Of a stretch of DNA of 64,000 nt, positions 1 through 64,000 are shown one piece after another. The notes beneath the pieces are model-generated. The model was not told where the DNA came from. It saw only the letters and a program-made list of their open reading frames with translations, and made no database searches. The stretch is taken from positions 62,001 to 126,000 of the forward strand of contig CP034120.1 in NCBI GenBank assembly GCA_003856375.1, in the 5' to 3' direction. This DNA is from Glaciecola amylolytica. Its GTDB lineage: Bacteria > Bacteroidota > Bacteroidia > Flavobacteriales_D > Crocinitomicaceae. A program made the translations under genes and the position numbers. The number at the start of each line of letters is the position of its first letter. The first letter of the stretch is position 1.

Positions 1-156
1 CGCGGCATCGATCTGAACATGGACGAGGATTTGGACACGATTGTTTTGTCAAATGACGAGACCGTTTATTCGATGGATTTGAGCAAAGATGATGAAAAGC
101 CGGTTTTCTTGCCGTATTACTGCTTTCCTGAACAAAATAAGTTGTTGAGAGCCTAG
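1..156 (+). CDS. C-terminal end of an unidentified protein (5' truncated)
   Basis: An open frame runs from the first base of the window to a TAG stop, giving the last 51 residues of a protein that begins outside. The tail is acidic (many Asp/Glu in its first half) and ends with an aromatic stretch around PYYCFPEQ. No domain is recognisable. It reads in the same direction as the lipoprotein gene, which has its own promoter-like sequence about 50 nt downstream, so the two are probably separate units. It could be the end of any acidic cytoplasmic protein; only the reading frame supports it. Confidence 0.6.
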   Translation, partial: RGIDLNMDEDLDTIVLSNDETVYSMDLSKDDEKPVFLPYYCFPEQNKLLRA

Positions 157-180
157 ATCCGTGAGAATTTTACAAATATC

Positions 181-232
181 TTGGGCATATTAAAAAAAGT
201 TGTATTTTCGAATTGTGTTCTGCGTAGAACAC
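181..232 (+). promoter_or_regulatory. Promoter-like element and 5'-UTR hairpin before the lipoprotein gene
   Basis: TTG at 181-183 is followed after 19 nt by TATTTTCG at 203-210, one mismatch from the Bacteroidota -7 consensus TAnnTTTG. Immediately after comes a perfect inverted repeat GTGTTCT/AGAACAC (215-221 and 226-232) with loop GCGT, which would lie at the very start of the transcript or serve as an operator. The gene starts at 255. Confidence 0.4.
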
Positions 233-254
233 ATTGGTTTGAAAAACATTATCT

Positions 255-899
255 ATGAAAAAAGTTATTGCGCTTTTTGTATTTGGCTCGCTGTTTTTAG
301 CTGGTTGCCCGAAACATGAAATCATCCCTGCACCGACACCAAAGGTGGAATTGGAATCACATTTTATTGGAATAGTCAACGGAACGCAAGTAGAATTGAC
401 TCAAAATGTAGAAGGGTATTACCTGGATCCAACGAAGATCAAATATATTCTTCCTTCACCGACACCATCCAAAGCAAATTATTTTGCCGACATGAAATCT
501 TCTCAAAACCTGATTTCCATTAAAGTTGGTTTGGGATCAGTAACATTTGACGGAAGTGCTTCCGGAGGAGATCCGAGCTTGTCTGTATTTAACAGCTTCT
601 TTACGACGAATACAACTCCGGCTTATGCTTCTATGGCAGATTCGGGATTTGAGGTAGTTTACAGAGACGGATCAGGTGCTGTCTGGACTTCAGATCCTGC
701 TCAACCTGTTCAGGATGCGGTGTTTACAAATATTGTTCAGGAATCTGACGGATCAGGTGATTACTCGAAATTCACATGTACGTTTAACTGTAATGTATAC
801 CGGGAAATACCTGATACAAGCACACCTAACCCGAATGATTCGATAACGCTTTCATTACCGATCCAGAATGCAGTTCTAAAGGGTTGGTTCAAACGATAA
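255..899 (+). CDS. Putative lipoprotein of unknown function
   Basis: A 214-residue protein with a short basic N-terminus, a hydrophobic stretch and a clear lipobox LAGC near residue 18, so it is predicted to be lipid-anchored after signal peptidase II cleavage. The mature part is rich in Ser, Thr, Pro and Asp, with repeated Pro-rich pieces (PAPTP, PSPTPS), and looks beta-rich; two Cys residues lie close together near residue 175. I recognise no domain or family. It is followed at once by a strong hairpin terminator, so it is probably transcribed alone. Function unknown; a periplasm-facing or surface lipoprotein is the most that can be inferred. Confidence 0.75.
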   Translation: MKKVIALFVFGSLFLAGCPKHEIIPAPTPKVELESHFIGIVNGTQVELTQNVEGYYLDPTKIKYILPSPTPSKANYFADMKSSQNLISIKVGLGSVTFDGSASGGDPSLSVFNSFFTTNTTPAYASMADSGFEVVYRDGSGAVWTSDPAQPVQDAVFTNIVQESDGSGDYSKFTCTFNCNVYREIPDTSTPNPNDSITLSLPIQNAVLKGWFKR

Positions 900-904
900 T
901 TTAG

Positions 905-937
905 AAAAGCCATTTGTTAACTGACGGATGGCTTTTT
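905..937 (+). terminator. Intrinsic terminator after the lipoprotein gene
   Basis: AAAAGCCAT (905-913) pairs perfectly with ATGGCTTTT (928-936) around a 14-nt loop and runs into a T tract. It begins five bases after the stop codon and ends before the next gene's ATG at 950. Confidence 0.85.
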
Positions 938-949
938 AGTTTAGATCTT

Positions 950-1621
950 ATGCAACAACTGAAGATTGGCATTATTGGGGATTTTAATTTTACCTTCAAT
1001 ACGCATCATGCGACAAATATGGCTTTGGATCATGCGGGACGTTTTCTGGAGGTCGAATTATCTTACTATTGGATCAAGGTTAATGAAGTCATTAACATGA
1101 AACCGCAGCAGCTGTCAAATTTTGACGGCTTTTGGTTTGCTCCGGGACCTTATTTGAATTTGTTTTATCTCAATGGAGTAGTGGATCTGCTGCTGCAGCA
1201 GGAAGCCCCTGTTTTTATTACCGGAGAAGGATACAAAGCGCTGATAGATGTTTTGATCCACAGAAATAATCTGAGTGCAAACGGCGAAAAGCTGATCTCG
1301 GAAAATCTGGTAGAAGGAAATCACTTTGAACGTGTTTATGTCGTGCCTCATTCAACGGCTTTGATTCATTTGTATGAAACGAGAAATCCGGAAGAATTGA
1401 CGGCTACACGCTATAGTTTGTATCCTCAGTTGATCGGGAGCTTAACAGCAACTGATCTGGATATCGAAGCTTACAATCAGTTTGAAGAACCGGAAATCAT
1501 CAGTTTGAAGAACCGGAAATTCTTTTTGGCATGCGGATTTTGCCCGCAAGTCAGTTCCACCAGAGAGTTGCCCCATCCCTTGGTGTATACTTTTGTAAAA
1601 TCGTGTTTCTTTTCGAATTAA
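950..1621 (+). CDS. Class I glutamine amidotransferase-like protein without catalytic Cys (CTP synthase C-terminal-related family)
   Basis: The 223-residue protein starts KIGIIGDFNFTF near its N-terminus, a pattern typical of proteins related to the glutaminase domain of CTP synthase, and ends with an ELPHPLVYTFVKS segment that this family also has. In true class I glutaminases the nucleophile elbow reads roughly GTCGGFQ; here the corresponding place reads ITGEGYKA, so the Cys is replaced and ammonia-forming catalysis is unlikely. I chose ATG 950 rather than an upstream TTG at 914 because the region before 950 is the preceding terminator. The stop overlaps the stop of convergent rnhA by four bases. 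Role unknown; perhaps a binding or regulatory protein. Confidence 0.65.
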   Translation: MQQLKIGIIGDFNFTFNTHHATNMALDHAGRFLEVELSYYWIKVNEVINMKPQQLSNFDGFWFAPGPYLNLFYLNGVVDLLLQQEAPVFITGEGYKALIDVLIHRNNLSANGEKLISENLVEGNHFERVYVVPHSTALIHLYETRNPEELTATRYSLYPQLIGSLTATDLDIEAYNQFEEPEIISLKNRKFFLACGFCPQVSSTRELPHPLVYTFVKSCFFSN

Positions 1622-2091
1622 TCCTCGTGCTGCTGCACTTCTTCGAAGTAATGATCGATCAGCAGGTTCTTTCCTAAAGCAGCTTCAACTGCCAATACAT
1701 CACATCGTTCGTTCTCGGGATGCCCGTTATGACCTTTCACCCAAATGAGTTCGATTTTGAAAGACTTTGCCAGAGCAAGGTATCTCATCCAGAGATCTTT
1801 ATTCTTTTTCTTACTGAATCCTTTTGTTTGCCAGCTGTTTACCCAGCGTTTCTGAATAGCATCGATCACGTATTTTGAGTCGGAATGAATTCTGACGGGA
1901 ATTTGATTGGTTTTCAGACTTTCTAATGCCATAACAACAGCCAACAGTTCCATTCTGTTGTTTGTAGTTAATCTGTAGCCTTGCGAAAATTCTTTAACCC
2001 ATTGCTTGTATTTCAGAACAATTCCGTAACCTCCGGGGCCCGGATTGCCGCGGGCAGAGCCGTCTGTGTATATATTGATGTATTCTGACAC
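1618..2091 (-). CDS. rnhA: Ribonuclease HI
   Basis: This 157-residue protein matches RNase HI in length and motifs. The acidic active-site residues are visible: Asp10 in YTDGSARGNPG, Glu48 in NRMELLAV, Asp71 in HSDSKYVI and Asp131 in NERCDVLA, with the usual flexible-loop His121 in VKGHNGH. It degrades the RNA strand of RNA-DNA hybrids (R-loops, Okazaki primers) in the cytoplasm. The start is a GTG; no closer ATG exists before essential motifs. A perfect TAACTTTG -7 box ends only four bases upstream of it, so the mRNA should be leaderless or nearly so. Its 3' end overlaps the convergent upstream gene by 4 nt. Confidence 0.95.
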   Translation of the reverse strand: MSEYINIYTDGSARGNPGPGGYGIVLKYKQWVKEFSQGYRLTTNNRMELLAVVMALESLKTNQIPVRIHSDSKYVIDAIQKRWVNSWQTKGFSKKKNKDLWMRYLALAKSFKIELIWVKGHNGHPENERCDVLAVEAALGKNLLIDHYFEEVQQHED

Positions 2092-2095
2092 TTCG

Positions 2096-2103
2096 CAAAG
2101 TTA
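2096..2103 (-). promoter_or_regulatory. -7 box of rnhA (TAACTTTG)
   Basis: Exact match to TAnnTTTG on the minus strand. Its 3' end is four bases before the GTG start of rnhA, which places the transcription start at or next to the start codon. Confidence 0.65.
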
Positions 2104-2431
2104 TAAAAATATGTCGTTTTGGTTTTTTATTCTGAAACTCGAAAAAAAACCATTTAATCGTAAATAGTTGTTAAAAATTCACCATGGTTACTATTTTAGG
2201 ATTCCAATAATGGAAGCAGACAAAACAACCGAAAGTTCTTTTGAACACTGGGTTTTTGGCGACAAAAGGCTTGTTTTTAAATTGGTAATCGTGGGTTAAC
2301 TTTCAAGAAATGTTGAAAATGTGGGGAATTGGGTTTTGTATTCCGTAATAATTTGAGCAATTTTGTATTCGAAAAGGAGCTGATATCTTCAGTTTCTGAT
2401 TCAGTGAATAGTGGTTAGGTTAGGTTAACGA

Positions 2432-2460
2432 AAAGCGGTCAGCAATGATCGCTTTTTGTT
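2432..2460 (+). terminator. Terminator-like hairpin with no gene upstream
   Basis: AAAGCGGTCA (2432-2441) pairs with TGATCGCTTT (2446-2455), ten pairs including one G-U, tetraloop GCAA, followed by TTTGTTTTTT. This is an excellent intrinsic terminator on the plus strand, yet the nearest plus-strand gene ends 800 bases away; it would fit the end of a short non-coding RNA or a small ORF. Confidence 0.6.
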
Positions 2461-2589
2461 TTTTACCCTTTTTTGATACCACCTTCAAACTGATGTAACT
2501 TTTTGAAAACTTGATCCTTGTGATGAATGTACTGCTGTGTTGTTGGGTTCGGGATCTAAAAAAGAGCAGTTCTGTGACCAATACATCGC

Positions 2590-2621
2590 AAAAAAAGCAG
2601 CTGGAAATTTCCAACTGCTTT
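2590..2621 (-). terminator. Terminator of the PKD-repeat protein gene
   Basis: On the minus strand, an AAAGCAG..CTGCTTT stem with an inner TGGAAATTTCCA palindrome and a single mismatch is followed by a run of T. It lies 33 bases past the stop codon at 2654. Confidence 0.75.
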
Positions 2622-2653
2622 CTACCAAATTTATTCGTAAACGATTGATCTGT

Positions 2654-5600
2654 TTATCGGAAGAGTTCTAAGAATCCGGTCTTTTCGATCGTTGAATTGT
2701 CTTTCAGAATCCCCTTCAGCTTGTAAAAGTAAACGCCTTCGCTGCATGGATCGCCTCCTTGTGTTTTTCCGTCCCAGAAAATTGTTCCTGTGACGTTTTT
2801 ACCTTCATGAACTACATTTCCCCATCTGTTTGCGATAAGGATGTCAAAGGACTTAAAAATGTCGTGTTTGAACGAGAAAAACTCATTCTTTCCGTCGCCG
2901 TTCGGAGTGATGATGTTGGGCATTTGAAAATCTCCCGTCACTTCCACAACGGTTGTGTAAGTATCAAAACAGCCATTTGCATCTTCAATCGTCAGAGTAA
3001 CGACATACGAACCCGGCGTATAGTAATTGGTGTAAATGGAAATCCCTGTATTATTAACGATTTGCGGATTTGGATTCATGTCCCACACCCATTCGATGAT
3101 TCCACCAACTCCCGTTGATTGGTCGTCGAATTCTACGGTCGTACCTAAATCGATTAAGCTTGGGTTTACAACGAAGTAAGCGTTCAAACCGACGTCTGGG
3201 ATGGTGATAGGATTCATAGGATAAATGACCTCACAATTATTGCTGTCGGTAACCGTCAATGTCGGATTGAAAGTATTTACATCGTGATAGGTGTGATTGA
3301 AGCTCAGAGAATCATTTACAATGGTTCCGTCTCCGGTGTTCCAGACAATGGTCTCAAGGAAGCTGGTATTCCCGATGTTGAATGTCACATCCTGACCGCA
3401 GCCGTTCAGATCCTGTGTCCAGGTCGGATTTGCAACAGGCCCGAAAATCGTCAGATAATCAACGTAAGTGGTATCTGAAGTACATCCGAATTCATCTGTG
3501 ATGGATAACGTGAGACTGTAAGTTCCCGGGAAAACGTAGGTATTGTTCGGATTTTCCAGAACAGAAGTCTTTCCGTCTCCGAAAACCCAGCTGTAATTAG
3601 AGATATTTCCGTAGCTGAGTGATTCATCCGTTAAAGCAGCAAATACCGGCGGACAAAGATAATCTCCGTTTGCGTTCGTTGCGGCTCCGCTGAATGAATA
3701 GTCCGGAATGGCTACCGGGGTGGAAATGGTCAATAATTTCGAAAGTGTGTCTTTACAGCCGTTCGCGTCCGTAACGATCAAGACGTATCCGTGATTGAAG
3801 CTGGAAGTGCTGTTGTTTAAACTTTCACTGTAAGCATGCGAATAATCTGTTCCCGTTCCGACTTGTGAGCCGTCTACAAACCATTGGTAAGTCAAAGGAG
3901 CCAAACCGGAGGAAGTGTTCACAGTACTTACATTTTCCAGATTACAAACAACGGAATCGATGGTGAAAACTGCCACTGGTTTTGTGATGGAAACCGAAGT
4001 GCTGGCCGGTGCTGAAATACATCCGAAGCGATCGGTTGCAACAAGTGTTACGGTGAAAGTTCCTTCCGTATTATAAGTGTGATTTACGGTCGTATTCACA
4101 TTAGTTGTTGTTTGAGTGGTATTGTTGTCGTTGAACGTAAACAAGAACGAAGAAAGGCTTACGCCGTTATTTTGAGGTGTTGAATTATTGGTAAAAGTGA
4201 CCAGAAACGGTGCACATCCGGCATTGTCATTCGGAGTAAGCTGCGCCAAAGGCAAAGCCAGCGCGGTCATCGGACTGAAAACTTCATTGTCTGAACATCC
4301 GACACTGTTTGTTGCCGTCAACACAATCGCAAACGTTCCGAAGTTTGGATAGGAATAAGTCGGATTCGGGCCGCTAACGGATTGGCCATTCCCCATATTC
4401 CATAGGTAAGTTCCGAAAGGGTGTGAAGACGTGGAATTATCCAGAAGTGTAATCGGTGAATTGACGCAGACACTGTCATTTGAAATCCCTGCAATTCCTG
4501 CAGTTGTAGTGGAAATGTGAACAACCTGAGTGGTACTGTCTGCACAGCCGGTGGTGTAATTGTAAATGACCTGTTTGATGGTATATGTTCCATAGGCCGA
4601 ATAATTATGAGAAGTGCTTCCCAAATTGGCATCGTCGAAATCCGGATCGTCAAATGTGGTAGTAGTTCCGTCTCCCCAGCGCCAGATCATCAAACAATCG
4701 TCGGAAAGCTTCCCGATTTTGGATTGATCATTTACGACCACATTCACAGGTAAACTGGCAGGGTTGCAATAAAGTGTCTGAGCGGGGCTGAATAAACTGA
4801 TCGGAGCCTTGATATAAACGGCATCCTGAATTGTCAAAGTGTCTTTACAGCCTCTGAAATTTACAATTAAGCTGACATCGAAATAACCGGTATCCTGAGA
4901 ATAGGAATAACTTGGGTTTTCATCAGTCGATGTGCCGCCATCACCGAAATTCCAGAAGTAAGTAACCTCATCGGAAGTGTGTGGCGCCAGAATAACCGAT
5001 TCATTTGTGAACTGAATGGAGCGCTTGGCACATTCCGGACTTTGAAGAAGAGTAAAATCGACCAGATCCACTTTTCCAACCTCAATATAAGCCGGAATCG
5101 TAACTGTTCCCTGACATCCTGTTTGTGTGGTGATGGTCAAAGAAACGGTGTATACACCCAGGTTGTATGTGTGAGGTGGCGGGTTCTGTCCGTTAAAAGT
5201 CGTTCCGTCGCCAAAATTCCACAGCCAGCTTGTAATCGGAATCGTTGCTGATGAAGTATCGATGAAAGTAACGGTAAGTGGTTCGCATCCGCTTGTGTCC
5301 GTGCTCGTAAAACCTGCAACCGGCGGACTCAATGTTACAGCCGGCAAGCTGATCGTTCCCGGACATCCGTTTGCTCCGGTCATGGTCAAAGTCACCGTAA
5401 AAGTTCCGTTAGTCTGGTACATATGTGCCGGTGGATTTTGTCCGTTAAAAGTCGTTCCGTCACCGAAATTCCACTGGAAGTTTGTTCCTGCCGGACTGGT
5501 ATTGGTGAACACAACAGATTGCGGAGCACAACCGGTAGAAGGGTTTGCGGTGAAGGCCGGAACCGGAGTAGGGAGGATTGTAATTTGTTTTGTGGTTGAA

Positions 5601-6370
5601 CCCGCACATCCAAGACTCGTATTTTGGGAACTCAAACTGATTGTGTAAGTTCCGGGAGTGGAATAAACTACCGTATTATTCTGAGAAGATGAACTTGCAG
5701 GAGATCCTCCGGTGAAAGTCCAGTTCCAGGAATTTGCACCAACTGTTGAGTTGTCGTTTATAGAAACCGGCGTATTCTGACAGGCTGTTGCAGGAGCTGT
5801 GATTCCGGCCTGGAAGTTGGAGACCACGATCGGTTTGATTAGAGTGTCTTTACAACCAAAACTGTTTGTTGCGATGAGTGTGACATTGTAAGTTCCCGCA
5901 GAAGTATAATTGACAGCAGCCGGGTTTTGCAGTGTCGAGGTTTGAGTATTTCCGAAGTTCCAGGAATAGGAAGTTGCTCCGGTACTGGTGTTGTTAAAGC
6001 TGACACTAACAGGAAGGCTGCAGCCGTTTGCCGTAACCGTAAAGTTCGGAGTGGGTTTGGGATTCACTTTTACGTATGCCGATTTTAACTCGAAATCTGC
6101 CTGACCATTTGAGGCCTGAACAGTGAGTGTGACGGTATATGTTCCGGGAGCACTGTAAATGTGTGTCGGATTTTGAATTGTGGATGCGTTTCCGTCTCCG
6201 AAATCCCACGAATAGGAAGTGATCGGCGCCGTTCCGGCAGTCGACTGGTTGGTGAAATGGATACCTTGCTCTAAACAAACAACTAATGGGGATGCAGTGA
6301 ATTGGGCATTCGGCGGCGTTTGGGAAAATCCGAAAACGGATACCAAAAATGATAGAAGTAGTAAACGCAT
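2654..6370 (-). CDS. Giant secreted PKD-repeat protein with type B T9SS sorting domain
   Basis: A 1238-residue protein with a signal peptide (MRLLLLSFLVSVFGFSQ) and about thirteen PKD-like repeats, each marked by a variant of SYSWDFGDG followed by HTYxxxGTYTVTLT. The last ~90 residues begin MPNIITPNGDGKNEFF, contain NRWGNVVHE and end with a GFLELFR-type tail: the gliding-motility-associated C-terminal domain (type B sorting signal) that directs export by the type IX system and surface attachment. Beta-sandwich PKD arrays act in adhesion or carbohydrate contact; the ligand is unknown. It is transcribed alone: metH lies upstream on the same strand but ends 109 bases before its start, and its own terminator follows. 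Near-identical DNA repeats coding the WNFGDGTTFNGQNPP motif (around 5190 and 5440) suggest recent internal duplication. Confidence 0.9.
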   Translation of the reverse strand: MRLLLLSFLVSVFGFSQTPPNAQFTASPLVVCLEQGIHFTNQSTAGTAPITSYSWDFGDGNASTIQNPTHIYSAPGTYTVTLTVQASNGQADFELKSAYVKVNPKPTPNFTVTANGCSLPVSVSFNNTSTGATSYSWNFGNTQTSTLQNPAAVNYTSAGTYNVTLIATNSFGCKDTLIKPIVVSNFQAGITAPATACQNTPVSINDNSTVGANSWNWTFTGGSPASSSSQNNTVVYSTPGTYTISLSSQNTSLGCAGSTTKQITILPTPVPAFTANPSTGCAPQSVVFTNTSPAGTNFQWNFGDGTTFNGQNPPAHMYQTNGTFTVTLTMTGANGCPGTISLPAVTLSPPVAGFTSTDTSGCEPLTVTFIDTSSATIPITSWLWNFGDGTTFNGQNPPPHTYNLGVYTVSLTITTQTGCQGTVTIPAYIEVGKVDLVDFTLLQSPECAKRSIQFTNESVILAPHTSDEVTYFWNFGDGGTSTDENPSYSYSQDTGYFDVSLIVNFRGCKDTLTIQDAVYIKAPISLFSPAQTLYCNPASLPVNVVVNDQSKIGKLSDDCLMIWRWGDGTTTTFDDPDFDDANLGSTSHNYSAYGTYTIKQVIYNYTTGCADSTTQVVHISTTTAGIAGISNDSVCVNSPITLLDNSTSSHPFGTYLWNMGNGQSVSGPNPTYSYPNFGTFAIVLTATNSVGCSDNEVFSPMTALALPLAQLTPNDNAGCAPFLVTFTNNSTPQNNGVSLSSFLFTFNDNNTTQTTTNVNTTVNHTYNTEGTFTVTLVATDRFGCISAPASTSVSITKPVAVFTIDSVVCNLENVSTVNTSSGLAPLTYQWFVDGSQVGTGTDYSHAYSESLNNSTSSFNHGYVLIVTDANGCKDTLSKLLTISTPVAIPDYSFSGAATNANGDYLCPPVFAALTDESLSYGNISNYSWVFGDGKTSVLENPNNTYVFPGTYSLTLSITDEFGCTSDTTYVDYLTIFGPVANPTWTQDLNGCGQDVTFNIGNTSFLETIVWNTGDGTIVNDSLSFNHTYHDVNTFNPTLTVTDSNNCEVIYPMNPITIPDVGLNAYFVVNPSLIDLGTTVEFDDQSTGVGGIIEWVWDMNPNPQIVNNTGISIYTNYYTPGSYVVTLTIEDANGCFDTYTTVVEVTGDFQMPNIITPNGDGKNEFFSFKHDIFKSFDILIANRWGNVVHEGKNVTGTIFWDGKTQGGDPCSEGVYFYKLKGILKDNSTIEKTGFLELFR

Positions 6371-6478
6371 ATTAGCTAAGTTTCAAGGTTTGAATTGTAT
6401 CGAGACTGCGAAATTAGCGATGAAATATTAAGCCCACCCAACTAATCTGTTAATTAATCTCTCAATAAAGATGCTAAA

Positions 6479-9145
6479 TTAATCCATTAAGTTGCTTGAA
6501 AGCCAGCGTTTCATTTTCTCCAAATCCATTTTTTTCCGTTCAGCTAAATTTTCTGCCTGATCAAGGGTTACTTTTCCGAGTCCGAAATACTTGGAATCAG
6601 GATGTGCAAAGTACCAGCCCGATACAGAAGCAGCCGGCCACATCGCCAATGTTTCAGTAAGAGAAACGCCGCTTAATTGCTCCGCATTCAGGATGTTGAA
6701 CAAGTTGGGTTTTTCCGTGTGATCCGGACAGGCAGGATATCCCGGAGCCGGGCGAATTCCATTGTATTGTTCGGCAATCAAGGCATCGTTGTCGAGTGTT
6801 TCATCGCTGGCATAACCCCAGGCTTCTTTTCGCACTTTTGCATGCAGGTATTCGGCAAAGGCTTCTGCGAAACGATCCGCCAGAGCTTTGATCATGATGG
6901 AATTGTAATCGTCGTGATCTGCTTCAAAGCGTTTTACGTGCTCATCAATTCCATGACCCGCCGTTACCACAAATGCTCCGATATAATCAATCAATCCGCT
7001 TTCTTTGGGAGCAATAAAATCTGCCAGGGAAAGGTTCGGCTGACCTGCTGCTTTTTTGGTTTGCTGTCTGAGTGAATGTTGAATTCCCAGAATGGAAGAC
7101 CGCGCTTCATCCGCATAAATTTCTATATCATCGTCGATGCTGTTTGCCGGAAAGATCCCGTAAACGGCTTTAGCGGTTAACCATTTCTCAGCTACCAATT
7201 GTTTCAGCATGGCCTGAGCATCTTCAAACAATTTGGTTGCTTCTTTCCCTACGATTTCGTCGTTCAGGATTCGCGGGTATTTTCCGTGAAGTTCCCATGT
7301 CTGGAAAAACGGTGTCCAGTCAATGTAAGCAACCAATTCCGAAAGATCCTGTTGTTCGATGACCTGAACGCCCAGTTGATTCGGCTTCCGAATGGTTTCA
7401 TTGTTGAATTCAAGAACCAGTTTGTTTTTCAATGCGTCAGCATAAGTCAGGAGTTGTTTTGCACCGCGATGTTTCTCGTGATGTTCACGCACCCGCGCAT
7501 AATCAGCCTTCACATCTTTTACGAACTGTTCTTTCTTTTGTCCAAGCAATTGTTCCACAACCGTTACGGAGCGGGAAGCATCCAGTACGTGAACAGTTTG
7601 CCCTTTCAAATAGTTTTGTTCGATTTTTACGGCAGTATGTACTTTGGAAGTTGTTGCTCCTCCGATCAATAAAGGGATGGAAAGATTGGCGCGTTCCATT
7701 TCTTTGGCAACGTAAACCATTTCGTCCAAAGAAGGAGTGATTAAACCGCTGAGCCCGATCACATCTGCTTTTTCATCAATGGCGGCCTGAATGATTTTTT
7801 CAGCCGCAACCATTACGCCTAAGTCTACAATTTCATAATTGTTGCAGCTTAAAACCACCGAAACAATGTTTTTACCGATATCGTGTACGTCGCCTTTTAC
7901 AGTTGCCATGATTACTTTTCCGGCAGAACTGGAAACTCCGTCTTTTTCCGCATCAATAAACGGAAGTAAATAAGCAACCGCTTTTTTCATCACGCGGGCA
8001 GATTTCACTACCTGCGGAAGAAACATTTTTCCGCTTCCGAATAAATCACCTACAATGTTCATTCCGTCCATCAACGGACCTTCGATCACCATGATAGGAC
8101 GCGGGAACTGGTGTCTGCATTCTTCCACATCTTCATCGATATAATCGACAATTCCTTTTACGAGTGCGTGCGCCAGACGATCATTCACCGGAGCATTTCT
8201 CCATTCCTGAGAAACTTCTTTTTTCTTGTCTTCTCCTTTGAAGCTCTCTGCGAAATCCAGAAGCCGTTCGGTAGCATCGTCTCTTCTGTTCAAGAGAACA
8301 TCTTCCACATGTTCGAGCAATTGCTTGTCGATGTCATCATAAACTTCCAACATGGAAGGATTTACAATTCCCATATCCATTCCGTGTTGAATGGCGTGGT
8401 AGAGGAATGCGGAGTGCATTGCTTCGCGCACCGGATTGTTTCCGCGGAATGAGAATGAAACGTTCGAAACTCCACCGGAAACATGTGCTCCCGGAAGGTT
8501 TTCACGAATCCATTTGGTAGCCCGGAAGAAATCCAGAGCATTGTTATTGTGTTCTTCCATTCCTGTTGCTACAGGAAAGATATTCGGGTCGAAAATAATG
8601 TCTTCAGGTGCGAATTTGACAACGTCAACCAAAATGCGGTAAGAGCGTTCACAAATTTCAACACGTCTTTCATAGCTGTCTGCCTGACCTCTTTCATCAA
8701 AAGCCATCACAACGGAAGCAGCACCGTATCGTCTGATCAGTTTCGCCTGACGGATGAAATTTTCTTCACCTTCTTTCAGGGAAATCGAATTCACGATTCC
8801 TTTTCCCTGAATGCATTGCAATCCGGCTTCTATGATTTCCCATTTGGAACTGTCGACCATGATCGGAACGCTGGAAATATCGGGTTCAGCAGCAATGAGA
8901 TTTAAGAATTTCACCATTGCTTCCTTTCCGTCGATCATTCCTTCATCCATGTTGATGTCGATCACTTGTGCGCCTCCTTCCACTTGTTCGCGGGCAACGG
9001 AAAGCGCAGACTCGTAATCATTTTCCTTGATCATTCGGAGGAAAGCACGCGAACCGGTAACGTTGGTCCGTTCACCGATATTGGTGAAATTACTTTCCGG
9101 AGTAATGGTGATGGCTTCTAAGCCTGATAAACGTAGGAATTTCAT
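6479..9145 (-). CDS. metH: Methionine synthase, folate/cobalamin/AdoMet-activation part
   Basis: This 888-residue protein is the C-terminal two-thirds of cobalamin-dependent methionine synthase. It has the pterin-binding barrel (residues ~1-300, starting with [14 protein letters not shown]), a cap, the B12 domain with [14 protein letters not shown] (base-off ligand His) and the AdoMet-binding reactivation domain with [15 protein letters not shown]. It transfers methyl from methyltetrahydrofolate via cobalamin to homocysteine, which is bound by the protein of the gene just upstream. The two coding regions overlap by ATGA (9142-9145), a translational-coupling arrangement. The split at this point is usual in Bacteroidota, so I read it as genuine and not as a frameshift. 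Confidence 0.95.
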
Positions 9146-10149
9146 GCGTTTGTCGTTTCGATCATTTTTCGTGGGGAATATTTGGAGGCAATTTCAGCCA
9201 TTGTCCGGATGTGTTCGGGAGTTGTTCCGCAGCAACCGCCAATGATATTGATCAATCCTTGCTGCAGGAATTCTTCGATTTGTGCTCCCATCATTTCGGG
9301 AGTTTCGTCGTATTGTCCGAATTCGTTAGGCAAACCTGCATTCGGGTGTGCGCTGATTGCAAAAGGTGCCTGATTTGCTAGAACCTGTAAATACGGGCGC
9401 ATGGCATCGGCTCCCAACGCACAATTCAAACCGATGCTTAAAAGCGGCATGTGTGAAACGGAAACCAGAAAAGCTTCGGTGGTTTGGCCTGTTAAGGTTC
9501 TTCCACTTTGATCGGTAATCGTTCCGGAGATCATGATCGGAATCTGAATTCCGCGCTCTTCGGATAATTCATCGATGGCAAACATGGCTGCTTTCGAATT
9601 CAAGGTATCCGTAATGGTTTCCACCAACAGGAAATCAGCCCCTCCGTCCATTAATCCGGTTGCCTGTTCTTTGAATGCAACAACCAGTTCGTTGAAGGTA
9701 ATGGCCCGAAATCCGGGATCATTCACATCGGGCGACATGGATGCAAGTTTGGTTGTTGGTCCGATCGAACCGGCTACGAATCTGGGTTTATCCGGATTTT
9801 TCGCAGTGAATTCATCGCATACCTCCCGGGCAATTTTAGCTCCGTGGTAATTGATGTCGTAAACCGCTTTTTCGAGATGGTAATCTGCCTGGGCGACTGT
9901 TGTTGCACCAAAAGTATTGGTTTCGATAATATCGGCTCCTGCTTCGAGGTATTGTGCGTGAATTTCTTTGATGACATCCGGCCGCGTGAGCACTAAAATG
10001 TCGTTATCACCTTTTAATTTGTGCGGATGATCTTCAAACCAGCCTTTTCGGAAGTCTTCTTCTTCCAGATTATAGCGTTGAATCATGGTTCCCATTGCTC
10101 CGTCGAGAATGAGGATTCGTTCGTTCAGTAATTGCTTGATGTCTTTCAT
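9142..10149 (-). CDS. metH: Methionine synthase, homocysteine-binding part
   Basis: A 335-residue homocysteine S-methyltransferase domain: [14 protein letters not shown] at the N-terminus, GLNCALGA in the middle and the zinc-binding [11 protein letters not shown] near the C-terminus supply the three Cys ligands. It binds and activates homocysteine and must act with the 888-residue cobalamin half encoded directly downstream (ATGA overlap). A SAM-I riboswitch lies in its leader, so the pair should be repressed when S-adenosylmethionine is plentiful. Start at ATG 10149 fits the family N-terminus ([20 protein letters not shown]). Confidence 0.95.
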
Positions 10150-10210
10150 AGCCTTTATATATGCTTTGCAAACTATGAAGTAGGGAAGTAGTCCAAAAAA
10201 CTACATGCAA
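10150..10210 (-). promoter_or_regulatory. Riboswitch-to-metH leader (expression platform region)
   Basis: Sixty bases separate the SAM-I aptamer from the metH start. On the minus strand they hold a short GTAGT-TTTTTGG-ACTAC hairpin just after the aptamer, then an A/T-rich run to the ATG. There is no long terminator stem with a T tract, so control may act on translation or by another stem; I cannot tell from sequence alone. Confidence 0.4.
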
Positions 10211-10330
10211 CTTATCTCTTCCCGACAAAATTGTCCGGATCGGATTTGGCACCTTCTCGTTTGCGATAGCAATCGTAACGGCAGGTTGCCAAGGTTTCAC
10301 AGGGCCTGTCCCTCCACCTTTCTTCATAAG
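10211..10330 (-). ncRNA. SAM-I (S-box) riboswitch
   Basis: Read on the minus strand the leader begins CTTAT and closes with ATAAG (P1 stem). Between them lie the hallmark S-box pieces in order: AGGTGGAGGGA, GGCCCTGTGAAACC, TTGGCAACC and later AGGTGCCAAATCC, then GAAGAGATAAG. These are the conserved core of the S-adenosylmethionine type I aptamer. It sits directly upstream of the two-gene metH operon, consistent with feedback on methionine synthesis. Confidence 0.95.
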
Positions 10331-10349
10331 TTATATCAAAGATCTGGTG

Positions 10350-10357
10350 CAAAGATA
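10350..10357 (-). promoter_or_regulatory. -7 box of the riboswitch-metH transcript (TATCTTTG)
   Basis: Exact TAnnTTTG match on the minus strand, about 20 bases upstream of the SAM-I aptamer, placing the transcription start just before the riboswitch. Confidence 0.6.
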
Positions 10358-10428
10358 AGCAGTAGATTTGACTTTGAAAAGGAATTGAATGAAATGTCCT
10401 GAAATTTAGATGTCCGGGATGATATCTC

Positions 10429-10456
10429 CCGCTGATTACGCAGAAGAACGCAGATG
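10429..10456. repeat. Copy of a dispersed CGCTGATTACGCAGA-type repeat
   Basis: The stretch CCCGCTGATTACGCAGAAG-AACGCAGATG lies in the gap between metH and the DUF5686 gene. Related decayed copies lie at 33321-33393 and 58922-58950. I see no coding function here. Confidence 0.45.
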
Positions 10457-10533
10457 TAGAGCGATCAATAAGGGCTTTGAATGAAAAATATGCGGAATCT
10501 GTGAGATTTGTGGGAACGAATAAACTGCTTTTC

Positions 10534-13005
10534 TTAGAAATTAAACTTCATATTCCGGTCGTCCAGAACGGCAAAGGATATTTTCCCTGTCCAGCGTGGC
10601 GTGATGTGATTTCCATCTGAGAAAACGCCATAGATTCCGATTCGAAGTCTTCTTTTGGAAAACTTGAAATTCCGCTCGATGCCCGCCAACACTTCATAAT
10701 GCTTCCAGTTGTATTCCGCAACGTAGAGTGCTCCGAACCCGAATACCAACCCGATTCCCGTTTTTTTCATAAAAGGAATCTTGTTCATGATCGATCCGTT
10801 GTCGTGGTGAATGAAATGTGCTTCGATGTAATAATTTCTGGAAGGAAGTGAGGAATCCTGATCCTGGAAAGAATACAAGGGATTGGAAAACCAGAAAGGA
10901 TCACTTCTGCGTTGGTATTTGAAATCGGCGTCCTTGAGGTTTTTAGAGCTCAGGAATTTTCCGGATTTGATGTGATAAGAAGAGGTTCCCAGGGTTCCTA
11001 ACTGAAAATTCTGATAGATTCCGAGCAATCCGTATTCGTGGTCGACGTCACTTCCGAATAATTTCGGGATTCCCCGCTGGTAATAAGCATAAACGGAAGG
11101 CCATTTGGAACCCAGAACCACTTTTCGATGAGGTTCCCGCATGTATTTTTGTCCGGGAGTATAGGTGATGGTAATATCGCCCAGTAATGCCTGATAGCCC
11201 TGAAACGGTTTGAAATCATCGTTGGGAATGACCTTGTCCAGAAAGCCCATTTTCTTGTAGCCGTTGATGGATCTTCGTTCACAAAACTCAAAGCCTATAT
11301 TTACATACAGTCCATTGAAGTATTCCTGTGTTTGCCCGATAGTAAATTTCGTTGCTTCGATGAAATTACTTCGTTTGTAGATCTGGGTGATGGCATCGTA
11401 GGAGACAATTGCATCAAAATCATGATCAAATCCAATCAGAATCCGCGATTGTTTGAAGGGATTGTAGAGATAATTCGAATTGATATTTCCTTTGATGTCG
11501 TGATTCAGAAATCCATAAGAAATCTCGGCATCCAAATCCAGGGTTCGCTGATCATTCCACTTTTTAAAGTAACCGAAACCGGGAGCTACACGAGGCCCGG
11601 CCGGATATAAAGGTCTGAGAATCGCTGCTAATGAATTGATACTCCACTGCACTTTTTTCGGACGATTCCGGTGTTCCACTCCAAACCAAACCACTTTCAG
11701 AAAGGTGACTTTGTTGAACACTTTATCGATTGAGTCGAGGTATTCTTTCCGGTTTAAGGCATCGTGGATACTGTCGCGAACCAGAATGAAGCGCTGTTCT
11801 TCCGGAGTGAGTGAAACGGTTCGTTGTTCTTTCCAGAATGTGGAATCGCGCTCATAGGCTTCTTCGGTCGTTACGGCAACTTCGTTGTTGAAGAATTTCG
11901 GAGGGAAATTGGGTATGAAATTGTAGTTTGAAAACTGGGCCACTGTTTTACAAACGGAAGACTGAGTTTTGTATTTAACACCATAATCGAGTACTTGTTC
12001 GCGGAGTACACACATGGAATCTCCCGGCAAATCGAATTCCTGATGGATGGAAAAGTAATCGTACATAAATAAATTTCCCTTTTCCATGGTCAGATCCAGT
12101 TTCTGAACCAGCCAAAGCGAGTCGATCACGTAAATGTAGCCGGTAAGCGTAGAAGTGGAACTCATGCGCGGAATGATCTTGATCTTGTGGATTTTCCGTC
12201 CGTTTTCTTCGTATTGTGCTTCCAGTTTGTAGCGATAGGAGAGAATTCCGGGCGTGGAGATCGGACTCATGACCGGCGTGCTGTGCAGATCTTCCAAATA
12301 GAGCAGGTTCTCAAAAAAGTTGAAATTGGATTTGATCGTAGTGGTGTAGTAAAGCGTTTTGTCGTTTCCTCTTAATTCATAGGCATTCCGAATTTCCTTG
12401 ACTTTGTTGGCAGATGCATAATGGCGGGTCAGTTGAATTTCTGCAATATTCATGTTGCCGGCCAACTGTGCCATTTTGCGTTTTTCTTCCTCAAAAGGAT
12501 CTGCGTATTGCTGCCCGCTTTTGTTGGAAGTTTCTTTTTCCTTTCGGGTAATGGTTTCGGTTGCTTTGATATAAACATCCGTGCTGTGAGGATAGGACCA
12601 CGGATTGATCTTTTCCCGTTTTTTGACCACTTCGAGCATGATTTCTCTTCCGGGATTCGTCCGTTTGACAGAAACCTCAGCTTCTTCCAGTTCGTTGATT
12701 CTGATCGGGAAAAGTTGAATGTCTTTTATGGCTCCTTTGTTTGAAATGACGACGTAAACTTCCCGTTCCGTGTATCCCGTGGCATTGACAATAACAAAGT
12801 ATTCTCCATCGAACAGCTGCAGGGAATATTTTCCGTTTTCGTCCGTTTGGGTTCGCAGATCCGGGTTGTTTTTGACATACACATTCGCAAAGGGAATGGG
12901 AAGCTTTTTTTCATCCAATACCTTTCCACTCAAATTCCATTGAGAATGGGCAAAGATTGGAGAGAAGATTAAAAATAGTAGGTAAAAAACCTTCAAAAGC
13001 TTCAT
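10534..13005 (-). CDS. DUF5686 / carboxypeptidase-regulatory-like outer-membrane protein
   Basis: An 823-residue protein with a signal peptide (hydrophobic stretch ending IFAHSQ), a CarboxypepD_reg-like domain (about residues 22-105: LSGKVLDEKKLPIPFANVYV, then TDENGKYSL) and a long C-terminal part typical of the DUF5686 family, which has alternating beta strands and an aromatic C-terminus (ending DDRNMKFNF) as expected for an outer-membrane barrel. The N-terminal domain resembles the plug extension of SusC/TonB-dependent receptors. The substrate is unknown. It is monocistronic: the small membrane protein gene upstream ends 95 bases before its start. The family name and secreted/outer-membrane location are firm, the function is not. 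Confidence 0.85.
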   Translation of the reverse strand: MKLLKVFYLLFLIFSPIFAHSQWNLSGKVLDEKKLPIPFANVYVKNNPDLRTQTDENGKYSLQLFDGEYFVIVNATGYTEREVYVVISNKGAIKDIQLFPIRINELEEAEVSVKRTNPGREIMLEVVKKREKINPWSYPHSTDVYIKATETITRKEKETSNKSGQQYADPFEEEKRKMAQLAGNMNIAEIQLTRHYASANKVKEIRNAYELRGNDKTLYYTTTIKSNFNFFENLLYLEDLHSTPVMSPISTPGILSYRYKLEAQYEENGRKIHKIKIIPRMSSTSTLTGYIYVIDSLWLVQKLDLTMEKGNLFMYDYFSIHQEFDLPGDSMCVLREQVLDYGVKYKTQSSVCKTVAQFSNYNFIPNFPPKFFNNEVAVTTEEAYERDSTFWKEQRTVSLTPEEQRFILVRDSIHDALNRKEYLDSIDKVFNKVTFLKVVWFGVEHRNRPKKVQWSINSLAAILRPLYPAGPRVAPGFGYFKKWNDQRTLDLDAEISYGFLNHDIKGNINSNYLYNPFKQSRILIGFDHDFDAIVSYDAITQIYKRSNFIEATKFTIGQTQEYFNGLYVNIGFEFCERRSINGYKKMGFLDKVIPNDDFKPFQGYQALLGDITITYTPGQKYMREPHRKVVLGSKWPSVYAYYQRGIPKLFGSDVDHEYGLLGIYQNFQLGTLGTSSYHIKSGKFLSSKNLKDADFKYQRRSDPFWFSNPLYSFQDQDSSLPSRNYYIEAHFIHHDNGSIMNKIPFMKKTGIGLVFGFGALYVAEYNWKHYEVLAGIERNFKFSKRRLRIGIYGVFSDGNHITPRWTGKISFAVLDDRNMKFNF

Positions 13006-13100
13006 TTTAACCAGGAGTGTATTGGTAAAACGAAAATACGAAATATGGAACTCTAATTCGTTGAAAATTAGTTGAAAGACCAGTTCTTTTGGTTGAACGG

Positions 13101-13319
13101 TTATTTCTGTTTTTGACTTTCAAGAAATGCCTGGTGTTTTTCCATGCGCTTTCTCATGAAACGTCTCATGAAATACGTTCCAAGAGCCATCAATGCGAAG
13201 ATATAGTATACAGCCCAACTGCTGAAACTTTCTTTTAAGCACATAACTGTGACCATGATAATGATGATGATTCCGACTGATAACCAAAACAATTCCATGA
13301 TGCGATTATATGTTTTCAT
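13101..13319 (-). CDS. Small two-helix membrane protein
   Basis: A 72-residue protein with two hydrophobic helices (about residues 9-27, VGIIIIIMVTVMCL, and 35-50, AVYYIFALMALGTYF) and a strongly basic C-terminal tail beginning MRRFMRKRMEKH. It starts ten bases after the lptC stop, so it belongs to the coaX-lptC transcription unit. No named family is recognised. The positively charged tail predicts both ends on the cytoplasmic side. Confidence 0.7.
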   Translation of the reverse strand: MKTYNRIMELFWLSVGIIIIIMVTVMCLKESFSSWAVYYIFALMALGTYFMRRFMRKRMEKHQAFLESQKQK

Positions 13320-13328
13320 GCTTCTTTT

Positions 13329-13877
13329 TTATTTATTGATTGAAATGCGGCCCTGAGGTTCTAAGAATTCATAATAGGAAAAGTCTTGCTTCGCGCGGAT
13401 TCCTTTTCCGTAGATCAATTCTGTCGGACTTTTGATCATGACCATTTTGTCTGTAAAGATAAGACTATCTTTTTGATCCCAGTAAAGGGCTTCGGTATAC
13501 ATGGTTTGCTGGCGGGCAGGATTGTAAAGCTGAACGGAATCAAGAACGCGCATGGTTCCTTTCGTTTCGTTGATTTCTCCGTATCGTCCTGTGAGAATAG
13601 ACTCCAGTTCTCCGTCCGAATCAAAGAGATCCACCTTCACTCCTTCCCGGAATTTGGTAATATGTTCCGGTGTCGAATAAGCTTCGGCCAGAGGAGCATA
13701 CAATTTGAATTGCGGAAATCCTGCTTCCGTTTGAAGAATAAAAAGTTCCTCTGTTTTTTGTTCAGGATCTGTTGATTTGAAGGTGATCTGTTTGATTTCA
13801 TCCAGATCATTGACGCATGAACTAAACACCATTAAACATGCCAGGCACAGATAAACGAATGTCCGGTTCTTTTTCAT
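13329..13877 (-). CDS. lptC: LPS export periplasmic protein LptC
   Basis: A 182-residue protein with an N-terminal membrane/lipobox-like segment (FSSCVN) and the LptC beta-jellyroll pattern: FILQTEAGFPQFKLYAPLAEAY, KFREGVKVDLFDSDGE, LTGRYGEINETKGTM and YGKGIRAKQDFS. LptC carries lipopolysaccharide from the LptBFG ATPase complex across the periplasm toward LptA/LptD. Bacteroidota LptC proteins often carry a lipobox-like Cys in place of a plain anchor, as here. The start codon shares one base with the stop of the upstream outer-membrane protein (TAATG), which implies translational coupling. Confidence 0.85.
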   Translation of the reverse strand: MKKNRTFVYLCLACLMVFSSCVNDLDEIKQITFKSTDPEQKTEELFILQTEAGFPQFKLYAPLAEAYSTPEHITKFREGVKVDLFDSDGELESILTGRYGEINETKGTMRVLDSVQLYNPARQQTMYTEALYWDQKDSLIFTDKMVMIKSPTELIYGKGIRAKQDFSYYEFLEPQGRISINK

Positions 13878-15241
13878 TAATCGAGTTTATACTTTTTGAA
13901 CCATCTTTCGTACGAAGAAGGTGCGATAATAATCCCGAAGTTAATGGAATAGAATTGCTCTTTCAAATCTGCAGCGTTTCCGGTTCCGTTACTTCCGTAT
14001 TGGAAGCTGATGTTGATCGAAGAGTTTGACTTCTGGCTCAGGAACGGGAATCCTAATCCTGCAGTTACAGCAGTTGTTTTCAGCTGTCTTCCATTGATTG
14101 AATTCGGTAAATAGCCGTATTGTCCGCCGATTCTGTATTTGATTTTTGAGAAATACTTCATCCCTTTTGATTTTTTAGTAGGATCAATATTGGGAATGAA
14201 CTGCATACCCAATTTGGATACGAAGGTGTTTGAAAAGACGTCGTTATTGTTGTTTGTGTGGGCTCCGAATTGCTCTTCGTATGTTTTCCACTGCATCATC
14301 GTTACTTCCGCAAAAATTCCCAATTGATACTTCGCCTTATCCGGATATTTTGAAGTGTTCGGAGTGAATGTATAACCTGCTCCAATCGTTTGCTTACTTG
14401 GGAAAACAATTTTTCCCTTGTTGTTGTCAATGTAAGAAACCGTATCGGTGTATGAAAGCTGGTTATTGACATCCTTTGCGTAATAAAGTCCGTAATCCAG
14501 ATACGAATTGATGGAAATCTGAGGAGTATAAACTGCCGAGATAAACAATTGCTGACGTTTGTCAAAATCCAGGAAACGCTGATAATTTACACCGAAGGAG
14601 TAGTAAAGCGATTTTAAACGATAGGTCGAAAGATCAACTCCTCCAGCCGGACTGCTTGCATCAAACACGCTGCTGCGCTGATTGGTAACAGATCCGAACA
14701 AATAACCCAGATTCGCTCCGACACTCAATGTCGACCTTTCTGATTTGATGATGGAATACGCCAAACCTACGAATAGCAAGTTGGTGGATCCGAAACCCTG
14801 ATAATTAAATGTCGTAGAATCATCATAAGCATAGCTTCGCTGGCTCAGATTATATCCCTTGCGTGTAAACGGTTTCAATCCCAATCCGATTCCGAAACGC
14901 TTTCCGATCGGAATAGCCATCGTAATATTTGAAATACCGGTTGTTTTTCCCTTGAAACTTCCCAAATCGTTTGAGTAATTGGAGAATTTTGAAGCAACTC
15001 CGACCGAAAATAACGGCTGACCGAAAGAAAGCAGGGAATAACTCGCAGGGTTATACGTGTTGATCAACGTAGAGTCAAAAACAATACTTGAAATGTTTCC
15101 AATTCCTCCGAATTGTGCCTCTGGAAGAGCACCTTCCTCACCAATACCTGTCGTACTGTATGGAGATGATGAGGTGGTTTGTGTCCACGATGTATAGCAC
15201 AAAGTAGTACTAAATACTAGAAGAAAAAGTTGTTTGAGCAT
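13877..15241 (-). CDS. Predicted outer-membrane beta-barrel protein (coaX-lptC operon)
   Basis: A 454-residue protein with a signal peptide (MLKQLFLLVFSTTLCYTSWTQ). The mature part is made of amphipathic strands with many Tyr, Gly, Ser and Asn residues (for example SLYYSFGVNYQRFL, AGYTFTPNTSK), typical of a flavobacterial barrel protein. In many Bacteroidota a gene of this type sits between coaX and lptC, as here; the neighbourhood hints at an envelope role, but no substrate is known. Its start lies 32 bases inside the end of coaX and its stop overlaps the lptC start by one base, so the four genes form a tightly coupled operon. Confidence 0.75.
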   Translation of the reverse strand: MLKQLFLLVFSTTLCYTSWTQTTSSSPYSTTGIGEEGALPEAQFGGIGNISSIVFDSTLINTYNPASYSLLSFGQPLFSVGVASKFSNYSNDLGSFKGKTTGISNITMAIPIGKRFGIGLGLKPFTRKGYNLSQRSYAYDDSTTFNYQGFGSTNLLFVGLAYSIIKSERSTLSVGANLGYLFGSVTNQRSSVFDASSPAGGVDLSTYRLKSLYYSFGVNYQRFLDFDKRQQLFISAVYTPQISINSYLDYGLYYAKDVNNQLSYTDTVSYIDNNKGKIVFPSKQTIGAGYTFTPNTSKYPDKAKYQLGIFAEVTMMQWKTYEEQFGAHTNNNNDVFSNTFVSKLGMQFIPNIDPTKKSKGMKYFSKIKYRIGGQYGYLPNSINGRQLKTTAVTAGLGFPFLSQKSNSSINISFQYGSNGTGNAADLKEQFYSINFGIIIAPSSYERWFKKYKLD

Positions 15242-15959
15242 GTAAGAGTGCTATTAATAATCCTTTTAAGGTCAAATTCTCGTCGGCAAATATGCCATAT
15301 TTATTACCTAATTCAAAATGTTGACTGTCACCCCCGGTGAGAAAAATTGTTAATTCGGGATAAAGCCTTCGGTATTCTTCGATAAAACCGACCATTTCCA
15401 GGTGCATTCCGTTCATCACACCACTTCTCATCGCATCGTGTGTGTTTTTCCCGATAAACGGTCCTTGAATCCGGTCTTCGATGAGTGGTAATTTTCCGGT
15501 AAACTGATGCATGGCTTTATAGCGCAGTTCAATTCCGGGAGAAATACTTCCTCCTTCGTAAATCTTCGGGTAACGGACAAAATCATATTTGATGCAGGTT
15601 CCAACATCAATAACTAACGCATCTTTTTCAGAAATATTGACAGCAGCAATGGCATTTGCCAAACGGTCAATTCCCAGTGTTTGGGGCGATTCGTAATTGT
15701 TGACTAGCGGAACAGCCAACTGATGATTGAATAAAATGGCATTTGGAAGCAGTCCTTTGATCCATTTGGTGTTTTTATCCGAACGGACAGAACTGATAAT
15801 TCCCAAATAATTTTTGTGCTTGAGCAGATAGGATTTCAGTTTATCCAGCTGATCATTGGAAAAAGCATGAACTTCCTGTAAATCATTATTTTGAAATAAA
15901 CCAACCTTGATGCGCGTGTTTCCGGCATCTACAACAACTGATTTGATTTCTTGTTCCAT
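15210..15959 (-). CDS. coaX: Type III pantothenate kinase
   Basis: A 249-residue CoaX: VVDAGNTRIKVG is the N-terminal phosphate motif, LGIDRLANAIAA and VIDVGTCIKYD the middle motifs, and GGSISPGIELRYKAM the characteristic C-terminal one. It phosphorylates pantothenate in the first step of coenzyme A synthesis and uses a monovalent cation. It leads the operon with the outer-membrane protein and lptC. A perfect TATCTTTG -7 box ends five bases before the ATG, so the message should be almost leaderless. Confidence 0.95.
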   Translation of the reverse strand: MEQEIKSVVVDAGNTRIKVGLFQNNDLQEVHAFSNDQLDKLKSYLLKHKNYLGIISSVRSDKNTKWIKGLLPNAILFNHQLAVPLVNNYESPQTLGIDRLANAIAAVNISEKDALVIDVGTCIKYDFVRYPKIYEGGSISPGIELRYKAMHQFTGKLPLIEDRIQGPFIGKNTHDAMRSGVMNGMHLEMVGFIEEYRRLYPELTIFLTGGDSQHFELGNKYGIFADENLTLKGLLIALLHAQTTFSSSI

Positions 15960-15964
15960 TTCGA

Positions 15965-15972
15965 CAAAGATA
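15965..15972 (-). promoter_or_regulatory. -7 box of coaX (TATCTTTG)
   Basis: Exact TAnnTTTG match on the minus strand, five bases upstream of the coaX start codon. Confidence 0.6.
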
Positions 15973-16026
15973 GGATTGATTTTACAAAAAAAATCACTTT
16001 TTCTTAGGAGGAATAAATTCTATTAC

Positions 16027-16034
16027 TATCTTTG
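16027..16034 (+). promoter_or_regulatory. -7 box of tRNA-Phe (TATCTTTG)
   Basis: Exact TAnnTTTG match, 16 bases before the mature tRNA 5' end; the short gap is a normal tRNA leader. Confidence 0.6.
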
Positions 16035-16050
16035 CACCCACAATTGAGGC

Positions 16051-16123
16051 GGTGATGTAGCTCAGTCGGTAGAGCAAAGGACTGAAAATCCTTGTGTCGG
16101 GGGTTCGATTCCCTCCATCACCA
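16051..16123 (+). tRNA. tRNA-Phe (GAA)
   Basis: The 73-nt cloverleaf is complete: acceptor arms GGTGATG and CATCACC pair perfectly, the D arm is GCTC..GAGC, the anticodon arm is AAGGA-CTGAAAA-TCCTT with anticodon GAA, and the T loop carries GGTTCGATTCC. The discriminator base is A and CCA is not encoded. It is followed by its own terminator. Confidence 0.98.
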
Positions 16124-16140
16124 CAACCACAGAAGCAGAG

Positions 16141-16169
16141 AAAAGGCAATCCAAATGGGTTGCCTTTTT
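16141..16169 (+). terminator. Terminator of tRNA-Phe
   Basis: AAAAGGCAA (16141-16149) pairs with TTGCCTTTT (16160-16168), ten-base loop, T run on the 3' side. Confidence 0.85.
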
Positions 16170-16196
16170 CGCTTCGTGGTTTTTGTGGTGATGAGG

Positions 16197-16262
16197 TCCG
16201 TAGTGATTGACGTGTTCCCATAGCGGTTGGAAACCTGCTATGGGAAGGAAATCTACTACGGA
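16197..16262. repeat. Nested inverted repeat between tRNA-Phe and the GIY-YIG gene
   Basis: Outer arms TCCGTAGT (16197-16204) and ACTACGGA (16255-16262) enclose perfect inner arms TTCCCATAGC (16215-16224) and GCTATGGGAA (16237-16246); the loop itself can add a GGTT/AACC stem. A related nested element with an inner TTCCGATAGC core lies at 25081-25130. Confidence 0.6.
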
Positions 16263-16350
16263 GAAGAACCGAACCGCTAAGAGATTCTCTTTGTTCAATC
16301 AAAAATGAAGCCTCCATTTTTTGTTTCGGATATATTCCTTAACTTAAAGT

Positions 16351-16671
16351 ATGACACAACCATTGCCCTATTGCACATATGTACTTTTCAGTGAAAAAGA
16401 TTTGATGCTTTACGTCGGATATTCTTCTAATCTGGAAAACAGAATAATCAAGCACAATGTTGGTGGTGTGAAAAGTACATCCATCCGTCGACCTTTAAAG
16501 TTGATTTTCTGCGAGTTTTATCTTTTTGAGAAAGATGCCAGGAATCGCGAGTTATATTTCAAAACTACCTCTGGAAAGAAAGCATTAAAGCTGATGTTGC
16601 GATCTACATTACGCACATTGGGTTATGCGGAGAAAGTAGCATTTCTTTTTCAGTGCGAGAGCGGGGAGTGA
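16351..16671 (+). CDS. GIY-YIG domain protein
   Basis: A 106-residue single-domain member of the GIY-YIG nuclease superfamily: CTYVLFSEKD replaces the GIY part, then MLYVGYSSNLENRIIKHN gives YIG-like strand, the helix Arg (R in ENRIIKHN) and the family pattern; the expected Glu lies in RNRELYFKT, where YFK is also conserved. Proteins of this size occur in many copies in flavobacteria and their role (repair, mobile-element nuclease) is unsettled. It stands alone between tRNA-Phe and an AT-rich STAND NTPase gene. No recognition sequence or partner is visible. Confidence 0.8.
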   Translation: MTQPLPYCTYVLFSEKDLMLYVGYSSNLENRIIKHNVGGVKSTSIRRPLKLIFCEFYLFEKDARNRELYFKTTSGKKALKLMLRSTLRTLGYAEKVAFLFQCESGE

Positions 16672-16714
16672 GGGAAGAGAGTGTGAAATCCCGGTTCGAA
16701 GCTTCAATTCCGTC

Positions 16715-16745
16715 TCCTCCCTTGAGGGAGGATTAAGGAGGGTGG
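16715..16745. repeat. TCCTCCCT-TG-AGGGAGGA palindrome plus AAGGAGGGTGG
   Basis: Perfect eight-base arms at 16715-16722 and 16725-16732 around TG, followed by ATTAAGGAGGGTGGTG. The same kind of purine-rich motif recurs widely in Bacteroidota intergenic DNA (general knowledge) and a fragment, TCCTCCCTTAA, occurs at 22885. The rest of the 16672-17003 gap is AT-rich with no gene; its base composition changes abruptly after about 16830. Confidence 0.45.
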
Positions 16746-17003
16746 TGAACCCTAAATCTCCTACAAGCACTGATTTCATTCAGTTCCCCGAAATCTATAG
16801 CGATTCGATTCTCTTTTGTTCGGAACGTATTGTATTTCAGATTTTTTTTGCTAGTATTGAAGCGTTAACGTAATATATACTATTCGCTGAAAACAAATTT
16901 CATTTGTATAAGTTGAAAATTAGATTTTGAAATCAATTTACTTATTGTAATTGGCTGTTTTTATGTGTATAGGCGTTTTTTTGTTAAAAACAGTAGAACT
17001 TAT

Positions 17004-19427
17004 ATGGAAATATCCACATTAGAATTAGTATCAGAAAATACTATCAAAAAAATAAAAGGAATAAATTTTAAATCAGAGTCAACTGAAATTGATTTTAAAG
17101 AGATTTATAAAATAAGTGATACAAAATCAAAGGTTGAATTTGTAAAGGATATAAAATCTTTTGCAAATTCTAAAGGAGGCTATATAATTTTTGGAGTAAA
17201 TAATAACTCTGAATGGATAGGCTTGGATGCTAGAAGTGATGATGATATAGATGATGCCACGATTCAAAATATTGTAGACGAGTATATAGAAGGGGAGATT
17301 GAACTTATCTCAAACATTATAGAGATTGAATCTAAGTCGTTTTTTGCAATCTATGTTTTTCCAAACAAAGAAGTTTTAACTTTTAAAAAGGATGGGCAAT
17401 ATCCCAAAAAAACTTGGGGGAAAGTGAAAAAAGAAACAAATGATTTTGCATTTAGGAAAAATGACGTTTATTGTAGAAGAGGTAGTCGATCAATAAAAGC
17501 AGATAAGTTGTTTTTCCAAAAGAAATCTGTAGAATTTAAAATCATTGAAAATGTACTAAACCAAAAAAATATTTACAATGAATTCATAGGTCGTCAATCA
17601 TACATACATGATTTGTATTCTAAATTACAAAATTCCAATAATAGAATAATTCAAATTGATGGGATTGGTGGAATTGGTAAAACTAGCTTTGTACACTACT
17701 TTTGCGAGCAACTAATTAAAAACGAGGATTTTAAGTCTGATTTTGAGTTCATTATATGGACTAGCTCAAAACGCAATCGATATACTCCTAAAGGTATAAC
17801 TAGCATTACAGAATTTATATCTAATTACTATGATTTAATAAATGATGTATATAAATTTCTTTTAGATAAAAATTTAATTGAAGAAGGTTTTAACTATGAA
17901 GACCCAGAAGAAGTTATCGTTAATTTCTTTGAAAAAAACAATGTTTTATTAATTGTTGACAATTTAGAAACCCTAAATGATTCTGATTTATTAAAGTTGT
18001 TAGAAAACTTTCCTACAAATTCTAAAGCAATTTTAACAACTAGAGAGACCCTAGGCGATTTTTATATGGCGAGAATAAATTTAGAAGGTTTTAAAGAAGA
18101 AATAGAATTTCCTGAATTCCTTGATTCTCAGTATAAGTTTTATTCTACTCTAGAACTAAAGTTTTCTGATATTTATAGGAGTGATTTAAAAGAATTGTAT
18201 GAATATACAAAAGGTATGCCTTTAGCAGGTCAATTAATCACTCATCAAATTTCTCAAAATACACCAATAGAGGTTGTAATAAAAAACCTGAAAAATGGAG
18301 ATGCATATCATGATATTCTTACATTTTGTTTTGAGGGATCTATTAGTAAGCTAGATACTGATGAAAGAGTTGTGTTATATATATTATCGCTTTCAGAAAG
18401 GGAGGATTTACTTTCGGCTGACGATGTTTCTTATATTTCAGGGTTTAATATTGACGAAATAGGATTTAACATACTACCTAAATTATCTTCAATATCATTA
18501 GCCTTATCTTTTAAAAATATTGATCAAACTGTTGGGTATACTTTACCACATTTAGCAAAAATTTATATTAAAAAGTTCTTGAATCTTGACAATGAAAAAA
18601 ATATTTTGGAAAAATTCGAATCATTTATTCAAGAAAGAAAAGCCTTTTCAAATGGGGATTTAAATAATATCCAGTTATTATCTCGATCTAATGCAACAAA
18701 TCATAAGGAAAAAGTTGCTTCAAGTGAAGCATTAAGGGCGCTTTCTATTTCAAATTTTGATTATGATGTTGCAATTGATTTGATTAATGAGTTGCTTAAA
18801 CAAAATAATAAGTTTCCATTTCTTTACTTAATAAAAGGTAAGATACAGGATAATAGTTTTCATCCGGATAGTTATGAATTGGCAAAACAAGAATTTCAAA
18901 TTGCAATTGATTTAGATGATCATTTTATAGAGGCCTTAGTTGAGCTAGGATATCTTGAGTTAAAGAACCGAGTTGGGAAAAATAAAACTTCAAAGGAAAT
19001 GATTCAAGAAGCAATTAAATACTTTGAGAAGGTGTTGACTATCGAAAAAGAAAATAATCGAGCTCATTTGGGGTTGGGCCAGGCATTTGCGGCTCAATCA
19101 AAAGACATAAATTATTATTACAATAAAGAAGCTAAGCATAATAAAGCTAAACTAGCTAATGTACATTTCGAGCAATCCTATTATTTAGGAGATAAAATTA
19201 CACCTACACAGGTTCATTCGAATGCTATAACAGCCTTTAATCAATCATTAAATTTTACCAAGAACTTAAGAGATTATATTACCGCTTTTGAAATCGTTTC
19301 GAAGGGATTAACTTTCGAGCCTACAAATCGAAAATTATTAAATCTACAACAGGATTTAACCTATAAATTAAATCCTGAAGAATATAGTACAAAATTGTTT
19401 GCAGAAAAGGGCTGGTTAAAAAAATAA
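17004..19427 (+). CDS. STAND NTPase with AlbA_2/Schlafen-like N-terminus and TPR C-terminus (candidate defence protein)
   Basis: The 807-residue protein (ATG 17004; a GTG at 16965 would add 13 residues) has three parts. Residues ~25-165 match an AlbA_2/Schlafen-type domain: ESTEIDFKE, SFANSKGGYIIFGVNN and YCRRGSRSIKAD. Residues ~205-420 form an NB-ARC-like ATPase with P-loop GIGGIGKTS (220-228) and Walker B VLLIVDNLE (about 314-322), then a Pro-Leu turn in TKGMPLAGQL that resembles the NB-ARC GLPLA motif. After a helical linker, residues ~575-770 show TPR-like repeats (ALVELGYLEL, AHLGLGQAFAAQ). This effector-switch-sensor layout is that of bacterial STAND immune proteins. The gene is much more AT-rich than its neighbours and stands alone, which suggests transfer. 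The AlbA_2 domain could be a nucleic-acid-binding or RNase effector; that is inference. Confidence 0.85.
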   Translation: MEISTLELVSENTIKKIKGINFKSESTEIDFKEIYKISDTKSKVEFVKDIKSFANSKGGYIIFGVNNNSEWIGLDARSDDDIDDATIQNIVDEYIEGEIELISNIIEIESKSFFAIYVFPNKEVLTFKKDGQYPKKTWGKVKKETNDFAFRKNDVYCRRGSRSIKADKLFFQKKSVEFKIIENVLNQKNIYNEFIGRQSYIHDLYSKLQNSNNRIIQIDGIGGIGKTSFVHYFCEQLIKNEDFKSDFEFIIWTSSKRNRYTPKGITSITEFISNYYDLINDVYKFLLDKNLIEEGFNYEDPEEVIVNFFEKNNVLLIVDNLETLNDSDLLKLLENFPTNSKAILTTRETLGDFYMARINLEGFKEEIEFPEFLDSQYKFYSTLELKFSDIYRSDLKELYEYTKGMPLAGQLITHQISQNTPIEVVIKNLKNGDAYHDILTFCFEGSISKLDTDERVVLYILSLSEREDLLSADDVSYISGFNIDEIGFNILPKLSSISLALSFKNIDQTVGYTLPHLAKIYIKKFLNLDNEKNILEKFESFIQERKAFSNGDLNNIQLLSRSNATNHKEKVASSEALRALSISNFDYDVAIDLINELLKQNNKFPFLYLIKGKIQDNSFHPDSYELAKQEFQIAIDLDDHFIEALVELGYLELKNRVGKNKTSKEMIQEAIKYFEKVLTIEKENNRAHLGLGQAFAAQSKDINYYYNKEAKHNKAKLANVHFEQSYYLGDKITPTQVHSNAITAFNQSLNFTKNLRDYITAFEIVSKGLTFEPTNRKLLNLQQDLTYKLNPEEYSTKLFAEKGWLKK

Positions 19428-19752
19428 GAGTTATGTGGTATATGATAGATTACTCAAAAAAATATGACTAAGTAAAAGAGGGATTTGATATAGTAATATT
19501 TTTGGGGGGTAAATAATTTGTTGCCTTATTGCTCATTATTTCTCCTTCAAGAAAGAAATAATGAGCATTCTATCTAAATTGGATGCTCTTTTCAGAGTTA
19601 AAATGAAAACCCTTCTTCAAATAGTAAGTTCCCCACATCCCATAAAACATACACATCAATAGCTGATCCGCACACAAAACTCAAAATAGTCGCTTTGCAG
19701 CCAACCATATCGATATTTTCACTGTTTATAAGTAAAGACTAGAACTCTTTTT
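19428..19752 (+). promoter_or_regulatory. Gap with two mutually exclusive hairpins, the second a terminator
   Basis: A perfect 14-bp stem, TGCTCATTATTTCT (19530-19543) with AGAAATAATGAGCA (19554-19567), shares its 3' arm with a second stem GAGCATTC (19563-19570)/GGATGCTC (19581-19588) that runs into TTTT. Only one can form at a time. The second is probably the terminator of the STAND NTPase gene. The rest of the gap, to the ATG at 19753, shows nothing else clear. Confidence 0.5.
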
Positions 19753-22395
19753 ATGAAAAAATGGCGTGTGTTATCGGTGGCTTTTATGCTGCTTTCGATC
19801 TTATCTTATGGACAGTTGACAGCGACATTTACAACAAACGTCAATACGAATTGTAATGGTAATGCGTGTCAGTATACAGGTCCAACAATTCTGATCAATG
19901 AGATCATGGTCACGCCGGATTTTAATGACGGATGTCTTTGCAACTCTGCAAACGGATCGAATTGTGGTGAGTGGATCGAACTTTACAATCCGAACCTGTG
20001 TCAGCCGATAGATATTTCATGTTACTATCTGGGAAACGGTACCATTGATGGAAGTGGTGCTCTTCGTATCCCTGCTGGTACGATTATCCCTCCGGGTGGC
20101 TTTTGTATTATTCGGGGAACACAAACTGCCGCTGTTCCAGCCAATTTGCTGGTTCAGAATGGGGGAAATGTAGTTGAAATTGCACCTGTTTTTCCAAATC
20201 CGGGAGTTTGCACCGGGGGAACCCGTTTCTGGCTTCCGAATACGGGGAGTTGGTTGGGAGTTTATGATAATCAGGGAGTGGCGCAGGATGCTTTGGTTTG
20301 GGGAGATGCTGCCAATGCGAATGATCAGCCTTGTATTCCGCCAACATCAGGCGGTTGTAATGCTGTACCGACTTTAAGTTCTTTTACGAATATCCCCGCA
20401 AACCGGAAAAATCAGGTGACGATTACACCTTTGCCGATCAATGGCCTTACCTATTCAAGAGTTTTGGATGGGGGAACATGGGCAAATGCTTTCCAGAACC
20501 CGACTTACGGAACGTGTAATGCAGTTTGTTTACAAGTAGCAGCATCAACTTGCACAGGTACAGCAACGATCAATGTGGCTGGAGGTTCTGCTCCGTATGC
20601 TTTTGAGTGGAGTACTCCGTCGGCGCAAACGACGCAAACGGCAACCGGGCTTTGTGCCGGAACATATACCTGTGAGGTAACGGATGCTGTGGGAATTGTT
20701 CAGGTATTTACCGTAGTGATTGCAGATTTTGTACCGGTCGTTACCATGACTGCACCGGATGAGTTGTGTATAAGCGCTCCGGCTGTTGTTTTGTTGGGAA
20801 CACCGGTTCCTACAGGGCAGGCTACAGGAGTTTTTACCGGAAACGGTGTGCAGGGCAATAACTTTAATCCGCAAACTGCAGGAGCAGGAGTTTCAGGAAT
20901 AACATATACTTATGTCGATGCAATGGGTTGCACCAATACTGCTGTGGATGCAATTACGGTTCATCCGCTGCCTGTCGTGAATCTTACAAATATTGAGTCG
21001 CCCTATTGCATTATGATTCAGGATGCGGGCATTCAGGGAACACCGGCAGGAGGACAATTGAGCGGGCCGGGAGTATCTCAAAATCAGTTTCATCCAAACC
21101 AGGCTGGTGCCGGAACCTTTAATTTAATGTATCAATATCAGGATGCTAACGGCTGTGTCAATTCGGTAACAGCTACCGTTGAAGTGAGAGCAGAAGCACC
21201 GGATCCTGTCATTACGGCTCCTGCAGACCTGTGTATTGACGGAGAAGATATAATGATTCAGGTAAGTCCTGCGGGCGGACAAATGCAGGTGAATGGTGCC
21301 AATACAGGTTTGAACTTTTCACCTCAGACTTATGGTGTCGGAGTGCAGGGACTCACTTATTCCTATGTCGACGAAGACGGATGCATCGGGACAGGAACTG
21401 CAAGCATAGAAATACATGAATTGCCCGTTCTGACAATGAACCTGCAAAACGTTTATTGTTCCGGGGCAGAATTTATCCCTCTGTTGCCACAACCTGCCGG
21501 AGGAATTCTTTCGGGTGATAATGTGATCGGAGGCCAGTTAAACCTGGATCAGGCCGATGCCGGAACGTATACAATCAGATATGAATTTACAGATCAATTT
21601 GGTTGTTTCAATTTCTTAGAGGGAAATTACATCGTGTCTGAAAGCATTACACCAGGTTTTGATCATGTATTGGATTGTGCCCGGAAGTTAACCGTGGATG
21701 CAGATCCGAAAGATACCACTTATACATACACTTGGAATTTCGGGGGTGTTGAAGTGATTGGCGGTCCGGCTAATTCCTTTCAGTTCGGGAATCCGGCATC
21801 GTATCCGGTTACATTAACAATAACAGATGAATTGGGCTGTAGTCACAGTGTTGTCAATGTGGTAGAAATACCATACAGTGATTTGCTTGACTTTCAAATT
21901 GTCACAAATCCGGTGGTGGATGGTTTACCGGTCACATTTCGGAATTTGTTGCTCATGGAAAACGTCGTTTACGAATGGGATTTCGGAGACGGAAATCTGT
22001 CCGATGTTTTGCATCCGAGTCATACCTACGATCATCCGGGAACGTATCTGGTGTTGTTGACCGCAACAGATTCGAATGGCTGTAAATTCACAAACTGGAA
22101 AACGATCATTATTCCGGAACAGGTTTACATTTATGTTCCGAATGCATTTACGCCCAACGGTGATGGGTACAATAACTATTTCGAAGCAAAGATTACCGGA
22201 ATCAATGAACTGGAGGTTCAGATTTTCAATCGTTGGGGAGAACAGATTTTCCGCTCTGCAAATCCGGACTTCAAATGGGATGGTACGTATAAAGAGCAAA
22301 CATGTCCGGATGGTATTTACAGCTACGTAATAACTTATACCCCGCTTACCGGTCCGCGAAACACTATCAAAGGACATGTGAACTTGCTGAGGTAA
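19753..22395 (+). CDS. Secreted lamin-tail/PKD protein with type B T9SS sorting domain
   Basis: An 880-residue protein with a signal peptide (ending LLSILSYGQ). Residues ~45-180 form a lamin-tail (LTD) domain (ILINEIMVTPDFND, GEWIELYNP, IPPGGFCIIRG). A SprB-type repeat follows (GGSAPYAFEWS to CAGTYTCEVTD), then several related ~75-residue modules, each with a pattern like PAGGxxxGxGV and TYxYxDxxGC, and a PKD domain (VYEWDFGDGNLS). The last 85 residues (YVPNAFTPNGDGYNNYFE, FNRWGEQIFRS, DGIYSYVI) form the gliding-motility-type C-terminal domain used for T9SS export. It is a surface or matrix protein with unknown ligand. The many Cys pairs could form disulfides. Confidence 0.88.
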   Translation: MKKWRVLSVAFMLLSILSYGQLTATFTTNVNTNCNGNACQYTGPTILINEIMVTPDFNDGCLCNSANGSNCGEWIELYNPNLCQPIDISCYYLGNGTIDGSGALRIPAGTIIPPGGFCIIRGTQTAAVPANLLVQNGGNVVEIAPVFPNPGVCTGGTRFWLPNTGSWLGVYDNQGVAQDALVWGDAANANDQPCIPPTSGGCNAVPTLSSFTNIPANRKNQVTITPLPINGLTYSRVLDGGTWANAFQNPTYGTCNAVCLQVAASTCTGTATINVAGGSAPYAFEWSTPSAQTTQTATGLCAGTYTCEVTDAVGIVQVFTVVIADFVPVVTMTAPDELCISAPAVVLLGTPVPTGQATGVFTGNGVQGNNFNPQTAGAGVSGITYTYVDAMGCTNTAVDAITVHPLPVVNLTNIESPYCIMIQDAGIQGTPAGGQLSGPGVSQNQFHPNQAGAGTFNLMYQYQDANGCVNSVTATVEVRAEAPDPVITAPADLCIDGEDIMIQVSPAGGQMQVNGANTGLNFSPQTYGVGVQGLTYSYVDEDGCIGTGTASIEIHELPVLTMNLQNVYCSGAEFIPLLPQPAGGILSGDNVIGGQLNLDQADAGTYTIRYEFTDQFGCFNFLEGNYIVSESITPGFDHVLDCARKLTVDADPKDTTYTYTWNFGGVEVIGGPANSFQFGNPASYPVTLTITDELGCSHSVVNVVEIPYSDLLDFQIVTNPVVDGLPVTFRNLLLMENVVYEWDFGDGNLSDVLHPSHTYDHPGTYLVLLTATDSNGCKFTNWKTIIIPEQVYIYVPNAFTPNGDGYNNYFEAKITGINELEVQIFNRWGEQIFRSANPDFKWDGTYKEQTCPDGIYSYVITYTPLTGPRNTIKGHVNLLR

Positions 22396-22941
22396 ATTCG
22401 ACATTTTCAATTCGAATCCATTTCACATATTGGTAAAACACCTTTTCCCGGAAAGACCTCCTGAAAATCACATTTCATGCTCAGGTAAAGCAAGGATACT
22501 GTACTGATCAAGTATGGATAAAGCATAGATACTGTATGAGAATATAGGTGATGCTCCGTTTTTTTCTACAAATTAAATGACTCGGCTACCGCACTCGTAT
22601 AGATAACAGTAAGCGCTGCCGGTAGGAGTGCTAAAAATTTGTGCATTTGTGTTGAATGATGAATTACCTGCTGCAGGTTCTTGGATATCTTTTTCTCAGG
22701 AAATCTAAAGACCGGTTTGCCATGTTGAACAGATTCCTCCGACCTGATAATGCATAACAACGGCTACTCGCCATTGATGAGTGAGCCATTTGTTTTTTAG
22801 AGATTAAGTAACAGAGTGATTGCGCGTAACATACTTCTGTTTTTCTTCTTAAAAAGCTTCTGGAAGTTTAATCTCCGAATAATCCTCCCTTAACGCCGTT
22901 GTTGTCTGTATGGCTGAACTTTACAGTATTACTAAAACTCT
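22396..22941. other. Long non-coding gap between two T9SS genes
   Basis: About 545 bases with no supported gene. It contains an imperfect 17-bp direct repeat, AAAGCAAGGATACTGTA (22487-22503) and AAAGCATAGATACTGTA (22520-22536), 33 bases apart; a weak hairpin GGCTACTC/GAGTGAGCC at 22762-22787 followed by TTTGTTTTTT (terminator-like); and a TCCTCCCTTAA fragment at 22885. A minus-strand 64-codon ORF (22566-22760) has no family signature and I do not accept it. The gap may hold decayed DNA. Confidence 0.4.
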
Positions 22942-24930
22942 GTGATGATGAGAATTTATGTTATACTGATTGCTGCTTTTATACCAATGGTGGCAAAATC
23001 ACAAACTACGCGTATTTATACCTTGCAGGGAGCAGGAAGTGCCAGTCCGCTGGTTTCACAAACCGTTACGACCGAAGGAGTGGTTTATGCCGATTTTCAG
23101 ACTTCGGGTTTACTCAACGGGTTCTTTATTCAGGATACTTTGGGAGACGGAAATCCCTTGACCTCTGATGGGGTACTCGTTTATAATCCGGGTGGAATCA
23201 ATGTGAATGTGGGAGATTATGTGACTGTAACCGGACAGGTGCAGGAATATTTCGATCTCACTGAAATAGGAAATGTGACGAATGTGACCATTCTCGGGAC
23301 GGTTACAAACATGGTAACTCCAGTTCCGGTAACTCTTCCGGTGGCAACACTTGCAGAATTGGAAGCACTTGAAGGAATGTATGTTACTTTTCCTCAAAAC
23401 CTGGTTGTGACCGACAATTACAATCTTGGAAAATACGGTGAATTGACACTTGCAACCGAAAGACAATTCATCCCGACGGATGGAATTGACCCCAACGATA
23501 ATCCTGCTTCAGGAACTACAAGTACTGGTACGTCCAATGTGGCTGCCATTACGGCTCTTTCAGATTTGCATGTCAGAAGCCGCATTCTGATCGATGATGC
23601 AAAGACAAGTTCGTGGCCCAATCCGGTTCCATACATTGATCCTGTAAAACGTACATTACGAAACGGGTCAACAGCTCAGCAGGTTACCGGAGCGCTGTCG
23701 TACAGTTTCTCTAAATACAGGCTTATGCCAACACAACCTTTGGTGTTCAATTATGCTCCGCGTCCTGCAGTTCCGGTTGTTGGCGGAGATATCAAAGTCG
23801 TAAGCTTTAATATTCTGAACTTCTTTTCAACGATCGATGACGGGGCGAATGGAGCACGTGGAGCAGATTCTCCGGCCGAATATGTTCGTCAGCGCAATAA
23901 ACTCATCTCGGCACTCGATTCTCTGGATGCAGATATTTACGCATTGATCGAAGTGGAAAACAATGCCGTTGCTGCGGATAGTATTTTGTATGCGTTGAAT
24001 GCTGCGGTTGGATCACCAATCTATGCATTGGCAACGGAAAGTCCGTTTACGGGAACTTATGCCATCAAAAACGTCTTCATTTACAAAACAGCCTCCGTAA
24101 CACCATTGGATTCAATGATGACTTCTACCGATGTGTTGTTCTATCCTCCGCCAATTGCAAGACAATTCGAAATAAACGCAACAGGAGGCCGCTTTAATCT
24201 GATTGCAAATCACTATCGTTACAAAGGCTGTGACGCAGCTGTCGGTGCAGATTTGGATCAGCTTGACGGGCAAAGCTGTTACAATGCAACACGTAGACAG
24301 CAGTCGGTTAAAATGCTGGAGTTCTTTGATAACATTGAAACACTAACGAATAACGATAAACACCTTGTAGTAGGTGATTTCAATGCATATTCACAGGAAG
24401 ATCCGATGGATGTTTTTGTGGGAGCAGGCTACAATATGCTGATCGAAGATTCTTACTCTTATGCTTATATGAGTGAGTTTGGATCGTTGGATCACGTTTT
24501 TGCTTCACCTTCTTTAACTCCAATGGTGAATGATGCTAAAATCTGGCACATCAATGCCGATGAACCACCGGCACTCGACTACAACCTGGAAAATATTGTG
24601 GATGATTTGTATGAAAGCAATCCTTACCGCTCTTCCGACCATGATCCTTTGGTGATTGGGTTGACGATTGAAAGTGAATCCGCTGGTCTTGCAGAAATGA
24701 ACCCCGTAACGGCAATCTACCCGAATCCTTTCTCGGAAATGTTGATATTCAAAACAACACAGACGGTGGATCTTCAATTAACAGATCTTTCAGGTCGCAT
24801 CCTGAAAACGATTCCTTCTGTTAACGGAACATACGAATTGAATACCTCCGATTTATCGGGAGGAGTGATTTTGCTTTCTACTTATGTAAACGGAAAAGTG
24901 GTTGCAACACAACGCGTTGTAAAACGCTGA
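22942..24930 (+). CDS. Secreted endonuclease/exonuclease/phosphatase-fold nuclease with type A T9SS sorting domain
   Basis: A 662-residue protein resembling ExeM/NucH-type extracellular nucleases. After a signal peptide (ending MVAKSQ), residues ~20-260 form an OB-like N-terminal region (TEGVVYADFQTSGLLNGFFI, VNVGDYVTVTGQV). Residues ~280-575 are the EEP catalytic domain: VVSFNILNFF, ALIEVENN (metal-binding Glu), NHYRYKGC, VGDFNAYSQEDP (Asp-Phe-Asn), SLDHVFAS and SSDHDPLVIGL (catalytic Asp-His). All key residues are present, so it should be active. The last ~75 residues (YPNPFSEMLIF to the basic tail VVKR) are the type A sorting domain. It likely degrades extracellular DNA for nutrients or biofilm turnover. 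Its terminator follows. Confidence 0.9.
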   Translation: MMMRIYVILIAAFIPMVAKSQTTRIYTLQGAGSASPLVSQTVTTEGVVYADFQTSGLLNGFFIQDTLGDGNPLTSDGVLVYNPGGINVNVGDYVTVTGQVQEYFDLTEIGNVTNVTILGTVTNMVTPVPVTLPVATLAELEALEGMYVTFPQNLVVTDNYNLGKYGELTLATERQFIPTDGIDPNDNPASGTTSTGTSNVAAITALSDLHVRSRILIDDAKTSSWPNPVPYIDPVKRTLRNGSTAQQVTGALSYSFSKYRLMPTQPLVFNYAPRPAVPVVGGDIKVVSFNILNFFSTIDDGANGARGADSPAEYVRQRNKLISALDSLDADIYALIEVENNAVAADSILYALNAAVGSPIYALATESPFTGTYAIKNVFIYKTASVTPLDSMMTSTDVLFYPPPIARQFEINATGGRFNLIANHYRYKGCDAAVGADLDQLDGQSCYNATRRQQSVKMLEFFDNIETLTNNDKHLVVGDFNAYSQEDPMDVFVGAGYNMLIEDSYSYAYMSEFGSLDHVFASPSLTPMVNDAKIWHINADEPPALDYNLENIVDDLYESNPYRSSDHDPLVIGLTIESESAGLAEMNPVTAIYPNPFSEMLIFKTTQTVDLQLTDLSGRILKTIPSVNGTYELNTSDLSGGVILLSTYVNGKVVATQRVVKR

Positions 24931-24952
24931 TTGATCTTGCTGCCTGCTTTAT

Positions 24953-24997
24953 AAACAGGGCTGAAACAATGTGGGAACGTCTCAGCTCTGTTTTTTT
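24953..24997 (+). terminator. Terminator of the nuclease gene
   Basis: AAACAGGGCTGA (24953-24964) pairs with TCAGCTCTGTTT (24982-24993) with one G-U pair, followed by a run of T. Confidence 0.85.
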
Positions 24998-25080
24998 ATT
25001 TCTTTTGAATAGTCCTGACGAATCGAGATGCTGTTTTAGCAATAATTCAGAACTGGATGTATACGCTTAATGACGCGGTT

Positions 25081-25130
25081 GTTAGCCACCTGAAAATTCG
25101 TGTTCCGATAGCTATTGGAATCGTGGCAAC
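25081..25130. repeat. Nested inverted repeat with TTCCGATAGC core
   Basis: GTTAGCCAC (25081-25089) and GTGGCAAC (25123-25130) pair with one bulged A around an inner palindrome TTCCGATA/TATTGGAA sharing a GC centre (25103-25120). Structure and core resemble the element at 16197-16262. Confidence 0.5.
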
Positions 25131-25194
25131 CCTTGGGTGTAACCTGAATTTAATATAAACATTTCTTTTTCAAGCCGTGAGAATGAAAAGTCTG

Positions 25195-25740
25195 TTATCC
25201 TTCTATCCCGAATTCCTTCGGATAGCGAACCGTTCCACTTACGTGTTGCAATGCATTTTCGCTTAATTCGATTGCCATACAATTCTCATCCGGAACATCA
25301 AAAGGCAGTTTTATTCCGAAGTTTTTAGCCATTTCGTATCCGAACCGGGGATAATAATTCTGATGTCCCAATAAGATGATCGAGTGAAATCCAAGTTCTT
25401 TGGCCTTTTCATGAGCCGCAAGAATCAATTGTCCTCCTACTCCCTTTCCTTGATATTCCGGTAAAATAGCAACAGGGGCCAAAGCAAGTGATTCTGTTTC
25501 TTTCAGATCGTCAGCTACGATTTTCAGTTTTGTAAGCAGAACGTAGCCTGCAATTTTTCCGTCTGTTTCCGCAACAAGAGACAGTTCCGGAACGAAAGCG
25601 TCTGAATTTCTCAGTCTTTCAACCAAAAATTGCTCCTGATGATCCGTGAATTCTTCTTTTTCAAAGGCGCTTTGGATGAGGTCAAAAACCGTTTTGTAAT
25701 CTTCCTTTTCCTCTTTCCGGATATTGATTTTCAGATTCAT
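25195..25740 (-). CDS. GNAT family N-acetyltransferase (YhbS-like)
   Basis: A 181-residue acetyltransferase: IRKEEKEDYKTVFDLIQSAF at the N-terminus, the acetyl-CoA pyrophosphate loop in LPEYQGKGVGGQLI (Q-x-x-G-x-G type), then HEKAKELGFHSIILLGHQNYYPRFGY, all typical of the YhbS/COG3153 group. The acceptor substrate is unknown. A TAGTTTTG -7 box ends four bases before the ATG, implying a leaderless message. The gene is alone on the minus strand. Confidence 0.88.
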   Translation of the reverse strand: MNLKINIRKEEKEDYKTVFDLIQSAFEKEEFTDHQEQFLVERLRNSDAFVPELSLVAETDGKIAGYVLLTKLKIVADDLKETESLALAPVAILPEYQGKGVGGQLILAAHEKAKELGFHSIILLGHQNYYPRFGYEMAKNFGIKLPFDVPDENCMAIELSENALQHVSGTVRYPKEFGIEG

Positions 25741-25744
25741 GCTT

Positions 25745-25752
25745 CAAAACTA
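25745..25752 (-). promoter_or_regulatory. -7 box of the acetyltransferase gene (TAGTTTTG)
   Basis: Exact TAnnTTTG match on the minus strand, four bases upstream of the ATG. Confidence 0.55.
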
Positions 25753-25892
25753 CGAAAAGGGCTTATTGGAATGAATCTTTTTGCTGTACAATATTTTATC
25801 CGGGTTAAGTTAGTTTGTGAAATTTCTGATTTTGAATAACTGATTTAATGAATGATTCATCGGTGCTTAACCACGTTGAAAAGAGGATGGGC

Positions 25893-25900
25893 TAACTTTG
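25893..25900 (+). promoter_or_regulatory. -7 box before the 32-residue ORF (TAACTTTG)
   Basis: Exact TAnnTTTG match, 37 bases upstream of the small ORF's ATG at 25938. Confidence 0.55.
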
Positions 25901-25937
25901 CAGAGTCTGGAAAAGAAAGACCAAACAAACAGAAATC

Positions 25938-26036
25938 ATGAAGGAATACAAATTGAGAATAATGACTTTTTTTGATCGCGCATTTTGGGGAGTGGTAGCA
26001 GTCGGATCACTGATTATCTACCTGAGTTTTCGATAA
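25938..26036 (+). CDS. Putative 32-residue single-helix membrane protein
   Basis: A short ORF reading MKEYKLRIMTFFDRAFWG followed by a hydrophobic helix (GVVAVGSLIIYLSF) and a terminal Arg. The basic N-terminus would stay in the cytoplasm. A perfect -7 promoter box lies 37 bases upstream and the ORF fills an otherwise gene-free gap between the acetyltransferase and the TetR regulator. The protein is too short to assign; comparative conservation is the only missing support. The remaining gap up to the regulator (26037-26180) shows no other gene. Confidence 0.5.
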   Translation: MKEYKLRIMTFFDRAFWGVVAVGSLIIYLSFR

Positions 26037-26181
26037 ACAGGACTTCATGAAGAAATAGTGTGTCAAATTCTCTTATGCCGGTTTGTCTTGAGACCTTATG
26101 CTGAAAAGTACACGACATTTCGCGAAAGCATTTGAAATACTGACTTTCATCCTGTTCTAACATTTTTTAATAGGTTAAAAA

Positions 26182-26195
26182 CTAACGTTCGTTAG
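26182..26195. promoter_or_regulatory. Operator-like palindrome of the paa regulator (CTAACG-TT-CGTTAG)
   Basis: Perfect six-base arms CTAACG and CGTTAG around TT. It fits the pseudopalindrome CNAACGNNCGTTNG that I recall for PaaR-type TetR repressors responding to phenylacetyl-CoA. It lies 20 bases upstream of a TACTTTAG -7-like box (26216-26223), that is, over the -33 region of the regulator/paa promoter, well placed for autorepression. A T run follows, so it could also form a weak terminator. Confidence 0.7.
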
Positions 26196-26254
26196 CTTTT
26201 TTCTTTTTTCTTTTTTACTTTAGCAGTACGGAAACGAAAACAACTTGCAAAAAA

Positions 26255-26842
26255 ATGGCCGGAAGCTCTAAGAAGAAGGTTAGTAAAAGAGAAGTAATCA
26301 TCAAAGAAGCAGCGCTTTTGTTCAAAGAAAAGGGCTATGGCAGTGCTTCGATGAGAGATCTTGCCGAACGCGTTGGCGTTGAGGCTGCAAGTATATACAG
26401 TCATATCAAATCGAAAGATGAAATTTTGGAAGAAATCTGTTTTCGCATTGCCGGAGAATACGTTTCGCATATTTCCAGAATTGAAAACGAGAAAATATCC
26501 TACACAGATAAAATCAAAGCAGTGATCAATCTGCACATTCGGCTCATGGTCGAAGATGCAGCTTCGGTAGCAGTCACGAACAACGACTGGAAATCCCTGC
26601 CTGAACCCAAACTTTCGATCTTCAAAACACTTCGCAAAGGATACGAAGCACGTTTTGCAAAACTGATCGAAGACGGGATTGCAAAAAAAGAATTTGTTCC
26701 CATGAATGTATCGGTGGTTATGTTTACCATTCTTTCGTCCATTCGCTGGGTCGAATTATGGTACAATCCGGAACGGAATATCACAGAAAAAGAATTGGAA
26801 AACGATATCACAAACCTCTTATTAAAAGGACTTAAAAAATAA
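26255..26842 (+). CDS. TetR family regulator, probable PaaR-type repressor of the paa operon
   Basis: A 195-residue TetR protein: the N-terminal helix-turn-helix spans residues ~10-55 (IIKEAALLFKEKGYGSASMR, then VGVEAASIYSHIKSKDEILEE) and the C-terminal all-helical part would bind the inducer. It is the first gene of the unit; paaE starts two bases after its stop. The operator-like palindrome CTAACG-TT-CGTTAG overlaps its promoter. Established knowledge: PaaR-type TetR proteins repress phenylacetate genes and release DNA on binding phenylacetyl-CoA. The function here is inferred from position and operator. Confidence 0.82.
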   Translation: MAGSSKKKVSKREVIIKEAALLFKEKGYGSASMRDLAERVGVEAASIYSHIKSKDEILEEICFRIAGEYVSHISRIENEKISYTDKIKAVINLHIRLMVEDAASVAVTNNDWKSLPEPKLSIFKTLRKGYEARFAKLIEDGIAKKEFVPMNVSVVMFTILSSIRWVELWYNPERNITEKELENDITNLLLKGLKK

Positions 26843-26844
26843 TC

Positions 26845-27924
26845 ATGTTACACTTTCATCCCTTAAAAGTAAAAGCATTAAAAAAGGAAACGGCAGAATG
26901 TATCTCCGTACATTTTGATATTCCGGAAGACAAAAAAGACCTGTTTGAGTTCAAACACGGGCAATACCTGACTTTGAAAACAATCATCGACGGAGAAGAA
27001 GTGCGCCGGTCATATTCCATTTGTACCAGTCCGCTTGATAATCAATTGGGAGTAGCAATCAAAATGATCCCTGACGGAAAGTTCTCGAATTATGCTTATT
27101 CAAGTTTGAAGGTAGGAGATATGCTGGAAGTGATGCCTCCGCTGGGAAAATTTACCACGGATTTGCAGGCGGCGAACAAGAAGAACTATTTCTTCGTTGC
27201 AGCGGGAAGTGGAATTACTCCGGTTATGTCTATCGTGAAAACAATTCTGATGGCCGAACCTCAAAGTAAGATTACCTTGCTTTACGGAAACAAAAACAAA
27301 GGTTCTATCATCTTCAAAGATGAATTTGAAGCGCTGAAGAATAAATACATGAATCGGATGAGCGTGTATTATATTCTGAGCAAGGAAACGGCAGATGCAG
27401 AGATTTTGAGCGGAAGAATCGACAGCACCAAACTGGACTACTTCCTGGATAAAATCATTGATCCGGAAATTCTGGACGAGTGTTTCCTGTGCGGACCGGA
27501 AGAATTGATTTTGGGAGCAAAAGAATCCTTACTGAATGCAGGAGTCGATTTGAAAAAGATTCACTTCGAATTGTTCACGACTGCAGGTGCTCAACTGGCG
27601 AAAAAAGAAATTGCTGCCAAAGCAAAGGTTTCGGATGGTCCGGTAAGTAAAGTAACGATCAAACTGGATGGCGTTTCAACTCAAATGGAAGTTCCTTTCG
27701 AGGGAGAAACCGTTTTGGATATCGCCATTAAAAATGGTTCCGATCTGCCTTATGCATGCAAAGGTGGAGTTTGCTGCGCGTGTAAAGCGAAACTGGAAAA
27801 AGGAAAAGTAAAGATGGATGTAAATTACGGTTTGGAACAAGACGAGATAGACGCAGGATTCATTCTGACTTGTCAGGCGCATCCGGAAACAGAAGAAGTA
27901 ATCATCAATTTTGATGAAAAGTAA
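26845..27924 (+). CDS. paaE: Phenylacetyl-CoA 1,2-epoxidase reductase subunit PaaE
   Basis: A 359-residue oxidoreductase with three domains: FAD-binding (residues ~5-105; RRSYSICTSP), NAD(P)-binding (~110-230; FFVAAGSGITPVMSIV, then CGPEELI) and a plant-type 2Fe-2S ferredoxin at the C-terminus with CKGGVCCACKAKL and a distant Cys in TCQAHPE. It passes electrons from NADPH to the di-iron epoxidase PaaA. It is placed before paaA rather than after paaD, unlike the Escherichia coli order. Confidence 0.92.
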   Translation: MLHFHPLKVKALKKETAECISVHFDIPEDKKDLFEFKHGQYLTLKTIIDGEEVRRSYSICTSPLDNQLGVAIKMIPDGKFSNYAYSSLKVGDMLEVMPPLGKFTTDLQAANKKNYFFVAAGSGITPVMSIVKTILMAEPQSKITLLYGNKNKGSIIFKDEFEALKNKYMNRMSVYYILSKETADAEILSGRIDSTKLDYFLDKIIDPEILDECFLCGPEELILGAKESLLNAGVDLKKIHFELFTTAGAQLAKKEIAAKAKVSDGPVSKVTIKLDGVSTQMEVPFEGETVLDIAIKNGSDLPYACKGGVCCACKAKLEKGKVKMDVNYGLEQDEIDAGFILTCQAHPETEEVIINFDEK

Positions 27925-27953
27925 TTGGATTATAAGATTTAAAAATAAAGAGT

Positions 27954-28910
27954 ATGGAAAATATAGTTGATTTGGAAAAGCACTTTCAGGATCGTGTAGA
28001 TGCAGAACAACGCATTGAGCCGAAAGAATGGATGCCGGATGCTTACCGGAAAACCTTGATCAGACAGATCTCCCAGCATGCGCATTCCGAGATTGTGGGA
28101 ATGTTGCCGGAGCGAAACTGGTTGACACGTGCGCCTTCGTTGAACCGAAAAGCGGTTTTGCTTGCTAAAATTCAGGATGAAGCAGGTCATGGATTGTATC
28201 TCTACAGCGCAGCTGAAACCCTGGGTGCGGCAAGAGAAGATCTGTTAGACGATTTGCACTCCGGAAAGGCGAAGTATTCCTCTATTTTCAATTACCCGAC
28301 ATTGACCTGGGCAGATATGGGAGCAATCGGTTGGTTGGTCGACGGAGCAGCAATCCTCAATCAGGTTCCTTTGTGCAGAACATCATACGGACCGTATGCG
28401 CGTGCAATGGTGCGTGTATGTAAGGAAGAAAGCTTTCATCAGCGTCAGGGATATGAAATCATGATGGCCCTGTGCGAAGGAAGTGAAGATCAGAAACAAA
28501 TGGCACAAGACGCTTTGAATCGTTGGTGGTGGCCAACTTTGATGATGTTCGGCCCGAAAGACGAAGTGTCTTCCAACAGTGAAATGTCCATGAAATGGAA
28601 GATCAAACGTTTCTCGAATGACGAATTGCGTCAGCGCTTTGTCGATATGAGTATGCCGCAGATCGAATATTTGGGATTGACAGTTCCGGATCCGGCTTTG
28701 AAATGGAATGAGGAAAGAGGTCATCACGATTTCGGTGAGATCGACTGGGAAGAATTCTGGGAAGTAGTAAAAGGAAACGGACCATGTAATCACCAGCGAT
28801 TGGAAACCCGTAAAAAAGCATACGAAGAAGGTGAATGGGTGCGTGAAGCAGCAATGGCTTATGCAGACAAACAACAGGCATTAAAAGAAAACAACCAGAA
28901 CGTAGCATAA
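27954..28910 (+). CDS. paaA: Phenylacetyl-CoA 1,2-epoxidase catalytic subunit PaaA
   Basis: A 318-residue di-iron oxygenase subunit. Ferritin-like iron-ligand motifs are visible: [17 protein letters not shown] near residue 40, [15 protein letters not shown] near 75 and [14 protein letters not shown] near 160. It epoxidises the aromatic ring of phenylacetyl-CoA as part of the PaaABCE complex. Length is normal. It starts 29 bases after paaE; a 97-base gap with a large inverted repeat separates it from paaB. Confidence 0.96.
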
Positions 28911-28918
28911 ACATATTG

Positions 28919-28990
28919 GATGTCAGGACTTCATGACAATAGGATATTAAGACGAAATTGATAATCCTGAAGTCTTAAAATTCTGACATC
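28919..28990. repeat. Two-part inverted repeat between paaA and paaB
   Basis: GATGTCAG (28919-28926) then GACTTCA (28927-28933) pair with TGAAGTC (28968-28974) and CTGACATC (28983-28990), leaving an asymmetric TTAAAATT bulge on the 3' side. It would form a long hairpin inside the operon transcript. The string CAGGACTTCATGA is also found at 26038-26050. Confidence 0.6.
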
Positions 28991-29007
28991 TTAAAATCGA
29001 AAAAGAA

Positions 29008-29301
29008 ATGGAAAAGAATAAAAGAGATTGGCCTTTGTGGGAAGTATTCATTCGCAGCAAACAAGGTTTGGATCACAAACACGTAGGAAGTTTGCATGCT
29101 TCAGATGCGCAAATGGCAGTTGAAAACGCACGTGACGTATACACACGTCGCATGGAAGGAGTAAGTATTTGGGTTGTAGAATCCGCTCAGATTCACGCAT
29201 CCAATCCGGATGAAGACGACGCTTTGTATGAATCTGCAAAGAGCAAAATTTACAGACACCCAACATTTTATGACATTCCCGAGAGTATCGGACACATGTA
29301 A
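29008..29301 (+). CDS. paaB: Phenylacetyl-CoA epoxidase subunit PaaB
   Basis: A 97-residue protein with the PaaB pattern: WPLWEVFIRSKQGLDHKHVG at the N-terminus, LHASDAQMAVENARDVYTRR in the middle and YDIPESIGHM at the end. PaaB bridges PaaAC heterodimers in the multicomponent epoxidase and has no catalytic site. It follows the inter-gene hairpin and starts 97 bases after paaA; paaC starts eight bases after it. Confidence 0.95.
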   Translation: MEKNKRDWPLWEVFIRSKQGLDHKHVGSLHASDAQMAVENARDVYTRRMEGVSIWVVESAQIHASNPDEDDALYESAKSKIYRHPTFYDIPESIGHM

Positions 29302-29309
29302 ACCGGAAT

Positions 29310-30086
29310 ATGAAAACAGAAAAAAATAACGTAGATCAGGCGCTTTTCAATACCGTGTTGTCGTTGGCAGATTCTACCTTGATTCTCAGTCACCGGCTTT
29401 CGGAATGGTGTGGTCACGGACCAATTATCGAGCAAGACATCGCAATGAGTAATATTGCATTGGACCTGATCGGAGAAGCACGTAATTTCTACGATTATGC
29501 AGCGAAATTGGAAGGAGCAGGAAAAACGGAAGACGATTACGCGTATTTCCGCGAAAGCAAAGAATACAGGAATGCACTGATTTGTGAACAGCCAAACGGT
29601 GATTTTGCACACACAGTCATTCGTCAGTTTTTGTTCGATTCATGGCATGTTCATTTTTTGGGAGCATTAAAGAATAGTTCAGACGAAACGTTGGCAGCGA
29701 TTGCTGAAAAATCCTTCATGGAAGTGAGTTATCACATCAAATGGAGCTCTGAATGGGTGATTCGTTTAGGAGACGGAACGGAAACCAGCAAGCAAAAAAT
29801 AGAAACTGCACTTAAAGTGTTGTGGGGATTTGGCGGAGAAATACTGGAAGCAACAGAAGATGAAAAGATTTTGATTGCAGCCGGAATCTTACCGGATTTC
29901 GAGGCATTGAAAGCATTGTGGATGGAACAGGTAACAACCGTTCTGACGCGGGCAACTTTAGAAGTTCCGACTACCAGAAATACAGTTCAAACCGGAGGAA
30001 AAACAGGAAGACACTCAGAACATTTGAGCTATTTATTGGCTGAAATGCAAAGCGTTCAAAGAGCCTACCCGGGATTAAAATGGTAA
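29310..30086 (+). CDS. paaC: Phenylacetyl-CoA epoxidase structural subunit PaaC
   Basis: A 258-residue ferritin-like helical protein: LADSTLILSHRLSEWCGHGP, then ALDLIGEARNFYDYAAKLEG and VSYHIKWSSEWVIRLGDGTE. PaaC pairs with PaaA in the epoxidase and is structural. It overlaps the start of paaD by 7 bases if PaaD begins at 30080. Confidence 0.95.
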   Translation: MKTEKNNVDQALFNTVLSLADSTLILSHRLSEWCGHGPIIEQDIAMSNIALDLIGEARNFYDYAAKLEGAGKTEDDYAYFRESKEYRNALICEQPNGDFAHTVIRQFLFDSWHVHFLGALKNSSDETLAAIAEKSFMEVSYHIKWSSEWVIRLGDGTETSKQKIETALKVLWGFGGEILEATEDEKILIAAGILPDFEALKALWMEQVTTVLTRATLEVPTTRNTVQTGGKTGRHSEHLSYLLAEMQSVQRAYPGLKW

Positions 30087-30586
30087 ACATGACAACACTC
30101 GATAAATCTGCAATTTGGAAAATCCTGGAACGCGTCTGCGATCCGGAAATTCCTGTGATTACAATCGCCGATTTGGGAGTGTTGCGGGATGTCATTGTCC
30201 ACGAAAACGGGGAAGTCGAAGTGATTATCACACCGACATATTCCGGCTGTCCGGCAATGAATATGATTGCAGTCGAAATTCGTTTGGCCTTAAAAGCTGA
30301 AGGAATCGACCAGGTGAAGATCACCACGCAGTTGAGCCCGGCATGGACTACGGATTGGTTTTCGGAAGAAGGAAAACAAAAATTAAAAGAATACGGTATC
30401 GCACCGCCGGTCAATTCCTCTCCACATGTTTTACAGCTTTTCGGACAGGAAACCGGGATTCAATGTCCGCAGTGCGGATCAACACACACACAATTACTCA
30501 GTCAATTCGGTTCCACTTCCTGCAAGGCCATGTACCAATGTCAGGATTGCCGCGAACCGTTCGACTATTTTAAATGCCACAGATAG
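30080..30586 (+). CDS. paaD: Phenylacetate degradation protein PaaD (iron-sulfur cluster assembly type)
   Basis: A 168-residue DUF59/MIP18-type protein: WKILERVCDPEIPVITIADL and a later TYSGCPAMNMIA, followed by a C-terminal zinc-ribbon-like segment with two Cys pairs (CPQCGSTHTQ, CQDCREPF). PaaD is needed for maturation of the epoxidase iron centre. The start could be ATG 30080 (overlapping paaC) or ATG 30089 (MTTLDKS); the sequence does not decide. The thiolase gene starts six bases after its stop. Confidence 0.92.
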   Translation: MVNMTTLDKSAIWKILERVCDPEIPVITIADLGVLRDVIVHENGEVEVIITPTYSGCPAMNMIAVEIRLALKAEGIDQVKITTQLSPAWTTDWFSEEGKQKLKEYGIAPPVNSSPHVLQLFGQETGIQCPQCGSTHTQLLSQFGSTSCKAMYQCQDCREPFDYFKCHR

Positions 30587-30592
30587 AATTTA

Positions 30593-31798
30593 ATGGAAAA
30601 CGCATATATTATTGATGGTGTGAGAACACCAATCGGAAATTTCGGAGGCGCTTTATCAGCAGTTCGTCCCGATGATTTAGCAACCCTTGTTATTCAGGAA
30701 TTAATTAAAAGAAACCCGACGATTGCTCCGGAAAAAATCTACGATGTAGTGATCGGATGCGCCAATCAGGCGGGTGAAGACAATCGGAATGTGGCGCGCA
30801 TGGCTGCATTGATGGCCGGACTTCCGCTGACTGTTCCGGGAGAAACCGTGAATCGTTTGTGTGCTTCGGGTTTATCTGCTGCAATTAGTGCGGCGAGAGC
30901 TATTCAGGTTGGAGACGCGGATTTAATGATTGCCGGAGGAGTAGAAAACATGACGCGCGGACCTTGGGTCATTTCAAAAACAAGTTCTGCATTTGGTCGT
31001 GATGCTCAGATGTTCGACAGCAGTTTTGGATGGCGTTTCATCAATCCGAAATTAAAAGAACTATACGGAGTGGATTCCATGGGAGAAACTGCCGAAAATG
31101 TAGCTGCAAAATACCAGATCAACCGCGAAGATCAGGATGCTTTCGGAATGCGCTCTCATCAAAAAGCAGCGAAATCTCAGGAAGCTGGCCGTTTCGAAAA
31201 AGAAATCGTTCCGGTTTCCATTCCACAGAAAAAAGGCGAACCGGTTGTTTTTGGGAAAGATGAATTCATCAAACCGAATACAAACCTGGAAGTGTTGTCA
31301 AAATTGCGTCCTGCTTTTAATAAAGATGGAACGGTTACTGCCGGAAATGCAGCCGGATTGAACGATGGAGCAGCGGCTTTGTTATTGGCTTCCGAAAAAG
31401 CGGTGAAAGAATACAACCTGAAACCTTTGGCGCGTATCGTGTCGAGTGGTGTAGCCGGTGTTGAACCGCGAATCATGGGAATCGGACCGGTTCCGGCATC
31501 TGAAATTGCTTTGAAAAAAGCAGGATTGACGATGGAAGATATGGACATCATCGAATTGAACGAAGCGTTTGCTGCACAAAGTTTGGCAGTTATCCGCGCC
31601 TGGGGATTGAAAGACGACGATGCGAGAATCAACCCGAATGGCGGTGCAATTGCTTTGGGGCATCCGCTGGGAATGTCAGGAGCGCGTATTCTGACTACAG
31701 CGACAATGGAATTGCAATTACAGCAAAAACGCTATGCTTTGGTAACGATGTGTATCGGAGTAGGGCAAGGTTTTGCAGTTGTGATAGAGCGCGTATAA
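30593..31798 (+). CDS. paaJ: Beta-ketoadipyl-CoA/3-oxo-dehydrosuberyl-CoA thiolase
   Basis: A 401-residue thiolase: RTPIGNFGGALSAVRPDDLA at the N-terminus, the acylated Cys in NRLCASGLSAAI (about residue 90), ELNEAFAAQSLAV, GGAIALGHPLGMSGARI (active-site His) and CIGVGQGFA (second Cys). It would perform the final thiolysis of phenylacetate breakdown, releasing acetyl-CoA. The PcaF/PaaJ subgroup is inferred from its place in the paa operon; a general acetyl-CoA acetyltransferase is the alternative. Confidence 0.88.
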   Translation: MENAYIIDGVRTPIGNFGGALSAVRPDDLATLVIQELIKRNPTIAPEKIYDVVIGCANQAGEDNRNVARMAALMAGLPLTVPGETVNRLCASGLSAAISAARAIQVGDADLMIAGGVENMTRGPWVISKTSSAFGRDAQMFDSSFGWRFINPKLKELYGVDSMGETAENVAAKYQINREDQDAFGMRSHQKAAKSQEAGRFEKEIVPVSIPQKKGEPVVFGKDEFIKPNTNLEVLSKLRPAFNKDGTVTAGNAAGLNDGAAALLLASEKAVKEYNLKPLARIVSSGVAGVEPRIMGIGPVPASEIALKKAGLTMEDMDIIELNEAFAAQSLAVIRAWGLKDDDARINPNGGAIALGHPLGMSGARILTTATMELQLQQKRYALVTMCIGVGQGFAVVIERV

Positions 31799-31861
31799 AA
31801 GAACAACGTTTAAGTCTTTTTGTATAAATAGTCATTAGTTGCAATACAGAAAACAGTTATC

Positions 31862-33208
31862 ATGAGTTACTTTAACAAAGACATTGAAACCCTACCTCTC
31901 GATAAACTACGAAAATTGCAAAACGAACGGCTGCAGCAGCAGTTGAAGAACGTGTATGCGAAAGTGCCTTTCTACAAACAACTGTTCGATGAGAAAGGAT
32001 TGACTCCGGCGGATATCAAAGGTGTGGAAGAGTTGTATAAACTGCCATTCACGAAGAAAAGTGCTTTGAGAGATAATTATCCCTTCGGACTTTTTACCGT
32101 TCCTGTTTCGGAAACAGCGCGTTTGCATTGTTCAAGCGGCACAACCGGAAAACCCATCGTGGTTGGTTATACGAAAAATGATCTCGAGATCTTTTCTGAA
32201 GTCATTGCCCGTTCATTAACAGCGGCGGGCTGCACTCCGGGAATGAAACTGCAGAATGCTTACGGTTACGGATTATTTACCGGAGGATTGGGCTTACACT
32301 ACGGTGCTGAAAAACTGGGAATGACCGTGATTCCGATTTCCGGAGGTGGAACTGAAAAACAGATCATGCTGCTTCAGGATTTCCAAAGCGAAGCAATTTG
32401 CTGCACTCCGTCTTATGCGCTGACCATTGCAGAAACAATCCAGCAAAAAGGAATCGACCTGAAATCCATGAATTTGAAATACGCCATTCTGGGGGCAGAA
32501 CCCTGGACGGAAAGTGTGCGCATGGAAGTAGAAGCGAAACTCGGAGTTACGGCAACAAATATCTATGGACTTTCCGAAATTATCGGGCCGGGAGTTTCTC
32601 AGGAAGATTTCGAAGAAAAAGGAACCGGAAGTTACATCTGGGAAGACCATTTTTATCCTGAAATCGTGGACAAAGATACCGGAGAACCGCTTCCGGAAGG
32701 AGAAAACGGAGTCCTGGTGTTCACAACACTGACAAAAGAAGCCATGCCGATGATCCGTTACTGGACAAATGACATCACGAGTTTGTATTACGACAAAAGC
32801 TCCAAGCGGACACATGTCAAAATGGGGCAAATTCTTGGTCGCTCAGACGATATGCTGATTATTCGCGGAGTGAATTTGTTTCACACTCAGGTGGAGTCTG
32901 TATTGGAAAAATTCATGGAATTCAGTGCAAATTACCAATTGGTGGTCAAAAGATCCGGAACGATGGATGAGGTCGAAGTGAATATTGAGATCAATCAAGA
33001 CTTGTTCGAAGGTTTGAAACGGGAAACGTCTCAAAGCGACGAAGAAATCCTTCAGCACGATAAAATTCAATATGCGCACAAAGGTTTAGGAAAGAAAATC
33101 AAAGACGACATCGGTTTGTCGATGAAAATTCACCTGGCTTGTCCGGGAACCATTCCGCGAAGTGAAGGAGGGAAGTTGAACCGCATTTTGGATTTAAGAG
33201 AAAAATAA
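31862..33208 (+). CDS. paaK: Phenylacetate-CoA ligase
   Basis: A 448-residue AMP-forming ligase: the phosphate-binding loop is HCSSGTTGKPIVVGYT (near residue 85-100), with YGLSEIIGPGVSQ further on and the hinge/C-terminal domain motif RGVNLFHTQVESVL. It activates phenylacetate to phenylacetyl-CoA, the substrate of PaaABCE and presumed inducer of the TetR repressor. A 63-base gap follows the thiolase gene; a terminator ends the operon 60 bases beyond the stop. Confidence 0.95.
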   Translation: MSYFNKDIETLPLDKLRKLQNERLQQQLKNVYAKVPFYKQLFDEKGLTPADIKGVEELYKLPFTKKSALRDNYPFGLFTVPVSETARLHCSSGTTGKPIVVGYTKNDLEIFSEVIARSLTAAGCTPGMKLQNAYGYGLFTGGLGLHYGAEKLGMTVIPISGGGTEKQIMLLQDFQSEAICCTPSYALTIAETIQQKGIDLKSMNLKYAILGAEPWTESVRMEVEAKLGVTATNIYGLSEIIGPGVSQEDFEEKGTGSYIWEDHFYPEIVDKDTGEPLPEGENGVLVFTTLTKEAMPMIRYWTNDITSLYYDKSSKRTHVKMGQILGRSDDMLIIRGVNLFHTQVESVLEKFMEFSANYQLVVKRSGTMDEVEVNIEINQDLFEGLKRETSQSDEEILQHDKIQYAHKGLGKKIKDDIGLSMKIHLACPGTIPRSEGGKLNRILDLREK

Positions 33209-33265
33209 GCGTTGCCACAGGAAAAGAAATAATGACAAACTGTTAAGGCAAATTGGTCAATATAA

Positions 33266-33293
33266 GAAGCTTCGGAATGATCCGGAGCTTTTT
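33266..33293 (+). terminator. Terminator of the paa operon
   Basis: AGCTTCGGA (33268-33276) pairs with TCCGGAGCT (33281-33289), one G-U pair and an ATGA loop, followed by T's. Confidence 0.85.
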
Positions 33294-33320
33294 GCTTTTA
33301 AGTATGTGTGATTTTTTATG

Positions 33321-33393
33321 GCCCGCTGATAACCCAGCGCAGATTATGAACTTAATTTAATATCTGCGTAATCCGTACAATCTGCGGGAAACC
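33321..33393. repeat. Inverted, decayed copy of the CGCTGATTACGCAGA repeat
   Basis: CCCGCTGAT..CGCAGATTA on the left faces TAATATCTGCG..ATCTGCGGG on the right, giving an imperfect hairpin of about 70 bases between the convergent paaK and FadL-like genes. Confidence 0.5.
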
Positions 33394-33413
33394 CCAAAAT
33401 TTGCAACTTGCAA

Positions 33414-34865
33414 TTATTTACTCAATTTTCCCAAAGTCAACTCAAACATCAATTTATAGGAATAAGCAACTGTTTTTGTTCCATGACCGACATCACCCAT
33501 CAGCCCGTTCCGTGCTTCATTGGGTGTGTTGAAATCAACCGTATAATCCGTTGTTTTCGGAAGGGAGAACCCAAATTCAAAAGCAAGTGCAAGGCGTTTT
33601 CCGCTTTTCAGTGTATAATTTCCTCCTACGGAAGTCACCAAACGGTCGTACTGTGAAGACTGAATGTTTTGTCTTGAAAAATCGTACACCGGATTCTTGT
33701 TGTAATTGAAATCCGTATGCGCACCGCATTGCAGAGCCAATCTTTCCGTCGCCTGGAAATCAAGCCCGAAGCCGACATTTGTTACAGGTCTGTATTCTTC
33801 TCCGTAAGAGAGAAAGGTCTGCTCCCCGAAAATGGTCGTTATCAAGGAATCAGTGATGATTTCAGGATAATGCTGCGTTTCATTCTGGTCGTTGTGAATC
33901 AGGTAATACTTTTGCCTGAAAAATGTTTCAGCGCTGATATACAGCCAGCATTTGGGAGTGATTTGTGCGCTAAGTCCCAAACTGATGGAAGTCGTTCCCT
34001 TATGTTTCACCTTGCTTTTTTGTGCCCGCGAAATCACGGCAAAATCAAGAGGAAGAATATCGTCCATGTTTAAAGTCGAAAATTCACGGTAAAAATTCCC
34101 TTTCCCGATGATATTGATCGAAGGAAGAGTAGCCGTTAAACCCAGACGGAATTTCGGATAGTGAATCAAAACAGCAGGTTTGAAAATTGCTTTGATATCC
34201 CAGAAGTTGAACGACATGGTCGAAGATAAACGCGTGATCTCAGACGAAGATGTATCGGGAGGAAGCACGGTAAAAGAATAATCATTGTAATACTTCGTAT
34301 TCTTATAAATCCCCATGTGCGAAACTCCGAAAGCCAGATGCGGATTTGCTTCATAAGACAAACTCAGTCCCGACCAATATTCACTGTTGTGAATTTCATA
34401 AGCGAAAGAAGAAACAAAGTTTTCATCACCGGGAAGACTGGTTGCATCGTATCGGCCGGCATAAAATAAATCCAGTTTGTTATTGAAAACACTCTTGGAC
34501 ATGACATTATAGCCGATTCTCCATTTGGGATGCTTTTTGAAAACAAGAACCCCGGCCATCATGTTGGGAATAGTAGCAAAATCAGTGCTTTCCAGATCCT
34601 GATCGGGGCCAAGAGCATTTTTCTGTTTGAACGTGCGGTATTGATAAGCGTTAATAGAAAAAGACAAACTGGGATTTTCGAGCAGACACATGGCTGCGGC
34701 ATTGTAATATCCCATCGAATGATCATCCAATCCTGCGGTAACAGCGCCTCCCAATGCGGTAGCTTTGATTCCGAACTGATCGGTCCAGTAATGATAATCC
34801 TGTCCGAATGAAGCGAAGCTGATTACACAAGTCAGCAGTAATGAGAGTCTGCATGTTGCTTTCAT
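33414..34865 (-). CDS. OmpP1/FadL/TodX family outer-membrane transporter
   Basis: A 483-residue protein with a signal peptide (ending FASFGQ) and the family's N-terminal signature FGIKATALGGAVTAGLDDHSMGYYNAAAM (given in pieces: TALGGAV, NAAAM), followed by barrel strands ending in an aromatic-type tail. FadL-like channels take up hydrophobic substrates; TodX/XylN members import aromatic compounds. It lies next to the paa operon in convergent orientation, so a role in taking up phenylacetate or a precursor is a tempting inference, though transcription is separate. Its promoter region faces the rhomboid gene. Confidence 0.82.
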   Translation of the reverse strand: MKATCRLSLLLTCVISFASFGQDYHYWTDQFGIKATALGGAVTAGLDDHSMGYYNAAAMCLLENPSLSFSINAYQYRTFKQKNALGPDQDLESTDFATIPNMMAGVLVFKKHPKWRIGYNVMSKSVFNNKLDLFYAGRYDATSLPGDENFVSSFAYEIHNSEYWSGLSLSYEANPHLAFGVSHMGIYKNTKYYNDYSFTVLPPDTSSSEITRLSSTMSFNFWDIKAIFKPAVLIHYPKFRLGLTATLPSINIIGKGNFYREFSTLNMDDILPLDFAVISRAQKSKVKHKGTTSISLGLSAQITPKCWLYISAETFFRQKYYLIHNDQNETQHYPEIITDSLITTIFGEQTFLSYGEEYRPVTNVGFGLDFQATERLALQCGAHTDFNYNKNPVYDFSRQNIQSSQYDRLVTSVGGNYTLKSGKRLALAFEFGFSLPKTTDYTVDFNTPNEARNGLMGDVGHGTKTVAYSYKLMFELTLGKLSK

Positions 34866-34900
34866 GTTTCGAAGTTATAAATTATCTTCATTCAAGCTAA

Positions 34901-34915
34901 CTGTCAAATTGACAG
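34901..34915. promoter_or_regulatory. 15-bp palindrome in the FadL/rhomboid divergent promoter region
   Basis: CTGTCAA-A-TTGACAG is a perfect inverted repeat with a one-base centre, located between the divergent starts at 34865 and 34941. It looks like the binding site of a dimeric regulator, which is not identified. Confidence 0.5.
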
Positions 34916-34940
34916 AATAATAAGTTCGGACTAGTTGTTG

Positions 34941-35771
34941 ATGAAACGAGGTGTGAATCAGATGAAACAATTTTCAGGAAGGTCTGCGGAAGCCCTTATC
35001 TATCCTTTGCTTTTGGTACTTGTTTGCTGGACAATCTGGCTTCTTGAAAGAACTACCGGAGGCAGCGATTTGATCGAATGGGGAATCCGTCCGAGACATT
35101 GGAGCAGTTGGAAAGGGCTCTTCTTTATGCCATTATTACATGATCCGTATAATATCAAGCATATTTTGAATAACTCACTTCCGACCTATTTGCTGCTGGC
35201 TGCAGTCATTTATTATTACCGGGAGATTGCCCTGCGGGTTTTCCTCATTTCCTGGTTCGGAACCGGATTCATTGTCTGGTGGGTAGCTCAGGATAATGGA
35301 GCATATCACATCGGAATGAGCGGCGTGATCTATGCACTTTTCGGATTCCTGTTTATCTCCGGATTTTTCAGAAGAGTGAGAGCGCTTCAGGGAATTTCAC
35401 TGGCCGTGATATTTGTCTACGGAAGTATGATCTGGGGAATTTTCCCAATGGAACCATCGATTTCCTGGGAAGGACATTTCGGGGGGTTCGCGGTTGGGGT
35501 TTGTTTGGCGGTTGCATATCGGAAACACGGCCCTGTTCAGCCGAAATACCAATACGAGATTGAAAAAGAAATGGGAATTGAACCTCCCGATCTGGAAGGA
35601 ATGTGGAGACAAAATCAGGAAGAAATTGCTTACAGGCAATATTTGGAACAATTATACCGGGAACAGGCAAATCAATACGGTCCGCAGCCACCGGTTCGGA
35701 TCATTTATCACATTAACCCTTTGAAGAAGGTGGAAGAGGCAGAAAAACCTCCGGGCGATACTGAAAAATAA
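34941..35771 (+). CDS. Rhomboid family intramembrane serine protease
   Basis: A 276-residue membrane protein with about six hydrophobic helices. The catalytic Ser is in HIGMSGVIYALFGF (GxSG), the catalytic His in WEGHFGGFAVG, and the usual loop motif appears as HILNNSLPTYLLL. Rhomboids cleave transmembrane helices within the membrane. The C-terminal ~75 residues are hydrophilic and charged, facing the cytoplasm. ATG 34941 is used; ATG 34962 (MKQFSGRSAEA) is equally plausible. Its 3' end overlaps the convergent SixA-like gene by 59 bases. Confidence 0.9.
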   Translation: MKRGVNQMKQFSGRSAEALIYPLLLVLVCWTIWLLERTTGGSDLIEWGIRPRHWSSWKGLFFMPLLHDPYNIKHILNNSLPTYLLLAAVIYYYREIALRVFLISWFGTGFIVWWVAQDNGAYHIGMSGVIYALFGFLFISGFFRRVRALQGISLAVIFVYGSMIWGIFPMEPSISWEGHFGGFAVGVCLAVAYRKHGPVQPKYQYEIEKEMGIEPPDLEGMWRQNQEEIAYRQYLEQLYREQANQYGPQPPVRIIYHINPLKKVEEAEKPPGDTEK

Positions 35772-36225
35772 TTACTCCCGTTCCGCTGATGAGGTGATCC
35801 CACGATTCGAATGGAAAAGTGAGAGAGATCATTTCCGAAGTGCGCAGATGAATGGATTCCCCGGAAAGGTAACTGGCAAGCTGAGAAATTCCTTCATTGT
35901 GCCCGATAATGGTAACCGTTTTGTCGTCTTTCCCCATGTCTTCAATCACATCGAGAATTTGCCGGTGGGAACAGAGATAGAGTTTTTTACTGAACTCGAA
36001 ACTGAATTGTTCTGCCAGATGCTGACAAATAACAGATCTCGTTTGCTGCGTTCGGACAGCGCTGGAGCAAATGATCTTTCCGAGGGTAATGTGATGTGTC
36101 TGGAGGTAATTGCCGAGAACATTTGCCTGAGATACGCCTTTGTCGAGTAAAGCCCGGTCAAAATCATCACCTGAAGGTGAGACCTGATTGGTCTTTGCAT
36201 GCCGAATGAGGTGTAATGTTAACAT
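35713..36225 (-). CDS. SixA-like histidine phosphatase
   Basis: A 170-residue histidine phosphatase superfamily member: the phosphate-pocket RHA motif is in LTLHLIRHAKTNQ at residues 1-13, CSSAVRTQQT supplies the second Arg, and TIIGHNEGISQLASYL the second His. SixA dephosphorylates phosphohistidine proteins in signalling. I start at ATG 36225 because the family begins directly with the RHA strand; an upstream start (36279) would add an unconserved hydrophobic stretch. The last 20 codons overlap the rhomboid gene in antisense. Confidence 0.85.
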   Translation of the reverse strand: MLTLHLIRHAKTNQVSPSGDDFDRALLDKGVSQANVLGNYLQTHHITLGKIICSSAVRTQQTRSVICQHLAEQFSFEFSKKLYLCSHRQILDVIEDMGKDDKTVTIIGHNEGISQLASYLSGESIHLRTSEMISLTFPFESWDHLISGTGVIIFQYRPEVFLPLPPSSKG

Positions 36226-36331
36226 TTTTACGTAATTTCCAACCAATGGTAAAGATATGACGTTATGAATAAAAAACAAGCTTGAAGTTTCAACATTTTA
36301 TGTTGTTAGTGAATAATTTGAACCCGGGTAA

Positions 36332-36907
36332 ATGCAAGTAACCAAACAGATATTATTGGGATCTGCAGAGAATGATAGACGCTCGCAAAAGCTGCTCTAC
36401 GAGTATTGCTATAGGCAGTTTATTCGTCTGTGTCTGAGATATTATACCAATCATGAAGATGCCAGACATGCATTGAATAATGGGTTCCTGAAAATTGTGA
36501 ACGGCTTGCAGAATGTAGATCTGGATGAACTGAACTTCCCGGCCTGGGCGAAGCGGATTATTGTAAATACCCTGATTGATGAGTATCGGAAGAATAAAAA
36601 TCACAATCAGATAATTGTAGCGAAAGAAACTGAAGGAGAATTGGCATACGCGGCTGAAAAAGTCGAAAATGAAGGAGCATTGGAATTAAGTTATCAGGAA
36701 GTTCTTGATTTATTGAAAACCATTCCGCCGATTTCTGCTCACGTGTTTACACTGTATATCATTGACGGGTACAGCCATAAAGAAATTGGTGACCTGCTTG
36801 AAATTACGGAAGGAACATCGAAATGGCATCTTTCAACCGCAAGAAAATTACTTAGAGAACGGCTTGAAATGATGGAAAACAGACATGAAAAACGCTTTGT
36901 GATATGA
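36332..36907 (+). CDS. ECF-type RNA polymerase sigma factor
   Basis: A 191-residue sigma-70 family protein of the extracytoplasmic-function type. Region 2 spans residues ~22-85 (YRQFIRLCLRYYTNHEDARHA, then FPAWAKRIIVNTLIDEYRK) and region 4 spans ~120-180 (LDLLKTIPPISAHVFTLYII, then YSHKEIGDLLEITEGTSKWH). It would direct transcription of a small regulon. The next gene overlaps by ATGA (36904-36907) and encodes a membrane-anchored protein expected to act as its anti-sigma factor. Confidence 0.92.
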   Translation: MQVTKQILLGSAENDRRSQKLLYEYCYRQFIRLCLRYYTNHEDARHALNNGFLKIVNGLQNVDLDELNFPAWAKRIIVNTLIDEYRKNKNHNQIIVAKETEGELAYAAEKVENEGALELSYQEVLDLLKTIPPISAHVFTLYIIDGYSHKEIGDLLEITEGTSKWHLSTARKLLRERLEMMENRHEKRFVI

Positions 36908-38142
36908 AATATTCAAATCGACATATTAGCGACGACGAACTGGATCAACTGTTCAGAGATGCACATGCTGCCGAAGGACAGGAACCTCTTTTCGTTCCGG
37001 AATTCTGGACGGAGATGGAAGCGATGCTGCCTGCTGAGAAAAAAAGAGGCGCATTTATTCCGTGGATTTCAGTTGCAGCGACTCTCTTGCTGGTGCTTGG
37101 TTTGATTTTTTATCCGATCGGAAAACCCCGAATTGCACGCCTTGAGAACAATCAAACGACTTTAGCGAAAGATAACGAAACAAATAAGGAAAATACACCG
37201 GAACACATATCTGAAACAACTCATACGGAATCGATCATTGAAAACGCACATGCAACTGCTGAATCTTCTGTTCAGGTGAACAGAACCAGAGATCATTCAA
37301 GAATCCGTACTGGAAACAAACCGGTTCAAACCAATCAAAACCGGAATCTGACAACCGAACAAAACCGAATCTTGGAAAAAGAAGAACCTGTTCAACCTCT
37401 TAAGGACGAATCTTTGGCTAATAATCCGGATCCTTCGGAAACAAATCCAATTGATTCGGCGGATGAAGATACAGCCTTCGAACCTTTGGGAACAAAAGAA
37501 TTTGTAGCAGATAACAATAAAGACATAGATCCGCTTCGCAAAACGAAGAGAAATCAGGATGAAAACTCCTGGTATGTGGAGCTTGGGCCAACTATCGGGC
37601 AATCTCCTTATTTGTCTCCGGATCAGAAACGAAACGTCGTTGGCGGAGTAGTGCTTGGTGGTGGTTATACCAAAAAGATCGAGAGAACCTTTGTAAGTTT
37701 CGGGTTGCAAGCCAGAATGGAAGGTTTCGGAGGTTTGAACTACCGGGAAAGCAATTTTTCTGAGAATATGGTACGCACCGTTTCTGTGAAGCAATTGTAT
37801 TCATTGGAATTGCCTTTGCGTTTCGGATTTGTTTTCCAGCGATCAGAAATATCATTCAGCGCTGTGCCGGGTGTTCAGTTGTTTATTCACGGAAAAGAGC
37901 AAATTACCCAAAATCAGGTCGTTCAGCGTCAGGGAAATTATACAGGAAAAGTGGAACACTCCAACTCCATGACCATGGAATTCGGGTTTCAATATTACTA
38001 CCATTTGTCACCAAAATATAGTATCGGGGCAAAATTCCATGCAGATGTTCTGAGACCGTTCCATACAGATTATTATTTGGGCAAATCGGCAGGACTTCCT
38101 TTAAACGGACAATTTGTGATAAGAAGAACATTCTCGAAGTAA
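36904..38142 (+). CDS. Single-pass membrane protein with C-terminal outer-membrane-like beta domain (putative anti-sigma partner)
   Basis: A 412-residue protein in three parts: an acidic N-terminal ~46 residues (HISDDELDQLFRDA, cytoplasmic if anti-sigma-like), one transmembrane helix (about 51-70, FIPWISVAATLLLVLGLIFY) and a Q/N/T/E-rich linker to ~residue 215. The last ~195 residues look like a porin-family beta-barrel (WYVELGPTIGQSPY, GGVVLGGGYTKKIE, LELPLRFGFVF, MEFGFQYYYHLS). The start overlaps the sigma-factor stop (ATGA), so the two are co-translated. Anti-sigma function is inferred from position and topology; barrel and inner-membrane anchor in one chain is unusual and might span the periplasm. 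Confidence 0.7.
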   Translation: MKYSNRHISDDELDQLFRDAHAAEGQEPLFVPEFWTEMEAMLPAEKKRGAFIPWISVAATLLLVLGLIFYPIGKPRIARLENNQTTLAKDNETNKENTPEHISETTHTESIIENAHATAESSVQVNRTRDHSRIRTGNKPVQTNQNRNLTTEQNRILEKEEPVQPLKDESLANNPDPSETNPIDSADEDTAFEPLGTKEFVADNNKDIDPLRKTKRNQDENSWYVELGPTIGQSPYLSPDQKRNVVGGVVLGGGYTKKIERTFVSFGLQARMEGFGGLNYRESNFSENMVRTVSVKQLYSLELPLRFGFVFQRSEISFSAVPGVQLFIHGKEQITQNQVVQRQGNYTGKVEHSNSMTMEFGFQYYYHLSPKYSIGAKFHADVLRPFHTDYYLGKSAGLPLNGQFVIRRTFSK

Positions 38143-38158
38143 GTTCGCAAAGTATTTC

Positions 38159-38166
38159 TATATTTG
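38159..38166 (+). promoter_or_regulatory. -7 box (TATATTTG) of the following T9SS gene
   Basis: Exact TAnnTTTG match, 16 bases upstream of ATG 38183. Confidence 0.5.
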
Positions 38167-38182
38167 TTGAAACTACTTTAAA

Positions 38183-39259
38183 ATGAAACATTTGCTACTT
38201 CCTTTTTTGGCTTTAAGTACTTTTTCTTTTGGCCAGGTTACCCTAACTGATCAGCATTTTGCCGGACCCGGAGAATCATATGTTTTCAGTACTTTGACCG
38301 ATCCGACAATTGATTATGCCACAACGGGCACGAATCACACATGGGATTTCTCTATGTTGGTTCCTCAGGATCAACGAAGTTTGATCACTAACCCGATGAG
38401 TCAGGTAACAGGATTGTCTTCTTTGACATTCGGAAGTTTTGCTCCTGCACCTTATAAAGCAAGTTATTTTAATGCAACAACCGATTTGCCGATTGCTCAG
38501 GCTTCGTCTATTTTGCCGGTTCAAATTGATGAGTTGAACCAGTTTTCCAAAAAAACAACTTCGGCAATTACCTCTATCGGTTACGAAATCGTGAGCAGCG
38601 GCCAGGGAATTGGTTTCCGTTCCGATACCATTGAAACGCGCTACGAACTTCCTTTGACTTACGGAGATAATTACGAATCGAGAGGATACACGAACATTGA
38701 TTTGAACCCGATTTACGATGCAAAATGGAGACAACACCGTCACCGTGTGAGCAGCGTAGATGGTTGGGGAACGGTAAAAACTCCTTTCGGACAGTTTGAT
38801 GCTATCCGGATTCATCATGTGATTGACGAATTGGATTCCATTTACATTGCCTTCAATGGTTTCACTATGTGGCTTCCGGTTGCAGTTCCCTTAACACACG
38901 AATATGAATGGAGATCAACTTCCGATAAAGAAGCAGTGATGCGCATTCGTACCAACGAAATTTTAGGAAATGAAACCGTAACTGCGGTAGAATACAGAGA
39001 TAATTTCAATGGATTGGGGCTTACTGAAAGCACTGTTTCCGTTCAGTTTTATCCGAATCCTGTTACAACTGAATTGTATGTTTCTACTGCAGAATTGGCG
39101 CAAAACTTCTTTATCGTAGATAATTCCGGCCGTGTTTGGAAGCAAATTCCGGCAACGTCAAAAGAACAGGTTCTGGATGTTTCAGAATTGGCATCCGGTT
39201 CTTATTCCTTAGTAGTTGTATTTACTTCCGGATATACTGCACAGAAATTCGTTAAATAA
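38183..39259 (+). CDS. Secreted protein with type A T9SS sorting domain
   Basis: A 358-residue protein with signal peptide (ending LSTFSFGQ). The bulk (residues ~20-275) has no domain I can name; it reads like a beta-rich fold (TGTNHTWDFSMLVPQDQRS, RYELPLTYGDNYESRGY) that is common to Bacteroidota secreted proteins. The last ~75 residues (SVQFYPNPVTTELYV to the tail YTAQKFVK) are the type A sorting domain for export by T9SS and attachment through its system of C-terminal cleavage. It has its own promoter and is followed directly by RNase P RNA. Confidence 0.82.
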   Translation: MKHLLLPFLALSTFSFGQVTLTDQHFAGPGESYVFSTLTDPTIDYATTGTNHTWDFSMLVPQDQRSLITNPMSQVTGLSSLTFGSFAPAPYKASYFNATTDLPIAQASSILPVQIDELNQFSKKTTSAITSIGYEIVSSGQGIGFRSDTIETRYELPLTYGDNYESRGYTNIDLNPIYDAKWRQHRHRVSSVDGWGTVKTPFGQFDAIRIHHVIDELDSIYIAFNGFTMWLPVAVPLTHEYEWRSTSDKEAVMRIRTNEILGNETVTAVEYRDNFNGLGLTESTVSVQFYPNPVTTELYVSTAELAQNFFIVDNSGRVWKQIPATSKEQVLDVSELASGSYSLVVVFTSGYTAQKFVK

Positions 39260-39262
39260 GCG

Positions 39263-39270
39263 TAACTTTG
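39263..39270 (+). promoter_or_regulatory. -7 box of rnpB (TAACTTTG)
   Basis: Exact TAnnTTTG match starting one base after the preceding stop codon; the predicted transcription start coincides with the first base of the P1 stem of RNase P RNA. Confidence 0.7.
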
Positions 39271-39274
39271 TACC

Positions 39275-39676
39275 AGCAAGCCGACTGTCGCTTTCCGCTT
39301 TGGCGGAGGGAGGAAAGTCCGGGCAGCATAGAGTAACCGTGCTTCCTAACAGGAAGGATTCGTTCGTCTTTGGCGGACGGGTACAGAAAGTGCAGCAGAA
39401 AATAAACCGCCTCAACTTGCTTGCAATTTGAGGTAAGGGTGAAAAGGTGAGGTAAGAGCTCACCGTTCCGGTGGTGACATTCGGAAGCTAGGTAAACCTC
39501 ACGGGCTGAAAGATCATGTAAACCAAGCGAGTAGGGCTGCTCGTTCTCTTCCGTTTCGACGGATGCTTGGAGGGTAGATCGATAGATGCTGACGGTGACG
39601 TCAGTACCAGATAAATGACAGTCAGTTTCGGAAATGAATTTTTCGGAATGTACAGAACCCGGCTTATGCCTTGCTT
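39275..39676 (+). ncRNA. rnpB: RNase P RNA (bacterial type A)
   Basis: The ~400-nt RNA has the universal 5' core GGAGGAAAGTCCGGGC (near 39308-39324) and the 3' core ACAGAACCCGGCTTA (39653-39667), plus GGGTGAAAAGGTGAGGTAAGAG in the middle. The ends AGCAAG..GCCG and CGGC..CTTGCT pair as P1. It processes the 5' end of pre-tRNA with the RnpA protein. A T run after the gene acts as terminator. Its last ~12 bases overlap the end of the convergent 159-residue gene. Confidence 0.95.
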
Positions 39677-40143
39677 TTTTGAAGATCTTTTTTATAAGCT
39701 CTTTTGTGTTCCATAATCACCGTTTCGATGGTTCCGCCCTGCATCGGTTTTCCGCACAGAATGGTGTGATACTGAACTCCGTCAAACTTAAATTTGAGAA
39801 AAGTAACCGATAAACCCAAAAGGGAAAAGGAGCGCGCTTTTTTGATGCAGATAAATTCCAGAACGAAAGAACGTTCGGATAGCAATTTGAGAATCACCAC
39901 ATCGTTTTTAATATAACCTGTAGCAAGTGTTACCCGGATGATCTTTACCCAAATGGTAAAAACAATTGCGAGGCATATAGTTGTTACTAACGGAAATGAA
40001 AAATGATTGGTCATTTGAATCGAAATTCCCACAAACAAAGCGCTCAATAATAAGTACAAAATGACAAGCAAACTGAATGTTTGCTTTCTGTTGTCTGGGT
40101 TTAGTAGTATTCGATCCGCATTGAGTAGTACGGTAGAATTCAT
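39664..40143 (-). CDS. Small membrane protein of unknown function
   Basis: A 159-residue protein with two hydrophobic helices (about residues 23-42, FSLLVILYLLLSALFVGI, and 48-72, FPLVTTICLAIVFTIWVKII) followed by a soluble basic domain with strand-like segments, reminiscent of small two-helix PH-like proteins, though no signature is firm. The stop codon lies inside the 3' end of rnpB on the opposite strand. It appears to be a single-gene unit. Confidence 0.65.
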   Translation of the reverse strand: MNSTVLLNADRILLNPDNRKQTFSLLVILYLLLSALFVGISIQMTNHFSFPLVTTICLAIVFTIWVKIIRVTLATGYIKNDVVILKLLSERSFVLEFICIKKARSFSLLGLSVTFLKFKFDGVQYHTILCGKPMQGGTIETVIMEHKRAYKKDLQKSKA

Positions 40144-40233
40144 AATAGTAGCGTGAAGTTTGCTTAAATGTAAGGCAAAATTAAATTAACAATCAAAATT
40201 TTAACAAATTAATTTTGAGTTACTTAGTCTAAA

Positions 40234-41091
40234 TCACTGAATTTCAAGTGTGCGGATTAGGAAATTTGGCTGAATCGTTTTGAAGGTTGAAAGCTGATTC
40301 CGGTTCGATGCAATCTGGTATTGAAAACGACTGTAGAACTCAATGAATTGCTCGGAAGCAACTTTGTTTCTGCTGTATTTGTAAAGACTGACACTGGTAA
40401 AATTTGTCATGAACCGTTGTTTTTCAACCAGGTAATAAAAGCAATTGTCCTGATTGAAATGAATGTCTTTTTCGGAAAGCTTTGCAAGCTGATCCAGGGT
40501 GTAAATTCCGTATTTGGAACCGGGAGAATGATTTGTTTTATTGATCCGGACGAATTTCTCAGTCTTTTTGAGCTTCATCAGGTAAGAACTGAGGTTCGAC
40601 TTCACTTCTATTTTTGGCCTGATACTGTCTTTGTTCAGCTTATTCCAATTCAAAGGAATGCAAGTAGCACTTGAATCTTTTTTGGTCGTTAAAATAAGCG
40701 GATTGTGACACAAGGGAACCCACAGATGGTGATTGTTGTTGAACTGGCGGTCCATATTTCTGAAATAGGAGTGGCCTTTCAGCTGACTGAACAAACTCTG
40801 ATTGTACAAATCTTCTCTCAGACTGTCGGATGAAAGCAAGAGCACATCAATTCCGGTGTTGAACTTGTTTTTCTGGATGGATTTCGCAATTTCCTCCTGT
40901 GTTTGGTAAATGACCTGAACAGAAATATGTTTGGATTGTTCAAACTCACGGATAATCGAACTGTCTCCCGGACAATAAGCATCTGTGTACACAATGATCT
41001 TTTCGTGTACGCTCGGTTTTGCCTCGTCCAGCACACAAGAGTTCAGAGCTAAAAAAAAACCCGAAAAAAGGATGCAAATCTTCCAATTCAT
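40234..41091 (-). CDS. Lipoprotein resembling a periplasmic solute-binding protein
   Basis: A 285-residue protein with a lipobox (LALNSCVL near residue 19). The mature start EKIIVYTDAYCPGDSSIIRE, followed by HISVQVIYQTQEEIAKSIQ and GIDVLLLSSDSL, follows the beginning of iron-type solute-binding proteins (KVTVYSSRH.., then TGIKV.. and ..ADVLI). The later domain is divergent. No permease or ATPase genes lie nearby, so if it binds a ligand it is an orphan component or a sensor. Function is unassigned. Confidence 0.6.
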   Translation of the reverse strand: MNWKICILFSGFFLALNSCVLDEAKPSVHEKIIVYTDAYCPGDSSIIREFEQSKHISVQVIYQTQEEIAKSIQKNKFNTGIDVLLLSSDSLREDLYNQSLFSQLKGHSYFRNMDRQFNNNHHLWVPLCHNPLILTTKKDSSATCIPLNWNKLNKDSIRPKIEVKSNLSSYLMKLKKTEKFVRINKTNHSPGSKYGIYTLDQLAKLSEKDIHFNQDNCFYYLVEKQRFMTNFTSVSLYKYSRNKVASEQFIEFYSRFQYQIASNRNQLSTFKTIQPNFLIRTLEIQ

Positions 41092-41117
41092 AATGACCCA
41101 AAGATAGTGGTATTTTG

Positions 41118-41125
41118 TACTTTTG
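41118..41125 (+). promoter_or_regulatory. -7 box (TACTTTTG) of the HEAT-repeat gene
   Basis: Exact TAnnTTTG match, 15 bases upstream of the GTG start. Confidence 0.5.
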
Positions 41126-41140
41126 TAAAAAAATAATCAG

Positions 41141-41719
41141 GTGTCGAAAAGCAATTTGAATAAGCAGGAAAAATTAAAGATCAATCAACTCATTGGTGAT
41201 TTACAGAGCAAGGATGAATTAAAAATTGCCGGAGCAATCAAGGCTTTTGCAGTTCATGGTCATGCAACAATTATTGAACCGCTTATTGCAGTTTGGAGAT
41301 CCGGTTTGTCAGCTGAAAATGAAGCTTTAGTGATGGATTTGCTGCAGAGCTTGAAAGATACTCCATCGATCGAACCTTTGATGGAAGCATTTAAAACCCC
41401 TGACAATCGTCCGCTTCAACGAAAATTGCTCAGCACATTCTGGAATTCCAAATTGGATTTCTCAGACTATCTGGCTGATTTTGTTCTTTTTGGAATTGAA
41501 GGAGACTTTCTGGATGCATTGGAAACCATCACAGTGGTAGAAAACTTTGAAACAGTTGCTCCTGAATCCGCTATTTTGGAATCACAATTATTGCTGACGG
41601 AATATTTCGGGCAAACCGAAGGCCGTGATGAGCAAAAAGATGCTATCCTGACGGATCTGGCTTTGTTACTGAAAGATTTCTCTGATCTGGAAGGAACGGA
41701 CGATCTGTACTTAGAATAA
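41141..41719 (+). CDS. HEAT-repeat-like protein
   Basis: A 192-residue acidic all-helical protein starting at GTG 41141 (no ATG fits before the first helix). Paired helices such as AIKAFAVHGHATIIEPLIAV, ALVMDLLQSLKDTPSIEPLM and LADFVLFGIEGDFLDALETI follow the HEAT pattern. Such proteins usually scaffold protein-protein contacts. A promoter box lies close upstream. Its last 9 bases overlap the convergent dNK gene. Confidence 0.75.
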   Translation: MSKSNLNKQEKLKINQLIGDLQSKDELKIAGAIKAFAVHGHATIIEPLIAVWRSGLSAENEALVMDLLQSLKDTPSIEPLMEAFKTPDNRPLQRKLLSTFWNSKLDFSDYLADFVLFGIEGDFLDALETITVVENFETVAPESAILESQLLLTEYFGQTEGRDEQKDAILTDLALLLKDFSDLEGTDDLYLE

Positions 41720-42325
41720 TCCGTTTATTTCGGCGTCAATTGACTGAATGATTTTACCCAAATCTTCCTGGTTTTCAGGGAAGCGGTTATTGTCTACGTC
41801 AATGATCAGCAACTTCCCGTTGTCGTAAGTGGAGATCCATGCTTCGTATCGCTCATTTAAGCGCTTCAAATAGTCCAAACGGATACTTTCTTCATAATCT
41901 CTTCCGCGTTGCTGGATTTGATTTACCAAAGTAGGCACAGATGCTCTGAGGTAAATTAAAAGATCCGGTGCGGAAACGAATGAGTCCATTAAGTTGAACA
42001 AAGAAAAGTAGTTTTCAAAGTCGCGGGTGGTCATCAACCCCATAGAATGTAAGTTCGGAGCAAAAATGAAGGCATCTTCATAAATGGTACGATCCTGAAT
42101 CACGTGATTCTTGCTGTTTTTGATTTCCTGAATTTGTGTAAACCGCGAATTCAGATAGTAGATCTGCAAATTGAAAGACCAACGCTGCATGTCTTCGTAG
42201 AAATCATTGAGATAGGCATTGTGCTCAACATCCTCAAAATGAGTCTCCCATCCGTAATGTTTTGCCAACATTTTAGTGAGGGTTGTTTTTCCTGAACCTA
42301 TATTTCCTGCTACTGCGATATGCAT
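41711..42325 (-). CDS. Deoxynucleoside kinase
   Basis: A 204-residue dNK-family kinase: P-loop GNIGSGKTTLTKML at residues 7-20, VIQDRTIYEDAFIFA (DRx motif, substrate and catalytic residues), LRASVPTLVNQIQQRGRDYE (lid Arg residues). It phosphorylates deoxynucleosides in the salvage route (dAdo/dGuo type is common in Bacteroidota; base preference cannot be read here). It overlaps the HEAT-repeat gene by 9 bases at the 3' ends. Confidence 0.88.
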   Translation of the reverse strand: MHIAVAGNIGSGKTTLTKMLAKHYGWETHFEDVEHNAYLNDFYEDMQRWSFNLQIYYLNSRFTQIQEIKNSKNHVIQDRTIYEDAFIFAPNLHSMGLMTTRDFENYFSLFNLMDSFVSAPDLLIYLRASVPTLVNQIQQRGRDYEESIRLDYLKRLNERYEAWISTYDNGKLLIIDVDNNRFPENQEDLGKIIQSIDAEINGLF

Positions 42326-42516
42326 AATTGATTGAGTTTTTTGGGGCTGACTAAATTACAAAATATGGCTACATAATCCGCGGATTGTTCAAAAAATAAT
42401 TGCCCCTGTGTAATTACCTGAATTGAAGTGACGGATGGATGAAACAAACGATTGGTTATTGCTTGAGAGACGAAATTGCGAATACCGAATGGAAAATGTT
42501 TTTAACCGGGAATTGA

Positions 42517-43332
42517 CTATTTAACCATCCTGAAGCACCACAACTTCTTTTGAGTCTGAATATACAAACGATCGCCCGAAACTTCCATTTTGACGATATC
42601 CGAATCGATCAGTGAATCGCCGGTGAAAAACACGGAAACAACTTCCGAATTGATATCGAGGGTTTGAATGTTCTTTCCTTCTGCTACTAAAAAATAATCC
42701 TGGATAGGATAAATAGGCTTGTTGGGAGGAAGCGTGGCGACATCAATGAAATTCCCGAATTGATCAAACCAGGCCACCTGATTGATCTCGTCAAACAAAT
42801 ACAGGCGATTATCGATTTCCTGCATATTGACGATGGATTTCATGTCCAATAAGCCTTTTACGTTTTGCACCTGCTGCCCCTGACCGTTTCGAAGGGTGAT
42901 GAGTTCTATTTTTGAATTCGGTTCGTCGTAGACCCAAATCCGGTCCGTTTGAATCGATGCGCTCATACTGGCTGCCAGACTCACGTTCAGATCGCTCAGG
43001 TTGATGCATTCGCCCTGCAAAGCCAAAGCATTGTCCAGAAAGCAAATGCGTTGCTGATCTTCCGAAAATAAGGCAATTTTAAGCGGATTCTGAGCATCGA
43101 TCTTGTGAATGGTTCCCAAGGACTTGAAACTTTCCTGCAGCATCATTTGTCCTTTCGCATCCCGTTTCTGAATGCTTTGATTCTGATAAATAATACTTTG
43201 CTGAATCGGATCAATATCCCAGATTGCCATCGGATCGATTTCCAGTGACCACAGCTCTTTCCAGTTTTGTTGCTGAGAATAACCGGTAGTGAAAAGAAGC
43301 AAACAGAAGAAACTAAAAATGAATCTAAGCAT
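42517..43332 (-). CDS. Secreted beta-propeller-like protein
   Basis: A 271-residue protein starting MLRFIFSFFCLLLFTTGYSQ, a signal peptide. The rest repeats short strands with aromatic-charged patterns (NRLYLFDEINQVAWFDQFGN, DRLYIQTQKKLWCF) like the blades of a beta-propeller. I start at ATG 43332, which overlaps the end of the GH3 gene by 8 bases; an upstream start at 43383 would place the signal peptide internally. It is co-transcribed with the GH3-family gene. No named family. Confidence 0.65.
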   Translation of the reverse strand: MLRFIFSFFCLLLFTTGYSQQQNWKELWSLEIDPMAIWDIDPIQQSIIYQNQSIQKRDAKGQMMLQESFKSLGTIHKIDAQNPLKIALFSEDQQRICFLDNALALQGECINLSDLNVSLAASMSASIQTDRIWVYDEPNSKIELITLRNGQGQQVQNVKGLLDMKSIVNMQEIDNRLYLFDEINQVAWFDQFGNFIDVATLPPNKPIYPIQDYFLVAEGKNIQTLDINSEVVSVFFTGDSLIDSDIVKMEVSGDRLYIQTQKKLWCFRMVK

Positions 43333-44857
43333 ATTGAATGGTTTCATAATCGGTTTCTTGCAAGATTTGTTCCACGATTTCACGGGAATTCATCAGGCGA
43401 GGAACTTTATGTTGTCCACCTAATTTACCTTTTTTTTGCAACCATGCATCAAAACTGCCTGATTTTAATATGTGTAGCAGCGGTTTGCCCAAAGCCATGT
43501 TGCTGGTTCTTTTAGCATCGTAATCGGAATTGATACTACGCAATGATTCGTCGAGCAAATACATGAAACGATTGATATCATTGGGCTTTCGATCAAATTC
43601 AATCAGCCATTCGTGTTTTCCTTCAGCATTTCCGTCCATGTAGATCGGTGCCACGGTATATTCCCGGATCACCGCATTGGTTTTCAAACATGCTTCCGCT
43701 ATTGCAGAATCGCTGTTATTGACGATCAATTCTTCGCCGAAAGCATTGATGAAATGTTTGGTTCTTCCGGTAAGTTTAAAACGATACGGGCTTTTTGAGG
43801 TAAAGCGGATCGTATCTCCGATGATGTATCTCCAGAGTCCGGCATTGGTTGAAATCACCAGAGCGTATTCCTCGTCCAGTTCAACCTCATCCAATTTGTA
43901 AATCGTTGTGGATTCTGTGTCGTTGAAGGAATGCATCGGAATGAATTCATAGAAAATTCCGTAGTCGAGCATTAAAAGCAGTTCGTTTGAACCGTCCTTA
44001 TCCTGAATGCCGAAGAAACCTTCCGAAGCATTGTATGTTTCCACGTAATGCATATCGTCAAAAGGAATCAATTCCCTGAAAGCCTCTTTGTATGGTTCGA
44101 AGCTTACGCCACCGTGCATGAATAATTCCAGGTTCGGCCAAACTTCGCGTAAATTCTTCTTCCCGGTAATTTCCAGCACTTTTCGGGCAAGCACCAGCGT
44201 CCAGCTCGGAACTCCTGCAATGATGTAAACATCTTCCTCGATGGTGCTTTTGGCCATTTTTTCGACCTTCTCTTCCCATTCGCTCATCAGCGCAATTTCT
44301 TTGGAAGGGGTGCGGCGAATTTCTGCCCACCAGGGCAAGTTTTTCAGAATGATCGCCGATAGATCGCCTTGATAGCTGTCTTCGGAAACAGGCAAAACCT
44401 GTGCGCTTCCGCCAACAATCAGGTGTTTTCCTTTGTATAGTTTCCGGTTGGGGAAATTCTCGTAATACAAAGCCAAAAGATCTTTTCCGCCTTTATAATG
44501 ACAATCTTCGAGGGATTCTTTGGTAACGGGAATAAACTTGCTCCGGTCGGAAGTAGTTCCTGAGCTTTTGGCAAACCATTTGGTTTCCTGCGACCACAGC
44601 ACATGCTGCTCGCCGGCCATGAGTTTATCGATCCATGGTTTCAGGGATTCATAGTTGTTCAAAGGAACCAACTGTTTGAAATCCGAATAAGAAACGATTT
44701 GATGAAATTGATATTCTTTTCCGTATTTGCTTTGACTGCCTTGTTCGATCAGTTTTTCGAACAATTCGCGCTGAACATCTTCCGGGTATTTCCGAAAAAG
44801 CTCAATTTGGTGCAAGCGTTTTTTGATAACCCACGCGAAAATGGAATTAAAAGGCAT
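43325..44857 (-). CDS. GH3 family (auxin-responsive-like) acyl-adenylating protein
   Basis: A 510-residue protein of the GH3 superfamily, acyl-adenylate-forming amide synthetases. Recognisable pieces: FAKSSGTTSDRSKFIPVT is the ATP-binding loop, YNASEGFFGIQD the second adenylate motif, and YRFKLTGRTKHFINAFGEEL the third. Plant GH3 proteins link amino acids to hormones; bacterial GH3 substrates are unknown. ATG 44857 (MPFNSIFAWV) is preferred to an upstream TTG. It is transcribed with the propeller-like protein. Confidence 0.85.
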   Translation of the reverse strand: MPFNSIFAWVIKKRLHQIELFRKYPEDVQRELFEKLIEQGSQSKYGKEYQFHQIVSYSDFKQLVPLNNYESLKPWIDKLMAGEQHVLWSQETKWFAKSSGTTSDRSKFIPVTKESLEDCHYKGGKDLLALYYENFPNRKLYKGKHLIVGGSAQVLPVSEDSYQGDLSAIILKNLPWWAEIRRTPSKEIALMSEWEEKVEKMAKSTIEEDVYIIAGVPSWTLVLARKVLEITGKKNLREVWPNLELFMHGGVSFEPYKEAFRELIPFDDMHYVETYNASEGFFGIQDKDGSNELLLMLDYGIFYEFIPMHSFNDTESTTIYKLDEVELDEEYALVISTNAGLWRYIIGDTIRFTSKSPYRFKLTGRTKHFINAFGEELIVNNSDSAIAEACLKTNAVIREYTVAPIYMDGNAEGKHEWLIEFDRKPNDINRFMYLLDESLRSINSDYDAKRTSNMALGKPLLHILKSGSFDAWLQKKGKLGGQHKVPRLMNSREIVEQILQETDYETIQYA

Positions 44858-44876
44858 AAGCAATATTCAGTGAAAT

Positions 44877-44903
44877 AAAAAAGGAGGATTAACTTTCCTC
44901 CTT
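44877..44903 (-). terminator. Terminator of the 42-residue membrane protein gene
   Basis: On the minus strand AAGGAGGA pairs perfectly with TCCTCCTT (plus-strand arms 44881-44888 and 44896-44903), followed by TTTT. It lies just past the small gene and before GH3. Confidence 0.8.
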
Positions 44904-44906
44904 ATA

Positions 44907-45035
44907 CTATCCGAATGCGTAAATTGATCCTATAATTGCTAATAGAATTACAGTATACACAAATCCAATTCCTACTGTTGAACTTTCAAAGAAAGTATCA
45001 TTTTTATCGTGGTGATCTGAATGGTGTTCTGACAT
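44907..45035 (-). CDS. 42-residue membrane protein with His-rich N-terminus
   Basis: The ORF begins MSEHHSDHHDKNDTF, then carries one hydrophobic helix (VGIGFVYTVILLAIIGSIYA) and ends AFG. A perfect TAAATTTG -7 box lies 16 bases upstream and a strong terminator directly follows, so promoter, frame and terminator agree on a real small gene. Five His residues in the first ten positions suggest metal contact, but this is speculation. It lies between a YugP-like peptidase and the GH3 gene. Confidence 0.75.
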   Translation of the reverse strand: MSEHHSDHHDKNDTFFESSTVGIGFVYTVILLAIIGSIYAFG

Positions 45036-45051
45036 AACTTCAATTTTTCCT

Positions 45052-45059
45052 CAAATTTA
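45052..45059 (-). promoter_or_regulatory. -7 box (TAAATTTG) of the 42-residue protein gene
   Basis: Exact TAnnTTTG match on the minus strand, 16 bases before the ATG; CAAA (minus TTTG) at 45077-45080 is a possible -33 element 17 bases away. Confidence 0.6.
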
Positions 45060-45086
45060 AGATTTTGTTTGAAAAACAAAAAGAAA

Positions 45087-45797
45087 TTAGTCGTCGTTTA
45101 TACCAATTAATCGCAAAATATAGTAAATCATCGTTACAATTGCTCCGAGAGCAGCTACGACGTAGGTTGTTGCCGCCAGATTCAAGGCCGTTTTCGAGCG
45201 TTCGTATTCGTCTTTAGTCGCTGTTCCGGAATGCTTGATCCAGTTCAAAGCTCTTTTCGAAGCGTCCAATTCTACGGGTAAAGTCACAATACTGAATAGG
45301 GCGATAAAACCATAAGCGATCACGATTGCCCAAAGCACCCATTTGATTGGGAAAGATTCAAACAAAACTGCACCACCGATAAAAGTCAGCATCATCAGAA
45401 TATTGAGAAACATTCCCGAAACATGTTGCAACGGAACCAGTTTGGAACGCCATTGAAGCGGGGCGTATGCTTTTGCATGCTGAACCGCGTGACCGCATTC
45501 GTGGGCGGCAACTGCAGCAGATGCCGCGTTGGTTCCGTGATACACAACTTCGGAAAGGTTGACGGTTTTGTCGGCAGGATTGTAGTGATCGGTTAATTGT
45601 CCGGGAACACAGGTTACACGCACATCGTAAATGCCATAATCACGTAACATACGTTCAGCTACTTCGCGGCCGCTTAAACCACTTTTGGAGGGAATTTTAC
45701 TGAATTCCTGAAATTTGCTTCTTAAACGCCAGCTCACCAAGAGTCCAATTCCCATGAAGACTAAACCTATGAGCATAGCCGGGCCAAAAGATATCAT
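45087..45797 (-). CDS. YugP-like zinc metallopeptidase (membrane)
   Basis: A 236-residue membrane metallopeptidase: the zinc motif HECGH is in AVAAHECGHAVQHAKAYA, with hydrophobic helices at the N-terminus (MLIGLVFMGIGLLVSW) and two to three more after residue ~120. This matches the Zn_peptidase_2/YugP family, 225-240 residues, whose substrates are unknown. The active-site face is expected at the cytoplasmic membrane surface. A TAACTTTG -7 box (45817-45824 on the minus strand) supports the start. Confidence 0.88.
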   Translation of the reverse strand: MISFGPAMLIGLVFMGIGLLVSWRLRSKFQEFSKIPSKSGLSGREVAERMLRDYGIYDVRVTCVPGQLTDHYNPADKTVNLSEVVYHGTNAASAAVAAHECGHAVQHAKAYAPLQWRSKLVPLQHVSGMFLNILMMLTFIGGAVLFESFPIKWVLWAIVIAYGFIALFSIVTLPVELDASKRALNWIKHSGTATKDEYERSKTALNLAATTYVVAALGAIVTMIYYILRLIGINDD

Positions 45798-45832
45798 TTT
45801 GTAAAATTTATTCTCTCAAAGTTACGCACAAA

Positions 45833-45865
45833 AAAACCTGCTATACTTGAATTTTAGCAGGTTTT
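45833..45865 (-). terminator. Terminator of the Bax inhibitor-like gene
   Basis: AAAACCTGCTA (45833-45843) faces TAGCAGGTTTT (45855-45865), perfect stem; reading the minus strand the T run follows. It lies 25 bases past the stop codon. Confidence 0.75.
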
Positions 45866-45889
45866 AACTTAAAGAATGTTATGCTGAAA

Positions 45890-46621
45890 CTAGTTTCTGT
45901 TTCCGAATAAACGAAGCAGAGAAAGGAACAAATTCACAAATAAAACATACAAGGTAAATCCTCCCAAAAGAGCCAGTTTGTTTTTCTCGTCAGCTGAAAT
46001 TTCAGAGTCGTGAGCGAACTTCTTCAATTGCTGCATATGGTAAGCTGTTAATCCTGTGAAAACAACTACGCCAATAATGGAAATCAAATAGCTCAATCCG
46101 TCACTTTTCAGGAAGAAGTTTACAATTCCTGCGATGAAAATTCCCCAGAACGCCATCATCAGGATACTTCCGAATTTTGTCAGATCCACTTTCGTTACAT
46201 ATCCCATAATTGCCATTACTCCGAATGTTCCTGCAGTTACACCGAATGTAATTGCGATGGAAGACATGGAGTAAACAATGAAAATAGTCGATAATGAAAA
46301 CCCGATCAAAATACTGTAAAGCGAAAACAACCCGAACAAAAGCGGGAATGATAAGCGGTTGATCATGGTTTGAAATAACAATGCAACACCAATCGGTGAG
46401 AATACTACAACATAGAATAACGGTGAAAGTTTTGCTCCTCCGTTTGCAGTTGCAGTGATGAAGTATTTAGTGATGAACTCTACGGTTCCATATTGATATG
46501 CAATTGCTCCGGATACGATCAATGCAAAGAACATAAATCCGTAAACTTTTGCGAAGAATTGTCTTGCAGCTGCTTGTTTTTCAGCGGTGTCAAAGCTGTA
46601 ATTGTCGATTATTTCACTCAT
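45890..46621 (-). CDS. Bax inhibitor-1/YccA family membrane protein
   Basis: A 243-residue protein with seven hydrophobic helices and the family pattern GVTAGTFGVMAIMGYVTKVDL, FTGLTAYHMQQLKKF and a C-terminal LYVLFVNLFLSLLRLFGNR. BI-1 family proteins act as membrane calcium-leak channels or protease (FtsH) modulators. It lies downstream of the DUF3857 pair but behind a 40-base gap, and ends at a terminator. Confidence 0.9.
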   Translation of the reverse strand: MSEIIDNYSFDTAEKQAAARQFFAKVYGFMFFALIVSGAIAYQYGTVEFITKYFITATANGGAKLSPLFYVVVFSPIGVALLFQTMINRLSFPLLFGLFSLYSILIGFSLSTIFIVYSMSSIAITFGVTAGTFGVMAIMGYVTKVDLTKFGSILMMAFWGIFIAGIVNFFLKSDGLSYLISIIGVVVFTGLTAYHMQQLKKFAHDSEISADEKNKLALLGGFTLYVLFVNLFLSLLRLFGNRN

Positions 46622-46661
46622 GTTGTTTGTTTTAGAAGTTTAAATTTACGCAAAATCAGGA

Positions 46662-48563
46662 TTATCCTTCCTTGATAACCCATTTTTTAATGACAATGTT
46701 CGCCCATTCCTTTACCAGGTCGAGGTATTCGTTGCTTTCGGATGCGTTGGAAAGAATGCGTTTTTCCAGCTTGATCTCGTAGTTGATTTTGATCTTGTTC
46801 GGATCCGTTTGAATGATCTCCGTTTTGACCACACCAACCGAATTCGATTTGACCAGTGTTGTGACGTTGTCCGCAACTTTTATCGGGTTGGGCGACTCGA
46901 TATAAATGGAATATTTTTGCTGCTTGCTGAAAGGAATAATGCTGTAATCGGCAGTTGGTTCGTTGGTTTCACCTTCAAAGAAAATGAAATTCGGGATCAG
47001 TTTTTCGGCATTGAAAGCGTACAAATTCTCGTCGAAATTGGAAAAATAAGTACTTAAAGTATCTTCCTGCTTGAAGCTGACAGGATACGGATAAATGTAC
47101 TTCACTTCCGAAGGTTTGAGAATTGTATCGTTGATTTGGAGGTTTTTGAAGTAGCGCGACGTGGCAGGATTCCGGAAGAAGATGGAATACTGGCCGCTGA
47201 AAGCATCACGTCTGTTCAAGGTCACGGAAGTATCGGACAAATGCCCTGTTTTGATAATGATTGTTGCGGTGTGTTTGTTGTTGTTGAGATCACTTTGCGG
47301 CAATAAAACAGCGCTGGTTGCTACTTTGTCGCGGTCTCCGGTAAACAGAATCGATTGGTTTCCTTCGCATCCGGCCGGAATTTCATCCAGATAGTAGAAT
47401 CTGCTCATGCTGGTCGGTTCGAACAGAAAGTGTTCGCTTCCATCCGTATTTTCAATAATGAGATAGCGGTAATCCAATTGATAAAGCGCCACAAATCCGT
47501 GTTCGAAAACTCCTTCGTTCAGATTCCGGGTAAAACCAACGTGATACTTCAGATTGTTTTCCTCCAGATATTGCTGAATCAATCGGAAATAGATCTTGGT
47601 GTCGATGATTCTGCGGTCGTAACAGGTGGAAGCTTTGATGCTTTCCGGCATGTTTTCATCTTCATTCCAGGTGAAATTTGTTTCCAGAAAATGAATGATT
47701 GCATTCAAATTTTCCAAAGGACCAAGTTGATCGTTCAGAAGTCCTTCCTGTTCGAATACCGGGCCGACTTTTTTGAAGCCTGTGTTCATATGAAACCGGT
47801 CGTAATCTCCTGAATAGATCAGGTTGTAGGAAAAGGTTTCATTCGGTTTCCATAAAGTATAGGATACTTTTGACGCATTTGCAGGATGGGCAGAAAACTC
47901 GTTCGGAGAATTTTTCCCAACTCCTTGAATATTCCAATAAAAAGTGGGCGAACTGCTTTTGTTCTGTACCACATAATTGTTCAGGTTTTTGGACGGATAA
48001 ACCGTGAGTTCCAGGCTGCTGAAATTTCTTAAGGACAAGCGGGAATTCAACGAATACAAATCATCTTCCAGGTAAACACAGTTGGAAAGACTGTAGCTTT
48101 TGTGGTCGATTTGATACACGACATCAATCACGTCGCCTACTTCCAGATTGGGAAAAATAAACTGAATCCGTTTGAAATAGTTGGACTCGTATTTATTCTT
48201 ATTATCCATGAACGTTTCCTTCACATTGTCGTCTCCAAGCTCTTTAATCGAACCATCTGCTTTGATGATCCGTGCTTTTTTGAGCGTAATCGATCCGCTG
48301 TTGAATTGAAACAGATCGTGGTTGATGAATTTCTCCACTCCTTTTTTTGAAAGCAATTTGATTCGCTTGAAATAAACAACAGAGGTCCCGTAATCGGGCA
48401 TGAAATCAATGGTGGTGCGGTTTTCCAAATAGATCGCATCTTCAGACTTTAAAGAATCCGGAATGGAAGGATTTGAAAACTCCGGCCATACATATTTATC
48501 GCCGGCAAGTGATACATGAGCGAATAGTGAGAGAAATAGGGTAGATAAAGCAACTAGTTTCAT
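46662..48563 (-). CDS. DUF3857 protein with transglutaminase-like domain lacking the Cys (second of a pair)
   Basis: A 633-residue secreted protein. ATG 48563 places the signal peptide at residue 1 (MKLVALSTLFLSLFAHVSLA) and overlaps the previous stop by ATGA; an upstream start would put it inside. The N-terminal DUF3857 region covers residues ~35-240 (TTIDFMPDYGTSVVYFKRIK, then LEVGDVIDVVYQID). A transglutaminase-like core follows, but where the upstream partner has GDCKD this one reads IIDTK, so the catalytic Cys is Thr; the His (FEHGFVALYQ) remains. A C-terminal beta part completes it. It is probably a non-catalytic paralog working with the protein encoded just upstream. Confidence 0.82.
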   Translation of the reverse strand: MKLVALSTLFLSLFAHVSLAGDKYVWPEFSNPSIPDSLKSEDAIYLENRTTIDFMPDYGTSVVYFKRIKLLSKKGVEKFINHDLFQFNSGSITLKKARIIKADGSIKELGDDNVKETFMDNKNKYESNYFKRIQFIFPNLEVGDVIDVVYQIDHKSYSLSNCVYLEDDLYSLNSRLSLRNFSSLELTVYPSKNLNNYVVQNKSSSPTFYWNIQGVGKNSPNEFSAHPANASKVSYTLWKPNETFSYNLIYSGDYDRFHMNTGFKKVGPVFEQEGLLNDQLGPLENLNAIIHFLETNFTWNEDENMPESIKASTCYDRRIIDTKIYFRLIQQYLEENNLKYHVGFTRNLNEGVFEHGFVALYQLDYRYLIIENTDGSEHFLFEPTSMSRFYYLDEIPAGCEGNQSILFTGDRDKVATSAVLLPQSDLNNNKHTATIIIKTGHLSDTSVTLNRRDAFSGQYSIFFRNPATSRYFKNLQINDTILKPSEVKYIYPYPVSFKQEDTLSTYFSNFDENLYAFNAEKLIPNFIFFEGETNEPTADYSIIPFSKQQKYSIYIESPNPIKVADNVTTLVKSNSVGVVKTEIIQTDPNKIKINYEIKLEKRILSNASESNEYLDLVKEWANIVIKKWVIKEG

Positions 48564-50230
48564 TCTATAATAATTGCGGGTTTTAAGAGATAGGTTTTCC
48601 AATAGTTGGTCAAAGGACCTTTCTTTCCGGTATTTTCCGGAGTCAGATGAAGAATATACTTGTTTTCGGTGCCATTTGTTTCGAGATCAATTCCCTTAGA
48701 CGGATCAAATGTCTGCTTGAACTTGAGTTGGTTGAAAGTGATTTGGAAATCGGCATTGAAACGCGCGCTGTCGTTGTTGTATGCAACTTCCATCATTTTG
48801 GTAATCTCGGGAAGGCATTTCAGGTCGATATAATACTGTTTGTTAATCAGATTGAAATATGAAGTCGGCAAATCGGAACTGATGAGGAAAGAAGTTTGGT
48901 GCTCCGTACTTTGAGTGCTGTCAACGGTATGTGCGTAAGGAATCAGATAATCAATAATCTTTCTGGTTTTCTCTTCTGCATTTCCGTATTGATTCATGTG
49001 GCGGAATACCAATCCGAATTTTTCCTGAAAGGTCATTTTTAATTGATAAGCGGGCTGCTGAGTTTTATCATTCAGGTAAAATCGATATTCGAACAAAAGC
49101 TTGGGTTGAAACTGAAGAATGGCAGGAACCGGTTGATATTGCTGTTCTTTTTTACCGATCAGGAAAGCTTCTGTTCCCAAAATCTGCATGCTCGGATCTC
49201 CGAACAAACATTCTTGCTCCGTACAATCCAAAAAGTACATTTTGTTTTCCCAGACCAATGAGACGATCATGTGATTGGCCATGGCAATAGACGGGAAATC
49301 ATAGGTGTCTTTTTTGGTGGATGTTTTTGAGATGCTCATGTAAGACTCAAAACCAAAGTTTTTTAAGAGTTGATGCAAAAGCATGGCCATATCCTTGCAG
49401 TCGCCGTATTTGTTTTGAATGGTTTGATTGGCCTGACGTGGAATCAATGCATTTAATCCGTTTTCAATATCCAGGTATTGAATGTTTTCCTGAACATATG
49501 CGAAACAAGCTTTTGCAAGTTCTGTCGATTTTCCTTTCTTCGCAAGATCTGTCAGGTTCTGAGGCAGAAGACTGGTGTTTAACGCTTCGTGACCTTCCGT
49601 TTTCTTGATGAACCAATTGTTGAAATAAGTATTCGGTTCTGCTCCTTTCGGGTGAATCAAAAAGTAGATGCGTTCTTCATTGGTCTGGAAATCCTGATTG
49701 GTGATCACAAAACGTCCGGATTTCTTTTCTGTGCGGTGTCGGAATGAAGCTTCCAGATTTGCGGGAAGTGTGACTTCATAGAAAAAATCATCTGCCTGAT
49801 GAACACCACTTTTTTCAATATCAGACAAGAAAATAGTTTCCTGAGCGGAAGTTTGGTATTCAATTTTGAAAATGCAACGGGGAGGAAGTGTGATACTGTA
49901 TGTTCTGATTCCATTAAAAACAGAACCCCAGTTAATTGTGGAAACCGTGAAATTTGATTCAATATTGATCTTTTTCGCTTTCCCTTCTATGATAACGGAA
50001 GCCTGTTTAGAGATCAATTTTTCCGTTTCAATGACCGAAAAGTAAAAGCGCTGCTGGGCATCTGTTTCATTGGAACCTTCAAAATAATTGGAGGTTTGAT
50101 AGGAATCGATGGAGTTGACCAGAACAACGGTTTTCTCGAGGGAAAATTTCAATCCTTTTGCTCCAAAAACCGATTGGGCGCAAAAAAGCGAAATAGTAAA
50201 AAGGATTAAAAAGGTAGTATTTCTAGTCAT
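48560..50230 (-). CDS. DUF3857-type transglutaminase-like protein (first of a pair)
   Basis: A 556-residue secreted protein with signal peptide (TFLILFTISLFCAQSVFG). Residues ~190-330 form a transglutaminase-like core with complete catalytic residues: the Cys in NKYGDCKDMAMLLHQLL, the His in IAMANHMIVSL and the Asp in KMYFLDCTEQE. The N-terminal ~180 residues form the beta sandwich seen in DUF3857 proteins. Such enzymes act in the periplasm as peptidases or crosslinkers; the substrate is unknown. folE lies 33 bases upstream on the same strand, and the paralog is coupled downstream (ATGA). Confidence 0.82.
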   Translation of the reverse strand: MTRNTTFLILFTISLFCAQSVFGAKGLKFSLEKTVVLVNSIDSYQTSNYFEGSNETDAQQRFYFSVIETEKLISKQASVIIEGKAKKINIESNFTVSTINWGSVFNGIRTYSITLPPRCIFKIEYQTSAQETIFLSDIEKSGVHQADDFFYEVTLPANLEASFRHRTEKKSGRFVITNQDFQTNEERIYFLIHPKGAEPNTYFNNWFIKKTEGHEALNTSLLPQNLTDLAKKGKSTELAKACFAYVQENIQYLDIENGLNALIPRQANQTIQNKYGDCKDMAMLLHQLLKNFGFESYMSISKTSTKKDTYDFPSIAMANHMIVSLVWENKMYFLDCTEQECLFGDPSMQILGTEAFLIGKKEQQYQPVPAILQFQPKLLFEYRFYLNDKTQQPAYQLKMTFQEKFGLVFRHMNQYGNAEEKTRKIIDYLIPYAHTVDSTQSTEHQTSFLISSDLPTSYFNLINKQYYIDLKCLPEITKMMEVAYNNDSARFNADFQITFNQLKFKQTFDPSKGIDLETNGTENKYILHLTPENTGKKGPLTNYWKTYLLKPAIIIE

Positions 50231-50263
50231 ATGATTGGTGTTTAAGCTGATTGGTTCTGGTGT

Positions 50264-50854
50264 CTAATGCAATTTCGCCTGTATTAAATTAATAAATTCT
50301 TTTCTGGTTGAATCGTTGTTCAGGAATAATCCGGTGAAAGCACTGGAAGTAGTGACCGAATTTTGTTTCTGAACTCCGCGCATCTGCATACACATATGCT
50401 GGCATTCCATCACAACGGCAACACCTTTTGGCTTCAAGGTATCCTGAATACAATCGCGGATCTCGATGGTCAATCGCTCCTGAACCTGCAATCTGCGGCT
50501 GAAAGCATCTACCACGCGTGGAATTTTACTCAAACCAACGATCGTTCCGTTTGGAATATAAGCAATATGTGCTTTTCCGAAGAAGGGAAGCATGTGGTGC
50601 TCACACATCGAGTAAACTTCAATGTCCTTCACAATCACCATTTCCGAATATTCTTCGTGAAACAAGGCGCTTTTCAGAATTTCTTCCGGCTTGATCTCGT
50701 ATCCTTGTGTCAGGAATTGCAATGCTTTAGCAACACGTTCCGGAGTTTTCAATAGTCCTTCACGATCCGGATTTTCACCGATTTCGGAAAGAATGGATTT
50801 GTAAACACTTGAAATGTTTTGTGTGGTATCGTCGTCGTATTGAAATTCGCTCAT
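50264..50854 (-). CDS. folE: GTP cyclohydrolase I
   Basis: A 196-residue Fol[21 protein letters not shown] provides the zinc Cys and His residues, followed by [20 protein letters not shown] and [17 protein letters not shown] with the third zinc ligand Cys. It makes dihydroneopterin triphosphate from GTP, the first step of folate and queuosine pathways. ATG 50854 (MSEFQYDD) matches the family start; the 20 upstream codons are AT-rich, hydrophobic leader-like and not conserved. The 6-carboxytetrahydropterin synthase homolog lies upstream, so GTP-derived pterin flows through both. Confidence 0.95.
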
Positions 50855-50948
50855 GATTTGAATTGAAAATTGAAAATTGAAAAGAAGAGAAAGCAAAGCT
50901 TTCAATATAAACAAGCGTTAGCATAGTTTACTTCTCAATTCTCCATTA

Positions 50949-51380
50949 TTAATAAGGTTCTTTTCCTCCGAAATATTCAACATAATTATTTTCTGTTTCA
51001 ACCAGTTTGATCTTGCATAAATGTCCGCCGGCTTGCTGAATCGGAGCATCAATGATTTTCCAGATTTCAATTGCCAGGTTTTCAGTTGAAGCCAGCTTTC
51101 CTTTTAAAAACGGAACATCCAGGTTTAGATTCTTGTGATCCAATTCCTCGATTACCAGATCTTTGATAATGGTACTCAAATCTTTCAGATTGATCACAAA
51201 CCCTGTTTCCGGATTTGGTTCTCCTTTTACGGTTACAAACAATTCGAAATTGTGTCCGTGCCAGTTTTTATTGCTGCATTTACCGAAAACGGCTTCGTTT
51301 TTTTCATCCGACCATTCCTCGCGCCATAATTTGTGCGCTGCGTTGAAATGTTCTCTTCGTGTAATGTATACTGTTTCCAA
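50949..51380 (-). CDS. 6-carboxytetrahydropterin synthase / 6-pyruvoyl-tetrahydropterin synthase homolog (QueD family)
   Basis: A 143-residue QueD/PTPS-like enzyme: zinc His residues lie in ITRREHFNAAHKL and NWHGHNFEL, the catalytic Cys in FGKCSNKN, and STENLAIEIWKII is the conserved helix. It converts dihydroneopterin triphosphate from FolE into 6-carboxytetrahydropterin (queuosine/7-deazaguanine route) or a related pterin. A perfect TACTTTTG promoter box (51399-51406, minus) ends 18 bases before a TTG codon at 51380; an upstream frame start (51491) would precede that promoter, so I take TTG 51380. Confidence 0.85.
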   Translation of the reverse strand: METVYITRREHFNAAHKLWREEWSDEKNEAVFGKCSNKNWHGHNFELFVTVKGEPNPETGFVINLKDLSTIIKDLVIEELDHKNLNLDVPFLKGKLASTENLAIEIWKIIDAPIQQAGGHLCKIKLVETENNYVEYFGGKEPY

Positions 51381-51398
51381 GTGTTGAAAAATTGGATA

Positions 51399-51406
51399 CA
51401 AAAGTA
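51399..51406 (-). promoter_or_regulatory. -7 box (TACTTTTG) that fixes the QueD-like start
   Basis: Exact TAnnTTTG match on the minus strand. It lies between the two candidate starts and so argues for the inner TTG. Confidence 0.6.
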
Positions 51407-51427
51407 ATGTTTTGAAGCGAGAAGTTA

Positions 51428-51486
51428 AAAAGTAAAAGCGAGAATTGCGGATTCCTTTTACCTTTTCAATTCTGACTTTTACCTTT
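51428..51486. repeat. Imperfect 20-bp inverted repeat between divergent promoters
   Basis: AAAAGTAAAAGCGAGAATTG (51428-51447) faces the complement of AAAGGTAAAAGTCAGAATTG (51467-51486): 17 of 20 positions agree. It sits between the QueD-like and HldD-like promoters. Confidence 0.45.
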
Positions 51487-51502
51487 TTCAATTACTTTGG
51501 CG

Positions 51503-51510
51503 TACTTTTG
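51503..51510 (+). promoter_or_regulatory. -7 box (TACTTTTG) of the epimerase gene
   Basis: Exact TAnnTTTG match, 19 bases upstream of ATG 51530. Confidence 0.55.
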
Positions 51511-51529
51511 TGTCAAATTCATTTTTATC

Positions 51530-52495
51530 ATGATCGTCATTACAGGAGCAGCGGGGTTCATCGGAAGTTGTATCGCGGGAACATTGAATAGCAAAGGAAT
51601 CAATAATCTGGTTTTGGTGGATGATTTCTCCAAAACAGAAAAGGCGTCCAATCTGGACGGAAAGTTGTTTGTTGCCATGGTTCAGCGAAATGATTTCGAT
51701 CAGTGGATGAAAGAATTCGGTGCGGAAGTGACTTGTGTATTGCACATTGGCGCACGCACAGATACCACTGAGTTTGACAAAGCGATTTTTGATGAATTGA
51801 ATGTGGAATATTCCAAAATGGTTTGGAAACACTGTACCCATTTCAAGATTCCCTTGGTTTACGCAAGTTCTGCGGCAACTTACGGATTGGGAGAGTTTGG
51901 TTACGATGACAACGAAGAAACCATGCCAAAATTGCAGCCTTTGAATCCTTACGGATGGTCAAAACAATGGTTCGATATGTGGGCTTTGGAACAAACTGAA
52001 ACACCGCCTCATTGGTACGGATTGAAGTTCTTCAATGTTTACGGACCGAACGAATATCATAAATCGAGAATGGCTTCTGTGATTTTCCATACCTTCAATC
52101 AGGTGAAAGAGCATGGTGCAATGAAACTGTTCCGTTCTCACAATCCGAACTATACGGACGGTGGACAAATGCGTGACTTTGTTTACGTGAAAGACGTGGT
52201 TTCCGTGATCGAATTTTTGATGAAAGGAACGGCAAAATCCGGAATTTACAACCTGGGCTCCGGCGAAGCGCGTACTTTCCTCGATCTGGCAACAAATACG
52301 TTTGAAGCTTTAGGAAAAGAAGCTCAAATCTCATTCATCGATACACCGGAAGATATTCGCGATAAATACCAGTATTTTACGGAAGCAAACATGCAGAAAC
52401 TGATTGCTCAGGGTTACGCTGTTCCGTTTCATACGCTGGAAGAAGGAATTGCCGATTATGTGAAAAATTACCTTGCAGAAAGCAAATACATCTAA
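51530..52495 (+). CDS. ADP-L-glycero-D-manno-heptose 6-epimerase-like NAD-dependent epimerase
   Basis: A 321-residue short-chain-dehydrogenase-type epimerase. The dinucleotide motif is ITGAAGFIGS at residues 4-13, catalytic YxxxK is in PYGWSKQWFD, and GLKFFNVYGPNEYHKSRMAS is typical of the HldD (RfaD) group. It would convert ADP-D-glycero- to ADP-L-glycero-manno-heptose for the lipopolysaccharide core. ATG 51530 is chosen over an upstream TTG because the family starts with MIVITGAAG. Other hexose epimerases remain possible. Confidence 0.85.
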   Translation: MIVITGAAGFIGSCIAGTLNSKGINNLVLVDDFSKTEKASNLDGKLFVAMVQRNDFDQWMKEFGAEVTCVLHIGARTDTTEFDKAIFDELNVEYSKMVWKHCTHFKIPLVYASSAATYGLGEFGYDDNEETMPKLQPLNPYGWSKQWFDMWALEQTETPPHWYGLKFFNVYGPNEYHKSRMASVIFHTFNQVKEHGAMKLFRSHNPNYTDGGQMRDFVYVKDVVSVIEFLMKGTAKSGIYNLGSGEARTFLDLATNTFEALGKEAQISFIDTPEDIRDKYQYFTEANMQKLIAQGYAVPFHTLEEGIADYVKNYLAESKYI

Positions 52496-52501
52496 GAACA
52501 G

Positions 52502-52885
52502 ATGTTGAAATCTGTTCATCATATTGCGATTATTTGCTCGGATTACGAGCGTTCAAAGAAATTTTACACCGAAGTTTTGGGATTCGAAATCCTTGCTGAA
52601 AATTACCGCGCTGAACGGGAATCGTATAAATTAGACCTCATCCTGAACGGAGTCTACTGCATGGAATTGTTTTCCTTTCCGGATCCGCCCAAAAGAATCT
52701 CGCGGCCCGAAGCAAGCGGACTCAGACATCTGGCTTTTTCCGTCAACAACATAGACGATTCGATCAAGGAACTATTATCGAAACAAGTGGTCTGTGAACC
52801 GATCCGAATCGATGAATTTACCGGAAAACGTTTTACTTTCTTCGAAGATCCCGACGGACTGCCAATTGAATTGGTGGAGATTTAG
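52502..52885 (+). CDS. VOC family protein (glyoxalase-like)
   Basis: A 127-residue vicinal-oxygen-chelate protein: VHHIAIICSDYERSKKFYTE, LGFEILAEN and SGLRHLAFSVNNIDDSIKEL are the paired beta-alpha-beta-beta-beta modules, with metal-type His8 and His in RHLAF and Glu in PIELVEI. It resembles the GloA2/YaeR-type small lyases. It starts six bases after the epimerase stop, so it shares its message. The substrate is unknown. Confidence 0.85.
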   Translation: MLKSVHHIAIICSDYERSKKFYTEVLGFEILAENYRAERESYKLDLILNGVYCMELFSFPDPPKRISRPEASGLRHLAFSVNNIDDSIKELLSKQVVCEPIRIDEFTGKRFTFFEDPDGLPIELVEI

Positions 52886-52918
52886 TTATGAATTACGTCC
52901 TGATGGCTATCGGGATGA

Positions 52919-52950
52919 TTTGAGTAAGTAATTTGTAATACTTAGTTTTG
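52919..52950 (+). promoter_or_regulatory. Complete promoter: TTTG - 20 nt - TAGTTTTG
   Basis: TTTG at 52919-52922 and TAGTTTTG at 52943-52950 match both Bacteroidota elements with 20-base spacing, upstream of ATG 52965. It is the best full promoter in the window. Confidence 0.75.
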
Positions 52951-52964
52951 CAAAAAAATCAACA

Positions 52965-53771
52965 ATGAAATACATATTAACCACCCTGATAATCCTGACA
53001 GGTTTTTGTTTGTTTGCCCAGAATAAGCGCGATACCATCTATTTTGATCGTTCCTGGAATGTGACTAAAATAAGTGATTCGATGATGTATTACCGACTCA
53101 TCAAAGAGGAAGGTCGTCTGTACAAGGTTTCAGATTATTACCTGGATTCAGATTCACTTCAAATGACCGGTGCATTTAAGGATTATGCACAGAAAGTAAG
53201 AGAAGGCGAATTTGTTTATTATAAAAAGAACGGAAACAAATCATCGATATACAATTATACTGATGGAAAACTAAACGGGCTTACAACTGTTTTTTATGAA
53301 TCAGGAGAGCTGTTTTCCACCGAAGATTACAAGAATGGAAATCTGGAGGGTGATTTTATTGTTTACTATAAAGACGGTAAAATCAGACGGAAGGAAACGT
53401 TTGCAAATGACAGACGGACATTCAAAGCGTGCTACCTTCCTGATGGAAAGAAAACAAGCTTCTTTGAATATGAAACTGCTGCTGTTTTTCAGAAAGGAAA
53501 TAAAAGTGTGATCAAATACCTTCAAAAGAATTTGAAGTATCCTCAGGAAGCTTTTGAGAGAAGAATTGAAGGAAAAGTATACCTGCAATTTGTGATATCG
53601 GATAAAGGGGAAATCACGACCGTAAAAGTTAAGAAATCTACCGGGCACGACATCCTGGATGAAGAAGCGATTCGTGCCGTTAAAGCAATGCCGAACTGGA
53701 AACCTGCAACCATTGACGGACAAAAGGTTAATTCTACGTTCTCTCTTCCGGTTTCTTTCAAATTGCATTGA
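52965..53771 (+). CDS. Secreted MORN-like protein with TonB C-terminal domain
   Basis: A 268-residue protein with signal peptide (LIILTGFCLFAQ). Residues ~70-155 hold MORN/YwqK-type repeats (GEFVYYKKNGNKSSIYNY, GLTTVFYESGELFSTEDYKN, GDFIVYYKDGKIRRKET). Residues ~185-268 form a TonB C-terminal domain (EGKVYLQFVISDKGEITTVK, then EEAIRAVKAMPNWKPA). TonB domains move energy to outer-membrane receptors; here there is no membrane anchor besides the signal peptide, so the role may be structural. Such architecture is frequent in Bacteroidota. Confidence 0.85.
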   Translation: MKYILTTLIILTGFCLFAQNKRDTIYFDRSWNVTKISDSMMYYRLIKEEGRLYKVSDYYLDSDSLQMTGAFKDYAQKVREGEFVYYKKNGNKSSIYNYTDGKLNGLTTVFYESGELFSTEDYKNGNLEGDFIVYYKDGKIRRKETFANDRRTFKACYLPDGKKTSFFEYETAAVFQKGNKSVIKYLQKNLKYPQEAFERRIEGKVYLQFVISDKGEITTVKVKKSTGHDILDEEAIRAVKAMPNWKPATIDGQKVNSTFSLPVSFKLH

Positions 53772-53809
53772 GACTTCTTATCTTGCTGGCAACAATTTGA
53801 TTAGCCACA

Positions 53810-54244
53810 ATGAAAACAGTAATTTATTTGACAATTTGTTTGTTTCTTTTTTCGATCAATTCCTGTTCAAAAAGCCCGAAATGCTGGGGAAAAGATAAAA
53901 ACAAAGGAGACATTTCTGCCAATATGGAAATCCGATGTGAACCTATCAGCGGAGACCAATGGATTATACAGGATGAGAATACTTACCAGCAGACTTTTCC
54001 AGCCGGATGTTCTTTACCGTCAATTGATTTCAGCAAATACACCTTGCTTGGAGTTTCTGCCAACGGAGGTTGTGAAACAAAATACATCCGCGAAGTCACC
54101 CGGTCGGACAACGGGAATGTTGACTATGTGGTAACGGTTAAAAGTTGTGGAACGTGTAAGAGTCTGGCTCTGTCTAATAATTGGGTAACCATCCCGAAAA
54201 TTCCTTCAACGGCAACCGTTCATTTCGATGTGAAGAGTAAATAA
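53810..54244 (+). CDS. Putative lipoprotein of unknown function
   Basis: A 144-residue protein with a lipobox-like INSCSK after a hydrophobic stretch (TVIYLTICLFLFS), hence probably lipid-anchored. Seven Cys occur in the mature part, including KSCGTCKSL, which may form disulfides. No domain recognised. It starts 38 bases after the TonB-like protein on the same strand and may share its promoter. Confidence 0.6.
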   Translation: MKTVIYLTICLFLFSINSCSKSPKCWGKDKNKGDISANMEIRCEPISGDQWIIQDENTYQQTFPAGCSLPSIDFSKYTLLGVSANGGCETKYIREVTRSDNGNVDYVVTVKSCGTCKSLALSNNWVTIPKIPSTATVHFDVKSK

Positions 54245-54253
54245 TCGTGTTCG

Positions 54254-54691
54254 TCACGAATTGCGAAACAGGATCTCAGCATAAATGATGTGCTTTCCGA
54301 TGATCGTTTCCTCTACCTGATAGAATGCAATGCCGGTTTTGTCTGAAATCGGTACATAATCCAACTCGGTTGTCAGCGAATTCTCCTCCGGCTCGATCTT
54401 TGAATCGAAGTGAAGACCGCCCAGAAACTGAAAATTGATAATGAACACTTCTTTTCCTTTGGTTTCATCCAGTTTTTTGACCAGCGTGTCTTTTTTGTAA
54501 TCGATCCCGAACTTACTGAGCAGTTCTTTGAGTTCCGGCGTGAAAATATCTTCGCTGAACCGGAAAAAGGAACGGAATTCTTTCACATGAAATTCGGAGT
54601 AGCCGCATAAAGTATTGGAGTAGATTTTTCGGTTGAGTTTTATAGGGATTTCAAACGTCCAATGTTTGAATTGTATGGTTTCGGTAAACAT
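54254..54691 (-). CDS. Hypothetical cytoplasmic protein
   Basis: A 145-residue protein without signal peptide or membrane helix. It contains alternating charged/aromatic strands and a Cys-Gly-Tyr near residue 30 (LCGYSEFHVKEFRS). Convergent with the lipoprotein gene, ten bases away, and divergent from the histidine kinase gene. I do not recognise a family; frame length and position are the support. Confidence 0.55.
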   Translation of the reverse strand: MFTETIQFKHWTFEIPIKLNRKIYSNTLCGYSEFHVKEFRSFFRFSEDIFTPELKELLSKFGIDYKKDTLVKKLDETKGKEVFIINFQFLGGLHFDSKIEPEENSLTTELDYVPISDKTGIAFYQVEETIIGKHIIYAEILFRNS

Positions 54692-54881
54692 AAGATTGAT
54701 TGTTTTCGATGGGTGATGGAAATAGTATGAATTGATGTAGCAATCATCGAACGTAAAAACGTAATTTTTTCTTCATAACAGAGTTTGTGTGTGCAAAAAT
54801 CAACAATGTCGGATTACCGCTCAAAAAAAAGGGTCGAGACGCGCGGAAATCTTAGTAAATGGTAGTATTTTTAGGGTGAAG

Positions 54882-56630
54882 ATGATTCGTAATTTCCTTC
54901 TCCTCGTTTTTGGGTTATTAATCATACCTGCAGCCTTCGGTCAAAAAGACACCGCAACAATTGACGCGCTCAATCTGAAAAGTGAGATTCTCTACACGAC
55001 CGATGTCGAAAAATCCATTGAGTTAAGCTCGAAGGCCCTTCGTCTCTCCCGAAAGATCAATTACCGTTCGGGAGAAGCATTTGCATTGATGAACCTGGCT
55101 GTTGCAAATGATATTCAGGGAAACGCGAAGGTCTCAATCGGTTATTTTCAGCGGGCAATCCACTTGTTCCAATCGGAGAACGATTTGGAAAATTTGAGTT
55201 ATTGTTATTCTCAATTGGGTATTTGTTACTTTTCCCAATATCAATATGAAAATGCAGATTATTATCATCAGAAAGCAATAGACCTTTGTAAGGAACTTCA
55301 TCTTGAGGGGGATTTGGCAAATGCTTTGGTCAATCAGGGAATTACATTCACTTATCAGAATAAAACCAAGGAAGCAGAAGCAAATTTTAAGCAAGCGATC
55401 AAGCTCTACAAAAAGAATGACCAGTTGGATGGACTTGGGGCGGCATATAATTCACTGGGTAAAATTTATCATGATCAAAAGGATTTTAAAAAAGCGATTG
55501 CTTATTTTGAACGCGCATCAGCTAACTTTAAGGAGTATGACAATGATTATAACTTGGAATCTGCTTATCTCGGACTTGCCAATTGCTATTTTGATCTAAA
55601 GCAATATCCCATTGCAAAAAGGTACTCGCTCAAAGCTTTGCATTTATCCCAGAAAATCGGAGCGAAGGAACGGGAAGTTTTTGCACATGAGATCTTATCG
55701 CGAATTTATTTTGAAGAAGGCGATTACAAAAAGGCATATCAAAGTTTGAATGAGTATACGATTCTAAGCGATGCGATTTTCACACAGGATAAAAGTGTTG
55801 CTTTGGCTGAAATGCAAGCCCGATTTGAGGTGAAAGAAATCAAATTCAAGCAACAAATCCAATCTGAGGCACATGTCAGTCAATTGATCGTTTTAATTGT
55901 GGTTTTGTGCGTGATTTTGATCATTTCGGTCTTCTTGTTCCTGCTGGTTCGTAACAGAAAGCGGATTCATTTGCTTCTGGAACAGAAATATGAAATGACA
56001 CAGCTGAATCTGGAACAGAAGGAATTCATGATGGGAGAAATTCACCACCGGGTGAAGAACAATCTGCAGATGGTTCATGCTATTCTCGATTTGCAGGCAC
56101 GTGATTTGAAAGATCCGGAATCGGTTAAACTCATTGAAGACAGTTTGAACCGGATCAATGCCATTTCCCTGATTCATCAGAAATTGTATCAGACAGATAA
56201 TATCCGCGCGGTCCGAATGGACGAATATTTGCGCGAATTAGTGGATGATCTGGTTCATCATTTTAGAAAAGAAATCAGTAAGCAGATTCGGGTGCATTAT
56301 GATCTGGATGATTTGAATCTGGATATTGAAACGGCACTTCCTATCGGATTGATTGTTGCGGAGTTAGTAACGAATTCCTGTAAGTACGCTTTTGCAGACC
56401 GGGAGAGTTCGGAAATTGAATTACGCCTGAAAGAAGAGGAAAACAAACTGATTTTATTGGTTGCAGATAACGGAACCGGAAAATCAAATGAACAAAATGG
56501 AACACATTTTGGTACAAAGCTCATTCAAACCATGTCTAAAAAACTGAAAGCAGAGTTGGTGGAAACCAGCTCGGATCAGGGATTGAAGACAGAATTATTT
56601 ATTTCAAACTACAAAGTGTACCATGACTAA
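54882..56630 (+). CDS. TPR-containing sensor histidine kinase (HisKA_2 type)
   Basis: A 582-residue kinase starting at MIRNFLLLVFGLLIIPAAFG, a signal peptide; a longer upstream frame (54789) lacks a signal sequence at its start. The periplasmic part (~20-330) holds five to six TPR units (AFALMNLAVANDIQGNAKVS, YCYSQLGICYFSQYQYENAD). A transmembrane helix is at ~334-355, the H-box EIHHRVKNNLQM at 386-397 (HisKA_2 type) and the ATPase domain with ELVTNSCKYAF and VADNGTGKSN. It likely senses a periplasmic protein partner. Its stop overlaps the response regulator start by 8 bases. Confidence 0.9.
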   Translation: MIRNFLLLVFGLLIIPAAFGQKDTATIDALNLKSEILYTTDVEKSIELSSKALRLSRKINYRSGEAFALMNLAVANDIQGNAKVSIGYFQRAIHLFQSENDLENLSYCYSQLGICYFSQYQYENADYYHQKAIDLCKELHLEGDLANALVNQGITFTYQNKTKEAEANFKQAIKLYKKNDQLDGLGAAYNSLGKIYHDQKDFKKAIAYFERASANFKEYDNDYNLESAYLGLANCYFDLKQYPIAKRYSLKALHLSQKIGAKEREVFAHEILSRIYFEEGDYKKAYQSLNEYTILSDAIFTQDKSVALAEMQARFEVKEIKFKQQIQSEAHVSQLIVLIVVLCVILIISVFLFLLVRNRKRIHLLLEQKYEMTQLNLEQKEFMMGEIHHRVKNNLQMVHAILDLQARDLKDPESVKLIEDSLNRINAISLIHQKLYQTDNIRAVRMDEYLRELVDDLVHHFRKEISKQIRVHYDLDDLNLDIETALPIGLIVAELVTNSCKYAFADRESSEIELRLKEEENKLILLVADNGTGKSNEQNGTHFGTKLIQTMSKKLKAELVETSSDQGLKTELFISNYKVYHD

Positions 56631-57354
56631 ACCCAAACTTTTTATTGTCGAAGACGAATTACTTATTGCAGATTACCTGGAACAATGCTTGCTGGATAAT
56701 GGTTATGAATGCCTGGGAAAAGCAGATACCTTTGAAGAAGCCAGAAACCAATTGAAAAAATGTGAACCGGATTTATTGCTTTTGGATATTAATCTGGGAA
56801 CAGGCCCCGACGGAGTGGATTTGGCTCATTTTGTCAACCAGCAGATCAACAAACCTTTTTTGTTTGTTACTTCCAGTACGGATTCCAAAACACTTGAACG
56901 CGTAAAACTGACCAATCCTGCTGGTTTGCTGATGAAGCCTTTCAAGAAAGAAGAGCTGCATGCCCAGGTGGAATTGGCGTGGCACGCTTTTCAAATCAGA
57001 GAACAAAACAAACAAGTCGATTTCTCCAATTCGATCCTGATCAATACCTATTTTTTCATCAAGGACAAGCAAAAGCTGATCAAATTGGCTTATTCGGATA
57101 TTTTGTATGCCGAAGCCTGCGATAATTACTCGATTCTCTTCACCAGAGATTCCAAATACATTGTGAGCTACAGTTTGAAACACGTGGAGAATAAACTGTC
57201 GAAGAACGAATTTTTCCGGGTGCATCGTTCATTCGTTGTGAATTTGAATCACATTCAGCAGATCAATCCGAAGTTCATTTTACTTGACGGAAAGGAAATT
57301 CCGGTCAGTGAAGCGCATCGTGCGGAATTGTTGGAACGCGTGAATTTGTTTTAA
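56623..57354 (+). CDS. LytTR family response regulator
   Basis: A 243-residue regulator. The receiver domain covers residues ~4-115: acidic patch in IVEDELLIADYL, phospho-acceptor Asp in LLLLDINLG, switch Thr/Ser in FVTSSTDS and the Lys in LLMKPFKKEE. The LytTR DNA-binding domain covers ~140-243 (SDILYAEACDNYSILF, FFRVHRSFVVNLNHI). It is the cognate partner of the upstream kinase, with genes overlapping by 8 bases. Target promoters cannot be read here. Confidence 0.95.
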   Translation: MTKPKLFIVEDELLIADYLEQCLLDNGYECLGKADTFEEARNQLKKCEPDLLLLDINLGTGPDGVDLAHFVNQQINKPFLFVTSSTDSKTLERVKLTNPAGLLMKPFKKEELHAQVELAWHAFQIREQNKQVDFSNSILINTYFFIKDKQKLIKLAYSDILYAEACDNYSILFTRDSKYIVSYSLKHVENKLSKNEFFRVHRSFVVNLNHIQQINPKFILLDGKEIPVSEAHRAELLERVNLF

Positions 57355-57363
57355 ACGATCCGG

Positions 57364-57816
57364 ATGTATCAGCTGAAACGCACCCAATTGGTGAAAGCAG
57401 ATTTGGAAACATGCTGGAAATTTTTCTGCGCACCGGAAAATCTGCAAATCATCACTCCGAAATACATGAACTTTCGTGTTCAGACAGAAACTCCTTCCGA
57501 AATTTATGAGGGCTTGATGATCGGGTATAAAATTTCCCCGGTGTTGAGAATTCCGCTGTCCTGGTTGACTGAAATTACCGTTGTGCAGCATCAGACTTAT
57601 TTTGTGGACGAACAACGCCAGGGACCTTATAAAATCTGGCACCATGAGCATCATTTTAAAGTAGTGGAAGGAGGAATCGAAATGACAGATCTGGTCAGTT
57701 ATTCCCTTCCTTTCGGAATTTTAGGGAAGTTCGCACATTGGTTGTTCGTGCGGAAACAATTGGAAAATCTGTTCGATTATCGGTTTCAAAAAGTGAATGA
57801 GCTATTGGTTGACTGA
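57364..57816 (+). CDS. SRPBCC family ligand-binding protein
   Basis: A 150-residue START/Bet v1-like protein: LVKADLETCWKFFCAPENL, ITPKYMNFRV and RQGPYKIWHHEHHFKVVEGG follow the COG4276 pattern (cell-division-inhibitor-like SRPBCC). It starts nine bases after the response regulator and is likely co-transcribed with the kinase pair. The ligand is unknown. Confidence 0.8.
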   Translation: MYQLKRTQLVKADLETCWKFFCAPENLQIITPKYMNFRVQTETPSEIYEGLMIGYKISPVLRIPLSWLTEITVVQHQTYFVDEQRQGPYKIWHHEHHFKVVEGGIEMTDLVSYSLPFGILGKFAHWLFVRKQLENLFDYRFQKVNELLVD

Positions 57817-57829
57817 ACGAAGTCGAAGG
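57812..57829. repeat. ACTGAACGAAGTCGAAGG dispersed repeat copy
   Basis: This 18-base string, overlapping the SRPBCC stop codon, matches a sequence (CTGAGCGAAGTCGAAGG-like) that I know to recur widely in Bacteroidota genomes. Confidence 0.4.
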
Positions 57830-57914
57830 CAACCAGCAGTATTTGAGCCGGAAATCCATGCTGTGATTGGGTAAATAGATACATGTCTATCCGTCTTTTT
57901 ACAATCCTGAAAAC

Positions 57915-58406
57915 CTAAATCTCTTTTTCTGTAATCGTTTTATGAATCTGAACCGTTTTCATCAATGCAGCAGAGCCATACCACGGATGCAATTCCATCA
58001 CCAGTCTTCCGGCCTGAATAGCAGGATCTGTTTTGGTCAGCGCTTCAGCTTCTTCGATCGTTTCCACATTGAAAATGTAAATCCCACGGATCTCGGTATT
58101 GTCCAGAAATGGTCCGGCAACAACTAATTTCCCCATTTCAGCCAGCTTTCCGATATTGTCCATGTGAGCCCGCTGCAAACGTTCAGCCTCTTCTTTGCTT
58201 TGACTTTGGTTTGGGCCGCGTTTCAGAAATGCCATCACATAGTGTTTCATACCGTATTGATCCGCGCCCAGTTCTTTGGCAAGTTCAGGATCGAAGACTT
58301 CTTTCTGCTGAGCAGGTGTCTCTTTCTTGGGTTCCTCCTGAGAATGAGAAACGAGCGGCAATCCAACCAACAGGATTCCGGCTAAATGCTTAATTACTTT
58401 CATCAC
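57915..58406 (-). CDS. Secreted YciI-like protein
   Basis: A 163-residue protein with a signal peptide (GILLVGLPLVSHSQ) and a YCII domain (HYVMAFLKRGPNQSQSKEEA, then HMDNIGKLAEMGKLVVAGPF and GIYIFNVETIEEAEALTKTD). YCII domains are ferredoxin-like folds with a conserved His-Asp pair; the molecular role is unclear. The start overlaps the end of bcp by 17 bases, so the two are co-transcribed. Confidence 0.82.
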   Translation of the reverse strand: MMKVIKHLAGILLVGLPLVSHSQEEPKKETPAQQKEVFDPELAKELGADQYGMKHYVMAFLKRGPNQSQSKEEAERLQRAHMDNIGKLAEMGKLVVAGPFLDNTEIRGIYIFNVETIEEAEALTKTDPAIQAGRLVMELHPWYGSAALMKTVQIHKTITEKEI

Positions 58407-58860
58407 AGATCAATTTAACAGCTTTCAACGATTCATCAATATGCGTTGCAGCATTCGTGAGCGAATTATAGATATGGCGAACGATTCCCTTCTTGTCAAC
58501 AATATATGTCACACGTCCCGGAATCAATCCGAAAAGATTTCCCGGTACACCAAAAGCCTTCCGGACACTTTTCTCCGTGTCGGCAAGCAGGGTAAAACTC
58601 AAACGGTGTTTTGCGGCAAATTCGGCGTGTTTTTGAGGAGAATCACTGGAAATACCAATTACTTCACAGCCCAGATCCTTGAAATCCTCGTAACTATCCC
58701 GAAACGAACAAGCTTCAGCTGTACATCCCGGAGTATCGTCTTTCGGATAGAAGTAGATCACCAATACCTTCTGTCCAAGGATGGATTGTATATCGAAATC
58801 TGTATTGTTCTGATCTTTAAGAGAAAAAGTCGGACACTTGTCGCCAATTGCTATTGCCAT
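58390..58860 (-). CDS. bcp: Thioredoxin-dependent thiol peroxidase (Bcp/PrxQ)
   Basis: A 156-residue peroxiredoxin: peroxidatic Cys46 in DDTPGCTAEACSFRD with resolving Cys51 five residues later, as in the atypical two-Cys PrxQ group. It reduces hydrogen peroxide and alkyl peroxides using thioredoxin. It is followed by the YciI-like gene with a 17-base overlap. Confidence 0.95.
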   Translation of the reverse strand: MAIAIGDKCPTFSLKDQNNTDFDIQSILGQKVLVIYFYPKDDTPGCTAEACSFRDSYEDFKDLGCEVIGISSDSPQKHAEFAAKHRLSFTLLADTEKSVRKAFGVPGNLFGLIPGRVTYIVDKKGIVRHIYNSLTNAATHIDESLKAVKLICDESN

Positions 58861-58921
58861 GATTGAAGTTTTTGTAATGTAAAGATGCGAAAAGAATAGT
58901 TTGATTGATGGAAATATTTTT

Positions 58922-58950
58922 CGCCCGCGGATTACGCTGATCTCTCAGAA
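58922..58950. repeat. Decayed copy of the CGCTGATTACGCAGA repeat
   Basis: GCCCGCGGATTACGCTGATCTCTCAG lies just before the rplI terminator and resembles the copies at 10429 and 33321. Confidence 0.35.
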
Positions 58951-58970
58951 TGCTTTTATATAGAAACAAA

Positions 58971-59003
58971 AAAATCCCGTTGATCATTGACCAACGGGAT
59001 TTT
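58971..59003 (-). terminator. Terminator of the rpsF-rpsR-rplI operon
   Basis: AAAATCCCGTTG (58971-58982) and CAACGGGATTTT (58992-59003) form a perfect 12-base stem; read on the minus strand the T run follows the stem, 23 bases past the rplI stop. Confidence 0.9.
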
Positions 59004-59025
59004 AAATATTTGAGAAAGGAAAATC

Positions 59026-59472
59026 TTATTCTCCTACAACTTCAAATTTGAATACTGGCTTCACACCTTTGTGTAAGTTCGCTTCAGCTTCGAATGTTCC
59101 AACTTCTTTGATCGGCTCGTCTTTGATTTTCAAAGATTTACGGTCGATGTCAAAACCTGCAGCTTTCAATGCTTCAGATAATTGAACTGTGTTAACAGAT
59201 CCGAAGATTTTACCGTTTTCACCAACTTTCGTGCTGATTTTTACAGTAACCTCAGCCAATTTAGCTGCGATTGCTTCTGCTTCAGCAACGATTTTTGATT
59301 CTTTGTGAGAACGTTGTTTCATCATATCCTCGTGCGCTTTTTTCGCAGAAGGAGTAGCCAAAGAAGCATAACCTTGAGGAATCAAGAAGTTACGTCCGTA
59401 TCCTGGCTTCACAGTTACAACTTCGTCTTTGTAACCTAATTTATCGATATTTTTCTTAAGAATTACTTCCAT
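59026..59472 (-). CDS. rplI: 50S ribosomal protein L9
   Basis: A 148-residue L9: MEVILKKNIDKLGYKDEVVT, then GYGRNFLIPQGYA, the long connecting helix and KVGENGKIFGSVN in the C-terminal domain. Last gene of the S6-S18-L9 cluster. Confidence 0.97.
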   Translation of the reverse strand: MEVILKKNIDKLGYKDEVVTVKPGYGRNFLIPQGYASLATPSAKKAHEDMMKQRSHKESKIVAEAEAIAAKLAEVTVKISTKVGENGKIFGSVNTVQLSEALKAAGFDIDRKSLKIKDEPIKEVGTFEAEANLHKGVKPVFKFEVVGE

Positions 59473-59504
59473 GATTTCTTGTCTTTAAAATTAAAACGTG
59501 AAGA

Positions 59505-59768
59505 CTATTTCAACATATCGCCAACGTAAGGCAAGATTGCCAGGTGACGAGCACGTTTAATAGCTTTGTTAACTCTCTTCTGGTATTTCGCAGAAGTTCC
59601 GGTAATACGACGAGGTAAAATTTTACCTTGCTCGTTTACCAAACGCAACAAGAAAGTAGCGTCTTTGAAATCGATGAATTTAATTCCGCTTTTTTTGAAA
59701 CGGCAATATTTATCTTTTTTGATCTCGATGTTGATCGGAGTCAGATAGCGAATATCGTTTTGTGACAT
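59505..59768 (-). CDS. rpsR: 30S ribosomal protein S18
   Basis: An 87-residue S18: [38 protein letters not shown] and [13 protein letters not shown] are diagnostic. It binds S6 on the ribosome platform and probably the leader of this operon's mRNA. Confidence 0.97.
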
Positions 59769-59793
59769 GTTCTTAAATTTTTAAGGTAAATAA

Positions 59794-60141
59794 TTAAGCT
59801 TCAACCGGAGCTCCGCTCATTTTCTTGCGACGTTTCTCAGCGTAAGCAAAGTGATCCTTGTCCATTTTCACAGTCAGGAAACGCATGATGCGCTCGTCAC
59901 GTTTCATAATCAATTCAAGGTCAGCGATCACAGATCCTTCACCGTCAAATTGAAATAAGAAATAGAAACCAGTTGATTTCTTTTGGATTGGGTAAGCCAA
60001 TTTTTTTAGGCCCCAGCTCTCAGAATGCGTTAATTTACCACCCATGGCAGCCAATTCGCTTTCGTACTTTTGCACTGCTTCCTTTGCCTGATCTTCAGAC
60101 AAAACGGGAGTAAGAATGAAAACAGTTTCGTAAGAATTCAT
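59794..60141 (-). CDS. rpsF: 30S ribosomal protein S6
   Basis: A 115-residue S6: NSYETVFILTPVLSEDQAKE, GLKKLAYPIQKKSTGFYFLF and DERIMRFLTVKMDK. First gene of the cluster. A leader hairpin upstream fits the known S6:S18 autoregulatory motif, so the proteins may repress their own translation. Confidence 0.97.
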   Translation of the reverse strand: MNSYETVFILTPVLSEDQAKEAVQKYESELAAMGGKLTHSESWGLKKLAYPIQKKSTGFYFLFQFDGEGSVIADLELIMKRDERIMRFLTVKMDKDHFAYAEKRRKKMSGAPVEA

Positions 60142-60172
60142 AATTAAACTTATTTGTTGTTTATACTAAAAT

Positions 60173-60197
60173 ACCACTAAGACACACTTAGCGGGGT
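60173..60197 (-). ncRNA. Probable S6:S18 autoregulatory leader hairpin
   Basis: Read on the minus strand: ACC-CCG-CTAAG, loop TGTGT, CTTAG-T-GGT. The CTAAG/CTTAG stem, an ACC/GGT outer stem and an unpaired CCG on the 5' side match the S6 leader motif, in which a bulged CCG mimics the S6:S18 site on 16S RNA. It starts almost at the predicted transcription start, about 30 bases before rpsF. Confidence 0.65.
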
Positions 60198-60198
60198 G

Positions 60199-60206
60199 CA
60201 AAGGTA
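60199..60206 (-). promoter_or_regulatory. -7 box of rpsF operon (TACCTTTG)
   Basis: Exact TAnnTTTG match on the minus strand, directly upstream of the leader hairpin; it lies downstream of the STAND NTPase gene, so the ribosomal genes need not be read from that message. Confidence 0.6.
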
Positions 60207-60263
60207 GGAATAAAATCTTAAATTGATAAGGGTTGGCTCAATAAATAGCTGAAATTAGTACGA

Positions 60264-63200
60264 TTAACTCATTAATTCATTCACTTTTGCCAAAGCTTCT
60301 TTAAAATTCATTGGAATTGATTTGGAAGTGATATAGCTTTTAGAGCAATTATTGATGATTGAATTTATATAGAATAATTCATGGTCATCTTTCTCTTGTA
60401 GTGAATCTCTAATCTCAGTTAAGGTAATAACCAACTTAGCATAATAAGTATCGTTTTTTGAAAGATTGTACAGATAGGAATAGAAAAACTCGCTTAGATG
60501 ATGAAATCTGAACTTGTCAGTTTGAGCATCCCTTTTATAAATGAAGTAGAAAATGTCTTTAATAAAGAGCAAGTTTTTATCTAGAATTTTGTTGTAATTG
60601 CTGTAATCATTCTGGTTAACAGAACCAATTAAAGGAAGGTTTTCTATTAGATCTGTACAAAGAAAATTGATTGCAAATGCATCATTCATTGATAACAAGA
60701 CTTTTAAAGCATTGACCTTGTAATCTTTTTCTTTAATATCTAAATATTCTTTCGCTGTTGCAATGCATAATTCCTTTTCTTCTGAATTTGGTTCTAATTT
60801 CAATAATAAGTCGATTGCTGTCCAGCAACTTCTGGTTCTGATATTATGGAGCATCTTTTTTAAAATATCTTTTCCATTAATTTGAATGAATAGCAACAAT
60901 AATTCATTTTCAGAATAGATTGTATCATCCTTTAATAGATTTGTTTCAATTAAAGAAAAGATTTCCGTGAAGCCCTTTTTTAGGGCATATTTTGCGTGAC
61001 GGCCATAAACTGAAGGGTAAAGCTGCTTTCTTAGATTTTCGATAATTCTATTTTTAACTGAATGGATATCGTCAATGGAATCTAAAAAGAAATCGAATTT
61101 ATGATCATTTTGCGCATAATTTTCAATACCGAAGTATTCAATCGCATTTAATAGGAAATCATTGGATAGAGAAATGTTAAATGCCTCTTTATTATAGTAT
61201 TTAACTATAATTTGTTGCACATCGTAATTGTTTTTTGATTCGCTACCTGTAAAACGAAAAGAATTAGAACTAGTGTATTCTATTAGATTTTGGAAGTCAA
61301 TATTTTCAGACAACTCTTTTAACCAATCTTGAAAAATACATTTTTGTGGTTCAGATAGTTGTATTTCTAAATAGTTTCGATCGGATATAGTACTAGAAAT
61401 TTCTGAGTCTATAAAAAAGATATAACTGTTAAGATCATTAATCCTAGATTTAATAGTTTCTATAGTTTGAACATTGTCTTTTCTAGCAAAGAAATGCAGT
61501 AGTTGAATAGTCTTGGGTAATCTTTTGAAATAGTTTTCGGTAACATTGAAGAATTCTTGTTCAAGTTCGTATACTTCTTCTCTTGTTAACCTTTCTACAT
61601 TTTTTTCTTTAAAAAAAGCGGAAATGAACCCAATTGCCCCTGTTTGATCAAAAATTTCATCGAATTCCTTTTGAGCCAGTTCTTGTTCATTTTTTCTTTT
61701 CTGTTCCGCGATTTCAGGTGACGGAACAAGTCCATTAAATTCTACTTTCTGTTGTAGTAAAGAATTTTGTAAAAGACCAGATAATTTAAAGCCATGATCA
61801 TGATTCAGAATATTTCTGAACCCTTCCAAATGAGTTGTTTCTCCCTCTAAAGTTGTTTTCCAATTTTGAATAAAATACTGGATAGTTTCTTCTGTGGAAA
61901 TCTTTGCTAAAAACCATTTTAAATCGTGAAAAGTTTCTTTATTGAGAAGATGTATAAAGACTTCTTTTTGTATTTGTAGTTTGATAACCATAGTTGCAAG
62001 AAAATCTCGACTATCAAACAAACTACTTTGACTCAAATTAATAACTTGATCAATAAGTTCAATTGCAAGGTTTGGCGAATAATCTATTAATTCCTTGGCC
62101 TTTTGAATTAACTTTTCCGGGTAACCTTCGTAAAAATCTCTGTTGTTATTCAACAAGAGTTTGCTGGTAAGTGAAATAAAGTTCTTAGGGTCATTTATTT
62201 TAAGGATCAATTCCTTTATTGTCCAATCATTTCCCATAAGAACATTGTCTTCTTGATTTTTTCTGGGGATAATATTATAAGCGTAATCAAATTCCTTCAG
62301 AATAAAGTCAATACTTTCATCAATTCGTTTGGAGTCATTTATTAATCCTAGAATCCGACTATTTATTAACCGATCAGACTCTGATTTAAATATATCAATA
62401 ATTCGCGGAATGATTGTAAGATCATTATCATAGTAATTTATTTCCTTAATTGATTCGATAATCTCAGACTTTATGTTTAATGGTTCAGTTTGAGATGTTA
62501 GAATAACAAAGAAATGATTTAACAGTTCCACCAAATCTAAATGTTCAAACTCTTGGATTAATTCAAGTGCTGAAATACGAATTCGGAAATGAGCATTTGA
62601 ATCTATTATATAATTCAAAAGAAAATTGAAGTTTTCAATACTATCTCCAAATCGTGCAAGATTGGAGATGTTGGCTTCTGAGTTATTAATCCACAACGTT
62701 GTATTAACACATTCTGAAATGAAGAAGTCCTGAAAAACTTTGTTGCGAAATTTTGAAACTCTATCAAGATCTGCTTGGAAAAGTACTTCTGTGTTGTTTA
62801 TAATTAGCCATTGGATCAATTGATCGTAAACTGGATCCTGTTCTGATAATAAGTTTAGAAGAAATGTAACTGTATTTGTAAGTGAAGGATGAATTTTTTC
62901 AACATCATTTAATTTAATGGTCGAAAGGATTTCTTCAAAGTTCCTCTTCGAAAGGAGCTTTGCAACGAAATATTCTTGGTATTGTCTGTGAATGAATCTA
63001 AACCCTTTTGGAATTGTATTTGATTCGGTAATGAATGGATATTCTATAAATTCACTGTAATCGGCTGGTAATATAGAATAGAGATCTTCTTCTGAAGTTT
63101 GGTTTGATTGCATTAACTCATTTACTAATGCAGCTTTACTTACGTTATTTAATAGTTTGGGTTTCTCAATTATATACTCTCGTATTTTTTTTGTTTTGTG

Positions 63201-63896
63201 TTTTTCTATAGAATTGTCTATGATTACTTCCCAGATATCAGAATTATTTGGAGGTAGAGACCTTTGTGATAAATAATAGTTAGCTATTAAATCTACAAAA
63301 AATGGAGTTTCCAAGAAGCTTTCAATTTCTTTTAGCTCATCAAGTGTAAGGTTTAACCCATATTTATTTTTTAAAATTGAAACTGATTGAGTATGGGATA
63401 GATTTTTCAAGAATAACTTCTCAAAATTGGGTAGTGAGACTAAGTTTTTAAAATAAATATTTGTTCTACAGCTAATAACATATTTTATGTCTAATAACTC
63501 ATATTTTGCAATAAATATTGAAAATGCAGAGATAAAATCTTGTATTTCAGCGATTTCATCAAGACCATCAAGAAGAAATATTATTTTATTGAAATTCTTC
63601 CAGTCATCAATAAGTATTATATCTTCAAAGAGGTTGTTTTTTCTAAAGTTCTTTAAATTTAATCCAATTGGAATACGCCCCGTAATGGCTTTAGAGTCCC
63701 ATAAAATTTGAAATAGATTGCTTAATTCTTTGGATTTCCCAATACCTGGATTTCCAAGAAGAACAATTCTGTCATGCGAATTTGTGTATTCCTCTAGAGT
63801 TTTTCCTTTCTCAAATTCCATGAAAAATTTCGGATTTGCAGACTCGTTTTCCGAATCATAAAATCTTGGCTCATAATAATCAAGATTACTCATCAT
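60264..63896 (-). CDS. Large STAND (NACHT-type) NTPase with helical C-terminal region, candidate antiphage protein
   Basis: A 1210-residue protein. P-loop GNPGIGKS lies at residues 48-55, Walker B FLLDGLDE at 107-114, sensor-type VISCRTN near 139, and the winged-helix/STAND motif FRFIHRQYQEYFVAKLL near 301-317. Together they indicate a NACHT ATPase. The ~850 residues after it are mostly amphipathic helices of HEAT/ARM-like type (acidic and Leu/Ile rich), a plausible ligand sensor. There is no effector domain before the P-loop, so the effector may come from the partner gene whose end overlaps the start by 11 bases. Composition is very AT-rich compared with the adjoining ribosomal genes, suggesting transfer. 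The second ATG (63893) is an alternative start. Confidence 0.85.
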   Translation of the reverse strand: MMSNLDYYEPRFYDSENESANPKFFMEFEKGKTLEEYTNSHDRIVLLGNPGIGKSKELSNLFQILWDSKAITGRIPIGLNLKNFRKNNLFEDIILIDDWKNFNKIIFLLDGLDEIAEIQDFISAFSIFIAKYELLDIKYVISCRTNIYFKNLVSLPNFEKLFLKNLSHTQSVSILKNKYGLNLTLDELKEIESFLETPFFVDLIANYYLSQRSLPPNNSDIWEVIIDNSIEKHKTKKIREYIIEKPKLLNNVSKAALVNELMQSNQTSEEDLYSILPADYSEFIEYPFITESNTIPKGFRFIHRQYQEYFVAKLLSKRNFEEILSTIKLNDVEKIHPSLTNTVTFLLNLLSEQDPVYDQLIQWLIINNTEVLFQADLDRVSKFRNKVFQDFFISECVNTTLWINNSEANISNLARFGDSIENFNFLLNYIIDSNAHFRIRISALELIQEFEHLDLVELLNHFFVILTSQTEPLNIKSEIIESIKEINYYDNDLTIIPRIIDIFKSESDRLINSRILGLINDSKRIDESIDFILKEFDYAYNIIPRKNQEDNVLMGNDWTIKELILKINDPKNFISLTSKLLLNNNRDFYEGYPEKLIQKAKELIDYSPNLAIELIDQVINLSQSSLFDSRDFLATMVIKLQIQKEVFIHLLNKETFHDLKWFLAKISTEETIQYFIQNWKTTLEGETTHLEGFRNILNHDHGFKLSGLLQNSLLQQKVEFNGLVPSPEIAEQKRKNEQELAQKEFDEIFDQTGAIGFISAFFKEKNVERLTREEVYELEQEFFNVTENYFKRLPKTIQLLHFFARKDNVQTIETIKSRINDLNSYIFFIDSEISSTISDRNYLEIQLSEPQKCIFQDWLKELSENIDFQNLIEYTSSNSFRFTGSESKNNYDVQQIIVKYYNKEAFNISLSNDFLLNAIEYFGIENYAQNDHKFDFFLDSIDDIHSVKNRIIENLRKQLYPSVYGRHAKYALKKGFTEIFSLIETNLLKDDTIYSENELLLLFIQINGKDILKKMLHNIRTRSCWTAIDLLLKLEPNSEEKELCIATAKEYLDIKEKDYKVNALKVLLSMNDAFAINFLCTDLIENLPLIGSVNQNDYSNYNKILDKNLLFIKDIFYFIYKRDAQTDKFRFHHLSEFFYSYLYNLSKNDTYYAKLVITLTEIRDSLQEKDDHELFYINSIINNCSKSYITSKSIPMNFKEALAKVNELMS

Positions 63897-63999
63897 TCAA
63901 TTTGTTAAATGTGCTAAAATCCAATTCGTTAGAAGAATTGTGTCGTTGTTTTATTTTCATTAATGGAATTGGAGAAAATTTTTGGCCATGACTAGTATC
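63886..63999 (-). CDS. C-terminal end of a gene coupled upstream of the NACHT NTPase (5' end outside)
   Basis: On the minus strand a frame is open from the window edge for 37 codons (DTSHGQKFSPIPLMKIKQRH and on to STFNKLNDE) and stops at TAA 63888-63886. The NTPase ATG at 63896 lies inside it, an 11-base overlap typical of translationally coupled partners. A short ORF from the internal ATG (63960) is also possible. Only ~114 bases are visible, so the product is unknown; the overlap is the reason for calling it. Confidence 0.5.
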   Translation of the reverse strand, partial: DTSHGQKFSPIPLMKIKQRHNSSNELDFSTFNKLNDE

Positions 64000-64000
64000 A

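Follow-up and report, generated by a model that had tools for sequence, protein, structure and literature searches.

In the DNA analyzed here, a 64,000-nucleotide stretch of the Glaciecola amylolytica genome (contig CP034120.1, positions 62,001 to 126,000; hereafter the window, in whose own numbering coordinates are given), two overlapping genes very probably encode a sigma/anti-sigma system of the Das/Dma type, in which one polypeptide chain would run from the inner to the outer membrane and a C-terminal barrel would sense the event that releases the sigma factor. Our analyses directly support the order and overlap of the two genes, the conservation pattern, a tether whose length is kept, the prediction of a barrel, and kinship with Dma-like genes. 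A study of Bacteroides thetaiotaomicron (PMC13088901) describes Dma proteins as a family of dual membrane-spanning anti-sigma factors that is confined to Bacteroidota. Each is built from an N-terminal anti-sigma domain, a transmembrane helix, a long disordered tether, and a C-terminal barrel, and the genes adjoin an ECF21 sigma factor gene (PMC13088901). The window pair fits the Dma family by every feature that can be tested in sequence and would be a flavobacterial member of it. A first-pass annotation of the window had proposed a single anti-sigma chain carrying elements of both membranes. By analogy this proposal is supported, its parts being the same as those of the Dma design (PMC13088901), and it is right but not new because that design has already been published. 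The long disordered tether was not named in the annotation. The length of this tether and a sister class of proteins with a sorting domain, both described below, go beyond the published findings that we met.

The sigma factor gene (36332-36907, + strand) encodes a Das-like ECF protein of 191 aa, with matches above cut-off to Sigma70_r2 (E = 3.6e-11) and Sigma70_r4_2 (5.7e-10) in Pfam and to sigma70-ECF (5.7e-23) in NCBIfam. The putative anti-sigma gene follows on the same strand (36904-38142, 412 codons), and the ATGA by which the two open reading frames were first said to overlap is seen at 36904-36907. Among the 59 genomes searched, that of G. amylolytica included, 23 have a match to the 412-aa protein. 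These are all 14 from the genus, 8 of 22 others from the family, and 1 of 23 others from the order. Each of the 24 distinct loci (own included) has a homologous sigma gene immediately preceding the match in the same orientation, and the 23 sigma factors at related loci are 34-93% identical to that of the window. The pair is not a chance arrangement, because every genus genome has a match and every one of these loci has the upstream sigma gene. Further loci taken from a scan of the phylum have a sigma gene just upstream in 29 of 29 cases. The fact that recognizable relatives thin out fast beyond the genus is counted against our preferred explanation. Just 5' of the sigma start codon, TTTGAACC at 36317-36324 is invariant in eight of eight aligned loci; the upstream region that holds it is well conserved overall, with a mean column identity of 89%.

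The 412-aa protein has no family match above cut-off in Pfam or NCBIfam, and neither library yields a zinc-binding or RseA-type anti-sigma domain at E values up to 1. Likewise, a sequence search of solved structures returned no relative at E up to 1. Several matches under cut-off on the helix and linker (CcmD at 0.014 and PFF1_TM at 0.53 in Pfam; CcmD at 0.081 and HpsJ-like at 0.083 in NCBIfam) were judged to be due to chance. The family alignment has 22 rows, which represent the 24 distinct loci minus one gene cut by a contig end (L004) and one with a broken frame (L012). The N-terminus is the most conserved part of the protein, with a mean identity between the window protein and its 21 relatives of 54.9% for residues 1-48, compared with 28.3% for residues 49-72, 13.6% for residues 73-219, and 40.7% for residues 220-412. 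Residues D10, D14, L16, F17, W35, E37, and L42 are invariant or nearly so, and residues 1-48 are 79-85% identical to those of the seven nearest relatives (L002 and L006-L011).

We modeled the full chain with AlphaFold2 from four sequences. The model, whose confidence is low (mean pLDDT 44), has helices at residues 10-22, 32-40, and 51-68, an unstructured region at 69-220, and eight strands at 221-409. Residues 1-48 (36904-37047), with their conservation and low-confidence helices, are presumed to form a cytoplasmic domain that binds the sigma factor. The predicted inner-membrane helix (residues 51-69; 37054-37110) is the most hydrophobic 19-residue stretch of the protein, with a mean hydropathy of 2.41. 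This peak and the modeled helix at 51-68 bear out the N-terminal membrane helix that the first-pass annotation had placed at residues 51-70.

Residues 70-220 (37111-37563) constitute the predicted disordered periplasmic tether of about 150 residues, for which pLDDT values are about 25-38. In the window protein, 151 residues separate the end of the helix from the first strand of the model, and 84% of the linker residues come from the set NQSTEKPDRGAH. Measured between the predicted helix end and the first strand, linker length among the 22 members ranges from 123 to 251 residues with a median of 148.5. Length is thus kept while sequence is free, as expected of a tether that joins two fixed ends across the periplasm. 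A stretched chain extends by about 0.34 nm per residue, so a tether of about 150 residues would reach about 50 nm, and the periplasm, some 20-30 nm wide, is narrower than this. One chain could reach both membranes because of this long disordered tether.

The C-terminal region (residues 221-409; 37564-38130) is predicted to form an eight-stranded outer-membrane barrel on the basis of models, structural neighbors, and Pfam matches in relatives. When this piece was modeled alone (AlphaFold2, three sequences), eight strands were obtained at low confidence (pLDDT 57.7, pTM 0.53). At E values of 0.1 or lower, 12 of the 22 aligned proteins match the Pfam family OMP_b-brl; the window protein itself has no Pfam barrel match. 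A Foldseek search of the PDB with the C-terminal model gave nothing at an E value of 0.001 or better, and its list of weak hits consists mostly of outer-membrane barrels. With VIA-align, the top neighbors are a designed barrel, OmpA, OprF, and NspA (Z 6.1-6.7 over 90-95 residues), and nearly all neighbors are outer-membrane or designed membrane barrels; all Z values stay under 8, a range that may reflect merely a common arrangement and is not decisive alone. Furthermore, 17 of the 22 members have an aromatic residue among their last three positions, and a C-terminal aromatic residue is in keeping with an outer-membrane assembly signal. We therefore accept the predicted C-terminal domain as a barrel, most likely one of eight strands. 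The barrel-like character first ascribed to the last ~195 residues is in this way upheld by the modeled strands, the barrel neighbors, and the OMP_b-brl matches. Modeling of the C-terminal part alone, which had been proposed as a check, gave a low-confidence barrel and no soluble periplasmic domain.

Taken as a Das/Dma-type system, the pair would operate as follows. At rest, the N-terminal domain would hold the ECF sigma factor at the inner membrane, a repression step that is carried over by analogy from Bacteroides. The single helix would serve as an uncleaved anchor in the inner membrane, the disordered tether of about 150 residues would span the periplasm, and the C-terminal barrel would sit in the outer membrane as the sensor. 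An outer-membrane trigger, such as barrel assembly, barrel state, a ligand, or a changed distance or tension between the membranes, would then alter or destroy the chain, and the sigma factor would be freed to turn on its regulon.

Because anchors and signal peptides have helices that are alike in sequence, the helix might instead be cleaved after export, in which case the freed anti-sigma fragment and the outer-membrane barrel would act apart, with no continuous chain between the membranes. However, inspection by eye found no small-x-small motif right after the window helix, nor one that is kept in the alignment. Moreover, linker length is kept although the linker sequence is nearly unconstrained, which counts against cleavage because a cleaved chain would not need it. 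We consider cleavage improbable. A still less likely arrangement, to which we give very little credence, is a classical single-pass anti-sigma factor whose C-terminal domain is a soluble periplasmic beta domain. The low confidence of the models, the window member that lacks a Pfam barrel match, and the presence of one soluble barrel (allene oxide cyclase) among the 50 VIA-align rows are compatible with this arrangement, but the OMP_b-brl matches in more than half of the members, the almost complete predominance of membrane barrels among the other structural neighbors, and the frequent terminal aromatic residue all argue against it.

In Bacteroidota, ECF sigma genes are commonly accompanied by FecR-type partners, and the window protein might by this token be a FecR-like anti-sigma factor that relays a signal from a separate TonB-dependent receptor. 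In FecR/FecI-type surface signaling, an event at the outer membrane is passed through an inner-membrane anti-sigma factor to an ECF sigma factor. The signal route proposed for the window pair is the same, but the pair lacks a FecR domain and would unite sensor and anti-sigma factor in one chain. No FecR match was found in the 412-aa protein at E up to 1 in Pfam or NCBIfam, no TonB-dependent receptor is encoded by the four neighboring genes scanned, and the predicted outer-membrane element lies within the same chain. A FecR-like relay is therefore the least plausible of these alternatives, and we assign it almost no weight.

The Das/Dma-type reading comes from a comparison with the published description of parts. 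On these terms, Dma1 and Dma2 with Das1 and Das2 of B. thetaiotaomicron share with the window pair the same parts, an adjacent ECF sigma gene, and an origin in Bacteroidota. The window pair differs in belonging to another family of that phylum, and NigD was not found in its genome, which is counted against the reading. Loss of dma2, which belongs to a three-gene operon, leads to more vesicles, and das2 is required for that phenotype (PMC13088901). The Dma1 phenotype requires NigD1, the Dma1 effector in Bacteroides, and Dma3 has a sigma domain fused at the N-terminus of the same chain (PMC13088901). Dma3 and the window pair both combine a barrel with a sigma partner, which in the window takes the form of two genes with a 4-base overlap.

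Because NigD1 is needed for the Dma1 phenotype, we used NigD_N to reach genomes nearer Bacteroides. Of 295 genomes of the class, 8 have a NigD_N match; five of the 8 belong to a single family, here called f22, that we infer to be near Bacteroides. No match was found in the G. amylolytica genome or in seven others from its family, and therefore the output of the window system probably differs from that of Dma1. To search f22 we used a profile (A5) of 37 members, comprising the window protein, seven proteins encoded beside other sigma genes of its genome, and 29 phylum proteins; among these members, 17 match PF13568 and 7 match PF13505. The profile matches 51 of 61 f22 genomes, with many of the matches confined to the barrel in frames of ~200 residues; these are probably ordinary barrels. 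Among the best-scoring 30 f22 loci, a sigma gene is adjacent in 20, of which 11 have the same 4-base overlap, whereas 7 have sigma factor and barrel matches in one open reading frame; of the last three loci, one is split and two lack a sigma gene within reach. The fused forms (L111, L115, L116, L117, L120, L121, and L133; 547-586 aa, seven genomes) join sigma factor and barrel in the way that the Bacteroides study reports for Dma3. In three of the five NigD-bearing f22 genomes (G286, G294, and G522), NigD_N lies ~1 kb from a Dma-like gene.

An alignment (A8) covers 18 of the 30 f22 loci, that is, all but the seven fused forms, the split form, L109, L119, L129, and L130, and 17 of the 18 aligned proteins match OMP_b-brl. 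The linkers in f22 have a median length of 123.5 residues (range 91-161). In profile comparisons between the window family and f22, the barrel ends match with 96.6% probability over 103 columns. The N-termini alone give a weak match (E = 5.8e-4, probability 29%), compared with E = 0.057 for the best of 30 column shuffles used as a control.

Across the phylum, a profile search matched 62 of 296 genomes, with at most five candidates scored per genome and some matches in the barrel part alone. Four of the 29 phylum proteins are short (240-263 aa) and have no room for a barrel, and some members are much longer, up to 641 aa. At L065 and L072, the sigma gene is followed by a long protein that runs off the examined stretch. 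The two members that match von Willebrand A domains are probably these proteins, and such domains would add another type of C-terminal module to those encoded after sigma genes of this kind.

Fourteen sigma genes of the G. amylolytica genome, including that of the window, match the sigma profile. Four of the others (L031, L032, L035, and L036) are followed by genes for long proteins that contain a hydrophobic stretch and end in a strand-rich region. Barrel-family matches below the curated cut-off were obtained for L031 (E = 9.6e-5) and L035 (0.013). No barrel-family match was obtained for L032 or L036, so that their Dma-like character is a sequence-based guess, and L036 has a weak hydrophobic stretch (1.46). 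The genome thus probably holds several pairs of a sigma factor and a putative two-membrane anti-sigma factor. Elsewhere in the same genome (L042:402-1496, G000:C1:1919746 region), a gene for a sigma-like protein of 177 aa precedes one whose product combines a hydrophobic stretch with a DUF2807 (head GIN) match at E = 1.1e-34.

In a sister class, the barrel is replaced by a type IX sorting domain. In the G. amylolytica genome (G000:C1:4112158-4113613; L086, also L033:1495-2956), a sigma gene overlaps by 8 bases the gene for a 312-aa protein composed of an N-terminal domain, a hydrophobic helix at residues 57-75, a linker, and a C-terminal type IX sorting domain, with no barrel. The sorting domain matches CHU_C (4.1e-15) and TIGR04131 (39.5 bits), both above cut-off. 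Among the best-scoring 20 loci of this class (own included; L086-L105), a sigma gene lies upstream in all 20; the sorting domain was checked with Pfam in the G. amylolytica member and by alignment to that member in the others, the alignment being partial or in pieces for L097, L098, L102, and L105. The search for this class gave matches in 59 of 59 genomes, a count that is meaningless for the fusion because other type IX cargo shares this domain. The linkers of 19 members are 122-188 residues long, with a median of 146. Profile matches link the N-terminus of the class to its counterparts in the window family (E = 1.1e-5) and f22 (E = 1.6e-8); the column-shuffle control covers only the comparison of the window family with f22. 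Another sigma/anti-sigma-like pair in the G. amylolytica genome (L034:1471-3320, G000:C1:2264050 onward) includes a 425-aa protein whose C-terminus has a weak CHU_C match (E = 0.01, under cut-off).

A literature search for anti-sigma factors with type IX secretion or sorting domains turned up no description of such a protein among the papers listed. The nearest likeness found is to Porphyromonas gingivalis PorA, which has a type IX sorting domain and acts on SigP through the PorXY two-component system (PMC7712824). Both that system and the sister class have a sorting-domain protein that feeds, or would feed, an ECF sigma factor, but PorA is described there as a surface protein that signals via a separate two-component system, not as an inner-membrane anti-sigma factor like those predicted for the sister class (PMC7712824). 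The sister class might make transcription responsive to the state of the secretion system.

A tree of 97 sigma factors places those paired with the window family, f22, and the sister class on one side of a branch (support 95/96), separate from four further ECF sigma factors encoded in the G. amylolytica genome. This clustering is favored by the choice of rows because most of the sigma genes were found through their partners. The 97 rows leave out L012, L094, L097, L109, L119, the fused, split, and unassigned forms, and the G. amylolytica sigma genes L039-L041. Long branches in the tree were flagged by the tree program, and the label "barrel" for phylum loci that have no Pfam match rests on length and tail.

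The genes around the window pair also form a conserved neighborhood: rhomboid protease, histidine phosphatase, sigma factor, anti-sigma factor, and type IX secreted protein (34935-36279 and 38183-39259 for the flanking genes). The Rhomboid-family protease gene (34935-35771, + strand; Pfam Rhomboid 9.5e-16) turns up close to the pair at 15 of the 24 distinct loci, counting only the short flanks that were examined. As a guess, this protease may cut the helix and so be the release protease. The divergent gene at 35713-36279 (- strand; Pfam His_Phos_1 4e-7) encodes a histidine phosphatase, which we take to be SixA-like, and is present in the examined flanks of 20 of the 24 loci. Downstream, the gene for a protein with a type IX sorting tail (38183-39259, + strand; Pfam Por_Secre_tail 9.8e-8) adjoins the pair in all 14 genus genomes. 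It is preceded by a TATATTTG box at 38159-38166 that occurs in eight of eight aligned loci, and the gap between it and the anti-sigma gene varies from about 40 to about 500 bases. This gene probably has its own promoter, as judged from the sequence. Its placement as a third operon gene, for which the three-gene dma2 operon of the Bacteroides study is a model, was rejected given this box and the variable gap.

A wider reading, which we offer tentatively and consider rather less likely to be right than wrong, is that these proteins belong to a modular clan in which a common chassis carries exchangeable outer-membrane modules (a barrel or a type IX sorting domain) and the tether acts as a length-matched gauge. 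The chassis would consist of a sigma-binding domain, a helix, and a tether of some 120-150 residues, and Dma would be one branch. The sigma factor would then read either the state of the barrel together with the spacing of the envelope or whether the type IX machinery has engaged the protein. The wider reading is suggested by the tether medians of 148.5 and 146 residues in two branches of the bacterial family to which G. amylolytica belongs, by the N-terminal matches of the sister class, and by a supported branch in the tree that keeps their sigma partners together. The shorter median tether of f22 and the phylum proteins of up to 641 aa are counted against it.

The pair described here would carry into flavobacteria a Dma design that has been studied in gut Bacteroides. 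A single polypeptide that reaches both membranes would provide a direct route from the cell surface to transcription, and the conserved length of its tether makes the sensing of membrane spacing or tension a testable physical question. If functional, the sister class would offer a means of sensing the condition of the type IX secretion system.
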